This document shows, piece by piece, positions 1 to 64,000 of a stretch of DNA of 64,000 bases; the stretch's first letter is position 1, and every line of letters begins with the position of its first letter. Source of the DNA: Selaginella tamariscina (Eukaryota > Streptophyta > Lycopodiopsida > Selaginellales > Selaginellaceae). The position numbers were made by a program, and so were the translations under genes. Under the pieces are notes generated by a model, which was not told the origin of the DNA, searched no databases, and worked only from the letters and a program-made list of their open reading frames with translations. The stretch spans positions 1 to 64,000 of the forward strand of contig PUQB01000179.1 of NCBI GenBank assembly GCA_003024785.1. The letters are read 5' to 3'.

Positions 1-146
1 TAAACTTAATGAAGTATTACAATTGTTAATTACCGTCAGGACACTGGTGCCATATCTAATTTTGCATAGGACCATGACTAGATTAATTTTGTAATCACAT
101 AAAGCCTCAAGTAAGGTCCATTTATGTTAAATGTGTGATCAGGAAA
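1..146. other. Flank upstream of gypsy element G1, nothing recognised
   Basis: AT-rich sequence before the first LTR. I see no coding potential, RNA gene or repeat in it. Confidence 0.4.
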
Positions 147-305
147 TGTTACGACCCGTATAACAAATCAAAGAATATTCCTCATAAAGGAGAATTAAGG
201 AAGGCACCCTAATATTGAAAGCTTTTGAAGAGTAGTGTGTGGCGACTAGGGATAACTCGAGGGGTTTTGTGAGGGTCTCTAGTTTGTACATAGTGGTGCC
301 TAAAA
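147..305 (+). repeat. 5' LTR of decayed Ty3/gypsy element G1
   Basis: The stretch begins TGTTACGACCC and is repeated at 3913-4121, where it begins TGTTATGACCC. The shared words include ATAACnAATCAAAGAATATTCC and, at the end, GTGAGGGTCTCTA and TTTGTACATAGTGGTGC. This copy lacks about 45 bp present in the 3' copy. It is followed directly by TGGTATCGGAGC (307-318), a primer-binding site matching the 3' end of plant initiator tRNA-Met. No target duplication was found, in keeping with an old insertion. Confidence 0.75.
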
Positions 306-306
306 T

Positions 307-318
307 TGGTATCGGAGC
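307..318 (+). promoter_or_regulatory. tRNA-iMet primer-binding site of G1
   Basis: TGGTATCGGAGC immediately follows the 5' LTR. The same word follows the LTR of element A at 17957 and differs by one base from the site used by the copia element at 51317-51328. Confidence 0.7.
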
Positions 319-639
319 AAGGTTCGAGATGAGTGACCTATGGGAAGGAGAGGATAATGCCACCTGTGTGGAGATGTTGACATTGAAAAGCAAATTGTCA
401 AGAAGGAGCAAGTTTAAGGGCAAAAGTTTCAATGGCAGCAAGGACAAGTAGACACTAAGAAGCTTCAAGAGATGGAGCGTGGAAAGGAGCACAAAGGAGA
501 CTTCTTTAAACCATAAGGTAAATTTCTATCTCAACAGGTAAACTGCATAGCACGAAAGGAGCCACATACACGTGCTATTGTGGTGGAGGGATGACTTGGT
601 GAGCGTCCAGTGCGAGTCTTTGTACATAGCAGGAGTAGC
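319..639 (+). pseudogene. Unreadable leader/gag remnant of G1
   Basis: This lies between the primer-binding site and the protease-like tandem array, where a gypsy element would carry its leader and gag. Short basic reading frames occur, but I recognise no capsid or zinc-knuckle motif. The reading is from position only. Confidence 0.4.
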
Positions 640-1932
640 GATAACTTTGTGTCAACAAAGTTAGTGGAGGAGTGTAGCTTGCCCATGAAGACTGTGCCTC
701 AGTACAAAATTGAGGGCTTAGTATCATACAGAGCTATAGTGCTTGTGTGGAGGAGTTACAACTAGAGGTTGGTAAAACCCAGCTGGTGGAGCTACACGAA
801 GACTATGCCTCAATATGAGATTGAGGGCTTAGCTATCACATAGAGCTACAGTGCTTGTGTGGGGAGTTACAGCTGTAGGTTGGCAAAACCTAGCTAGTGG
901 AGCTACACAAAGGCTGTGCCCCAATACAAGATTGAAGGCTCAATGTCACACAAAGCGAAAGTGCTTGTGTGGGGGAGTTATAGTTGGAGTTGGCAAAACC
1001 TAGCTAGTGGAGATGCACGAAGACTGTGCCTCAATACGAGATTGAGGGCTCATCTATCACACATAGAGCTAAAGTGCTTAGTGGAGGAGTTACAGCTGGA
1101 GGTGGCAAAACCTAGTGGTGGAGCACAAAGATTGTGCCTCCAATACAAGATTGAGGGCTCAGTTGTCACACAAAGCTAATTGCTTGTGTGGAGGAGTTAC
1201 AGTGGAGGTTGGCAAAACCCAGATGGTAGAGACTTTCTTTTTGCAGAGTTAGTGCGTGTGGACCTCATCCTTGGGATGAGTGGGTGGAGCAATGGCCAGT
1301 TCCTAGCATACAGAGTTTCTTGGGCATGGCTTGGTTATTACCGGTGGTATGTCAAAGATTATGCCAAGATAACATGGATAGCATGAGTAGCATTAACTTT
1401 TTGTCAACAAAGTTAGTGGAGGAGTGCAGCTTGCCCACAAAGACTGTGCCTCAATATGAATTTGAGGGCTCAGCTATCACACAGAGCTACAATGATTGTG
1501 TAAAGGAGTTACAGCTGTAGGTTGGCAAAACCCAGCTAGTGGAGCTGCACGAAGATTGTGCCTTAATACGAGATTGAGGGCTCAGATGTCACACAAAGTG
1601 AAAGTGCTTGTGTAGAGGAGTTACAGTTGGAGGTTGGCAAAACCCAGCTGGTGGAGTTGCACGAAGACTGTGCCTCAATACGAGATTGAGGGCTCAGCTA
1701 TCACATAGAGCTACAGTGCTTGTTTGGAAGAGTTACATCTGTAGGTTGGCAAAACCCAGCTGGTGGAGCTACACAAAGGCTGTGCCCCAATACGAGATTG
1801 AAGGCTCAAATGTCACACAAAGCGAAAGTGCTTGTGTGGAGGAGTTACAGTTGGAGGTTGTCAAAACCCAGTTGGTGAAGACTTTCTTTCTTGCAAAGCT
1901 AGTGCATGTGGACCCATCCTTGGGATGAGTTG
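640..1932 (+). repeat. Tandem array of about nine 107-115 bp units inside G1
   Basis: Units start with GTGCCTCAATACGAGATTG or a close variant near 697, 805, 920, 1027, 1134, 1445, 1558, 1669 and 1782. Each carries 'GAGGGCTCA..TATCACA..AGCTACAGTGCTTGTGTGGAGGAGTTACA' type sequence and ends in GGTTGGCAAAACCCAGCTGGTGGAG. The sequence before the first unit and again near 1385-1440 encodes a peptide like NFVSTKLVEECSLP, which resembles the region after the DSG/DTG site of a retroviral-type aspartic protease. The array therefore seems to have grown from the protease-to-RT junction. A partial copy of the RT thumb region (about 1208-1380) sits inside it, so a unit joined to downstream pol was duplicated too. 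Confidence 0.8.
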
Positions 1933-1933
1933 A

Positions 1934-3874
1934 GTGGAGCAATGGCCAGTTCCTAGCAATGCACAAGAGTTACGGAGTTTCTTGGGCATGGCTGGTTATT
2001 ACCGGCGGTATGTCAAGGATTATGCCAAGAAAGCTTCTCCGTTAACTAGGTTGCTAAGGAAGGACGTTCCCTTTGCATGGAGTGCTTCAGAGGAGAGCAG
2101 TTTCCAAGCTTTGAAACAAGCTTTGGTACGTGCACCAGTTTTATGTATTGCAGATCCCTCTAAGCCTTATGAGGTATCGTGTGATGCAAGTGGAGTGGCC
2201 ATTGGAGCTGTACTTATGCAAGAGGGAAGGCCTATTGCTTATGAGAGTCGTACTTTGAATCCTGCAGAGCAACGGTACTCAACGTATGAGCAAGAACTAC
2301 TGGCTATTGTTAATGCATTACGAGTTTGGAGGCACTATCTTTATGGTGCAAGTTTCAAGGTGTTTACAGATCACAAGCCTTTGGTGTATCTGTTCACACA
2401 GAAAGAGTTAAACTCTCGGCAAGCTCGCTGGATGGTTAAGCTCATGGAGTTTGGCGAATTTCCTATTGAGCATCGCGCAGGGACTAACGTGGTGGCAGAT
2501 GCTTTGTCACGCGTTAGGAGAGCCACAGTAGTGGGAGAATTCCAAACACGCTTATGTAATGCATTAACAAGGACGGTCAGTGAGTTTAGCCAAGTAGTTC
2601 AACATGCTCAAGCACAAGACGAGGTGCAGGAGCTCAGAGGACAGCTAGAGCCACCATTCTCATTTCAGGATGGGGTTTTGTACTACAATGGCCGTGTGTA
2701 CCTTCCTCGTGTGGACCATTTGATCAACCAGGTACTATATTTTCATCATGATCGCCCGGAGGCTGGTCATTTTGGGGGGGAAAACGTATGAGTTGATCAA
2801 GAGGAGGTTCTACTGGAGGAATATGAAAGCTGATATCATAGAGTACTGCAGGACTTGTGACAAGTGTCAGCAAGTAAAGGTGCCCAGGGAGAAACCAGGT
2901 GGGCTATTAGTACCATTGCCTATTCCAGACAGGCGATGGGGCAGTATCTCTATGGACTTTGTCACCCATTTGCCAAGGACACAGAGGCAGAATGAACAGG
3001 TGTGGGTCATTGTGGACAGGTTGACAAAGTTTGTCAAGTTAGTTCCCTTGGGGAAGAATGTGAATGCATCCGAGCTGGCTACGATGTATTTACAACATGT
3101 ATTTCCTATCCACGGATTTCCAGATGATATTGTAAGTGATAGGGACTCCAAGTTCACTTCTAGCTTTTGGAGAGGCTTTTCTAAGTGCATAGAAGTGAAG
3201 CTTAAGCTGTGTAGTGGAGATCATCCCGAAACAGATGGGCAAACAGAGAGGGTGAACCAAGTTCTGGAAGATATGCTAAGGTGCACTATTAACCAGAAGG
3301 AAGGCAGTGGGATAAGTATATTCCATTACTCGAGTTTGCTTATAATAACAGCCAGCACAGTGGCATTGGAATGAGTCCATACTATGCTATGTTTGGACGA
3401 CATCCCAAGACAGCTTTTGAGCTCGGTTTAGCAAGTAAGAAGGCTCAAGGCAACATGGATGAGGAAGCTAAAGATCTGAGTGTTGAACTTGAAAACATTC
3501 AGAGTTTGTGCAAGAAGAACTTACAAGCAGCTCAGAGCCGAGCTATCAAGTTTGCTAATGAGCACAGAAGCTTCCGAGAGTTCCAGGTGGGGGATTATGT
3601 ATATCTCCGAGTGGTATTTGCCACACATGTAAGGCGGAACACAGTTGTGGCCTTACGGAAGGGACGCAATGATAAGTTGTCTCCCAGGTACTCAGGTCCT
3701 TATGAGATTCTGGAGCGTATCGGTAAGGTGGCATATCGACTACGGCTGCCAGAAGGAGTGAGGGTGCACCCAGTGTTTCACGTTAGCCAGTTAAAGAGAG
3801 TACTCACAAGGAACGAGTCCCGGGTAGATTCTTTGTGGATGTACGAGGCTAATGATACAGGACCAATTGAGTAA
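1934..3874 (+). pseudogene. G1 pol remnant: RT thumb, RNase H, integrase
   Basis: Three adjacent frames together read as a gypsy pol C-terminal half. Frame 1934-2791 has the RT connection (ELRSFLGMAGYYRRYVKDY), the RNase H start (EVSCDASGVAIGAVLMQ), TDHKPL and the end VVADALSR. Frame 2748-3374 carries the integrase zinc-binding region (CRTCDKCQQ), the core start SMDFVTHLP, DRDSKFTS and TDGQTERVNQ. Frame 3371-3874 ends with the integrase C-terminal motif [14 protein letters not shown]. No chromodomain follows. The RT fingers and palm with the YxDD box, most of gag and the protease active site are missing upstream, where the tandem array lies. At least two frameshifts (about 2790 and 3370) separate the frames. 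It is non-functional. Confidence 0.85.
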
Positions 3875-3912
3875 GTTATACTGCCCTTGAGGACTTGCTA
3901 ATGGGGGAGGAT

Positions 3913-4121
3913 TGTTATGACCCATATAACGAATCAAAGAATATTCCCCAGAAAGGTATAAGCTAGAATATTCCTAAGGAGCTATACCTAGATCTAAGAG
4001 AATTAAGGGCACACTAATTGGAAGCCTTTCTTGGAGAGCAGCGTGTGGAGACTAGAGACAGCTCGGGGGAGGTCGGGTGGTTTTGTGAGGGTCTCTAATT
4101 TGTACATAGTGGTGCTTAACA
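3913..4121 (+). repeat. 3' LTR of gypsy element G1
   Basis: It begins TGTTATGACCC right after a purine-rich tract ATGGGGGAGGAT (3901-3912), the expected polypurine tract, and ends near GGTGCTTAACA. It matches 147-305 with indels and several substitutions, so the insertion is old. Confidence 0.75.
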
Positions 4122-4189
4122 TTGTCAACTTGTGGGCATGGATCTTATTTGAAGGTTCACATTACCTAGTTCTTGAGAGTTCACTAAGG

Positions 4190-5090
4190 GGTTTTCTAGA
4201 GTTGGCATTTAGGAGCGCCATGTTTGTGGCACTTGGTGCAACTCTTGAATCTAAGGCTATGGCATGATAGCCCACATCGTGGAAGGCAGTGTCACATGGA
4301 GATGTGACACTGGGCTAGATGTCACACAATACAATGCCTGAGGCACGCTCTTTGGGTTGTGTCATGGGCTTGTTACCAAGGGGTTGGATACTCTAGCAAA
4401 CAAACATACTTGTGCTTGCACTAAGGTGTTAAGCCTTGGGCATTTGCTCAAGGGAGGTTAGTCTCGTAACTAGGTGTGCCTAAGCACACTTGGCTAGGGA
4501 GTGTTCTCCTTGGAATAAGCTTGTTAGTAGGAGCCTTTTTGTGAAGCACTTACAAGGTCATGTATTTAGGGTTATCCAAACTTAGCCTTAGGGAGTTTAC
4601 TTAGTAAGAACACTCGTGCTTGCCTATGGGCACACTCGTTTCCTCATTAAGTATTAGCTTTAGGTCTAGGGTATGACTTGGCCACTCAAACCCTTAGGGT
4701 TAGTCGTGGTTCAGGGTACCCCTTGTTGCCCTAAAGGGGTTGTACTCTCGAATGAGGGTGATTCCTCAAGGGGTATGCCTTGGCTCTGTCGTAGGGGTAT
4801 GTGTGAGACACATCTCCTTTGTGGGGTTAGGGCATGAGCTTGTTTAGGTCTACTAGGACAGGATCCTAAAGTCTACGAGTTATCCTCTAAGGTTCAGGGG
4901 ATGGTCATTCTAGGGACTTAGGGTGGGACTTTGAGTGGGACTTTGAGTCTTTTGCCTAATTGGGCCTTCGAGTTAAACTCTTAGGGCTATCTTGGAAGAC
5001 TTAGTGTTGCTCACACATGGTGATGACACCGAATGGCCACTTGAGCCACGTGTTGCCACGTGTTGGCCCTTCGGGTTAAAACTCTAACAC
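4190..5090 (+). repeat. Fragment of B-type gypsy LTR
   Basis: It runs from GTTTTCTAGAGTTGGCATTTAGGAG to GGGTTAAAACTCTAACAC and matches the downstream part of the long LTRs at 61496-63356 (same strand) and 26164-27920 and 31210-33043 (opposite strand). The LTR start, the G-tract region and the primer-binding site are absent, so this is a truncated fragment. It lies directly after the G1 3' LTR. Confidence 0.75.
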
Positions 5091-5216
5091 CTCACACAGT
5101 AGAACCCCAAGGGATGGGAAGCTTGCACTAAAGGCAAGCGATGATGGTAACGAATGGAGTCATGGACAACAAGAGTAGGAGATTTCACATGCTCAAGGAA
5201 GTAAAGGATGTCGTGC

Positions 5217-5490
5217 ATGGATTAACTTTTTAGGCTTAAACCATGATTTTTACTAATCATGAATAATAAACCTAATTTTTTAATAAAATATATATACTAA
5301 TAATTTATATAATGAATAAATTAAAATGGTATTCATAAAATTAAAGAATATAAGATTAAAATTTATATTTTTGATTTAATTTAAAATCTTTAAAAAATTA
5401 TTATTTAAATTGATTTGAAGTTTGTTGATTAAACCACCATGATTTATTTAGTGATTTAAATCATGGTCCAAATCAAAATTGTTAATCCAT
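5217..5490. mobile_element. MITE-like element of about 270 bp
   Basis: The ends are imperfect inverted repeats. The left end starts ATGGATTAAC and continues to AAACCATGATTTTT. The right end, read backwards, starts ATGGATTAAC and continues to GGACCATGATTTAAA. The inside is AT-rich with no coding potential. No clear target duplication is visible, so the superfamily cannot be assigned. Confidence 0.55.
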
Positions 5491-7550
5491 TATGGTGTAG
5501 CAAACCTAGGGCCACTATCACTCAAAGGGCAGGTAAACTAGCCATGGATGCCCGAAAAGAGAGAAAGAGCCTCATCCAAAGAAAGGAGTAACAACCACTA
5601 ATGAAAAGACTTACCAGGAGTTCAATAGATTGGACAATGCAACAAGTCAAAGTAAGTACTAGGATAGCTACCTAAGGCTCCGAAAGGTCATTAGCATATG
5701 GGAAGACCAGTCATAAGAAGATGACTGGACATTGACAAACTAATTGACTAGGAAGAGGTGCCAATGAGGGGGGCCACATAGTGGCCATGGATGAGGAGAT
5801 TCCATCCCAAGGCAAGGAGAATCTGCTTAGGCGAGCAAGACTGTGCCGACTATGTGAGGGCATTCCGCAAGGTTGTACATAGAGACAAGGGGATACCATC
5901 TCAAAAACAAGGAGAATCTACCCAAGCGACCAAGGCCGTCACAGCAATGTGATGGTATTTTAAAAGGTCACACGATCCGACCAAGACCATCACTAGATGA
6001 GAGGACACTGTCCAGGCAAGGAGCACCACATCGTCAGCAAAGGAGCTAGCCCTGTGAAGGGGACTTTTGAGGAACAGCTAGGAGAAGCCCTCTACCTTTT
6101 GCTTTAGTGAGAGGAGAAACCCTAAACTAGTTTGTTGATGACTACATGGTCTGCATGCTTGGATACATCACTCAGCTAAGAAACCCACCAGTCGACCTTA
6201 CCAAGAAGATGTGGTACTGGAAGTGATTGCAGCTGAAGATCTGCAAATGGATTGGGTTGAATGATGATTGAATATTCAATAAACTACTCAAATATGCTAA
6301 GAAAACAAAGAAGTGGGAGGTCAACAGGCGCGTAGAAAAAATAAACATGACAAGTCTAAGACGCCACAAATAAGGAAAACCTCTCAGACACCCCGAGGTT
6401 GTCATGGAAGGAGCAATGTTCAGGAACCAAGAAGTGGGGAAAAAACCCACAAGGAGAAGAGTAGGGATTGGCAATTAGGAAGGCTGACTTGACAACCACC
6501 TTCACCAAGTTAGGTTACACATCACAAGGAGATAAATATTGTAAGGTATGCAATGTTTGAAGATCCACAACACAAACGATTGCTATGTGCTGGCCGAGCT
6601 TATGGGTAAGACCCCACCTTAGATAACCACTATGAAAGTTGATCAGAAGTTGGAGGTAGATGCAACTAACCAACAAGACTAAGGCCGCCAAACCAACTGA
6701 CATGACTAGTCTTGTAGAAAGTCCCGCTCAAGGGAGTGTCAGCATTGGTCATGATTTTGAGAGTCCCAACCTTATCGACAATGGCACAATGACAAGGATA
6801 GATGGCTAGAGTGTTGGGAGATGATCTATGCATTGTGCAGTGGGCACCAACCATTATACAATTATTTATCAAGCCAATGTTGGGGACAACAAAGGCAACT
6901 AGCAATCTGACCACCTTCGCATTGACATCAACCTCCACACCACATGCCAATCAAATAGCGGTGGTACCAATAGAACTACAATGCATGGGCATCACAAGGT
7001 TGCAAGCCCTTCGGCAACCTAGTCAGTCAACCTAAAGAATGAGGACCATGGGGAGTCTAATGAGGAGGAGGTGGCAAATAGATCCTTCAAGCCTGGGTAG
7101 TGGGCCAGAAAGTGAGTCAAAGCGGAGGCAGCAACAGAGCAGGTGAGACTTGCCCATGGCTAGGGGCTAGTGGTGACAATGAGACTCCAAGAAACCATTG
7201 TAACAACGTTGATTATAGGTGAGTTACTTTGTTTGTCACCCAGACTATACAAAGGTCTAGCTCAGAATTGCACACACCAATGACATGACCAACGATGGTC
7301 GTAACCACATCAATAGATGATGTACTAGCCATACCAATTTAAATTGCAGGCTAAGTTCTGAATCAACACTATCATCCTTGACAAGCACTCAAAAGGGGGA
7401 TTTTACTTGCTATTGGGATGGTCTTGGCTATGGAAAGCGAAGGTGCAACATGATTAGGAGCAACATCAGGTAAGTTTCCCCATAAAGGATGAACTAATAT
7501 CTATAGCTACATAGCAAGTTCGGGCACCACCGCCGAACGCCCGATCATAA
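5491..7550. other. No gene recognised; probable eroded retroelement sequence
   Basis: Moderate GC and scattered short open frames (5711-5899 minus, 6172-6474 minus, 6802-7035 plus) without any family motif. Because a gypsy reverse-transcriptase relic follows at about 7560-8530 on the plus strand, this is probably its gag-protease half, but I cannot read a capsid, zinc knuckle or DTG motif here. Confidence 0.3.
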
Positions 7551-7559
7551 GATTACCAT

Positions 7560-8531
7560 GTGCCAGACTAGATTGAGAGGCTAGACAATGATGAAGAGGT
7601 AACAATTCTGGCCTATCTACCAAACTTGTTGATCATAAGAGATGTAAAGCTCATCCATGAGGTATGCTGTCATAGCTTACTACATGACCAGGATGGAGAA
7701 AGGGACAAAAGCACTAGAGGCACACATCAAAGTGGCAATACAAGCTGAGGCACAACGCTCTACCAACCCACAAGGAATACCACAACAAGCCCACATACGA
7801 TGAAACATAACCCTGATGTAGTGATCACACAAGTCAATGTGGGTACAAACATGGAACCTTGATTGCTACAAATTAATGCTCATGAAAGCCCAGAACTCAA
7901 GGGACATATGACCAAGTGCCTTCAATTCACAATGATGTGTTCACATGGACATACCACGACCTTAGATGGGTACCACTAGCTGTGTCAACATAGGATCAAG
8001 CTAAAACCTGACACGAGGCCCAACTGCCAACAATAATACTACATCAATCCCAACTATGCACAGAAGGTCAAGCATGAGATCGATAAATGGCTAGAAGCAG
8101 ACTTTATGTACCCTATTGAGAATCCAAATTGGTTGTCATTGATCATCGTTGTGCTAAAGAAGGATGGGCAGTTGAGGATCTACATAAACTACCTGCAGCT
8201 AAATGTAGCCACTGAGAAGAACCCATTTCCCATCCCGTTCATCAAGGCCATCTTGAAGGATGTAGCAGGACACAAGATGTACTCCTTCATTGATGGCTTC
8301 AACAAGTACAACTAGGTCATGATTATAATTAAGGACCAAGCCAAGACAGCATTTATCACAAATAGGAGGGCGTTCACATTTAAAGTAATGCCATTCGACC
8401 TCTACAATGCCCCAATCACCTTCCAACAAGTATTTCTAAATAACCTCACGGACTTTGTCTGTGCATTCCTAGACGACTTTACAGCCTACAAATCGATGGA
8501 AAATCATGTGGAGTGTCTCAAATGGAAATGA
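7560..8531 (+). pseudogene. Decayed gypsy reverse transcriptase (Tat/Athila-like)
   Basis: The best-preserved part (8040-8531) reads, across frames, as the RT fingers and palm. It has PNWLSLIIVVLKKDGQLRIYI (the usual W.SP.V.V.KKDG.WR.C), MYSFIDGFNKYN (usual FLDGFSGYNQI), FKVMPFDLYNAP, TFQQVF and AFLDDF. The catalytic box is thus FLDDF rather than Y.DD, and an in-frame stop interrupts palm motif A. Sequence from 7560 reads as scraps of the preceding linker. The resemblance is to the Tat/Athila branch rather than to the chromoviruses elsewhere in the window. Non-functional. Confidence 0.65.
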
Positions 8532-8599
8532 ACTCTAAAAAAAATCCTTGTATGATGCTTAAGGAATAGCTTTCAAAAAACAAGGGGAAATGAAGTTTA

Positions 8600-9660
8600 T
8601 TGGATAATTGTCCATGGAATCTTAAGGTCCACAAACAAACCCTAAGGTAGAGCAGGCAAAAACTCATTAAAAATGAATTCTATTAAAATTTGTCTAGAGA
8701 TTCTTAAGGTTTACAGGTGAACCCTAAGGATCAACAATTGGGAAATTAATTTTTTCAAAAAATGGAGAATGGATTCTTAGCATTAGCGAACCCTAAGGTA
8801 GAGAAGCCGAAAACTTATGGAAAATAAAATCTAATTAAAAATCATCTAGCAATTCCTAAGATTCACTGCAAACCCTAAGAAATAGTATTTGACTAATCTG
8901 GGTATATAAAATCTAATCAAAAATCATTCTAAACGTTGAAGTTCATCAGTGAACCCTAAGATAGTGAAGTTAAAAAATGCATGGAAATCAAATTTTTTGA
9001 AAATTTGGTTCTTGATTGTTAAGGTTTCCCATCAAACCTTAAGAATTAGATTTTGAAAATACAAAGAAAATGAAATTGTAATAAAAATTCATGCATTAAT
9101 TCTTAAGGTTCATTGGCGACCATTAAGGTTCAGAAGTCATAAAACCAAAGGAGTTTGATTCTTAAGAAAATAAGATCACTAACTCTTAAGGTTCACTGGC
9201 AAACCCTAGGAATCAAATATGCAAAAACTAAAAGAAAATGAAAGTTATTAAATTTCGAACATTCATTTTTTAAGGGTTCATTAATGAATCTTAAGATTGA
9301 TACACTAAATGTATTATAAATTCATTATCCTTCTTATTTCATATCTACAATGTTAAGGTTCATCCATGAATCATACAATGAGAAATGTCAAAATCATAAG
9401 AGAATATGAAATAATGAAAAAGATTGAACACTTATGCTTAGGGTTCACCAACAAACCCCAGCATAATTATTTAAAATATTAATGAAAATGCATTTGCTTT
9501 TAAGATTTTCCATTTATGCTTAGTGTTCGCCAGTGAACCCCAAGCATAAATGTCTAAATATCGAGAAAAATGCATTCACTTCTAAAATTAAACATTTATG
9601 CATGGGGTTCACCAATGAACTCTAAAGCATAAATGTTCAATTTTAGAAGCAAATGCATTC
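8600..9660. repeat. Array of about 13 diverged hairpins spaced 70-90 bp
   Basis: A short dyad of the form CTTAAGGTTCAC..GTGAACCCTAAG recurs near 8622, 8691, 8775, 8850, 8937, 9017, 9099, 9185, 9265, 9350, 9433, 9510 and 9594. The best copies (9510, 9594) extend outward to TTTATGCTT..AAGCATAAAT. The spacers are AT-rich and poorly conserved, apart from GAAAATGAA-like words. No coding frame crosses the array. It follows the gypsy RT relic and may derive from that element's non-coding region. Confidence 0.7.
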
Positions 9661-11150
9661 ATGGATAAAATAAATTATTGTGGTTTTCGCTATATAAATG
9701 TAAGAATTGCATGCCTATATTGCATTAATGCAATGTACATAATGATTTATTATAACAATTTATTCAACATTAGGTTGAATAAACTAAATATTAAAATTCA
9801 AATACTAATTAATGCTTAACTGAGATGTTGTATATATAGATAAAGTATACGGATAAAGTATGAATTATTTAATGTGTGGAAAATGCCTCTTAAGATATGA
9901 AATTGTGCTATTGTATGCTAATCATGCAACTGAGCTACAACTTTCACAATACTCCCACGATGGATAGGCTAGCACATATGATTTCTACATCGAACTCCAT
10001 TAATTCAATCAAACAAAAACATTACACACAACCCTCATGACCTTATAATTATGCTGACACTCAAAAATTGTATGGCCTTGTATTGAGAGCCAAATAAGAA
10101 GGTATAAGATAAAAAAAATCAATTGGAGCCAAGAAGGATTACATATAAAAGGCTAAATGATGATTGCATAATAAATGAAACATTGTTATACCTTTCATTA
10201 CACAATAAAGATGCATATACACATGAAAGTGATATATAAAAGGTATATATAAGAAACTTAGGTGGGAGATTAATCCTTCCTATGCGTATGCCATTTTCTG
10301 ATTTCAAGAGGGAATAACTATTAATTTAAAGGCAAAAAGAAAAACCTAACACAAACCCATTACAAATATGCCCCCTAAACATGGAGGCAAGATGTGGTAC
10401 ACATGAATTGCAGCTAATCAAAGGAAAAAAAAACTTACATGTTAATGGTCTCCTTGGGCAACATGTCATCCTATTGCTATGGCTCCATAATTATTCCTAT
10501 TTCTTCTCCATATGTGTCTATTGAATGCTTAGTCCCTCGACAGCCTTGTCCTCTCTTAATGCATGGTGTCCATTCGATTATGCAAAGGAAACGTTAAGAA
10601 AGGAGGAATAATGAAACCCTAAACTTTTTAGGTGGTTGTCAATCCATATAGTTGGCTAGCATTGGCACAACCACTGTTGAGTTTCTCTCAAGACATTTTT
10701 TGGCCACATATGACCTTTAATATTCAAACATGATATTCATAATGCACCAATTGTCAAGCTTCTAAAGCACTTTGCATAGTTCCACAAGTTTTTTTGTAGC
10801 CACTTCTAACACCTGAATAACCTTGAGTTCATATTTTCATGGATTTCATTACAGAATTACTAAAATTCAATAAATAACATAATTACATTTTTGGTTGATT
10901 GATTCATGAAAGTGGCACATTTTTTGCTTTGTAAAATAACATCAAAATCTCATGAGATTACGACATTACTTATTTGACAACTTACATGGTACTCATCAAT
11001 AATCTCAAAATAGAAATTCTAAATTTCTCCTTATATTTTGGGTAGAAATTCAAAAAAACTTCATACTCAAATTTTTGCAGCACAATAAAAATATTAGAAA
11101 CATGCTAATTCTCATAGAACCCTAAACACCCTTAAGCAAGGGGATTAGGT
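9661..11150. other. AT-rich stretch, no gene seen
   Basis: Only short frames (for example 62 codons at 10119-10307, minus strand) with no family motif. No RNA gene, tandem repeat or terminal repeat was recognised. Confidence 0.4.
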
Positions 11151-11410
11151 CTGGTTACATTTAGATTTTTTAAGCTAGGATTTACTAAATTTTAAGCAAA
11201 GTATTTTGGGCCCTTTGAAATCATTCAACAAATCAATGATGATTCCTTCAAGTTAAAATTTTCTAACACATGGACAATCCATGACAATTTCCATGTAAGT
11301 TTGCTCAAACCACACAAGGGCAATACCCCTCTTGAAGATGAAATCATCACCACCACCAAGCTTATTACAACAAAACCAATCAAGACTTTAGAACACACAT
11401 GAAAGTAAAC
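11150..11410 (+). pseudogene. Gypsy integrase C-terminal relic
   Basis: The plus strand reads YFGPFEIIQQINDDSFKLK followed by a short linker and DNFHVSLLKPHK. This is the conserved C-terminal end of Ty3/gypsy integrases (usual form K..GPF.I...G..AY.L.LP....IHNVFHVS.LKP). The upstream core is not recognisable. It may be the 3' part of the same element as 7560-8531, with the hairpin array and AT-rich sequence between them. Confidence 0.6.
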
Positions 11411-12145
11411 ACAAAATAGCCGTTATCAACTTTTTAAAGTTATATAGTTTGATTTAGATAATGAGCATTACACATAGAAAACTGAACACAATCTTAAAAA
11501 CCATAGTAATCTCTTACAAGAATTAGAGGGATTAACTTAGAAACCTTCTAACTCTTTTTAGTATAATAGATTGTATTATAGATGATGTTAACACATTTGC
11601 CCTAAACTAGCCTCCATAAACATTCTGCTTATGCAAGACCAAAAGGTGTTTTATTATATATTTAAATAAGTTTTTAACTGATTCTCCATGCTTATCAAAT
11701 AGAATTTCTATGCGATTAAGGAACAATGGTGGGCAAGTTTATTAGTTTTTTCTAGTTTTTCCTTAAGCCTTATAATTTATAAATTTAAATAATTTATAAC
11801 ATGGAACCAACACTCATCTCTTACCATTGTAACTTTCGTAGAGAGCTTAGGAATTATTTTGGTTAATCAATAACAATCATTACACATCCTTATATTTTAA
11901 CAACTGTAATGATCTTTTCATGAGGTGTATTCAAAATGCTAAGACACCTCTCATTGTGCTCACAAAGTGCCTTCTTTTTCTCCACATATTATGGCTTATG
12001 TTATATAATTTAAGAACATATTCATATTCTTGTATGCTTTTGAACTATTTTAATTTGTCTTCAACATATGTAATATCCTCCTCCCCAACCACAAACCTAA
12101 CCATCCTACCTAGCCATTTATAACATAAATTTGCCTAGGTAATTT
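11411..12145. other. Downstream flank of the PPR gene, no gene seen
   Basis: AT-rich; a 67-codon frame at 11920-12123 has no recognisable motif. As the PPR gene is on the minus strand, this stretch would contain its 3' flank. Confidence 0.4.
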
Positions 12146-14711
12146 TTAAGCACCAAATTTCATCTTTGTTTTCAACTTCTCTTGTTCTTCCCACGTACCC
12201 GTACTGCCATATATCTCAGCCATGAGTATATAAGCAGATGCCTTTTTCTGATTCAAATTTACCAAAGACTTAAAAGCTATTATCCCTATCTCAACATTTT
12301 TCCATTTGCGACAAGCATTCAAGAGTGTCATCCAAGTCACTGCATCAGGATCACAAGGCATTTTCTGTAACAAAGCAATAGCCTCGCCCAATTTATTTGT
12401 ACAACCCAAAAGGTCAACCATACAGTTGTAATGCATCATAGTAGGGGTAAGTCCATACCGCATAGGCATTAGTTCAAAGTATTCCCATGCCTTTTCTACC
12501 AAACTTGCATGACTACAACATCCAAGTAAGCACAAAAATGTGATAGCATTTGGTCGAAAATCTTGATCTTGCATTACCTTAAAAAGACTAAATACGGAAT
12601 CGATGTTCCCAAACCTACCATAACCTATTAAAAGTGCATTCCATGTTGATACATCCCTTACTTGTGGATGCAAATCAAATACCTCACGAGCCTCTTCCAT
12701 GCTTCCACATTTTGCATAGAAGTCTATTAAAGATGTTACTACATGAGCATCAAATTCCCTTATCTTTGAATGGAAACTTCGTCCAATGGCCAAGGCCCCA
12801 TTCAAACCACAAGCCTTGAGAGCAGCAACATATGTCACACAATTGGGTGCACATCTGCACTCCTCTTTCATTCTGAAGAAGCAATCCAATGCAACAAAAC
12901 CCTGCCTATCATCCACATAGCCCAGAATCATAGCATTCAAGACACTACGTCTGGCTCCTGGATACTGTCAAACACACTCCTAGCATCTACCATGCTACCA
13001 CACTTGGCATACATGTCTATGAGCGTGTTCTGAACAATCTGATTCATATGGCAACCAATCTCCAAATGTATCTCTCTACCTCGTTTCAAACATTTTTTCT
13101 TTCCACTTTCATTCCATATGCTGCCAGTGACGTGCAGGCCTTGAGGGAAGCAACATATGTCACGGAATCAGGCGCACATCTTCTCTTGTCCTTCATTCTC
13201 GAAAAAAGTCCAGGGCAACAAGACCTTGTGCAATGTCTGCATATCCCAGGATCACAGCATTCCAGGACACCACGTCCGGCTCCTGGATACTGTCAAACAC
13301 ACTCCTAGCGTCTACCATACTGCCACACTTGGCATACATGTCTATGAGCGTGGTCTGCACGAACTTATTCATATGGCAACCAATCTCCAAATGTATCTCT
13401 CTACCTCGTTCCAGACACCTTTTCTTTCCACTTTCATCTCCATCTGCTGCCAGTGACGTGCAAGCCTTGAGGGCAGCAAGATAAGTCACGCCATTGGGCG
13501 CACATCTGCAGTCCTCTTTCATTCTGGAAAAGCAGTCCAGGGCAACAAGACCCTGCCTATCATCCGCATAGCCAGAATCATAGCATTCCAAGACACCACG
13601 TCTGGCTCCTGGATACTGTCAAAAACGCTCATAGCGTCCACCATGCTGCCACACTTGGCATACATGTCTATGAGCGTGTTCTGCACGAACTGATTCATAT
13701 GGCAACCAATCTCCAAATGTATCTCTCTACCTCGTTCCAAACACCTTTTCTTTCCACTTTCATCTCCATCTGCTGCCAGTGATGTGCAGGCCTTGAGGGC
13801 AGCAATATATGTCACGGAATCGTGTGCACATCTTCTATCGTCCTTCATCCTCGAAAACAAGTCCAGGGCAGCAAGACCTTGTGCAATGTCTGCATATCCC
13901 AGGATCACAGCATTCCAGGACACCACGTCCGGCTCCTGGATACTGTCAAACACACTCCTAGCGTCTACCATGCTGCCACACTTGGCATACATGTCTATGA
14001 GCGTGGTCTGCACGAACTTATTCATATGGCAACCAATCTGCAAATGTATCTCTCTACCTCGTTCCAGACACCTTTTCTTTCCACTTTCATCTCCATCTGT
14101 TGCCAGTGACATACATGCCTTGAGGGCAGCAAGATAAGTCACGCAAGTGGGCACACGTCTGCAGTCCTCTTTCATTCTGGAAAAGTGGTCCAGGGCAACA
14201 AGACCCTGCCCATCGTCTGCATATCCAGGATCACAGCATTCCAGGACACCACGTCCGGCTCCTGGATATTGTCAAACACGCTCCCAGCGTTTACCATGCT
14301 GCCGCACTTGGCGTACATGTTGATGAGTGTTGCTGCAACATACATGTTTGACTCGTTCCCAGTTTCCACTGCCTTTGCATGGACTCGTTTCCCCTGGTGC
14401 AAGTCTTTTTTCCTGGTACAGGACTTTAAGTCAGAAAGGAGATCATGGACATGAACATGTCTGATTGCTGATTGTTTCCGCTTCGTTTTCCCTGTCCTTG
14501 TCAAGGCATCAACTGCTTGGAAGTTGTTGACCATCCATTCCAAATAGCCATTATCAACCTGATTGATGTGCTTGCCTCTGTGCGTTCGAAAATCAAACAC
14601 ATCTCGCCGCATGGAGTACACTCGAAACGACCCATGTCTATGGCAGGTACAGCCAATTCCCTCACATCGCACCTGTGGCCATGCATTATCGCGACTACTC
14701 CAGGTGTTCAT
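12146..14711 (-). pseudogene. PLS-class PPR gene with E-type C-terminus, frameshifted
   Basis: On the minus strand four frames read as one pentatricopeptide repeat protein: 14711-14172 (N-terminus and first repeats), 14175-13519, 13591-13193 and 12940-12146. Typical motifs are TLIDMYAKCGSMVDARSVF, PDVVSWNAMI, LLGCCSHASLVEKAWEYF and DPDAVTWMTLLNACR. The last is the E region, and no DYW deaminase follows MAEIYGSTGTWEEQEKLK, so it would be an E-class protein. Such proteins bind organellar RNA, usually for C-to-U editing. The central part is made of about four nearly identical 320-330 bp units. The frame is lost repeatedly just after SWNAMIL or SWNAVIL (for example, one base missing at about 12942), and more stops occur at 12945-13190. 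Introns would not explain shifts at the same codon of each unit. A pseudogene, or a gene with assembly-collapsed repeats, is the best reading. Confidence 0.8.
12950..14180 (-). repeat. About four tandem near-identical PPR units of 320-330 bp
   Basis: Each unit contains (on the plus strand) CATGCTGCCACACTTGGCATACATGTC-type sequence, GGCAACCAATCTCCAAATG and CTCTACCTCGTTCCA in the same order, with only a few differences between units. Such near-identity across units points to recent tandem duplication or gene conversion. Confidence 0.8.
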
Positions 14712-15586
14712 ACTGTATCCCCAAGAAAGGATGCTATCAGGTGCACCGCAAGGGTAAGGCCGTCTACAGAACCGAAGGGCAGGAGATTCGTCTAGTTGAA
14801 CTTCTCAGGTGTATTCCACAAGTTCTCGTGGCTGACCACATGGACGTCATATGATGCATATATATGCACTAATACACAACCAACAATATATACTTTCTCA
14901 TACAACATAGTTGTCGGCCAATCACTACGAGTTTGCAAAGCAGAATATACCTGTATGGAGGCCTGGACGTTAGAGGACTGCCGGTTTGCGCATATCAGCA
15001 ATGCAGCTAGCTGCCTTCATGAATATCTTGAAGAATCCTGATGCATGAAATAAGTTTTGTGATATAGTTGCGAAATTTCTCTCCCATGCTATCGTCATTC
15101 TTGTTGTAGGTATCCAGATGATTTTGCCCTTGTCTCAGCTTCAAATCAACCATTCACAAAGCGGATTGTTCATGCTTCCGTGTATAATGTGTTGAACTTT
15201 TCAAGGTCGATACTAAAGCACAACACTGAGAGGATATTGCAGAGTCTGCAAGGTTTAGAGGATGGAAGTTTAAGCATAGATGGGAAGGTCTATTCAGACG
15301 ATGGAGCTGAAGCAAAATGTTGGGGTTGAGTGTCAGGTGGAAATCAAGCAAGGGAGGTAACTCAATGACCAACCTGCTCAACATTAGGCAAATTGCTAGT
15401 GAATTGGGATAAGTTGCCTTTCCATTAGAATGTACTGTTCATTCTTACTATCATAGTTTTTTATTATGATTTGACTCTTTACTTTTATAATTGATTGTTG
15501 TTACTTAATTAGTTGTCACTATATATCTTGAAAAACTCTAGCAAGGTAGCACTTACTTCTAGAAAATTCTTTCTTTAATTTGTATG
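14712..15586. other. Upstream side of PPR gene; no further gene seen
   Basis: Short frames at 14796-15041 (plus) and 15154-15384 (minus) show no family motif. The 5' flank of the minus-strand PPR gene should lie here, but no confident TATA box or upstream exon can be pointed out. Confidence 0.35.
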
Positions 15587-16364
15587 TGTCAGAGTTTTAA
15601 CCCGAAGGGCCAACATGTGACAACACGTGGTTATCAAGTGGCCATTCGGCATCATCACCCTGTGTGAACAATGTTAAGTTTTCCAAGATAACCGTAAGAG
15701 TCTGACTCAAAGGCCCAATTAGGCAGAAAACTTCTACTCTAAGTCCCCTAGAATAACCATCCCCTGAACCCTAGAGGATAACTTTAGGATCCTGTCCTAG
15801 TGGTGTTCTCCTTAGGATCTAAGGGTTGAACAACCTAAGTTCATTAGTAAAAGGACACTCACAAGGTTATGTACTTAAGGTTATTCAAACCTAACCTTAA
15901 GGAGTTTGCTTAACAGAACACTTGTGTCCACCTACGGTGCACACTCGTGTCCTCACTAAGTACTAGCCCTAGGTCTAGGGTATGACTTGGCCACTTAGGG
16001 TTAATCTTGGTTCAAGGTACCCCTTGTTGCCCTAAAGGGGTTGTACTCCCGGATGAAGGTGATTCCTCGAGGGGTAAGTGACAATGCCTTAGCTCTGTCA
16101 CGGGGGTATGTGTGAGACACATCTTCTTTATGGGGTTAGGGCATGAGCCTGTCTAGGTCTACTGGGACAGGATCCTAAAGTCTACTCGGGTTATCCTCTC
16201 ATTATGGGGGACTTAGGGTAGGACTCTAAGTCTTTTGCCTAATTGGGCACATGAGTTAGACTCTTAGGATTATCTTGGAAGACTTAGCGTTGCTCACACA
16301 GGGTGATGACGCCAAATGGCCACTTGGCAGCCACGTGTTGGCCCTTTGGGTTAAAACTCTGACA
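15587..16364. repeat. Folded-back fragment of B-type LTR
   Basis: 15587-15803 begins TGTCAGAGTTTTAACCCGAAGG and is the B-LTR end in minus orientation. From about 15804 (TGTTCTCCTTAGGATC) to 16364 (AAAACTCTGACA) the same LTR runs in plus orientation. The outer ends are thus inverted copies of about 210 bp around a unique middle of about 360 bp, which could form a large stem. Confidence 0.75.
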
Positions 16365-16790
16365 GTACTAGTCTTATGTCTAGGGTATGGACTCCACTTA
16401 AACCCTTAGGGTTAATTGTGGTTTAGGGTACCCCTTGTCGCCCTAAAGGGTTGTACTCCCGGATGAGGATGATTCCTCAAGGGGTAAGTGATGATGCCTT
16501 AGTTTTGTCGTGCGGGTAAGTGTGAGACACATCTCCTTTGTGGGTTAGGGCATGAGCCTATCTGGGTTTACTGGGACATGACCCTAAAGACTACTCGGGT
16601 TATCCTCTAGGGTTTAGGAGATGGTCATTCTTGGGGACTTAGGGTAAGACTATAAGTCTTCTGCCTAATTGGGCCTCTGAGTCAGACTCTTAGGGTTATC
16701 TTGGAAGACTTAGCGTTGTTCACACAGGGTGATGACCATTTGGCAGCCATGTGTTGCCATGTGTTGGCCCCTTTGGGTTAAACTCTGACA
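16365..16790 (+). repeat. Second B-type LTR fragment
   Basis: It begins GTACTAGTCTTATGTCTAGGG and ends GGGTTAAACTCTGACA. It repeats the last 420 bp or so of the fragment just upstream, in the same orientation, and is more diverged. The two abut head to tail. Confidence 0.7.
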
Positions 16791-16966
16791 ACACTGCTCT
16801 AGGAGAACTCCTCCACCCCTATACACGGACCCTCATGCGTCCGGGTAGAGGCCATTCAGCACCTTCCAGTACTCCCGAGTAAGGCTGGGTTACATGCGCG
16901 GACCCCCAGGACTGGACGCTATCCACAGCGTCCTAGCAACCATTGAGACTTCATAGCAAACAGCAC

Positions 16967-17954
16967 TGTAATAGTTTTTACTATGACTCAACCCTTTCCT
17001 TTGGGGTTTGACTGTTGTTACCTACCGAGTTGTGTGACGAACCCTAGATGTAGTAGGAAACAGGCCCACTTAGTGCACTTGGGTATCTGGTGATGGTCCG
17101 GCCGAGTGTCATTAGGTATTTGCAGAAAACTCTAGGTGAAGCTAGAACTTACCGTCTAGAAAACTCTCCCCGTTTTACCCGCATTTTGACGTTCTAGGTT
17201 AGGGTTTTTCCATAAAGTATAGCTTGTCAAAAGGGTTAGGGACACCCCAAGGGTTGACCTAACCCTAGGGTTGCCCCTAACCCCACGCCCTAATACCCCC
17301 CCCTAGGGGTTAGGTTTAGGGTTAGGTTAGGACAACCATTTTCTCTAAGGGCTGGCATTTCCGTGCCAGCCCACTTACTCATTTAGGTAAACAGGGGGGG
17401 GGGGTCCGTCACATAAATAAGGTAGAGTATATGTAGTGAGGCTTCCTGGGTTCAAAAGAGAGCTCGTTAACCTCCTACCGGTGCAAGCTAAGCTTGTGTC
17501 GTCAAGGTGCAACCCTCTGTTGTGCCGCCCAAACTTCCACACGACAGGGGTACAACCCACCCTAGGGTTAGACTATCCTTATCGTTGGCAGGATCTTGCC
17601 TTTGAGACAAGGGCACGTCACTTCCAAGGAGTTAGCCAGATTCCTTGGTCCGAAAACCTGCTCGCAAGCTCAAAGGTATTGCCCGAGTTCACGTTCCGCA
17701 GAACTAGTGGTTGAGGCCTTGCTCCGGCCGCCTCAACCACGCCAAGCTAGGAACAACACCTAACTCGGCTAGTCCGTGCATCCTGATTCACAAGGTGAGT
17801 CTCGTTCGTGGACTTGGTCAGTTAGGGTTTAGTTCCTAAGGTTGGGTTCCTAATACGGGTTACTTTACCAGATTCCGTGGGGTTTCCAGAGAGGGGATTC
17901 CAGGGTTGGCACCTGGCAAGCCGCCTTTGTGGCACCAGGTAAAAACTCTGACAA
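16967..17954 (+). repeat. 5' LTR of chromovirus A
   Basis: It starts TGTAATAGTTTTTACTATG (the 3' copy starts TGTCATAG) and ends AAAAACTCTGACA, just before the primer-binding site. It is about 988 bp and matches 23338-24310 almost throughout, with a few indels near 17160-17230. It contains telomere-like CCCTAA words (17230-17330) and a run of 11 G (17393-17403) followed 8 bp later by ACATAAATAAGG, a TATA-like site. A 92-codon open frame at 17436-17714 is identical in both LTRs but has no homology that I recognise. Confidence 0.9.
17405..17440 (+). promoter_or_regulatory. Putative LTR core promoter after a G-tract
   Basis: CACATAAATAAGGTAGAGTA follows an 11-G tract. The same order (G-tract, TCCGTCACATAAATAAGG) is kept in every A-, B- and C-type LTR of the window (23742, 27518, 32595, 56650, 61910), with the tract varying from 8 to 15 bases. 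That conservation makes a TATA-type promoter at the U3/R boundary plausible; the start site itself is not visible. Confidence 0.45.
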
Positions 17955-17956
17955 TT

Positions 17957-17968
17957 GGTATCGGAGCA
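17957..17968 (+). promoter_or_regulatory. Primer-binding site of chromovirus A
   Basis: TGGTATCGGAGC lies two bases after the LTR end and matches the initiator tRNA-Met 3' end except for one base. Confidence 0.85.
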
Positions 17969-18275
17969 AGTTCTCTGCGGTCAGTAGGACTACCTTAAGT
18001 CATAGGTGTTTCAATGTTTAGATAACTCTAAATTCTTGATCTACTCTATCGCTTTGGTTAACATGTCTGTATTCTGCGCAGAGAGTTTGATCCTGTGAGT
18101 TGTCAAACTTCGGAGAACACTTGCTCAGTGAGTCGGCGTGAGATTCTAGGTATGTCCGAAAGTCTTATGCTAGTTAAGCTGATGTGTGTGGGTGTACAAC
18201 CTGTGCAGGGTGTTTCCAACTTAACATTGGGAATATTCCGAGCATATTCTCCGAGTGTTGAAACTAGGGTTCAAT

Positions 18276-20094
18276 ACGATGAGCAAAAGAAAGCAACCAG
18301 AGCCTGAGGCAGAGAGGGCTGTCGCAGAGGCTCAAAATGAGGAGATGGATGAGCTGATCCAGGTCGACCCCCTAGGGTTAGCACGACCTGGTTGGCGTGA
18401 AATAATGATGGATGCCCTAAACGAACTTCGAGGGGATGTTTGGGTTGAACGACCGAATCGATAATGTTGCCGTTCGGATTCCAACGAATACAGCAGTGCC
18501 AGATGTTCCGCAACCAGACACACGGAAAAAGAAGAAGAAGCATGACTCAGAGTCAGGTTCCTCTGAATCAGATTCTTCGACGGAAGTAGTGGTGGAGGTC
18601 CCAGTAAATTCAAACCGGTAAAGCCTTCGAATTTCATGGGTTCAAAGGATTACAAGGTTTTGGATGACTGGTTGTATGATATGGAAAGCTATTTCGAGGC
18701 TGCTTCCGTGAGAAAGACAGAAAAGGTTGCATGTGCCAAGCAGTTTCTTAAAGAAGAAGCTAAGACTTGGTGGCGAATTGTTGAAGGTGAACGTGGATAC
18801 CGAAACAGCTGGAAGCACATGAAAAAGGAGATCAAAAAGCAGTATATGCCGGATGATCTCGGTTTGCGATTGCGTGCTGACCTGGCACTTTGTCAACAGG
18901 GAGTTCGGGGAAGTCCAATGGACCACGTTTATCGATTCGAAAGTGTACGGCGATTGGTGCCAAATATGAGCGATGATGAAGCTCGAAGTTGCTTCATGGC
19001 TAGCTTGAATGAGAAAACGCGAAGGGAGATCTTAAGGTACAAGCCCACAAGCTATCGGGAATGTCAAGAGGCAGCTCAAAAGGTTGCTTATGGCATGTCG
19101 TTAGAAGACTTGTACAAAGGGGAGGAAGCAAAACCTAAATCGAGGAGGTTTCTCCAAAGTCTGGGTTTAGAAGGTTTGATGGAAGACCAATCAATCACCA
19201 TCAACGAAGTGCAAGTCCCTTTGTCGGTAGTTCAAGTTTTCGGACACATCAAGACCCACCGGATTTCGGAAACCATTGGCGTTACCCCTCCTCAGCAGCC
19301 AAAGGATCGGCTCCAAAGTCTGCTCCCCCGCGTTCCGCAGGGGGGTGAAATGTTATAATTGTAACAAGCCTGGTCATTTTGCTAAAGAGTGTCCGGCACC
19401 CTCACAACAATCAGGACATTTCAAGGCGATGGTAGAAGAGGAAGTTGCTGAACCAGAAACGCTTGAAGATCCGGAAGATGAGTCAGAAGAGGTAATGTTG
19501 TGCCAGACACAACCTGCCTTATTCGCTATTCAAGACAAAACTGACCCTTTGCTATATTTGACAGGAAGGATACGAGGGGACCGAGTCCGAATGATGATCG
19601 ATACTGGAGCAACATACAACTTCATATCGACTAGTCTAGCTCGTCGATTGAATTTGGATGTAATAAAGATGTGTGAAATAAAGATCAATTTTGGCAAAGG
19701 TTCTCAAAATACTAATAATATAGCAAGGGCAGTTCCTGTCCAAATCAAAGATTGGAAGGCTAAGCTAGACTTAGTTGTCTTGAATATGACGGGGTTTGAC
19801 TTTGTTCTGGGTATGGAATGGTTCCATAAACATGTAATCGAAATGAGGGGTTCCGGAGATAATCGAATCACGCTTGCAGCAGATAAAGAAGCCATTAGAA
19901 AAACGACGCTCAGAATGGAAACGCTAACTGATAAGGATTGGAATCCTATGTTCCTTACCTTGACTCAGTTGCGTAAAGCAGTTAGACATCGGGAACGTGT
20001 GTTTCTTGCAATGGTTTTGGATACTGGTGAAGTCAAAATAGGAGATGGTCAAGAACTGTTCCGAACCTATTTTGGAAGTCTTGAACATGTTTAG
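18276..20094 (+). pseudogene. Chromovirus A gag and protease, frameshifted
   Basis: Reading from about 18276 (MSKRKQPEPEAERA) an acidic N-terminus leads, after a frameshift near 18460-18620, into a retrotransposon gag domain at 18636-19358 with AKQFLKEEAKTWWRIVEG and DDEARSCFMASLNEKTRREI. After another shift near 19140-19350, the frame 19276-20094 has the zinc knuckle CYNCNKPGHFAKECP (CX2CX4HX4C) and the aspartic protease with MIDTGATYNFIS and FDFVLGMEW. Gag would package the element RNA and the protease would cleave the polyprotein. Element C (60669-61496) has the same region with one frame less broken, so the damage in A is from after insertion. Confidence 0.85.
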
Positions 20095-22964
20095 GATGTG
20101 TTGCCGGAAGATTTGCCGCCTGAGTTACCTCCACGTCGAGCTGTGGACCACAGAATAGATTTTGCCAGGTTCGTCTCCACCGGCAAGAGCCCCATATCGG
20201 TTAAATCCTCAAGAGTTGAGAATTGAAGAGACAGCTGAGAATTGTTGGTCGAGGACACATTCGACCTAGTCGATCGCCATATGGTGCACCTATCTTGTTT
20301 GTAATGAAAAAGGATGGTACGATGCGAATGTGTGTGGACTATCGAGCTGAACGCGATAACTATCAAAAAAGTATCCTCTTCCGAGTGGACGACTTATTTG
20401 ATAGCTATCAAAAGCAAAGTATTTTTCAAGAATAGACTTGAGTCGGGTACCATCAGATTCGGGTAGCAGAGAATGACATTGAGAAGACCGCTTTTCGAAC
20501 GCGTTATGGATCATTTGAGTTTCTAGTCTTGCCATTCGGGTTGTGCAATGCTCCAGCAACTTTTTGCACAATGATGGATGATGTGTTTAGAGACTATCTA
20601 GACGAGTTCGTAGTGGTGTATATTGATGACATTCTGATTTTCAGTTCGACAATTGAAGAACATGTGGAACACTTAGAAAAAGTGTTTCAGAGGTTGAGAG
20701 AGAACCAGTTGTATGCTAAAGAAAGCAAGTGCGCATTTGGTCAAACCAAGATAGATTTCTTGGGACACTTGATCTCAGGTGGGGAGGTTGCCATGGACCC
20801 AAAGAAAATTCAAGCTATTACTGAGTGGATGACTTTAAAAGACGTGCATGAAGTTAGATCATTTCTTGGTCTGACAGGGTATTACCGAAGATTCATAAAG
20901 GGTTACTCGGAAATAGCGGCCCCATTGACAGATCTTACGAAAAACATTCCATGGCATTGGACTCCAGAGTGCCAACGTGCATTCGTCAAACTCAAAGAGG
21001 CTATCTCTTCTGAGCCAGTTTTGCAGTTGCCCATCTTTGAAGATCCCTTTGAAGTAGAATGTGACGCTTCCGACTTTGCAATTGGTGGTGTATTGCAACA
21101 GAAAGGACATCCAGTGTCCTTTTTCTCGAAAAGTTAGATGCCGCGCAAACTCGATGGCCTACTCACGAAAAGGAGATGTATGCTATTGTTGCTTCCTTGG
21201 AGTATTGGCGTCATTATCTTCCAAGTCATGGCACTGTGGTTTGGACAGATAGTGTAACTCTAAGGTATTTTGAAACGCAGCCGAAGCTATCACCAAAGTA
21301 TGCTAGATGGCAGCAGAAGTTGGCACGATTTCAGCCTGAAATCAGACATAAGGCGGGAAAGGACAATGTGGTAGCTGATGCACTCAGTAGAAAGGGTCAT
21401 CTTCGTATTATGTCAGCACCCGTGTCAACTTTGGTGGATGAATTTGTGACGGCGTATCCTCAGGACAAGTTTGCAAGGAAGCTTTGAGCCTGGTGGCAAA
21501 GAGGAAACAAGTTCATCAATTACGAAGAGATGGTAATATTCCAGCAGGAATAGAAAGTCGAATGGATGCACTCAAACAGGCCCATTTTGCAGTACGAGAT
21601 GGAGTTCTTTATTATAAAGAAAAGAGACTCTATGTTCCAGAAGGGACATGGAGGGAGAGGCTATTAAGAGAGCATCACGACGTTCCTTTGGCAGGCATGG
21701 TGGAAGGCACAAGACGTTGGCTTTGTTGAAACAGGGATTCTATTGGCCGGGTATGATAGACGATGTTGCCAAGTATGTCAAGACATGCCCCACATGTCAA
21801 CAAGTGAAAAGTCGTTCGCAAAAACGAGCTGGGAAGTTACAATGTATACCGATTCCAGAGCGGCCATTTCAAAGTGTTACTTTGGACTTTATCATGGGAT
21901 TGCCAAAATCTTGTGGTTTCAATGCTCTTATGGTGGTGGTCGATCGATTTTCAAAGGTTGCTCATTTCATTCCAACTGTAGAGACAGTGAATGCAAAACA
22001 AGCAGCAAAGTTGTTCTTCCACGAAGTCGTAAGAGTGCGAGGGCTACCGGAAACGATGATCTCAGATCGGGATCCTCGATTTACTGGCAAGTTTTGGGGA
22101 ACGTTGTTCAAGCAATTTGGACGATGCTGAGGTTTAGTACGGCTTATCATCCACAAACGGATGGTCAGACGGAGAGGGTAAACCGACAAGTCGAGGACTA
22201 TCTCAGATGCTATGTTCAAGGTGATCAACTTGATTGGGCTGAACACTTGGATATGGCTGAGATATGTTACAATAACTCGACACACACTGCAATCGGATGT
22301 AGCCCGATGGAAGTGTTAACTGGGAATAAGGGTGGTATTCCTCAGAGTATGGTGTTACCGAAAGACGATAGCAATCGAGTTCCATCTGTAGCAGAGTTCA
22401 CGGGACAATTGTATCGAACATGGGAAGCTGCTCGTCAAGCGATGGCTGCAGCACAGGAAAGGTATCGTCAGCAGTACGATAAACATCGACGGGATGTAGA
22501 GTATCAGGTTGGGGATATGGTATTGTTGAGTACCAAAACCTGAGGTTCCAACGACTCTTTCGAGGAAGTTTCTATCGCACTACATAGGTCCATACAAGGT
22601 GGTGAAGCAAGTAGGGAAAGTGGCTTATGGGTTAGATCTTCCTCCAGAGTTGGAAATACACAATGTGTTTCATGTCAGTTTACTCGAGCCATTCCACAAG
22701 GATGAGAAACATCCGGATAGATATCGTAGTTTACGTCCGCCGCCAGAATTAGTTGGTGAGGAAAAAGAATTTGAAGTTGAGGCGATATTAAAGGGGAGGA
22801 ACATTCATGGACGACGAAAACGTAAACGTGAATATCTTGTTAAGTGGAAAGGTTACCCGGCATGCGAGTCGACATGGGAACCATTGGAGAATCTGCAGAA
22901 CGCGATGGAGGTGAATGAGTTTGAGGCGAGGTCTCAAACTGTTGGTAATGATGATCAGAAATAA
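20095..22964 (+). pseudogene. Chromovirus A pol: RT, RNase H, integrase, chromodomain
   Basis: Frames in order: RT fingers near 20223-20435 ([19 protein letters not shown]), palm at 20529-21137 with VVYIDDILIF and the connection EVRSFLGLTGYYRRF, and the RNase H start EVECDASDFAIGGVL. RNase H goes on at 21176-21487 (VVADALSRK). The integrase spans about 21484-22543 with TCPTCQQVKSR, TLDFIMGLPKS, ISDRDPRFTG and TDGQTERVNRQ. The last frame (22599-22964) has HNVFHVSLLEPF and a C-terminal chromodomain (EYLVKWKGYPACESTWEP) that is expected to bind methylated histone H3 and guide integration. All catalytic motifs are visible, but at least six frameshifts or stops break the polyprotein. Confidence 0.88.
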
Positions 22965-23337
22965 AGTGAACCTTTATTTCTTATTAACCAAGGGGCCGCA
23001 ACAACACTAACTAGAGGCCTCCAATATAAATTCTAGTTACGTAAAGAAATTAACCACTGTGTTGTGTGCGTCGGGTGACAGACTTTGCAGACGTGCAAAA
23101 GGTCTCCAGGTGACTTCATGTCGCAGGTGGTGCCTCCGGCAGCTGGGTCTACGACTCAGTGAACGACGGTTCTGAAGTACTTGGCTTCGCGTAATGCAAG
23201 GGGGGTAATAAAACTTGTGAACTTTTGGCTGACTCCGCATAGAGTGATATGTTAGTTTTGGTTAGTTTTCTCTAACATTATCTAGTCTTGGAGTTAGACG
23301 TCAACGAGGACGTTGACATTTTCAAAGGCGGGGAGTG
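22965..23337 (+). other. 3' untranslated region and polypurine tract of A
   Basis: 373 bp between the chromodomain stop and the 3' LTR, ending in AAAGGCGGGGAGTG, the polypurine tract. The same stretch is kept in element C (57231-57606) and in both internal regions of B (27921-28300 and 33044-33425), reverse oriented. Its retention in the non-coding B elements suggests cis functions for packaging or plus-strand priming. Confidence 0.7.
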
Positions 23338-24310
23338 TGTCATAGTTTTTACTATGACTCGACCCTTTACTTTGGGGTTTGACTGTTGTTACCTACCGAG
23401 TTGTGTGACGAACCCTAGATGTAGTAGGAAACAGGCCCACTTAGTGCACTTGGGTATCTGGTGATGGTCCGGCCGGGTGTCATTAGGTATTTGCAGGAAA
23501 CTCTAGGTGAAGCTAGAACTTACCTTCTAGAAACTCTCCCTCCCCCTTTGACGTTCGTTAGGTTTTATAAAGTATAGCTTGTCAAAAAGGGTTAGGGACA
23601 CCCCTAGGGTTGACCTAACCCTAGGGTTGCCCTAACCCCACGCCCTAATACCCCCCCCTAGGGGTTAGGTTTAGGGTTAGGTTAGGACAACCATTTTCTC
23701 TAAGGGCTGGCATTTCCGTGCCAGCCCACTTACTCATTTAGGTAAACAGGGGGGGGGGGTCCGTCACATAAATAAGGTAGAGTATATGTAGTGAGGCTTC
23801 CTGGGTTCAAAAGAGAGCTCGTTAACCTCCTACCGGTGCAAGCTAAGCTTGTGTCGTCAAGGTGCAACCCTCTGTTGTGCCGCCCAAACTTCCACACGAC
23901 AGGGGTACAACCCACCCTAGGGTTAGACTATCCTTATCGTTGGCAGGATCTTGCCTTTGAGACAAGGGCACGTCACTTCCAAGGAGTTAGCCAGATTCCT
24001 TGGTCCGAAAACCTGCTCGCAAGCTCAAAGGTATTGCCCGAGTTCACGTTCCGCAGAACTAGTGGTTGAGGCCTTGCTCCGGCCGCCTCAACCACGCCAA
24101 GCTAGGAACAACACCTATAACTCGGCTAGTCCGTGCATCCTGATTCACAAGGTGAGTCTCGTTCGTGGACTTGGTCAGTTAGGGTTTAGTTCCTAAGGTT
24201 GGGTTCCTAATACGGGTTACTTTACCAGATTCCGTGGGGTTTCCAGAGAGGGGATTCCAGGGTTGGCACCTGGCAAGCCGCCTTTGTGGCACCAGGTAAA
24301 AACTCTGACC
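23338..24310 (+). repeat. 3' LTR of chromovirus A
   Basis: Starts TGTCATAGTTTTTACTATG and ends AAAAACTCTGACC. It is nearly identical to 16967-17954, including the 11-G tract, so the insertion is relatively young despite the broken coding region. The flanks (AGCAC before the 5' LTR, AACCA after this one) do not form a clear target duplication. Confidence 0.9.
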
Positions 24311-26163
24311 AACCACATTTGGCCTGCGGAGTCCCCGACGACCATACGGTAGGTTTGTTATTTTTTGAGTATTGCATGTGTAGTAATTCTATCTTGTGGG
24401 TACAAATTGTTGGCGGAACCCACTTGACATCTTCATAACTCCATGTAAAGACATTAGCATTCTATTGTAAATATGTTCACTAATTTCCTTCAGTATTCCG
24501 GTTCTAGATCCACTATTATGTTGACTTTGCATGGTCTATGGTCACTTGTTTTGATATTTACTTCTTTAGTCCTTTCATTATTCGTAATCTCCAATTTTTG
24601 TTTGGTCTGTTGATATTGTTCATGCTTTGTTTTGAATTCCAGTTGTTGTTATGTTGGTTATTTGAACTTGTTAGTCAATCCAAGAATTTACTTATTTGCT
24701 ACTGTTGATCATTGATAGTCATAACTTCCTCTTCAGTAACGCCCTTCTCGTCTTCCAACATCATTTAATATAAATTAGCTTGTGCAATCTCCACCAATTC
24801 TGAATTACTATCGAATAACATTTTTTCTTCTTTTGTATTCAGATCGTAATGCCAGTCGTAATCCTCCATTCATAAGGGTTGAGTTGGTTGCTCAATTTTC
24901 TTCTTTTGCTGATTTTTAATGACTACTTCTTGACCATTCTTGTATAGTACCATTTCCAATCATGTCATACTTTGGCATCTCATAGCCAAGGTCTTCCCAA
25001 TAATGTTTGATAAAGTTTGCTAGTTTGTCCAATACATAACATGATCAAGGGCATCTTATACTTAATTTTTGCAATCTTCATACACAAGGATCTAATTATG
25101 CCAATTGGTCATACTTTCTTTGATCAGCCATCTGTACCAAAAATGGTACATTTTCCTAGTGGCCCCAAACCAAGTTCCTTACAAGCTTACTCCTCAATAA
25201 TGTTGACTCCTAAGCCTCCCATCAATGGGGATGTTTTGGATGTTGTTTTTGCCGATACGCACAGTTATCATTGGTACTTCCTCATCTTAATCTTTTTCAT
25301 CTTTAAAAACTTTGGTAGTATTCACCTCAACTTGGCTTGTATCCTATTGAGTATTACTTGTATTCAATACGTTAGCTATCTGTGTTCGTAGAAATGGTGC
25401 AAGTGTGAGTAACTCCCCTATATTGAGTTGTACTGGTTATTGCAATATAACGTCCACAAAACGGTCCCAAGTGGCACTGCTGATGTGGACTCCTGGGATT
25501 ATTCAATTTCTACATTGGGTTTAGGATCTTTCTTCTCTTCTTGTTATATTTTCTGAATTTAATCCACCACTCTTTGCACTGTAGCTTTTTCTTTGTAATT
25601 AGTTTGTGTATTTGGTTCTTCTTTGCTTGTCTCTACTTGGACTCGTTTAATACGTGTTACTACGTATGTTTCTGTTGAGGTATACTCTATATCTTTTTCC
25701 CACTTGCATTTGTGATTTTGTTCCTCCTGATCACTTTCTTGTTGGACTTCAATTCTCCACATTGTTGGTTTGGCGGTGGTGCTCCAGTGTTAAATTTGCA
25801 TTGTGGACACTCTAGTGAATAATGTCCCATCTCTCCACATATGTAGCATCAAACGTTATTGAGTTTATTACATTTAGTGGAATCTAAAACATGTACGTTT
25901 GGGTTTGCACCACGTAACATTAGTGGAGGTAGTATTGGTGGTAATAAAGGTGGCCCAAATTGCGCTGGTGCTAATAATAAAGATTGTCCTCGTAGTATCT
26001 CTGGATTGTTGTTTTGTCGGTAATAGGGCCCTAGTTTGCAGGGGTATCTTCTCCCATTTCCATTCCATTATATGGCCTTTGTGGATAGTCATATGGGTTG
26101 ATATTCCGAGTTTGTGAATAATCATATGGATTTGTATTCCGAGTTGTGTCCCATATGGGTGGT
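24311..26163 (-). pseudogene. Older gypsy gag-protease relic (Tat/Athila-like)
   Basis: On the minus strand near 25850-25780 a zinc knuckle reads CYICGEMGHYSLECP. Downstream (25390-24900) are scraps of the protease and linker such as VLDKLANFIKHYWEDLGYEMP. Near 24480-24380 the linker-RT junction reads FTWSYEDVKWVPP, close to the FAWSYEDM.GIDP motif of Tat/Athila-type elements. There are many stops. Chromovirus A abuts it at 24310 and the B element abuts it at 26164. Confidence 0.6.
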
Positions 26164-27920
26164 TGTCAGAGTTTTAACCTAAAGGGCCAACACGTGGCTG
26201 CCAGGTGGCCATTTGGCGTCATCACCCTGTGTGAGCAACTCTAAGTTTCCCAGAACAACCCCAACGACCCCTAGGGTTAGACTCTAATGCCCAAGTGGAC
26301 AGGAGACTTAGGGTTTAGCCCAAGTCTCCCTAGAGTGTCTACCCCCAAAACCCTTGAGGGATAACCCTAGTTGACTTAGGGTTTAGCCTAAGTCTCCCTA
26401 GAGTGTCTGCCCCCAAAACCCTTGAGGGATAACCCTAGTTGACTCAGGGTCTTGCCCTAGAAGACCTAGACAGGCTCATGCCCTAACCCCCATCAAGGAG
26501 ACGTGTGTTCCACACATACCCCCATGACAGAGCTAAGGCATCGTCACTTACCCTTGAGGAATCACCCTCATTCGAGAGTACAACCCCTTTAGGGCGAAAG
26601 GGGTACCCTAAACCACAACTAACCCCTAAGGGTTTGAGTGGCTAAGTCATACCCTAGACCTAGGACACGAGTGTGCACCGTAGGCGGACACGAGTGTTTT
26701 GCTAAGCAAACTCCCTTAAGGCTAGGTTTGGGATAACCCTAAGCACATGACCTTGCGAGTGCCTCACAAAAGGGCTCATGCTAACACGCTTAGGTTGTTC
26801 AACCCTTGCATTCCAAGGAGAACACTCCCCTAGCCAAGTGTGCCAAAACACACCTAGTTATGAGACCTAACCTCCCTTGAGCGGATGCCCAAGGCTTAGC
26901 ACCCTAGTGCAAGCACAAGCATGTCTATTTGCTTAGTATCCAACCCCTTGGTGACAAGCCCATGACATAACCCCAAAGGGCGTGCCTCAGGCGTTGTACC
27001 ATGTGACGTTTAGCCCAGTGTCACATCTCCATGTGACACTGCCTTCCCCGATGTGGGCTATTATGCCATAGCCCTTAGATTCGAGAGTTGCACTAAGTGC
27101 CACAAACGTGGCTCCTAAATGCCAACTCTAGAACCCCTCAATTATCCCTCAAGACCCGATAAGGAAACCCTTGTCAATCAAGACCCACAACCACAGTTGG
27201 ACAAAGACACGAACGTGCCCTAGTTAGCTGTGAGTGTTGCTCTTAGCTTGACGTGGAGGAGGAGGCTGGAGACAAGCCTCAACCTCTGCCTCTTGGAACG
27301 TGCATTCTGACAAGACCTCCCAGGTATGGATTTGCCAACGTTAAAGATAGGCTACCCCGAAGGTGGGACGTACCCCTGGCATCTGGAAGTTAGGGCGGCA
27401 CAACAGAGGGTTGTGCCTTGACGACATAAGCTAGAGCTTGCACCGGGAGAAGAGTAACGAGCTCAGTCATGAACCCAGGAACCCTCACTCCTACATACTA
27501 CCTTATTTATGTGACAGAGCCCCCCCCCCCCCCCTGTTTTCCTGTTTACATAAGTGGGCTAGCACTAAAATCTCATTCCCAGAGGAAATATACTTGGTGA
27601 GTTATCCATCGACCCCTAAACCCTAACCTGTCAAACCTAGGGGTATTTCTAAGCATATCCAACATGCTGAACTCACCAGAACTAGCCATTAACCCAACCG
27701 GAACACAAAAAACCAAGGTAAGAGTTTTTTAGATGGAAGTGCTAGCTTCGCTCAGAGTTTCTTGTAAATACCTAATGACACCCGGCCGGACCATCACTAG
27801 ATATCCAAGTGCACTAAGCGGGCCTATTTCTTCTACACTTAGGGCTTATCAACATAGTACAGTAGGTAACAACAGTCAACGTCCAAAGTAAAGGGTTGAG
27901 TCATAGTAAAAACTATGACA
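26164..27920 (-). repeat. B-type gypsy LTR, copy 1
   Basis: On the plus strand it starts TGTCAGAGTTTTAACC and ends AAAAACTATGACA. Read on the minus strand, its first about 30 bp match the LTR start of element A (TGTCATAGTTTTTACTATG), but most of the body is different and about twice as long. It carries two copies of a 68-bp subrepeat (about 26300-26450), a 15-C tract (27518-27532) and telomere-like words. Confidence 0.88.
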
Positions 27921-30900
27921 CACTCCCCACCTTTGAAAATGTCAACGTCCTCGTTGACGTCCAACTCCAAAACTAGATAATGTTAGAAAAAACTAACCAA
28001 AACTAACATATCACTCTATGCGGAGTTAGCCAAAAGTTCACATAATTTCATTACCCCCCTTGCATTACGCGAAGCCAAGTACTTCAGAACCGTTGTTCAC
28101 TGAGTCGTAAACCCAGCTGCCAGAGGCACCACCTGCGACATGAAGTCACTTGGAGACCTTTTGCACGTCTGCAAAGTCTGTCACCCGACGCACACAACAC
28201 TGGTTAATTTCTTTACTTAATTAGAATTTATATTGGAGGCCTCTAGTCAGTGTTGTTGCCGGCCCCTTGGTTAACAAGAAATAAAGACTTGCTTTATTCC
28301 TTAATATTAAATGCTGTTGACAACCTCTGTCATCTAACACACAACAAGCACTTCTCAAATGCTTGACTAAACACCTTTGCATTTCTTTTGATTTTCCAAT
28401 GGTTCCATATCTCCACATGTTACGATATTATAGCTTACATCTCTGCATCCCTCGGTGCTTCTCATTACCCCTTTTCATAAGGGTCTGCTACTATACCTAT
28501 CTGTCATTAGTATATAGCTACGCCAGACTAAGTATGAGACTTTTATCGGAATCAAATTCTCTTCCGATATAAGAGTACAAGTTGTAAAACCCTATTCTTT
28601 GTAAACATGTCAATCTGGCCAGAGGCGATCACAGAGGCGCATGGCTGTACACATGTAAACAACAAGGTCTTGCCAATCTACCAACTGCCATTCACTTAGT
28701 GTGTTATTAACATAAATTTATTCCCGATAGGAATCAAATTCAGTCAAATCCGTGACCAAGTGTAATAGCCTTACCATTTGTCATTTGCAACCATCTTTGT
28801 ACTCTTTCATAACACTGACCAGTTCAGGACCAGAGAAGCTAACATATCTTTCTTACAAATCAATGTGGAAACCAAGAAATTCAACCCATCTCTAGTGCCT
28901 TAATTTATAATCTTTAGATAACATGTCTCTTAATTCTCACTAAGTTCAAAATACCAAATTTTAAGACTTAGTTTCCACGATAAGAGTCTCTCTGAATTCG
29001 TAATACTGCACGCCTCCATAACACTATATTTATTTCCAACTCTTAAACTGATTTTGAAAATGTTTCTCAACATTATATTGAAGTATAGCATTTTCACTAA
29101 TTTAAGCAATTAGTGTGTTGATAAACATCTTTTTAAACTAATCCTCATTCCATAAATTATAGTCGCAATTTTGATATTGATACTCTCGAATGGATAATGA
29201 TCGTTTTAACGTTCAAATCCTAAGCTTATCAACTAGTTGTTATACTACTGCATATAAACTTACAATCATATCAATTTATCAAAATGCTACAACTATATTA
29301 TAGATATGGTCTTAGTTTACATGAACCGAACTTCAATTTTGAGATGGAAATATAATGTTATGACAGTATTTCGAGGAACTTTGTTCAGAGACTAAGAGGA
29401 ATCATGAACTAGTGTCTGGTTCATCTAACTGATTTAGTAAGATATCAACCTCCACATAAATGTTATCATAACACTGAAATGTTATATCAACTTCATGTTT
29501 CCGTCATACCTTATAATTCAATAGATCTCCCCAAACATGAATAAGATATCTAGTTTAGTATGTCGAACTAAGATACAATATTCATTCTAGACACCTAGTA
29601 ATCCAGAAAGTACTACATTGCCCCTCAAGCAATGTATTGAGAAATGCCTCATTTCTCAACTAACTTGAAAACACGTTTCAAGTTATAACACTAAGGTAGT
29701 GCCTTACCAAAGTATTGAACTCAAGTTCGCTTGAGTCTTTATATTTCATGATTATGGCCACCTTATGTGATCATAACCAAGTCTTAATATTGAGCGCTCC
29801 AAACTCAATATTCAAGAGATACCATATTATTCTTTGACAAGTCATTTATAATCAATCTTAAAAAGATTGTCACAAATTCTGCCAAAGTTTAAAATATAAA
29901 TATCTCAACAGATGAGGTGATAGGAAACCTCATATTCTCGAACCGGATATTGGACAAACCTTGAACTATAATCATCAAGAAGAGACACCATCTTCTTGAG
30001 CTAATCCCACTACTTCACTTTCAAGAATATTGAACCAAGGTCAAGGAACACCATCAAACCTTGAGATAGAACCAAAGACTAACCCAAGGATATAATCAAA
30101 CCTTGAGTCAAGAATAGATCTATTTTTCAATATTCTGAAAGATTAAAGATACATACTTTATTTGTTCTTTAAGTGTCCACATTTGCGACCATGATGCAGA
30201 GTCAAGAAACCGTCTTTTGAATAATCGTATTCGACTCTAAAATGAAATCGTTAATTGAAAAACAATACCAACTTCTGATCCTCATCGAATACCGACTCTC
30301 TGAGTCGACCTAAACCTAAACCCTAGTCGAGCTAGCTAACTTGAATCCAGGGTGCGCGCTTACAACTAATTAAGGTTTCAAGTTGTACTAAGGTTCAAAT
30401 TAAGTGACTTGAACTTAGTAAACTATTTCATCTAATGTTATTTGTAGTTAGCATCATCAAAATATTGCGAACATCGGACAATACTTTGATTACATTGGAT
30501 CTTCGAATCAACTTCTTAACATATTCATCATATGTTAATATTTGACATTTCGTTGTATTATAAGTTCATCACCATAGTCTGCTTTTGGAGTTATACTCTG
30601 AAAAAATATGCACTATAATGAGAGATTATTTTACAACTTCTGTCAAAATGTAGTGTTCACTCTTATGTTTGAATATGCCCCTTCTCTCGAAGTCAAAGAC
30701 GCACTTCTGAACATAAGTCTTTCCCCGTTTGAACACTTTTGTCGAACTCGATTAAGCCAAAACTCAATGAACACTATCTGTTTTTCAAATCATGTGTTAT
30801 CCCAAATTGAAACACCTTAAAGAAAAAGAAAAATTTTCAATAATGTGTAGAATAGGATATCACAAGGCCCATCTCACAAGACTTAGTTTGTAAGCCAAAA

Positions 30901-31209
30901 CAAACTAACATGCCTTGTCTTGTGGAAGTAAATGGTAAAGTAACCTGGACAACCATAAGGTAAAATAACCTGGCATACAAATTGGAAGCTGACTTCCAAG
31001 TGCTACCTTCTAAGTCCATAACCCACAACCCACTTATGAAGTAAGTGTACTCTGAAGAGTTATAGATCTCATGACCAAACTCTCACGCAGAATTCAGACA
31101 TTAGCCGAAAGTGATAGAGTACTTCAAGAATTTAGAACTAAACTAAACCTAAAATACACTACACTTTAGGTAGTCCTACTGACCGTAGAGAATAGGCTCC
31201 GATACCAAT
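27921..31209 (-). mobile_element. Internal region of non-coding gypsy derivative B, copy 1
   Basis: It starts on the plus strand with CACTCCCCACCTTTG (the polypurine tract, reversed), then about 380 bp matching the 3' untranslated region of element A, and ends with GGCTCCGATACCAATTG, the reversed primer-binding site, directly against the next LTR. Between these lies AT-rich sequence without any open frame above about 70 codons. I read it as a LARD-type non-autonomous element using the proteins of A/C-type elements. Compared with copy 2 it lacks about 470 bp near 30300. Confidence 0.75.
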
Positions 31210-33043
31210 TGTCAGAGTTTTAACCCAAAGGGCCAACACGTGGCAACACGTGGCTGCCAGGTGGCCATTCGGCGTCATCACCCTGTGTGAGCAACGCTAA
31301 GTTTCCCAGAACAACCCCAACGACCCCTAGGGTTAGACTCTAATGCCCAAGTGGACAAGAGACTTAGGGTTTAGCCTAAGTCTCCCTAGAATGTCTGCCC
31401 CCAGAACCCTTGAGGGATAACCCTAGTTGACTTAGGGTTTAGCCTAAGTCTCCCTAGAGTGTCTACCCCCAAAACCCTTGAGGGATAACCCTAGTTGACT
31501 TAGGGTCTTGCCCTAGAAGACCTAGACAGGCTCATGCCCTAACCCCCATCAAGGAGACGTGTGTTCCACACATACCCCTGGACAGAGCTAAGGCATCGTC
31601 ACTTACCCCTTGAGGAATCACCCTCATCCGGGAGTACAACCCCTTTAGGGCGACAAGGGGTACCCTGAACCACGACTAACCCCTAAGGGTTTGAGTGGCC
31701 AAGTTATACCCTAGACCTAGGGCTAGTACTTAGTGAGGACACGAGTGTGCGCCGTAGGCGACACGAGTGTCGCTAGCGAACACGTGTTCTGCTAAGCAAA
31801 CTCCCTAAGGCTAGGTTTGGGATAACCCTAAGCACATGACCTTGCGAGTGCCTCACGAAAGGGCTTGCTAACACGCTTAGGTTGTTCAACCCTTGATTCC
31901 AAGGAGAACACTCCCCTAGCCAAGTGTGTCAAAGCACACCTAGTTATGAGACCTAACCTCCCTTGAGCGGATGCCCAAGGCTTAGCACCCTAGTGCAAGC
32001 ACAAGCATGTCTTTTGCTAAGTATCCAACCCCTTGGCGACAAGCCCATGACATAACCCCAAAGGGCGTGCCTCAGGTGTTGACCATGTGACGTTTAGCCC
32101 AGTGTCACATCTCCATGTGACACTGCCTTCCCGATGTGGGCTATCATGCCATAGCCCTTAGATTCAAGAGTTGCACCAAGTGCCACAAACGTGGCTCCTA
32201 AATGCCAACTCTAGAACCCCTCAATGAACCCTCAGGAACCAGGTAAGGAACCTGTCAAACAAGATCCCACGCCCACAGTTGGACAAGGACACGATGTGCC
32301 TTGCTGTGAGTGCTACCTAGCTTGACGTGGAGGAGGAGGCTGGAGACAAGCCTCAACCTCTGCCTCTTGGAACGTGCATCCCGACAAGACCTCCCAGGCA
32401 TGGATTCGCCAACGTTAAGGGTAAGCTACCCCGAAGGTGGGACGTACCCCTGGCATCTGGAAGTTAGGGCGGCACAACAGAGGGTTGTACCTTAACGACA
32501 CAAGCTGAAGCTTGCACCGGCAGAAGAGCAACGAACTCATTCATGAACCCAGGAGCTCTCCTACGTATATACTCTACCTTATTTATGTGACGGAGCCCCC
32601 CCCCCTCTTTTCCTATATGTGTTAGTGGGCTGGCACTGAATTTAGCCCCTTAGAAAATTAGCAATATGAGCCTATAACTCACCCTTACTCCTACCCCTAA
32701 ACCCTACCCAAGGGGGTGGGGTTTTAGGGCGTGGGTTAGGGCAACCCTAGGGTTAGGTCAACCCTAGGGGTGTTCCTAACCCTACTTAACACGCCAACTC
32801 ATTGCAAAACCAATCAACCTATTCGGGACGTCAAAATTGGGGGTGGGTTTTCTAGAAGGTAAGTTCTAGCTTCGCTTAGAGTTTCTGCAAATACCTAATG
32901 ACACCCGGCCGGACCATCACCAGATACCCAAGTGCACTAAGCGGGCCTGTTTCTACTACATCTAGGGTCCATCAACATAGTACAGTAGGTAACAACAGTC
33001 AACGTCCAAAGTAAAGGGTCGAGTCATAGTAAAAACTATGACA
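31210..33043 (-). repeat. B-type gypsy LTR, copy 2
   Basis: Starts TGTCAGAGTTTTAACCC and ends AAAAACTATGACA on the plus strand. It is very similar to copy 1, with a 10-C tract (32596-32605) and two 68-bp subrepeats (about 31360-31510). It is shared by the internal regions on either side, making an LTR-internal-LTR-internal chain. Confidence 0.88.
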
Positions 33044-36000
33044 CACTCCCCGCCTTTGAAAATGTCAACGTCCTCGTTGACGTCCAACTCCAAGACTAGA
33101 TAATGTTAGAAAAATAACCAAAACTAACATATCACTCTATGCGGAGTCAGCCAAAAGTTCACATAATTTTTTTACCCCCCTTGCATTACGCGAAACCAAG
33201 TACTTCAGAACCGTCGTTCACTGAGTCGTAAACCAGCTGCCGGAGGCACCACCTGCACATGAAGTCACTTGGAGACCTTTTGCACGTCTGCAAAGTCTGT
33301 CACCCGACGCACACAACACTGGTTAATTTCTTTACTTAACTAGAATTTATATTGGAGGCCTCTAGTTAGTGTTGTTGCCGGCCCCTTGGTTAACAAGAAA
33401 TAAAGACTTGCTTTATTCCTTAATATTAAACGCTGTTGATGACCTCTGTCATCTAGCGCACAACAAGCACTTCTCAAATGCTTGACCAAACACCTTCGCA
33501 TTTCTTTGATTTTCCAATGGTCCCACATGTTACATATTATAGCTTACATCTCTGCATCCCTCGGTGTTTCTCATTACCCCTTTTCATAAGGGTCTGCTAC
33601 TATACCTATCTCTCGTTAGTATATAGTTACGCCAGACTAAGTATGAGACTTTTATCGGAATCAAGCTCTTTTCCGATACAAGAGTACAATTCGTAAAACC
33701 CTGTTCTTTGTAAACATATCAATCTGGCCAGAGGCGATCACAGAGGCGCATGGCTGTACACATGTATACAACAAGGTCTTGCCAACTGCCATCCACTTGG
33801 TGTGTTATTAACATAAATTTATTCCCGATAGGAATCAAATTCAGTCAAATTTGCAACCAAGTGTGATAGCACTACCATTCATTTTTACAATCAACTTTGT
33901 ACTCTTTCATAACACCGACCAGTTCAGGGACCAGATAAGCTAACATACCTTTCTTATAAACCAATGTGGAAACCAGGAAATTCAACCCATCTCTAATGCC
34001 TCAATCAACAATCTTTGTCTTAATTAGTACCCTCATTGTACTCATTCTCCAAAGAGCACAACATACTAGGTGCCATTCAATAATTCCTAACTCCTTATCG
34101 TACTAAGTTCAAAATACGGAATTTTACTTAGTTTTCACGATAAGAGTCTCCCTGAACTCGTAATACTGTACGCCTCCGTAACATTATATTTATTTCCAAC
34201 TCTTAAACTTATTTCGTAAATGTTTTCAACACTATACCGAAGTATAGCATTTCACTAATTGAAGCAACTAGTGTTTTTGATAAACATCTTTTAAAACTAA
34301 TCCTTATTCTATAAATAGTCGCAATTTCGATATTGATACTCTCGAATGGATAATGATCGTTTTAACGTTCAAATCCTAAGCTTATCAACTAGTTGTTATA
34401 CTAGTGGATATAAACTTACAATCATATCAATTTATCGAAATGCTACAACTACATTATAGATATGGTCTTAGTTTACATGAACCGAACTTCAATTTTGAGA
34501 CGGAAATATAATGTTACGACAGTATTTCGAGGAACTTTGTTCAGAGACTAAGAGGAATCATGAACTAGTGTCTGGTTCATCTAATTGATTTAGTAAGATA
34601 TAACCTCCACATAAATGTTATCATAACACTGAAGTGTTATATCAACTTCATGTTTTAGTCATACCTTATAATTCAATAGATCTCCCCAAACATGAATAAA
34701 ATATCTAGTTCAGTACATTGAACTAAGATACATTATTCACTCTAGACACCTAGCAATCCAGAAAGTATCACATTGCCCCTCAAGCAATGTATTGAGAAAT
34801 GTCTCATTTCTCAACTAACTTGAAAACACGTTTCAAGTTATAACACTAAGGTAGTGCCTTACCAAAGTGTCAGACTCAAATCCACTTGAGTCTTTATATT
34901 ATATGATTACGGCCACCTCATGTGATCATAACCAAGTTTGATATTGAGCGCTCCAAACTCAATATTGAAGAGATATCATACCATACTTTGACAAGTCATT
35001 TATAACCAATCTTGAAAAGATTGTCACAAATTCTATCAAAGTTTAAAAATATATCTCCACAGATGAGGTGATAGGAAACCTCATATTCTCGAACCGGATA
35101 TTGGACGAACCTTGAACTACAATCATCAAGAAGGGACACCATCTTCTTGAGCTAATCCCGCTACACAATATCATACTATTGAACCAACTCAAGGAACACC
35201 ATCAAACCTTGAGATAGAACTAACAACTAACCCAAGGAATACTATCAAACCTTGAGTCAAGAATAGTTCTATTTTTCAATATTCTAAAGAACTGAAGATA
35301 CCTACTTTATAAGTTCTTTGAGTGCCCGCATTTGCGACATGATGCAAAGTCAAGAAACCATCTATTAAATAATGTATTCGACTCTAAAAATGAAATTGAT
35401 ATTGAAAACAATACCAACTTCTAATTCCCACCGAATACAAACTATCTTAAGGAGGTACATGCACTTAAACCTCCAAAATGTATACCGACTTGTTATTGAC
35501 TCATTGATAGTTCTCAACATAAGTTATCAAACTAAGCAAGTTTCTTACTTAGTTAATAAGCAAATGGAGAACCCAAATCATGCTCTTCTTAACCAAGGAA
35601 TCACCCTTGTTCAAGAGCTTATGCCCACATTGTAAACAACGTTACAAATTTCAATATTAAAGAGTTAATAATGAAAATGTGCAAGTGTGCGCCGAACGCC
35701 TTCACTATGCAAGTCCTTCATTACTCAGTAAACTGAAAATGTAAACGTATGTTTCCAACATTTCTCTTTCTGATAGATCATGCCATCTATCCCAAAACCG
35801 ATATTGATAAGATAACGAAATTCTCTAGCTATTATCCGAAGTTTTCTCATGATCTCTTATGAGACAACTTCATAATCAAGTTAGTCGAGCTAGCTAACTT
35901 GAATACAGAGTGCGCGCTTACAACTAACTAAGGTTTCAAGTTGTACTAAGGTTCAAATTAGGTGACTTGAACTTAGTAAACTATTCCACCTAATGTTATT

Positions 36001-36719
36001 TGTAGCTAGCATCATCAAAATATTGCGAACATCGGACAATACTTTGATTACATTGGATCTTCGAATCAACTTCTTAACATATTCATCATATGTTAATATT
36101 TGACATTTCGTTGTATTATAAGTTCATCACCATAGTCTGCTTTTGGAGTTACACTCTGAAAAACATGCACTATAATGAGAGATTATTTTACAACTTCTGT
36201 CAAAATGTAGTGTTCACTCTTATGTTTGAATATGCCCCTTCTCCGAAGTCAAAGACGCACTTCTGAACATAAGTCTTTCCCCGTTTGAACACTTTTGTCG
36301 AACTCGATTAAGCCAAAACTCAATGAACACTATCTGTTTTCAAATCATGTGTTATCCCAAATTGAAACACCTTAAAGAAAAAAAAAATTTTCAATAATGT
36401 GTAGAATAGGATATCACAAGGCCCATCTCACAAACTTAGTTTGTAAGCCAAACAAACTAACATGCCTTGTCTTGTGGAAGTAAATGGTAAAGTAACCTGG
36501 ACAACCATAAGGTAAAATAACCTGGCATACAACTTGGAAGCTGACTTCCAAGTGCTACCTTCTAAGTCCATAACCCACACCCACTTATGAAAGTGGTACT
36601 CTGAAGAGTTATAGATCTCAGGACCAACTCTCCACGCAGAATTCAGACATTAGCCGAAAGTGATAGAGTACTTCAAGAATTTAGAACTAACTAAACCCTA
36701 AAATACACTACACTTTAGG
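33044..36719 (-). mobile_element. Internal region of B, copy 2, cut by the MULE insertion
   Basis: The same order as 27921-31209, but about 470 bp longer in the middle (about 35430-35890). It stops at AATACACTACACTTTAGG, which in copy 1 lies about 55 bp before the primer-binding site. The rest of the copy-1 sequence (TAGTCCTACTGACCGTAG and onward) does not reappear after the MULE right end at 45707. Confidence 0.78.
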
Positions 36720-36830
36720 GGGTTTGACATTCCTCGAGCGCAGTTTGCCGAGCGTACGGATTTCCGTCATACCGGAATATTCCATTCCGTACAGAATATT
36801 CGTTTTCATATAAAGAATATTCTGGTGCGG
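36720..36830 (+). repeat. Left terminal inverted repeat of the MULE
   Basis: GGGTTTGACATTCC, then CGAGCGCAG, GTACGGATTTCCGTC and three GAATATTC-type palindromes (near 36777, 36797, 36818), one embedded in CCGTACAGAATATTCG. The right end repeats GTACGATTTCCGTC and CGAATATTCTGTACGG in inverted order. The match is patchy, about 80-110 bp. Confidence 0.75.
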
Positions 36831-37026
36831 CGGGCGGGCAATCATGGCGGCACGGTAATGTGTCAAAGTTTCACAAATTTGGGGGTTAATCTGACATATA
36901 TATTTATATATTTATATTTATATTTATGTTTTTATTTTTTTAATATTTATATTTATAACTATAATTATATTTTTATATAAATACCGCATCAAACTAAATA
37001 AAAATTACAATAAAAACATAACTCAA

Positions 37027-40000
37027 TCATGAAGACTCGTTTCCACCAGCCAGTGCCTCGTCGTTAATGAATGCATTGTTACGGTGTCGTGAACGTTTCT
37101 CCAAAATCTGTCTGTCGTAAACTTCGAACTCTTCAACCATTTTCTTTGCCATCTGATTAGCGTAGTCTGGTAGAACAATACTGAAAACATATTAAAGTTT
37201 AAAACCAAAGAAATGATAAAACAAATCTCACTCATCATCTGATGACTCGTATGATCTCTCTTCTGCTGACTCATCTGATGACTCGTCGTTGTGCTCCACG
37301 GACTTCTCCGTAACAACATCCTTGTCGTTTCGAGAAGGCGGATCCTGGTCTCCATCGTTGTCGCTAGCCAAAGGCAAATCCTGTGCTTCTGTTTCCATGG
37401 CCCTCTTCCACTCATCAAAAGGAGTAATCATGGAAACAACTTGATCATCCCCACCACCTTCAGCTGCTGTAACACTTGGAATGACCTTCCTGAAGACATC
37501 TCTGGCTGCTAAAACCAGATCCTTGTTGATGTCGATTCCATAACCATGTCTCCCTGTGTGAAAAGCTGCAAGAATACTAGCACCGGTTCCCACTGTTAGA
37601 TCCACAACAGTTCCACCAGGCTTTGTGAGCTTCTCCACTAGCATCGCAAACAACTTGGGAGATTTCGGGCCAATTGAAATCCTGAAAGTTACAATATTAG
37701 AACATGAGAAATAACAAACAACATTATACCATGGGAGCTGGAAATCTTCTGGCTCATCAAAAAGAAGAGTGTAGCGAGTGTCCAAGATCTCCTTGTTCTT
37801 GGCAACCTTAGAGTAGGGGGAACCAAAAATACACATGGCAATGATGCTTTCCTGAAAAAATAAACATTAAAAAATGACATTCTCAAAAAGAAGAATTACC
37901 TTTCTAGAGAAACGGTATCCCCATGACTTTGTCGTGTGCACATAACTCATCTGCAGAAACTTTAGCTTGCAAGTTTCTGCAGTGTTCTTCAAAGCTAGAA
38001 CATCATCCGGTAGCACAAACACTACCACATGGCCAGCTCTGTCTAATATCCCGAAAGCAAGGTTCACCAAGTTCTTCAGCAAAGCATCCGAGAACTTCGT
38101 GTATTGATCCACCATCCCGCCTGCCTCAGCAACGCATCCGGTAGGCGGGTCGATGACAACGAGATCAACAGCTCCCTGGATGCATTTTGGTGGAGGCTTC
38201 GCACCAAACACATGAATAGTCCAACTTGACTTGTGACTCACGATCCAATCCTCAAGCTCCTTCAATCCTGACGGAAAAGGCCTTCCGGCTTTGAAGTACT
38301 GGACTGCAAGGTTCTCTGAATCTGCATGAATGATTTCCCAGCTTCCATTTCCCTTCTCAGGCATCACCATCCTCAACATATCATCTTCTTCCAATCCAGC
38401 CGAGATGAAGGATGGGGCTGAAGAAGAAGCTTGTCCCTTGCTGACCTTGCTCGCCGATCTAGCATACCTGATATCCATCTTCACATGGAGCTTCCTTGCA
38501 GCATTGTCGTTCTTCCATAATAGCTCTCGCCGATCATCCTTGTGTATCTTATAGCTGGCCATCTCCCATTCGGGACAGTCACCAGGAAGGAAATCCAGCC
38601 AGAAAGGACAGTGTTCCACTTCGTAATCACTGATATCACGTAACAACCGGCTCCACATGCTAGAATCCTTGGTAACATCCATCCACTCTTTGAAATCTTC
38701 AGGGAGTGCATCGTTCTTCCATTTTAAAAACCTGTAAAAATAGATAAAAATCTGTAAAGAAACAAAAAAAAAACTTGCCTGAATGCCATTCTTTTTGCAG
38801 ATTTTTCCAGCTCAAATAGTCGAGGAGGTGGAATTGTCGCACCGAACTCCTTGTTCTCGAGCATGTTCTGGTACATATCCAACTTAATTTCATTGTGCAT
38901 CTTCATATACCATGTCATGAACTCCTCTACATGCTCGACCAAAAGCTCTTTAGCTGCCTCCGCGACCTGGCACGATAAAACGAATAAAAATGAAAAATAT
39001 AAATATTAAATTACCTGGAACCAGTAAGTAAAGATGTGCAAAAACTTGATGAAGTCCTTGTCAGGCCAGCCGGTGACACCTTCCTTCTTGTCTTTCTCCG
39101 TCATGTTCACCAGCTTCTCAAGAACGCCACGTTCTTGAATGTGCACAAGCTTTCCAAGGATATCAACCTTGACGTTGGAAGGAAGCTGGGACTTCGCGAG
39201 CATTTGAAGCTTCTCCAGAGTTATTTGCTTCGTTGATGGTTTGATAGTGATATCTGTGATCGCCTTGAACCAATCTTCACCGACCGCCGGATCAGCAATG
39301 GTGAGGAATTTGTTCATCCGAACTGTGAATGTCTTGTAAACGCTGGAGAGGATCTGAGATTCTGTCTGGTTTGGTTTTCTGTTCGCAAGTTTTGTAGCGA
39401 TTTGTCGCTTCAGTTGATTCTGCAAAAGAAACCGAAAATCAAAAAACAGTCAAAAGAAGAAGAAAAGATTACCTCCCAAAAAATCTTCACCAATGTCGTC
39501 TTTGGATACTCGTACCAAACGTCTTCTTTTCTGTTCGATCTCCACACTTCCACAGCTTTTCTATCTTCCTCCGGCATCCCGCGAAGAACATGATCGGTAG
39601 AAAGATCTGCAGACTTCACACAACAATTCCGTAAGAACTGCAAGGTGTGAATGATTGTTGTAGGAACCACACGAGCAGTTGCTCTGCAAAACAAAACAAC
39701 ATTTATTTAGTATTTAAATAATGAAACAAACAAGTCACTTACTCATTCAACCGATTGCAAGCAGCGATTAGTCTCTTCTCCTCTTGCACTGTGGATGCTA
39801 TGAGTGTTGCACGTACACGCAAAGTCCATTTCAAACCTGGCTCTTCAGCAAGCAAAGTGTTCAAAGCAACCCGACGATGATTCCCATCCCACACCAGAAA
39901 CTTTGCATCTTTCAGAAATCGATACCATGCAGAAAATGCTGGCTTATGCAAATCCGCTTCAAACTCTCTATCGACCTGTGCTTCTGACTCATTCCAACTT

Positions 40001-40659
40001 CGGCGTTCGTCTGCACTCAGCTGTGGTCCGAAAGATAAGGTGAACACTGACGTCTCCTGGTAAAATCCTTCAGCTCTAATCCATCCAACAAGGTCTTTCA
40101 CGCCGTCCTTAGTGACATTCCTCAAACGTTGGTGTGGGAGCAACCTGTGAACCGGGATACGCGGAGGCTCACCAAGCTCAACTGGAACGTAGTGGTCTCG
40201 TCCTTGTAGCGATGTGTCAATATCTGTGTCATACCGAATAACAAGATCCCGAAGAAGCTTGGATGGAGCCTCAAGTGTCAGCCGCTCCGGAATTGCATAT
40301 GATTCGGCAACATCCTCAGGAGCATCCAGTTTCCTCTTCTTATTGAACATTTTACTACCAAGATCAATATCCGGTACTTCCTCTGCATTACCGTGTTCTG
40401 CAGAGCTTCCTGCAATCTCCCTATTTCTAGGCATCCATTCACTCACCACAGTATGTTCATCAATGACTTGCGAACTATCCACAGGTTCATTGTTCGTCGG
40501 CATCATCTCTTTGTGTTGCAGTTGTTGCTTGGCGCCTCGGCCTCCTTTCTTGCCACGAGGTTTTGGAGCCATATCTGCAAGAGCTTCTTGGACGATATGT
40601 TCTTGAAGTGTCAAAGTCTTGTATTTATCTCGTAGTCTCTTACTCTGCCTTTGTCTCAT
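37027..40659 (-). CDS. ParB-domain DNA methyltransferase, eight exons
   Basis: Exons on the minus strand: 40659-39743, 39683-39473, 39419-39015, 38966-38779, 38731-37900, 37851-37730, 37681-37232, 37180-37027. All introns are GT-AG except intron 4, which is GC-AG (GCAAGT). The joined exons stay in frame for 1,092 codons from the first ATG, or 1,063 residues from the ATG at 40572 (MAPKPRGKKGG). After a basic, low-complexity start, a ParB-like domain (about residues 165-305) has PPRIPVHRLLPHQ and VWDGNHRRVAL. A helical middle follows. Exon 5 holds methyltransferase motif IV (DLVVIDPPTGC), and exon 7 holds motif I (VVDLTVGTGASILAAF, then GYGIDINKDL). This IV-before-I order is that of beta-class N6-adenine/N4-cytosine enzymes of the CcrM/HinfI type. 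The usual DPPY/W is DPPT here, so activity is uncertain. The C-terminus is acidic, then basic. Confidence 0.82.
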
Positions 40660-41133
40660 TCTGCAATTACAACAACTGATAAGTGTGTGTGTGAGTTGTT
40701 TTAATTTATGGACACACATTTACTATATATGTATACCTATCAATATATATAGACACACACGCACACACACACATATTTATACGTGTAATGTTGTTTGTGT
40801 GTGTGCTCACTATATAATGTTCCTTGTGTATGTGTGTAATGTTGATTATGTGTGTGTGTGTGCAATGTTGTTTGTGTTTTGTGATGTGTCTGTGTGAGAG
40901 AATATGGGTATATTCATATCTCTTCACATGTATATACAGACGAAAAAGCATCATCTCATATATACAAGTCTTAAATTCATATACTTATACATACATACAT
41001 ACATATATATATATATATAAGTCTTTTTAAGTATGTATTTAAATATATATATTTATATATACACACACACATGTATACAAGTCTAATGTTGTATAATCAT
41101 ACGTGTGTAAAATGTTATTTATGTGTGTGTGCA

Positions 41134-41185
<52 letters not shown>

Positions 41186-42123
41186 TTTCCTGCCCGAATT
41201 GGGCAGGAACCTGCCGCCAGATGGTGCGGCCGCCGCACCATCCAGGCGGCAGATTTCCTGCCCGAATTGGCAGGAAATGTGTGTGTGTGTGTGTGTGTTT
41301 GCCGAAATCGGCAATAACTCATGCGTCGGAGGTGTGTGTGTGTGTGCACACGCGCGTGCGTTTGTGAATACAAAGAAATCCTACTGAATTTGCACATACA
41401 TTCACAGAAATTACTATACACATATATAAGATTTTACCTGTAGCCATGTCGCCGTGACGCTCACACTAGCCTCTTGTCGCCGCAAAAAAAAGAACAAAAG
41501 TGCCCTCTCTCAACAATGGAGAATGGAGAAGAAGAATGGGTAGTCCTGAACCTTTACCCTAAAATCTAACACTTAACCCTTTGACCCTTAACTATAAAAC
41601 TGTGTTTAATTAAACCATACAACAGTATATATAATACTTACGATAAATAACATACTATATAAAAGGATACAAATACAAACACATATTTAAGTAAAAATTT
41701 GTATGTTAAAAAAACATATTATTATATAATTAAATAAATATTCGTGTAAAAATATGTATTTATAATTGACAATTGGTAGCGGAGCAAGTATTAATCAACA
41801 TCTACATTTGATAAAATACTGGATCAAATAACTATATAATTATAATAAATAAATTAACAGAATATAAACAAGTCATAAATAAATATGTCAGATGAATGTA
41901 GATTAGACACACATTTATTTAAAAGACAATAAAGATTGCTCTATCTCTACGTGAAGTGCTATACTATATTAGCATCTAAGATCTATACGTTTCCTTGAAT
42001 TAAATATTCGCCCACGTTGAGTCATGATTGTGAATTTTTGAAATGGTAATATCCGATATTTACCAAAAGATGATTAAGTAATGCTGTTGTTTTTCTGTCA
42101 CGTTTGTGGTAACTGCTTGCAAA
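40660..42123. promoter_or_regulatory. Divergent intergenic region of the MULE
   Basis: This 1.46-kb region separates the two divergent genes. It holds CA/TG-rich sequence (40680-41080), the nested palindrome (41137-41299) and AT-rich sequence (41560-42000). On the minus strand, ATGGCTACAG followed by GTAAAATC (41447-41431) could be a 5' exon with a splice donor, paired with an acceptor TAATTGCAG just before the methyltransferase ATG at 40659. Joined, it gives a four-codon upstream frame that overlaps that ATG. A word one base off the retrotransposon primer-binding context (GACAATTGGTAGCGGAGCAAG) lies at about 41767-41787. Promoters are inferred from position only. Confidence 0.5.
41137..41299. 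repeat. Nested GC-rich palindrome between (AC)n and (GT)n
   Basis: (AC)23 at 41137-41182 and (GT)n at 41279-41299 flank a GC-rich core. The centre, 41220-41242, is a perfect dyad with 11-bp arms (GATGGTGCGGC and its complement) around one base. It is flanked by CTGCCGCC and GGCGGCAG, and outside these by CTGCCCGAATTGGGCAG on the left and CTGCCCGAATTGGCAG on the right, each a smaller dyad. The dinucleotide flanks are themselves complementary. A further dyad GCCGAAATCGGC follows at about 41301. Confidence 0.85.
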
Positions 42124-45100
42124 ATGGCCAGGATTGTTTACGGCAATTTGGATCACGATGTTCCTGTGATAGATGGTGTTGGAATCATTCTTACTAATCA
42201 GATTAGAACGTTCTTTGGCATTTTTGATTGGCAAAGTGTTCGTCTTTTTAAACTTCTTCATGGGCAATCTGCTTTACAGATCGAAATAAACGAGGACCAA
42301 GATGCTGGAGGGAAGGATAATCCAGGATATGTTTTGTTACCGGATGAAGGACCATTGTTTAAGCTTGTCGTTGCTTCTGACTCTGAATACTCAACGTTGA
42401 AGAACCTTTTCACTTCTAATACCTGCAAAAAGGGAAGAATTCTTATCGAGGGTTCCACGATCATTCATACAAATGAATTGCCTATTGCGTATGATGGGGA
42501 TGTCATTTTTGAGCTCCCTCCTTCCGAATACAAATACAAAGGAATGAATCGGAAAGAGGATGGACATACCTGGACAGCAGGAACGACCAGCAACTGGAAT
42601 TTTCAAGCGAGGGTGTCCAGGAGCAAATGTGTTGGGAGCCTTTGCTGTATCAACCCGGACTGCCCTGCTTCTAAGGCAGGATTTCCGAACTGCACTAAAT
42701 GGAAAGGATGTATTGTTTCCCCACCTTCAATCGACAAACTGGCAAAAGGATTGACATGTTTTTTCTGTAAAGAAAATCCATTGTGCCTTGAAGTTTGTCA
42801 TGCTGTGGCGTTTTGCGTTTTCCCAGACGACATAACCAAGACTAGATTGTTTATCCACCAGGGAAAACATTCACATCCAGTGGGTGATGGTGTTTCTGCA
42901 TCGAACAAAGAAGAAATGCATATGGCGGTCCAGAATGCAACAGAAAGAACTCCCAGAGCTAGTCCAAGAGTCATCGAAATGGCAGCATGTAAAGATGCTA
43001 TCTTTGGTTTTCTATTAGATAATTCTGAGCCTGGAAGTTGGGATAAGCTCATGGATCATTTGCAACCATTATCAAACAATCGAAGGTACAATTAGAGTTT
43101 TACTTTGTGCTGAGCATTCTTTGATAATACCTTTGATGCAGAGTTCGTCAATGGGTAGCGTCCGCAAAGAGAACTGCTGCTGAAATGCCAGAGAATATTG
43201 ATGGATTATTGGAGCTGAAACGAAGGTTGTCTATCCCATTCATCCACGTGATTCACTATCCTGGGATGAATTTCCGTGGTTCAGACGACCAGGCATTAGT
43301 TTTTAAGATGACGGTTTCAGGGCCAGGTTCTGGAATCGATTATGTAAGGATGTGCCAACCTCCTCTTGGCCCTTTGCAGAAGAGTTGGGTTCTACTTGAT
43401 CACACACACCGTGTTGTTGATAAGTGGATCACTCTGGCATTGCATGTTTACGACCCAAAGTAAGATGTTATCTTTTTGTTGTTTGCTTAACTCTTTGATT
43501 ATTTTATAGTGTGCGCCGATTATCCACCATTGCTTATGGTGACATGAAGAGACAAACGGCTGGAGCTGTGGAGAAGTTTTTTCGTGCTATGTTGGATGTC
43601 TGTTCCGAGAAGGGAATCTACAATGTGCAGTTCGCTGGGTTTATGTCCGATGAAGCAGGAGCGATCTGGCAAGCAATTAGGAATGTGTTCTTTAATGGCC
43701 AAGAAATTCCTGGACGTGAACGGAGCTGTATCTTTCACTATGAACAAGCCATACAACGTGTGACAAGGAAGTGGGTCCCTCTTGAACATCAACAACAACA
43801 TCTTCAACTTTTGAGATCATGGCCAACAGCCACATCAACAACTGATCGTGAAGAAATTGAAAATAATCTTTTCCGCTTTTGGAATGAAAATGTGAAGGAT
43901 GTTGGAGTTATGCAGACGTGGTTTTCATGGTGGGAAAGACAGAAGAATCATATTTCAAATGTTGTTCTTGAAAGCATGCCGGAGAATGCTGCAAGGGTTG
44001 TGCCCATGACAAACCAGTCGGAGTCTGTTCACGGAAGATGGAGGAGGGCTAGAGATTCAAAATACATTTCATTGTACCAAGCTACAATCCACGACCTGAC
44101 TGAATCAGTGCGACAATGTGCTCTTGTGAAGGCTTTTAGAGATGGAAGGTATAGTGGTTCCGGGCCGACTTCAGAGGAGCTCTCAGCAAGGTTCGAGAGA
44201 AGAATGTCAAATGCTAACTCAACAACACCTACAGCAAAGGTTATCATCGACTTAGTTGAAGATGTTGCTCCATCAAGCATGCAGGATACTGCTTTTGTGG
44301 CTGCCACGAATGTTGAACATCGCACTGTGCAAAGAAATATGGGGTCAGAGGCTGAACGATCCCACCGACCGGACATCTTCTATAGTGAACAGGTTATTCC
44401 AACACAGTGTAGACGGAAGCGACGATTGGATTTTCAACTTGCAGAAGAACATGAAGAATATGTTCTGGTTGAAGAACAAGATGTTACACCTGGACAATGG
44501 GCGATTAGAAGATGTGGTGAAAGAAGTTCTGTGAAATGTCTGGCAGGCTTTCCCTCTTCAGGAGGTCAGTGGAGTGCTTGTGACAAAAAGATCAGTCCTA
44601 GTGGTAATCGAGTGGCTGCTCCTTGTTTTTTTGGAAGGATCAGATACAATGACAAAGAAACTGGTGAAGAATGCTTTCGCTCACAAATGATGTATTTTTG
44701 TCCAACAAACATGCTTTGCAACAGACATCCAAGACCAACTATTGTTTCTCCGCCAGCTTCTACCTCGGTTTGGAAAGTTCAAGTGGGCACGAAGCTGATA
44801 GCAATGGAGATCAATGATCTGGCAAGATCAGGTTTTATGCTAGCTGGGCTTCCTTCAGCTCATGCAGGAGTGCCAGGTTTTTCAACACCTCATGTTCCTT
44901 CAGTTCCTGTTGGAGTCACTGGATTTTCAACACCCCTGCACAATTTCGTGGACCTCCTGTTCCTGCAAGTGGTCGTGCAACAAGAACACCTTTAGGGATG
45001 TCTAAGAAACAACAGGTAAGTTTTGAAGCATGTTTGACGTTGGGAGCATATGTCGCAGAAGTTGACGTGGTTGATCCTCCAACATGCATTCGCTTCAGAG

Positions 45101-45342
45101 TATGTGACAACGACCATACATCTGCTTGGGTTGTCATTTGTAGCGCACCATCTTGTTCATGCTCGGAGTTCTGCAATGGTCGTCAGTGGGTGCCTTGCAA
45201 ACATATGTATTTTGTTTACAAGCGTGTACTGGGAGCTGATCCTCGAGTTGTCAAGCATTTGCAACGTCGTACACTTGCACCCCGTGAACTAAGTTCTTTA
45301 TTGATGCTACCAAGGAACCTCCATCCTCCACCATCTATTTAG
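42124..45342 (+). CDS. Mutator-like transposase with zinc finger and SWIM finger
   Basis: Exon 1 is 42124-43085, intron 1 43086-43141, exon 2 43142-43459, intron 2 43460-43509, exon 3 from 43510; both introns are short GT-AG and phase-consistent. The N-terminal half has a C/H zinc finger of the WRKY-GCM1/FLYWCH type found in MULEs (CVGSLCCINPDC, then CFFCKENPLC, ending FIHQGKHSHPV). The MULE core follows, with candidate catalytic residues D in WVLLDHTHRV, D in FMSDEAGAIW and E in MTNQSESVHGRW (codon 44021), plus the CIFHYEQAIQR box. The C-terminal SWIM finger reads CSCSEFCNG, then WVPCKHMYF (45160-45220). The SWIM frame is shifted relative to exon 3. One indel near 44930-44945, or an intron I cannot place, separates them; otherwise the gene is open. 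It would bind the element ends and cut and rejoin DNA in the nucleus. Confidence 0.8.
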
Positions 45343-45509
45343 TGTGTTTGGTTTGTTTTCAAACAGCTTCGGTTTTATATTTGTTATTTCAAACTTATAA
45401 TTTTCAATATAAATTTTAATGGTAATTTTATGTTTAGCATATTTTTAAGTAATTTAACATATATTTCTTTAAATACAACAAAAATATACTACCATATTTT
45501 GTATGCATC

Positions 45510-45707
45510 CGCCGCACTAGAATATTCTAGAATATTCTTGAAAATTTTGGAAGGTCCAATTGTGTGTACACTTGGCAGTACGAAAAATTTCCGTACAGAA
45601 TATTCGAGGATATCTAGACGGAAATCGTACGGAACAACAGAATATTCAAGAATATTCAGAAATCTAGGTCAAGCTCGTTGACCTGCGCTCGAATTTCGCC
45701 GTGCCCC
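45510..45707 (-). repeat. Right terminal inverted repeat of the MULE
   Basis: It contains five GAATATTC-type palindromes (near 45518, 45528, 45597, 45638, 45649), CCGTACAGAATATTCG, GACGGAAATCGTACGG and CTGCGCTCG before the terminal GTGCCCC. These are inverted matches to the left end. The next bases, TACCAATTGGTATCAGCC, look like a retrotransposon primer-binding site rather than a 9-bp target duplicate. Confidence 0.7.
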
Positions 45708-45777
45708 TACCAATTGGTATCAGCCATACTTCAATGTTTATTTTTCTAAGTTTCAAACCGCATGGAAAATAAGCTAA

Positions 45778-45854
<77 letters not shown>

Positions 45855-46640
45855 ATATATTATATATATTATATATATAATATATACACTAACTCAATAA
45901 GATAATTCATTCATAAAAATAACAATTACATCAAACAAGAATCTAACTTAATTGTTTGACTCATAAAACTAATTGGTTGGAAAATGGTAAAATACACTTT
46001 TCCACTTAATATTTTCAAATATCTAGTATTATATATTTAACACAAAAAGACTTAAAAAGAAATATTAAACCCATTAACAAAAGTAATATTTACTAAACAT
46101 CATTTGTGTGAACATTATTTGAATATTCACTACACTTGGTTTGTTTAGTACTTTAATATATTATAAAACTATAGATTCAAAATTTTAAATAATGTTTTAA
46201 AAATTTAATTGGAAATAATCAAATAAATTAATAATATTTAGCATACTTGTTAGAATCATTATTATATAAAACCATACGTAACTTAAGCGGTATGTAAATT
46301 CCTTACTCTTTTTTAATTATATTGCTTTATGTCTCATATAACAATTCGTTAAGAAACTATTATATAAAATAGTTAGAATTGTCATGGTTGATAAATATAA
46401 ATTAATGACACATTTAGGTTTTAACATACAAGCAATTATTTATTCATATTTATTAAAAAAAATAATAAAAAGTCAAAAATAGTACTATTAATATGATAGC
46501 ATTTGTAAACTTAATATTTATTAGTTAAATATCTTTCACTGATTTACATTTGTTAATAAATTAATGAAAAGAAATAGTATACTCTATTTCAAATGCGTAG
46601 AGAACTCAACCCTCGTAAAGCCTGCTTCACTTGTTAGGGT
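45708..46640. other. AT-rich flank with a microsatellite, no gene
   Basis: It starts with a retrotransposon-like TGGTATCAGCC and contains a (TC)28 run at 45781-45837, followed by alternating TA to about 45890. The remainder is AT-rich with no coding frame. Confidence 0.6.
45781..45890. repeat. Compound microsatellite (TC)n(TA)n
   Basis: A pure TC run of about 57 bp passes directly into TA/ATAT repeats with small interruptions. Confidence 0.95.
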
Positions 46641-46646
46641 TCATCC

Positions 46647-46842
46647 ATGGGGAAGGCGCAGTGGAGGAGGGCATGCAGGTTACATTATATGATCGACATT
46701 GCTGGCTACCTCTGTAGAAGGAGGCGCAAGTGTGTGGACGCAAAATCTGTAAGGCAATCAAAGAGAGGGTCAATGTTGCACAGTCTAGTGCGGCTTCTCT
46801 GGTGGACCAGGTTGTGCCCTCCACCGTGTGTTTCCTGCCTTA
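46647..46842 (+). other. Open frame interrupted by the copia insertion, function unknown
   Basis: A frame starting MGKAQWRRACRLHYMID runs into the copia LTR at 46843. Removing the copia element and one copy of the CCTTA duplication joins this frame to 51465, where it continues for about 17 more codons before a stop. I recognise no family, and a real gene is doubtful. Confidence 0.3.
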
Positions 46843-46974
46843 TGTTCAAAATCTAACATAAGACCGTATCTATAGAACATACCGCACACCGTAGCATCGG
46901 AAAGCAAGAAACGTCACCATAGAACCCTAAAACCCTGTCTCTGTTACAATGGAGCATCAGTTTATGTCTCAACA
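46843..46974 (-). repeat. 3' LTR of Ty1/copia element (minus strand)
   Basis: 132 bp from TGTTCAAAATC to GTCTCAACA, preceded by target duplication CCTTA (46838-46842). It matches the other LTR with about seven differences (roughly 95 %). The neighbouring CTCCCCCG is the polypurine tract reversed. Confidence 0.93.
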
Positions 46975-49900
46975 CTCCCCCGTAAACTGGTGCTCAAAAG
47001 ACTCTGAGGCCCCCCCCGGAACAAAGCGAACTTGGTTGGGCCCAGCAATTTGGTGAGCATGTCCGCCACCATCTCATCTGCAGAAGAATGAGTCACCTTC
47101 ACCAAACTGCCTTTTACAAGCTCCCGAACGTAGTGAAATTGAATGAGCACATGCTTGGTCCGTCCATGATAGACAAGGTTCTTGCTCATAGCAATGCTAC
47201 TCTGATTGTCACACCAGTTGAGCATGGGGGTTCGTTGCACTGCTCCAAGCTCCTATAAGAGTCCCCACATCCATATAAGCTCCTTGCATCCAAAAATGAG
47301 GGAAATGTACTCAGCCTACAGACGAAAGGGCCACCACACTTTGCCTCTTACTCCCCCATGCAATTGAGGCCCTGCACAATTCCAAAGAGTAGCTAGTGGT
47401 GGACCGAGCTCCTTTGTTTGTCCCCCAACTTGCATCAATGTAAGTGACCAGCTGAGTGTCATGGCCTCTGAGAAGCATAGGCTGTGGTGAGGCGTTCCCT
47501 TTAGGTACCTGAGTACATGTTTGGCAGCCTTCCAATGGCACAAACTCGGAGCAGATCCAAACTGGCTAAGCAGCACAGTGGCATATGCTATGTTCGATTT
47601 AGAGGAAAACGCCAAAAACATCAAACAACCTATGAGGTTGCGGTACGGAATCTCAGAATCACATATCTCTCCTCCCGTTTGAGGCGAGTTCAGATTGACA
47701 GCACCAACGAGCATGGGAGTTTCAACTGGACGGCAGTTCTACATGCCAAACTGAGAGAGAAGAGATTGCACATAGTGCTGCTGGTGAATCTTCAAAGTCC
47801 CAGCTTGCATATCCCGCTCAATTTGTAGGCCCAAGAACATCTTCACCTCTCCCATGTCCTTCATCCAAAACCGTTGTGCCAAGCTTGCTTTCAACCTGCC
47901 AATCCCATCTTCATCACCTCCAGTGATGAGGAGATCATCCACATACAGGGCAACAATGATCCGTCCACGACCAACTCCCCGCACATAAACATTGGAATCA
48001 CTATGTGTTCTTCGAAAGCCTTGTCGACGCAAAGCTTCATCAAACTTCTAGTACCACACCCGAGAAGCTTACTTGAGACCATACAAGGCCTTGTTAAGGC
48101 GCCAGGCTCGAGTTGTGTCCCCATGCCCGGGAAAGCCTAGGGGAATGCGCATGAAGATCTCCTCATGCAAATCCCCATGCAAGAACGCGGTCTTCACATC
48201 CATCTGGTGCACTTGCCACCTTCTGGTGTTAGCAAGTGCAAAGAGTGCGTGGACACTAGGCAACTTAACCACAGGCAAAAGTGTCTCCTCATAGTCAACT
48301 CTCGCACCTGGGTGAAGCCTTTTGCCACGAGTCTGGCTTTGTGTTTGACATCCCCAGTCAGGGGATCCACTGTCCGCTTGAAGACCCACTTGTAGTCAAC
48401 AAGTGGACGTCGATGTGGGGCAGCACACTCATTGAATGTGCAATTCTGCACTTGTGCATCTACTTCGTCCTGAATGGCCCGCTTCCACTTAAGAGACTCC
48501 ACTCTGGTCACCACATCTTCAAAGGTGGAAGGAACCTTCTCATCCACAAACATGCACATCTCGGCTTCCTCATCAAGTAGAGAAGTGGCATCTTCCAACA
48601 CCTTGCAAGAAGGCACTCTCGTGCGTGGTCTGTCTTGAGCTACCACATGATCTGGCATGCCCGCCGGCGAGGGACATGAGGAGGCTGATCAACCTGCTGC
48701 TCCAGCTGCTCAGGTGCTAGCTACTCATGGACATCAACTAGTTGCTCCAGCTGTGCTACCGCTCAGGCTGTTCAAGTGCCATCTGCTCATGAACATCAAC
48801 ATCACCTGGATCACCTCGAGCATCACCTGGCAGCTGCTCCCCCAAGGCATCAAGGCCATGGTCTTCCCCTATGTCCACAAAACCAACTGGGATTAGGGGA
48901 GCCAACAAGTCATCATCAATGAAGGAGTCCACAGGTTGTTTCGTGGAAGGACACCATGTGAGGTCATCCTTAGCAAACACCACATCCGTGCTGATGATGG
49001 TGCATTTTTCCACCAAGTTCCATAGCCTGTATGCTTTTCGACACCATTCATCATCTTGTGCATAGCCAACAAAGATCAACTTCTGGCTCTTTGGGTCTAG
49101 CTTCTTCCGCAGCTGGTCAAGAATATGGACATACGCTGTACAACCAAACACCCTGAGGTGGGATATATTAGGCTTCAGACCCGTCCATGCTTCCTCAAGC
49201 GTCTTGCCTTTCAATGCCATAGTTGGCAACCGGTTCTGAACATGCATGGCTACCGCAATAACCTCTTACCAGAACTCCTTGCCCAAATGTGCATGAGCAA
49301 GAAGGCTGCGCTCTGCATTCACCAACATCTAGTTCTTCCTCTCAGCCACGCCATTCTGTTCGGAGGTGTACTGGGTGGTGACGTGGTGTTGAATACCGGC
49401 ATTCTGACACAACTCTTGCATGATGGAGTTAAGGTATTCCTTGCCACCGTCCGTGCGCAAGGCCTTAAGCTTCTTGCCAACTTGAGTTTCCACCACAGCT
49501 CTGTACACGCGGAAAGCCTCCACCATCTCACTTTTACGACGTAGGAAGAAAAGTTTAGTGAGGCAACTGAAGTCATCAATGAACGTAAGAATGTAACATG
49601 CGCCAAAATGACTCGGGATGTCCATGGGCCCACAGGTTGGAGTGCACCAGCTCCAAAAGCTCTAAAGAGTGGTGCTTTGAAGATCCAAAACTTCGGCGAT
49701 GATGTTTGCCCAACACACATGACTCACAAAATGCATGTGAAAAACCAGGCCTCAAATCCAACCCTTCCACCATGTAGTTGGACACAAGCTCGTGTAGTGC
49801 CTTGTGATTTGCATGACCCAACCGGCAATGCCACAAATAGGCATTTGCACCAACGACGTTCTCAGTGGCTGCAGCAAGATGAGGGTGTGAGAGAATCTCA

Positions 49901-51265
49901 TACAAGTTTCCACGTCGCCTGGCATGGAGAACTTTCCTCCCAATCACACGGAAATCCAACTTGTGATATAAATCCGCACCATGACTAGTAAACACGATCA
50001 ACTTCTCGTCGTCACACAACTTTGCCACCGACATAAGGTTTTTCTGCATGCCTGGGACGTGCAAGGCATCTTTGAATGTCATCTCCCCACCGTCTTGAAG
50101 TGGGAGTGTTAAAGTGCCTCAACCAGCAATGTCCAATCGGGCATTGTTCCCCACCACACCACTACTTTGAGCTGGGATATATTGTTCAAACATCAACTTG
50201 TTATTAGTCATGAGGCTAGTGCAACCTGAATCAAGCACCCATGAGTGCATCTTCCTGCTGCTCTCAGCATTGAGGGACTCCTCCGCTATGAAGGACTCTT
50301 CTTCCCATTCACCTTCTTCACTTTCAACACTGACATTAGCCTTCCCATTTGCATGGGGGCAGTCCCTGCCCCAGTGTCCAAACCCTCGGCATATCTTGCA
50401 TTGGTCATGGCCAAGCCGACCTCCTCATCCTCAACCTCTGCATTCTCGTGCGCCCTTCTCCGATTCCCTTTTGAAAGTTGCTCGTCCACGTCCACCTCGG
50501 CCAACCCAACCACTGTCTTGAGCTCCTTGGCTAGCCCAGGCATTGCCCAGGGCTGGAGGCGGCAAGAGTGCAACAGCATCACGCCCGGCCAGTTCATGCT
50601 CGGGAACCCATCGTTTGGCATACATGACTTCATGCAAAGCATTGGTTTTGGCCTTCTCCTTGCGGAGCAAGGCTATGGCCACAAGCTTGGCCACCGCCGT
50701 TTCAAATGTAAGATTGTCCTCATGATTGAGAGCCTCGACATCCCTGTCCCATTGAGCAAGGAGGAACAGGTAGAGCTTCACCTTTTGCATGGAATCCGGG
50801 ATGATATGCTCGTCCCCTTGGGCAACAAGTTTAGCAAAGAGCCGACTCAGCTTGTCCGCATGCTCCTGCATGTCTCCATCTTTGTAGACACAGGCCCTCA
50901 AGCTCCGAGTGGATCCGCATGACTTCCATGTCGGTCTTTTTCCTATAGGTGTCCGACAGCCACTTCCAGACTTCAGCAGGGGACTTGTCAGTATCCACCT
51001 TGAGCATAATCCCCGAGCTGAGGTAAGTACAGATGCAGCTCACGGCATGCTCAACCCGCACTTTCCACTCCTGGTGGATTCTAAGGGTCTCATTGGAGTT
51101 TCCCTCCGACGGCTCCAGGTCAGTCCCATGGACGAGCCCAAAAACTCCTTTGACAGGCAGCTGAGTCTCCATCAATTTCTTCCACAGCAGAAAGTTCTAC
51201 CCCTTGAACACAAAGGGCTTGCTCCCACATGAGCTTCCAAAGGAATCCTCACCAGATTCGGCCAT
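46975..51265 (-). pseudogene. Ty1/copia gag-pol, multiply interrupted
   Basis: On the minus strand the gag starts at 51265 (MAESGEDSFGSS), with a stop after about 22 codons. Gag continues to the zinc knuckle CKICRGFGHWGRDCP near 50400. The protease site WVLDSGCTSLMT follows, then GAG-pre-integrase (HCRLGHANHKALHELV) at about 49860, the integrase core (FIDDFSCLTKLFFL, TDGGKEYLN), RT (DYKWVFKRTVDPLTG, VHQMDVKTAFLHGDL, ALYVDDLLITGGDE) and RNase H (WCDNQSSIAMSKNLVYHGRTKH). This protease-integrase-RT-RNase H order defines copia. Frames change at least eight times, so the element is dead although its LTRs are still about 95 % alike. Confidence 0.92.
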
Positions 51266-51316
51266 GGCCTCCCACTAGGCTACATTACACATTGCTCCCC
51301 ACCCAAATCAGAAGCA

Positions 51317-51328
51317 GCTCTGATACCA
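51317..51328 (-). promoter_or_regulatory. Primer-binding site of the copia element
   Basis: The minus strand reads TGGTATCAGAGC directly next to the 5' LTR, a perfect match to the 3' end of initiator tRNA-Met. Confidence 0.9.
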
Positions 51329-51459
51329 TGTTCAGAATCTAACATAAGACCCTATCTATAGAACATATCGCACGCGTAGCATTGGAAAGCAAGAAACATC
51401 ACCATAGAACCCTAAAACCCTGTCTCTGTTACAATGGAGCATCAGTTTATGTCTCAACA
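51329..51459 (-). repeat. 5' LTR of the Ty1/copia element (minus strand)
   Basis: 131 bp, TGTTCAGAATC to GTCTCAACA on the plus strand, followed by the target duplication CCTTA (51460-51464), identical to the one at 46838-46842. Confidence 0.93.
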
Positions 51460-51464
51460 CCTTA

Positions 51465-52436
51465 CAATCAAGACAGAGGAGAAAGTCCATCTGTTAGTGG
51501 GTTCCAATATGCCTTTTTAGAGGGCAGTTCCTGGAAACAAAAAGTAGGCAGAAGAGTTTGTGAAGAAAGCCCTTGGAGGTTCGGTAGGAGAAACTTTCAT
51601 GTTTGAAGAATCCTTCCAAGGGTTTACAGGAATGTGGTAGAATGGCAGTAAGGAAGAAGGAGGGGTTCGAGGTCACGAGAGATATCCTTGAGTTATGGGA
51701 TGACAAACAAGCCATGTTGGCAAGGCTTCGGAAACTTAGAGAGGATGATACATTGTCGAGAACACGGGGCTTGAGAAAGATGGTGGCTATCTTTGACCAC
51801 ATGAAAAATCTCACTAGAATTCCTAAGGCTTTTATTGATGACTGGCACGTGGTTGTTGAATTTGTAGATTAGAGAGTTGAAAAAGACTCGAGAGGATGGA
51901 GATGCTTTCTCATGGACGAGTTTCGTATGAGTGAAGAAGAAATAAGTTACATGGTGAGCAAGAGAGACCAAGAGATGTTAGATCGTTGTTGAGAGGGCAA
52001 GGAATCAATAGCTCATGGTGAAATGGGTTTATTACACAAAGCTATGGCAAAGGGTGCTTTGAAGGAGCTTAAGGTGGTAGATGGAAGACAATCTACACAA
52101 GGCCTCCGTGAGAGAAAGGGATATGTTTACTTGGCAGTGTCTAAGTTGTTATGCCCTCTTTGTGAGGAGAGTCTCGCCTACTTCCAAGCAACATTCAATC
52201 GTCGTCTAGTCCACTTAGGATGGCACGGTAAGATTTCAGCGTCCTGGAGGTTTCTTTGGAAGCACAAAGACCCATTGACTCTTAGGCTCATTGGCTTTGT
52301 TTCTCAATGGTTGAACAAAGACATCCAACTTATGAGGGAGAGGAGAGCTCAACAACTACAGGTGCATTTTGTACAAGACTATGAAAGTGAGAGTGATGTA
52401 GAACTTGGTTTTGAGGGCATGGAGGGCGAGAGCTAA
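51465..52436 (+). pseudogene. Decayed coding-like region, family not recognised
   Basis: Three successive plus-strand frames look coding: up to 51606 (GSSWKQKVGRRVCEESPWRF), 51603-51872 (LRKLREDDTLSRTRGLRKM) and 52023-52436 (LVHLGWHGKISASWRFLWKH, acidic end DYESESDVELGFEG). They are rich in charged residues and separated by stops and frameshifts. The 137-codon last frame contains a Cys pair (LLCPLCEES). I do not recognise a family. It could be an old gene or the captured or coding part of an uncharacterised element, and the copia element inserted just upstream. Confidence 0.4.
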
Positions 52437-54264
52437 TTGGAGTTAATATTATAGTATAATTATGTATTTTTGTTTAAGCTATACTAATACGACTTATAGT
52501 TTAGCATATACCATGCGAGTATTCCATATTAGAATAAAGACGTTGCTCTCATAATAAAGCCATGATGTTTATTATATACTCAATAACACATGCATGTGCA
52601 CATCCACTTAGCTGCAGCATATACATATCTAGGCACTCGAGTTGTTTAAGATTGGTTTCTTCCTTGATACTAGCTAATTGTGAGCTACTTGTTTATATAA
52701 TATGTAGAAGTATATGTTTGCATAAGTTACGTATGCATGTGTATGGGGAAACGGTCACTGCTTAGTTAACGTCAGTGAAGAAGGCAAACTACGGAACTAC
52801 GAAATGGGGATGAGGAATTAGTGAGAACAATAGAGCCTTATGGAGTGCCATTATGGTGTACTTTTTTAACATTGACAACCCGGTGGCAGAATGCAATAAA
52901 TGGAGAACCCCGGGGTGCTAGTTTAAATCCTAGCCGCTCATCAAGGACTCTTTTTAATCTGCACCATTCATTTGCACGTCCGAATATAATACATGTCAGC
53001 AGAATAAAGGAATAAAAGTACATGTGGCCGGTGATTGTATTTACATTGCCTAGTCATTTTATCTTATTTCATATGTGAGGAACATGTTACATCCCTCGGC
53101 CATTTACAACCATCCATGACCATGTTGTCTTGCATGTCGTCATTCAGTATCGTAACGTACACTTTTATTATTCCATGTTTGACACTGCTTTGTTGCCGCC
53201 ACTACCATTTATAATAATGGCCATTTATACTCCTCATTTCCTCACGAGCTCACGTGTTGCAGTTCATGCATCTTTATATTTGAAATATATGCATTCTTAT
53301 ACACTATACATTCACTTGACCAGGTTCTTTCCATGTCCACTCGAACATGCCTCTCTTTTGTTGATTGACAGTATTGCAATGATGACATAGTTAATGCTTC
53401 CATCTACGATAGTGTGTACCATACGACGAGTTTACAATATGTTGTAAACACAAAGGATGAAGCATGTTCTTAACATAAATAGAACCCACACTCATATAAA
53501 TAAGAATACTCACAACAAAATTCCATAGGTGCATCCCCTTACTTATGTTGTAAAGATAGCATTGGATAGAGCCTAACTATTAATTTGCAAGCCCTTCTGG
53601 ATGCAACACATGCATTGCATCACTCAAAATTTCCATCTAACAAAAAAATCAACCTCATTAAATATGGAAATTTATAAGTACAACATTATATAATAAACAT
53701 GCAATATAACAAATATTGAACAAAACATACTAACTACTAAGGAATAGACATACACATTTATATATAAAAATGAACACTTGTTGAAGTTTAAGTTAATAAA
53801 TAATTTTTCGGAACTATACAATGGTTTCATAGAATACAAATGAAAAATAAGACATACTATATATAATATATATATATATATATAACATCAGCATAAGGAG
53901 AAATACTATTTATACTAGAGTTGAGCAAACCATTCTTAGTGCATTAATAAGAATTAGCTTGCACACTTCCTCAAATGTATAATTGTTGAAGATGCATGTT
54001 CATCAAAAACTGACAATACAATATTGTGAAAATAATTTAAAGACTTAACATGAAATACCTCTTCATGATGTGATACAAATGGTGAGAGACACCAACAAGG
54101 GATACTATTCATCCCTTATTGATTGCATAGAGTGTCCATCATGGGTCATTTCTCTGACCCATAGCCAACCTTAAAACATTAATCATGTGAGGCATATGAA
54201 CATGTGTATGGATGCACAAATATGTCATGGCCTATGCAACTCATTACGCATGAAATGGCATGTA
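52437..54264. other. AT-rich stretch, no gene seen
   Basis: Only short frames of 60-90 codons without motifs. A short TA microsatellite lies at about 53862-53884. Near 52905-52935 the words AACCCCGGGGTGCTAG and AGTTTAAATCCTAGC recall the B-box of tRNA-derived SINEs, but no complete element could be outlined. Confidence 0.4.
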
Positions 54265-54754
54265 TGTTGGAACACTGAGGCTGAACAAGCCAGGACTTAA
54301 ACCCGAGACCTTGCCAAGTGCTATACCACTAAGCTACTTGCTTTGGTCTGTGTCACGAGCGCATAGAGCCCACTTGGCTCTTAACACCCCCCTTAAGCTC
54401 ATGACACACACATGTCCAGCCAATCCAACTCAGACCCCACGTCCCCTGGGCTCAACACATTCTAGTTCACTACAATAACAAACACATGATAAACAAAAAA
54501 TGCGAAATATAAATATCCTAAAGGGTAACTAACTCCCCATGACATCTAACTAGACTTGAAATGACAAATCCCCTATAATCTCTTGATCTCCTAAATGCTC
54601 CAGCTAAGAGATCTTTTAAATTAACTCTTGGACTATTCTCCTCCTTGGACTGATCTCCTAAATGCTCCAGCTACGAAATCTTTAACTAACTCTTGAACTA
54701 TTTCCCTAGACTGATGCATGCAGAAGCTTTTACTTGCGTTGTCTGGTTCCAACA
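54265..54754 (-). repeat. 3' LTR of a truncated copia element
   Basis: On the plus strand it runs TGTTGGAACACTGAGG to GTCTGGTTCCAACA, with matching inverted ends TGTTGGAAC/GTTCCAACA, and is followed by TTCCCCCTCAAT, the polypurine tract reversed. It contains two copies of a block of about 65 bp (CTCCTAAATGCTCCAGCTA) at 54590-54715. The left 80 bp, on the minus strand, read like a shortened tRNA (TAGCTTAGTGG and GGTTTAAGTCC). Confidence 0.7.
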
Positions 54755-55640
54755 TTCCCCCTCAATGCATTAGAAGCTAAACACCACATGTTCATCTCTC
54801 AACCACTTAAGCCAAGCTCGAGGAGACACTTATGGAATTGCATTCTTGGCAATGTTTTCATAAACACATCCGCTGTCATTGAGTTCTCTTCCCCTTGATG
54901 TTAATTTTTCCTACTTCCACCTGATTCCTAGTGAAGTGGAACTGAGTTTGGATATGCTTTGCCTTAGACCAATTCATCGGATTTTTAACCAACTTCACAA
55001 TTGCTTGGTTATCATTGAAGATGACAGTAGCCTTCTCCTAAGGTGCACATGTTTCCTTCATTAACCTATGCAACCATATTGCTTCATTTGTTACCGAGCA
55101 TAACACCATATATTCAGCTTCACAAATGGACAATGTTATAGCCTTTTGCTTCCTACTTGCCAAGCTCACAACTCCCCCATTGAAAAGAAAACAAAAACAT
55201 GTTCTAGACCTTTGAGTTTCACAATCCCTTGGATAATCTGCATCTGCATACCCAACTAATTGAGCCTTCCCTATTCCTGAGTAAGTTATCCTTAGTTTTG
55301 TTGTTCCTTAAAGGTACCTGAGAATTCGTTTTACTGCTTTCTGTTGGTTGGAAAAGGAGAACTCATATGTTGGCTAATAGTGATCAATGTTGTTGCTAAG
55401 TCTGGTCAAGTGCACACCATGAAGTGCATCAAACTCTGCACTATGTTTGGAAATGAAACTCCTTCCATAACTGATGAACCATAGATGTTGGTGCTGCCAT
55501 TGTCTTGGTTCCTAACATCCCAAACTGTTTTAGCACTCCCTCAACGTTCAGCTTTTGAGAAATGGTGACTTGTTCTTCCTATCTCAAACTACTTGAATCT
55601 GTCATTTAGTTGATTGCTGTCAACAGATGTCTGTTGTGTT
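54755..55640 (-). pseudogene. Copia RT/RNase H relic
   Basis: The minus strand reads (across frames) GYADADYPRDCETQRS, SLASRKQKAITLSICEAEYM, NDNQAIVKLVKNPMNW and SKAKHIQTQFHFTRNQVEVG. This is the C-terminal RNase H end of Ty1/copia polyproteins. RT sequence is only faintly visible to about 55640. Gag, protease, integrase and the 5' LTR are missing, so this is a 5'-truncated copy. Confidence 0.75.
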
Positions 55641-56100
55641 GAATCTTGTGGAACCAAACTTCTTACCACACTTGACTGCTTCTAAGTAGCTGCTTACAAA
55701 TTCCTCTCTCACCTTTGTCAATGTCTGAGAGCTCCTCTCTATTCATTGTACAGAATCTGTATGTACGGAGTTCAATAAATACGTATGCTCCCTCTCCCTC
55801 TCTCCGGCTTACATCAAGATGAGCACCAAGCGTGGTTAGATTGACAATGAAAGCACCTGCCCGTCTCTCCCTCATAAGAGGAAGCATATACGTAGATTTG
55901 GATATATGTTGACGCACGCGGAGATGAATATACATCTCAATGGTAAGAAAAATCTACATTGTGTGTGTGTGTGTGTGTGTGTTTGCCTTTGCGCCAAAGA
56001 TATCAGAAGAAAGTGAACTTAACTAAGATAAGTTAAAATGTTGTGTATGCTGTATTCGTGTTGTTTTATAGACATACAAAGCATATGTCATGTATGTGTG
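55641..56100. other. Spacer with a (TG)n microsatellite
   Basis: A 90-codon minus-strand frame (55663-55935) has no known motif. A (TG) run lies at about 55960-55982. The next LTR starts directly at 56101. Confidence 0.45.
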
Positions 56101-57075
56101 TGTCAGAGTTTTTACCTGGTGCCACAAAGGCGGCTTGCCAGGTGCCAACCCTGGAATCCCCTCTCTGGAAACCCCACGGAATCTGGTAAAATAACCCGTA
56201 TTAGGAACTCAAGCCTTAGGAACTCAAACCCCTAACTGACTAAGCCCACGAACGAGACTCACCTTGTGGATCAGGATACACGGGCTAGCCGAGCTTTAGG
56301 TGTCGTTCCTAGCTTGGCGTGGTTGAGGCGGCCGGAGCAAGGCCTCAACCACTAGTTCTGCGGAACGTGAACTTGGGCAATGTCTTTGAGCTTCCGGGCA
56401 GGTTTCGGACCAAGGAATCTGATTAACTCCTTGGAAGTGACGTGCCCTATCTCAAAGGCAAAAATCCTGCCAACGATAAGGATAGTCTAACCCTAGGGTG
56501 GGTTAACCCCCTGTCGTGTGGAAGTTTGGGCGGCACAACGAAGGGTTGCACCTTGACGACACAAGCTTAGCTTGCACCGGTAGGAGGTTAACGAGCTCTC
56601 TTTTGAACCCAGGAAGCCTCAACATATACTCTACCTTATTTATGTGACGGACCCCCCCCCTGTTTACCTAAATGAGTAAGTGGGCTGGCACGGAAATGCC
56701 AGCCCTTAGAGAAAATGGTTGTCCTAACCTAACCCTAAACCTAACCCCTAGGGGGGGGATTAGGGCGTGGGGTTAGGGCAACCCTAGGGTTAAGTCAACC
56801 CTAGGGGTGTCCCTAACCCTTTTTGACAAGCTATATGTAACGAAAAACCTACCTTTTGTAACGTCAAACTGGGAGAGAGTTTTCTAGAGGGTAAGTACTA
56901 CCTTTGCCTAGAGTTTCTCGAGGTACCTAGTGACAGCCGGTCGGACTACCCCTAAACACCTAAGTGCACTAAGCGGGGCTGTTTCTCACTACAACTAGGG
57001 TTCGCCACACAACTCGGTAGGTAACAACAGTCAAACCCCAAAGTAAAGGGTCGAGTCATAGTAAAAACTATGACA
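56101..57075 (-). repeat. 3' LTR of chromovirus C (minus strand)
   Basis: Starts TGTCAGAGTTTTTACCTGG and ends AAAAACTATGACA on the plus strand. It is the reverse complement of the element A LTR, slightly more diverged, with a 9-C tract at 56652-56660. Confidence 0.9.
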
Positions 57076-57230
57076 CACTCCCCGCCTTTGAAAATGTCAA
57101 CTACCCCTAAACACCTAAGTGCACTAAGTGGGGCTGTTTCTCACTACAACTAGGGTTCGTCACACAACTCGGTAGGTAACAACAGTCAAACCCCAAAGTA
57201 AAGGGTCGAGTCATAGTAAAAACAATGACA
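57076..57230 (-). repeat. Tandem duplication of LTR edge and polypurine tract
   Basis: CACTCCCCGCCTTTGAAAATG appears at 57076 and again at 57231. The sequence between them repeats the last about 130 bp of the LTR (from CTACCCCTAAACACC to AAAAACAATGACA). The element thus has two polypurine tracts and two LTR starts. Confidence 0.85.
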
Positions 57231-60200
57231 CACTCCCCGCCTTTGAAAATGTCAACGTCCTCGTTGACATCCAACTCCAAGACTAGATAACGTTAGAAAA
57301 AAATTAACCAAAACTAACATATCACTCTATGTGGAGTCAGCCAAAAGTTCACATAAGTTTTATTACCCCCCTTGCATTACGCGAAACCAAGTACTTCAAA
57401 AACCGTTGTTCACTGAGTCGTAAACCCAGCTGCCGGAGGCACCACCTGCGACATGAACTCACTTGGAGACCTTTTGCACGTCTGCAAAGTCTGTCACCCG
57501 ACGCACATAACACTGGTTAATTTCTTTATTTAACTAGAATTTATATAGGAGGCCTCTAGTTAGTGTTGTTGCCGGCCCCTTGGTTAATAAGAAATAAAGA
57601 CTTGCTTTATTCCTTATCATCATTACTAACAGTTTGAGACCTTGCCTCAAACTCCTTCACTATCTCCATCGCGTTCTGTAGATTATCCAATGGTTCCCAT
57701 GTCGACTCGCATGCCGGGTAACCCTTCCACTTGACAAGATATTCTCGTTTACGTTTTCGCGTCCCTCGGCGTTTAATATCCTTTGCATCCAATATCGACT
57801 CAACTTCGAACTCCTTCATATCGTCGACCAGCTCAGGAAGCGGACGTAAGTTTTCATATCTCTGCGGATGTTTCTCATCCTTGTGAAATGGCTCGAGTAA
57901 ATTGACATGAAACACATTGTGTATTGTTCCCAACTCCGGAGGAAGATCTAACTCATAAGCCACTTTCCCTACTTGCTTCACCACCTTGTATGGACCTATG
58001 TAGTGCGATTGAAATTTTCTCGAAAGAGTCGTTGGAACCTTCAGGTTTTTGGTACTCAACAATACCATATCCCCAACCTGATACTCTACATCCCACCGAT
58101 GTTTATCGTACTGCTGACGATACCTTTCCTGAGCTGCAGCCATCGCTTGACGAGCAGCTTCCCATGTTTGATACAATTGTCCAGTGAACTCTGCTACATA
58201 TGGAACTCGATTGCTATCATCTTTCGGTAACACCATACTCTGAGGAATACCACCTTTATTCCCAGTTAACACTTCCATTGGGCTACATCTGATTGCAGTG
58301 TGGATCGAGTTATTGTAACATATCTCAGCCATATCTCAGCCATATCTAAGTGTTCAGCCCAATCAAGTTGATCACCTTGAACATAGCATCTGAGATAGTC
58401 CTCGACTTGTCGATTCACCCTCTTCGTTTGACCATCAGTTTGCGGATGGTAGGTTGTACTGAACTTGAGCATTGTACCAAACTGCTTAAACAATGTCCCC
58501 CAAAACTTCCCAGTAAACCGAGGATTTCGATCTGAAATCATGGTTTCCGGTAGTCCGCGCATTCTTATGACTTTGTGGAAGAACAACTTTGCTGCTTGAA
58601 TTACATTCACTGTCTCTACAGTTGGAATGAAATGAGCAACCTTTGAAAACCGATCGACTACCACCATGAGCGCATTAAAACCACACGATTTTGGCAATCC
58701 CATGATAAAGTTCAAAGTAACACTTTGAAATGGCCTCTCTGGAATCGGTATACACTGCAACTTCCCAGCTCGTTTTTGCGATCGGCTCTTTACTTGTTGA
58801 CATGTGGGGCATGTCTTGACATATTTGGCAACATCATCTATCATACCCGGCCAATAGAATCCCTGCTTTAACAACGCCAACGTCTTATGCCTCCCACCAT
58901 GTCCTGCCAAAGGAACATCGTGATGCTCTCTTAACAGCCTTTCCCTCCATGTCCCTTCTGGAACATAGAGTCTCTTTTCTTTATAATAAAGAACTCCATC
59001 TCGTACCGCAAAATGTGCCTGTTTGAGTGCATCCATTCGACTTTCTATTCCTGCTGGAATATTACCATCTCTTCGTAACTGATGAACTTGTTTCCTCTTT
59101 GCCACCAGGCTCAAAGCCTCCTTAGCAAACTTGTCCTGAGGATACGCCGTCACAAATTCATCCAAAAGTTGAAATGGGTGCTGACATAATCGAAGATGAC
59201 CCTTTCTACTGAGTGCATCAGCTACCACATTGTCCTTTCCCGCTTTATGTTTGATTTCAGGCTGAAATCGTGCCAACTTCTGCTGCCATCTAGCATACTT
59301 CGGCGATAGCTTCGGCTGCGTTTCAAAATACCTTAGAGTTACACTATCTGTCCAAACCACAGTACCATGACTTGGAAGATAATGACGCCAATACTCCAAG
59401 GAAGCAACAATAGCATACATCTCCTTTTCGTGAGTAGGCCATCGAGTTTGCGCGGCATCTAACTTCTTCGAGAAAAAGGACACTGGATGTCCTTTTGTTG
59501 CAATACACCACCAATTGCAAAGTCGGAAGCGTCACATTCTATCTTCAAAGATGGGCAACTGCAAAACTGGCTCAGAAGAGATAGCCTCTTTGAGTTTGAC
59601 GAACGCACGTTGGCACTCTGGAGTCCAATGCCATGGAATGTTTTTCGTAAGATCTGTCAATGGGGCCGCTATTTCCGAGTAACCCTTTATGAATCTTCGG
59701 TAATACCCTGTAGACCAAGAAATGATCTAACTTCATGCACATCTTTTAAAGTCATCCACTCAGTAATAGCTTGAATTTTCTTTGGGTCCATGGCAACCTC
59801 CCCACCTGAGATCAAGTGTCCCAAGAAATCTATCTTGGTTTGACCAAATGCGCACTTGCTTTCTTTAGCATACAACTGGTTCTCTCTCAATCTCTGAAAC
59901 ACTTTTTCTAAGTGTTCCACATGTTCCTCAATTGTCGAACTGAAAATCAGAATGTCATCAATATACACCACTACGAACTCGTAGATAGTCTCTAAACACA
60001 TCATCCATCATTGTGCAAAAAGTTGCTGGAGCATTGCACAACCCGAATGGAAGACTAGAAACTCAAATGATCCATAACGCGTTCGAAAAGCGGTCTTCTC
60101 AATGTCATTCTCTGCTACCCGAATCTGATGGTACCCGATCTCAAGTCTATTCTTGAAAAATACTTTGCTTTCGATAGCCTATCAAATAAGTCGTCCACTC

Positions 60201-61495
60201 GTGGAAGAGGATACTTATTTTTGATAGTTATCGCGTTCAGCGCTCGATAGTCCACACACATTCGCATCGTACCATCCTTTTTCATTACGAACAAGATAGG
60301 TGCACCATATGGCGATCGACTAGGTCGAATGTGTCCTCGACCTATCAATTCTGTCAGCTGTCTCTTCAATTCTACTAACTCTTGAGGATTCAACCGATAT
60401 GGGGCTCTTGCCGGTGGAGACGAACCTGGCAAAATCTCTATCCTGTGGTCCACAACTCGACGTGGAGGTAACTGGCGGCAAGTCTTCTGGCAACACATCC
60501 TTAAACATGTTCAAGACTTCCAAAATAGGTTAGGAACAGATTCTTGACCATCTCCTATTTTGACTTCACCAGTATCCAAAACCATTGCAAGAAACACACG
60601 TTCTTGATGTCTAACTGCCTTACGCAACTGAGTTAAGGTAAGGAACATAGGATTCCAATCCTTATCAGTTAGCGTTTCCATTTTGAGCGTGGTCTTTCTA
60701 ATGTCCTCTTTATCTGCTGCAAGCGTGATCGATTGTCTCCAGAACCCCTCATTTCGATTACATGTTTATGGAACCATTCCATACCCAAAACAAAGTCAAA
60801 CCCCGTCATATTCAAGACAACTAAGTCTAGCTTAGCCTTCCAATCTTTGATTTGGACAGGAACTGCCCTTGCTATATTATTAGTATTTTGAGAACCTTTG
60901 CCAAAATTGATCTTTATTTCACACATCTTTATTACATCCAAATTCAATCGACGAGCTAGACTAGTCGATATGAAGTTGTATGTTGCTCCAGTATCGATCA
61001 TCATTCGGACTCGGTCCCCTCGTATCCTTCCTGTCAAATATAGCAAAGGGTCAGTTTTGTCTTGAATAGCGAATAAGGCAGGTTGTGTCTGGCACAACAT
61101 TACCTCTTCTGACTCATCTTCCGGATCTTCAAGCGTTTCTGGTTCAGCAACTTCCTCTTCTACCATCGCCTTGAAATGTCCTGATTGTTGTGAGGGTGCC
61201 GGACACTCTTTAGCAAAATGACCAGGCTTGTTACAATTATAACATTTCACGACCCCGCCTGCGGAACGCGGGGGAGCAGACTTTGGAGCCGATCCTTTGG
61301 CCTGCTGAGGAGGTGGTAACGCCAATGGTTTCCGAAATCCGGTGGGTCTTGATGTGTCCGAAAACTTGGAACTGCCAACAAAGGGACTTGCACTTCGAAT
61401 TGATGGCGATTGATCTGGTCGCCTATCAAACCTTCTGAACCCAGACTTTGGAGGAAACCTCCTTGGTTTAGGTTTTGCTTCCTCCCCTTTGTACA
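57231..61495 (-). pseudogene. Chromovirus C gag-pol, truncated at the 5' side
   Basis: On the minus strand: 61496-60669 has the gag end (MYKGEEAKPKPRR), the zinc knuckle CYNCNKPGHFAKECP and the protease MIDTGATYNFIS. 60498-60115 has RT fingers ([19 protein letters not shown]), and 60004-59687 has palm VVYIDDILIF. 59483-58266 is a 405-codon frame with RNase H (VVADALSRK) and integrase (CPTCQQVKSR, ISDRNPRFTG, TDGQTKRVNRQ). 58332-57607 has the integrase end and a chromodomain (EYLVKWKGYPACESTWEP). It is the same family as A and fewer of its frames are broken, but the gag N-terminus, primer-binding site and 5' LTR are replaced by a B-type LTR at 61496. ISDRN instead of ISDRD and TKRVN instead of TERVN are further changes near the integrase active site. 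Confidence 0.9.
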
Positions 61496-63356
61496 TGTCA
61501 TAGTTTTACTATGACTCGACCCTTTACTTTGGACGTTGACTTTGTTACCTACTGTACTATGTTGATGGACCCTAGATGTAGTAGGAAACAGGCCCGCTTA
61601 GTGCACTTGGGTATCTGATGATGGTCCGGCCGGGTGTCATTAGGTATTTGCAGGAAACTCTAAGCGAAGCTAGAACTTACCTTCTAGAAAACCCACCCCC
61701 AATTTTAACGTCCCGAATAGGTTGATTGGTTGTTGCAGATGAGTTTGGCGTGTTAAGTAGGGTTAGGAACACCTGTAGGGTTGACCTAACCCTAGGGTTG
61801 CCCTAACCCACGCCCTAAAACCCCCACCCCCTTGGGTAGGGTTTAGTTATAGGCTCATATTGCTAATTTGTCTAAGGGGCTAAAATTCACTAACACATAT
61901 AGGAAAAGAGGGGGGGGCTCCGTCACATAAATAAGGTAGAGTATATGTAGGAGAGCTCCTGGGTTCATGACTGAGTTCGTTGCTCTTCTGCCGGTGCAAG
62001 CTTTAGCTTGTGTCGTTAAGGTACAACCCTCTGTTGTACTGCCCTAACTTCCAGACGACAGGGGTACGTCCCACCTTCGGGGTAGCTTACCCTTAACGTT
62101 GGCGAATCCATGCCTGGGAGGACTGGTCGAGATGCACATTTCAAGAAGCATAAGGCTTGTCTCTAGCCTCCTCCTCCACGTCAAGTTAGGAGCAACACTC
62201 ACAGCTAACCAGGGCACGTTCGTGTCCTTGTCCAACTGTGGTCGTGGGTTCTTGATTGATAAGGGTTTCCTTACCGAGTCTTGAGGGATAATTGAGGGGT
62301 TCTAGAGTTGGCATTTAGGAGCCACGTTTGTGGCACTTGGTGCAACTCTTGAATCTAAGGGCTATGGCATGATAGCCCACGTCGAGGAAGGCAGTGTCAC
62401 ATGGAGATGTGACATTGGGCTAAACATCACATGGTGCAACACCTGAGGCACGCCCTTTAGGGGTTATGTCATGGGCTTGTCGCCAAGGGGTTGGATACCT
62501 TAGCAAATAGACATGCTTGTGCTTGCACTAGGGTGCTAAGCCTTGGGCATCCGCTCAAGGGAGGTTAGGTCTCATAACTAGGTGTGCTTTGACACACTTG
62601 GCTAGGGGAGTGTTCTCCTTGGAATTCAAGGGTTGAACAACCTAAGCATATTAGCAGGAGCCCTTTCGTGAGGCACTCGCAAGGTCATGTGCTTAGGGTT
62701 ATCCCAAACCTAGCCTTAGGGAGTTTGCTTAGCAGAACACTCGTGTCCGCCTACGGCGCACACTCGTGTCCTCACTAAGTACTAGCCCTAGGTCTAGGGT
62801 ATAACTTGGCCACTTAGGGGTTAGTCGTGGTTCAAGGTACCCCTTGTCACCCTAAAGGGGTTGTACTCCCAGATGAGGGTGATTCCTCAAGGGTAAGTGA
62901 CGATGCCTTAGCTCTGTCTAGGGGTATGTGTGGAACACACATCTCCTTGATGGGGGTTAGGACATGAGCCTGTCTAGGTCTTCTAAGGCAAAACCCTAAG
63001 TCAACTAGGGTTATCCCTCAAGGGTTTGGGGGTAGACACTCTAGGGAGACTTAGGCTAAACCCTAAGTCAACTAGGGTTATCCCTCAAGGGTTTTGGGGG
63101 TAGACACTCTAGGGAGACTTAGGCTAAACCCTAAGTCAACTAGGGTTATCCCTCAAGGGTTTTGGGGGTAGACAATCTAGGGAGACTTAGGCTAAACCCT
63201 AAGTCTCTTGTCCACTTGGGCATTAGAGTCTAACCCTAGGGGTCGTTAGGGTTGTTCTGGGAAACTTAGCGTTGCTCACACAGGGTGATGACGCTGAATG
63301 GCCATCTAGCAGCCACGTGTTGCCACGTGTTGGCCCTTTGGGTTAAAACTCTGACA
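61496..63356 (+). repeat. B-type gypsy LTR, copy 3 (5' LTR)
   Basis: Starts TGTCATAGTTTTACTATG, ends AAAACTCTGACA, 1,861 bp, with an 8-G tract (61910-61917) before CTCCGTCACATAAATAAGG. It carries three 68-bp subrepeats (about 62990-63190) where copies 1 and 2 have two. It is followed by primer-binding site TGGTATCGGAGC at 63359-63370, so it is the 5' LTR of a B element that runs out of the window. It breaks chromovirus C inside gag. Confidence 0.88.
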
Positions 63357-63358
63357 AT

Positions 63359-63404
63359 TGGTATCGGAGCCAGTTCTCTACGGTCAGTAGGACTACCTAA
63401 AGTG
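63359..63404 (+). mobile_element. Start of a B internal region, ending at the MULE target
   Basis: Primer-binding site followed by CAGTTCTCTACGGTCAGTAG and GACTACCTAAAGTG. It is the reverse complement of the 31155-31205 region. It is cut after CCTAAAGTG (63396-63404) by the second MULE copy. Confidence 0.8.
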
Positions 63405-64000
63405 GGGTTTTGACATTTCCTCGAGCGCAGTTTGCCGAGCGTACGGATTTCCGTCATACCGAAATATTCCATTCCATACAGAATATTCGTTTTCATATAA
63501 AGAATATTCTGGTGCGGCGGGCGGGCAATCATGGCGGCACAGTAATGTGTCAAAGTTTCACAAATTTGGGGGTTAATCTGACATATATATTATATATTTA
63601 TATTTATATTTATGTTTTTATTTTTTTAATATTTATATTTATAACTATAATTATATTTTTATATAAAACCGCATCAAACTAAATAAAAATTACAATAAAA
63701 ACATAACTCAATCATGAAGACTCGTTTCCACCAGCCAGTGCCTCGTCGTTAATGAATGCATTGTTACGGTGTCGTGAACGTTTCTCCAAAATCTGTCTGT
63801 CGTAAACTTTGAACTCTTCAACCATTTTTTGCCATCTGATTAGCGTAGTCTGGTAGAACAATACTGAAAACATATTAAAGTTTAAAACCAAAGAAATGAT
63901 AAACAAATCTCACTCATCATCTGATGACTCGTATGATCTCTCTTCTGCTGACTCATCTGATGACTCGTCGTTGTGCTCCACGGACTTCTCCGTAACAACA
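63405..64000. mobile_element. Left end of a second ParB-methyltransferase MULE copy
   Basis: GGGTTTTGACATTTCC, then CGAGCGCAG, continues as a near-identical copy of 36720-37310 to the window end. Differences are a few substitutions and small indels. In the last methyltransferase exon (63712-63866 region, minus strand) two bases are missing relative to copy 1 (GCAAAAAATGG against GCAAAGAAAATGG), which shifts the frame before MVEEFKVYDRQ. The C-terminal peptide after the shift is otherwise kept. The element continues beyond the window. Confidence 0.88.

Follow-up and report, generated by a model that had tools for sequence, protein, structure and literature searches.

A two-gene MULE-like transposon group in Selaginella tamariscina with a ParB-like/methyltransferase-fold accessory gene proposed to act at element ends

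Positions 1 to 64,000 of the forward strand of Selaginella tamariscina contig PUQB01000179.1 (64,000 nt, hereafter the window) contain a transposon that probably belongs to a two-gene MULE-like group, in which a ParB-like/methyltransferase-fold protein is encoded as a standing accessory gene and is proposed to act at the element ends. The pairing of a transposase gene with a ParB-like/methylase gene recurs in three distantly related families (A, B, and C). The window element, of family A, occupies positions 36720..45707, starts with GGGTTTGAC, and ends with GCCGTGCCCC, boundaries that were taken from 20 fetched copies. An initial annotation of this DNA had described one element holding a transposase and a divergent cargo gene; both genes are present and divergent, as described.

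The genome searched for copies comprised 1391 contigs and 300,702,823 bases. Nineteen of the 20 copies fetched from it were full length and shared both ends, and 40 right ends that were scored were 98 to 100% identical. The ends are therefore real, but the inverted repeats said to bound the element are short and imperfect: the two ends are only weakly alike, and no long terminal inverted repeats were present among the 25 longest of 121 repeat pairs. Fourteen of the 20 two-ended copies (window copy included, L026 left out) are flanked by perfect direct repeats 8 bp or longer when the ends are allowed to slide by a few bases, and with the ends fixed the repeats are mostly 9 bp by reading. The direct repeat is imperfect at L011 and 6 bp long at L025, and no matching repeat was found at L017, L020, L022, or the window copy, so that target duplications are borne out for the family and not for the window element itself. 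Because the right ends are nearly identical and 14 of 20 copies retain direct repeats, family A is a young transposon family.

The transposase gene lies at 42124..45342 on the forward strand (exons 42124-43085, 43142-43459, and 43510-45342) and encodes 1037 amino acids where intact. It is open over this length in 7 of 21 family A copies; the window copy has a one-base frameshift near 44940, before the SWIM part. Visual inspection of the translated A, B, and C transposases showed D, D, C/H, and E residues in MULE order, followed by a SWIM finger. The annotated MULE transposase with candidate D, D, and E and a SWIM finger thus holds at the level of motif order, whereas its profile matches fall below cut-off: Pfam MULE (PF10551) matched the family A core over positions 2-96 of 99 with an E value of 0.013 and 16.4 bits against a cut-off of 27.6, and Pfam SWIM matched with an E value of 0.66. 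The MULE profile gave no match to longer family A pieces, to the third exon of B, or to P0001, the one transposase relative found in a set of 5.8 billion proteins (30% identity, E = 5.7e-56), in which the two D positions of the MULE order are also present. Viral contigs queried with the transposase and P0001 yielded none. Pfam also contains a KDZ transposase profile, and KDZ, considered as an alternative, had no match in Pfam scans of family A. MULEs without long terminal repeats exist, and the target duplication of about 8 to 11 bp that is a criterion for MULEs is found at the 14 two-ended copies noted above. The motif order and duplications support the assignment of family A as putatively MULE-like. 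MuDR/Mutator of maize has a MULE-type transposase, target duplications of about 9 bp, and a second gene, mudrB; family A resembles it in transposase type, in duplications of about 9 bp, and in carrying a second gene, and differs in its short, imperfect terminal repeats and in the ParB/methylase-like nature of that gene.

The accessory gene lies at 37027..40572 on the reverse strand and encodes 1063 amino acids in a spliced frame with no internal stop, confirming the cargo spliced over eight exons that had been annotated (40572-39743, 39683-39473, 39419-39015, 38966-38779, 38731-37900, 37851-37730, 37681-37232, and 37180-37027). The seven introns are 47 to 59 nt long; six are GT-AG and one, with its GC donor after the fourth exon, is GC-AG. 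Splice signals are the same in 18 of the 19 other full-length copies, with one signal differing in L027, and the frame is open in 9 of 21 family A copies. The Pfam profile N6_N4_Mtase (PF01555, cut-off 26.7 bits) matches the protein of family A (E = 3.5e-8, 34.1 bits) and that of family B (38 bits). The best stretch, residues 868-921, falls in a motif I/AdoMet region at approximately 37520..37625 (reverse strand), which runs from VVDLTVGTGAS to GYGIDIN in A and reads DIGSGTGSS in B and C in the three-family alignment.

Motif IV of N6/N4 methylases is [DNS]PP[YFW], with an aromatic residue normally present. From sequence, translation, and alignment, the corresponding motif in family A is the atypical VVIDPPTGC at 38134..38160 (reverse strand); it is DPPT in A and DLPN in B and C, which does not fit the catalytic motif. 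Because of this departure, methylase catalysis appears doubtful.

The ParB-like region of exon 1 (39743..40272, reverse strand) carries the box K-F-x-x-W-D-G-N-H-R, and alignments show that DGNHR, like motif I, is common to A, B, and C. No ParB family matched in scans of Pfam, NCBIfam, or PHROGs; the best profile for the region was DndB, in A only and below cut-off (E = 0.001 to 0.037). A single-sequence fold of exon 1 was a low-confidence model (mean pLDDT 43), and a structure search with it returned no match at an E value of 0.001 and none that was ParB-like by title among the 50 matches listed. A PDB search by sequence retrieved methylase chains only at E values of 0.13 or worse, and one with the ParB region and its three-family profile retrieved nothing relevant. 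In the set of 5.8 billion proteins, no relative of the methylase protein was found among the best 8000 candidates by shared words (E up to 0.001), and a search with region 690-940, at E values up to 10, found none among 2192 candidates. The reading of the joined protein as a ParB domain plus a DNA methyltransferase is thus upheld by profile for the N6/N4 methylase and is weaker for ParB, for which no profile was above cut-off and the best was DndB; rejection of both calls was not seen. Phage ParB-methylase proteins pair both domains, and the methylase part of A matches the phage DNA methyltransferases of phrog_67 (E = 1.2e-10); phage records queried with the first 964 residues gave nothing convincing (best E = 2). 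The family A gene differs from the phage genes in that it is eukaryotic and spliced, and its long middle region falls in no named family.

Each of the 43 methylase places scored, taken from the best candidates listed, is accompanied by a transposase or right end. Twenty-four have a listed right end no more than 9.5 kb away, 18 more adjoin transposase or right-end sequence, and in the remaining one, on C336, the transposase/right end stands behind inserted sequence. Neither element ends that exclude the methylase nor a methylase gene mainly outside elements was found among the matches listed. A second copy, L017, has its left end in the window (63404..64000, forward strand; 98.2% identical over 602 columns) and runs on past the window edge. 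The linkage at the 43 places supports the view, put forward in the initial annotation, that the methylase-fold gene is a stable part of family A.

At least two further families, B and C, share the head-to-head layout of A in the same genome. The B transposase is 41.8% identical to that of A over 825 columns, C is about 40% identical in its longest piece, and the methylase proteins of both are about 23 to 28% identical to that of A in long pieces. Twelve additional methylase places were chosen by hand from the listed matches, and all 12 had the B transposase at the expected distance. Between the methylase genes of B and of seven C copies that are related to each other, pS was 0.80 to 0.85 and pN 0.26 to 0.37 unfiltered, and pS was 0.78 to 0.86 and pN 0.21 to 0.25 when codons were limited to the well-aligned ones by residue identity, which lowers pN. 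The transposase values were much alike (pS 0.78 to 0.81, pN 0.22 to 0.25). Among four pieces of the methylase gene, the motif I piece had the lowest pN (0.175 to 0.21, B versus three C loci), and the motif IV piece belonged to the least conserved in the comparison of B with C (pN 0.32 to 0.33). With pS far above pN, the methylase gene is under purifying selection between B and C. The initial annotation had read selection from the open frame of the cargo itself; N/S for the family A copies is not below the neutral expectation (20 sequences, L026 left out), and the selection is instead seen between families.

The 8-bp palindrome GAATATTC is clustered as iterons at both ends in at least one copy of each of A, B, and C. 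In the window element it occurs at the left end (36775..36822) at 36775, 36794, and 36815 and at the right end (45520..45657) at 45520, 45530, 45598, 45640, and 45650. All eight occurrences in family A fall in the terminal 260 bp on one side or the other, where 0.024 would be expected (Fisher P = 1.2e-10); this end zone was set after the repeats had been seen in A, and the independent tests are B and C only, with one copy each, over the whole length. In family B, 5 of 5 occurrences form two clusters 8 kb apart, and in C two left and two right iterons lie within shared sequence and two more further out. GAATATTC is the sole one of the 256 8-bp palindromes that occurs in every one of the seven end regions in the comparison, which include four C left-end copies. 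Many iterons follow each other at intervals of 10 to 12 or 19 to 22 bp, close to one or two turns of the helix. Outside elements, the window has six occurrences over about 54 kb. No iteron was found in the fetched stretches of L052 and L056 (C) or L054 (B), which end near or before the place; L059, adjoining L054, has three.

We propose that the end iterons are bound by an element-encoded protein, the ParB-like one being the more likely of the two, which would gather on the element ends and there either help the transposase to assemble or mark the end DNA. The mark could be N6-methyladenine or N4-methylcytosine, or there may instead be only AdoMet-dependent binding; the element would thereby escape silencing or be licensed to move. 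Alternatively, the iterons could serve as transposase sites only.

It is possible, though we lean against it, that transfer activity has been lost and that the fold is a DNA-binding or AdoMet-sensing scaffold that aids the transposase at the element ends, much as METTL14 does for METTL3. Motif IV is D-x-P-[TN] in all three families, yet the protein is under selection, and iterons stand at the element ends; the well-kept motif I, which a dead enzyme does not strictly need, argues the other way. An equally tentative case can be made for a working N6-adenine/N4-cytosine methylase that marks its own element, for example at an A or C in GAATATTC, and so avoids silencing or controls transposition. 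PF01555 is above cut-off in A and B, motif I lies in a preserved piece whose pN is lower than that of the other three, and passages of PMC12477816 suggest a self-binding, self-modifying role for an Ectocarpus protein; against this, DPPT/DLPN lacks the aromatic residue of motif IV in three families. We consider it rather unlikely that the group carries its own non-5mC marking system, in which the ParB-like methylase reads terminal GAATATTC and places 6mA/4mC such that many copies escape or time host silencing, which would make it a mobile, element-owned epigenetic signal. Still less probable is action in trans on host chromatin or defence, such as a genome-wide mark, rather than on element ends: the many copies in the genome would suit it and the retrotransposon C5 methylases of dinoflagellates and charophytes offer a parallel (passages of PMC5890265), but the end iterons favour a role directed at the element itself, provided that it is the methylase protein that binds them. 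That the gene is a passenger captured once, Pack-MULE-like, and functionless for the element agrees with N/S among family A copies but is rejected as highly improbable because of its pairing in families B and C and the excess of pS over pN between them.

Algal transposons with ParB-methylase genes have been published before, and the genes are noted as possible self-marking factors in passages of PMC12477816, where the giant Ectocarpus transposon Sola1-1_Ec32 is described as carrying a ParB-like plus N4/N6 methylase gene and Iyer 2011 and Petroll 2025 are cited for green and red algal transposons. Compared by description in that source, Sola1-1_Ec32 is like family A in its two domain types and in an accessory gene (1104 amino acids in Ectocarpus) opposite the transposase strand; it is a 21.5-kb element of the Sola1 superfamily, whereas the element here is MULE-like, 9 kb long, and in a vascular plant, with three families sharing end iterons. 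Passages of PMC5890265 describe Symbiodinium/charophyte transposon families that, like family A, have their own DNA methylase, able to methylate CG de novo; those elements differ in being retrotransposons with C5-cytosine DNMTs. What is new here is the MULE-like host element, its occurrence in the vascular plant S. tamariscina, the between-family selection, and the common end iterons. The initial interpretation stands for a MULE-like element with a stable methylase-fold gene under selection, and its ParB call and catalysis are weaker than stated. If methylation is real, the system bears on the dispute over 6mA and 4mC in the nuclear DNA of plants; with a dead enzyme, a methylase fold would have been turned into a transposition factor. 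The system is testable: its copies are near-identical, both frames are open in 3 of the 21 family A copies examined, and a candidate site is defined.

The left flank of the window copy, CACTTTAGG, is common to the copy at 63404 in opposite orientation (by reading), and the latter has early stops in both gene models. PPR-like open frames were also seen, and short introns were noted too.

We regard as real a multifamily group of two-gene, MULE-like transposons in Selaginella tamariscina that carries a ParB/methylase-like accessory gene under selection and shares iterons at the element ends. The window element (36720-45707), in an assembly of 300.7 Mb and 1391 contigs, has two divergent genes. 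The methylase gene, on the minus strand, encodes 1063 aa in 8 exons, with introns of 47 to 59 nt, one of them GC-AG. The C-terminal part of this protein matches Pfam N6_N4_Mtase (E 3.5e-8) and also phage methylases (phrog_67, E 1.2e-10). The MULE-like transposase gene, on the plus strand, has three exons; it bears a one-base frameshift ahead of the SWIM part in the window copy and is open over 1037 aa in other copies. The GC donor of the GC-AG intron (38732-38778) is present in all 20 copies covering that site. A GC-rich inverted repeat with CA/TG runs on its flanks lies between the genes (41160-41301), presumably in their shared promoter.

The initial annotation described a MULE transposase and a ParB domain joined to a DNA methyltransferase. 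The profile check upheld the methylase call, but no ParB profile scored above the cut-off in the ParB-like region, where DndB was nearest (E 0.001). A box, KFxxWDGNHR, is common to families A (that of the window element), B, and C; methylase motif I is kept, but motif IV reads DPPT or DLPN. The family A transposase matched Pfam MULE (E 0.013) and SWIM (E 0.66) below the cut-off, and the third exon of B and a relative from the protein-set search, P0001, had no Pfam MULE match. Conserved Cys, His, and Asp positions are common to the family A transposase and P0001, and judged by its motifs the transposase is a MULE.

A search of the genome with the right end gave 98 to 100% identity at the best 40 of 136 candidate places. 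We fetched the 20 family A copies next in score after the window copy, and 19 were full length with both genes; in the other (L026) the left part is displaced, and the methylase sits farther away on that contig. In the methylase protein search, the best 43 of 2351 candidate places were scored (102 matches grouped by hand), and 24 of these were near a listed right end. Transposase or right-end sequence stood beside the methylase at 8 of 9 places checked in a first set and at 10 of 10 in a second, which included the first set's one miss. At the last of the 43, on contig C336, the transposase part lies some kilobases away, beyond extra sequence. With this one counted, all 43 have a transposase or right end, and the proposal that the cargo is a stable part of the family held. 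Beyond the best 43 of the 2351 candidates, the genome may hold a distant methylase gene that is not part of such an element.

Family A copies diverge from their majority sequence by 0.01 to 0.58% (20 sequences, L026 left out). Perfect direct repeats of at least 8 bp surround 14 of 20 two-ended copies; those of L011 are imperfect, those of L025 are 6 bp, and the window copy, the copy starting at 63404 (L017), L020, and L022 have none. Copies L009 and L010 have identical flanks and may be a single insertion seen twice. Of 21 copies, 9 have an open methylase frame, 7 an open transposase frame, and 3 have both open; some single-base indels may stem from errors in the assembly. The left ends of the window copy and the 63404 copy adjoin opposite halves of one repeat (36650-36720 and 63340-63410), in opposite orientation and with the 9-bp CACTTTAGG in common. 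An unbroken copy of the repeat lies near 31160-31170, and neither element has a matching repeat on its right, an arrangement that suggests an aberrant transposition, or a rearrangement, in which two left ends were used.

Searched with Pfam PF01555, the genome yielded 739 candidates, of which the best 150 were scored, all above the cut-off. Families B (L048) and C (L049 and L050) have the gene layout of the window element. Their transposases are 41.8% (B) and about 40% (C, longest piece, in L049) identical to that of the window, and their methylase proteins are about 23 to 28% identical in long pieces. Six more loci, each covered over its methylase part only, belong to B (L054) or to C (L051, L052, L053, L055, and L056). 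At 12 further methylase places, hand-picked from the PF01555 list and most with the commonest score, the family B transposase was found at the expected distance in all 12 (98 to 100%), and at least 15 family B loci were seen. Inside a family C element, L050:3869-3952 encodes a 28-residue piece with 93% identity to window methylase residues 833 to 860, possibly a fragment moved between families.

Selection on the cargo, which had been proposed from its open frame, appears between families and not within family A. Family A singletons (20 sequences, L026 left out) numbered 29 nonsynonymous to 9 synonymous in the methylase gene (ratio 3.22, expected 2.66) and 26 to 7 in the transposase gene (3.71, expected 2.61); these ratios are not below the neutral value, so family A by itself shows no selection. 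When B was compared with seven C copies, which are not mutually independent, the methylase gene had pS far above pN: 0.78 to 0.86 against 0.21 to 0.25 at well-aligned codons, a filter that works on residue identity and lowers pN, and 0.80 to 0.85 against 0.26 to 0.37 unfiltered. By piece (B versus L049, L056, or L052), pN was 0.26 to 0.36 in the ParB-like part, 0.22 to 0.24 in the middle, 0.32 to 0.33 around motif IV, and 0.18 to 0.21 around motif I. The transposase gave pS of 0.78 to 0.81 and pN of 0.22 to 0.25. We give no exact pN/pS ratio because synonymous sites are saturated; decay of the C copies raises pN, which makes the comparison conservative.

The 8-bp palindrome GAATATTC occurs eight times in the window element, three times at the left end and five at the right, and is absent from the 8.4 kb between these clusters. 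First-order resampling predicts 0.024 copies in the ends, and a Fisher test gives p 1.2e-10. The end zone in A was chosen after the pattern had been seen; the independent tests come from B and C. In a B copy on contig C639, all five GAATATTC fall into two clusters that border the gene pair and are separated by about 8 kb. The stretch that contains the left cluster is shared with two other B copies, L059, which has three, and L061, which has three in the corresponding position and a fourth farther out. A C copy on contig C14 has two at the left end and two at the right, within sequence that it shares with L050 or L060; another two lie some 190 bp outward, past the shared stretch. End iterons were found in five of seven C loci; the fetched stretches of the other two, L052 and L056, are cut. 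Among the 256 8-bp palindromes, GAATATTC alone occurs in all seven end regions compared (A left, A right, B left, and C left in four copies), and TTCTAGAA is present in five. Many spacings are 10 to 12 or 19 to 22 bp. Near the right end, GGTCAAGCTCGTTGACC (45667-45683) forms an inverted TTGAC pair, which we take to be W-box-like, and TTTGAC occurs at the left end; GGTCAAGCTCGTTGACC might be a site for the zinc-finger-like part of the transposase.

A ParB-like plus N4/N6 methylase gene is already described in a Sola1 transposon of the alga Ectocarpus (PMC12477816). Among open-licence papers, searched at title and abstract level, we found no MULE with a ParB-methylase gene, nor any such gene in a land plant. 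The ParB/methylase-like protein might methylate DNA. Elsewhere in the window, several open frames that we take from their translations to be PPR-like lie in tandem at 12146-14804.
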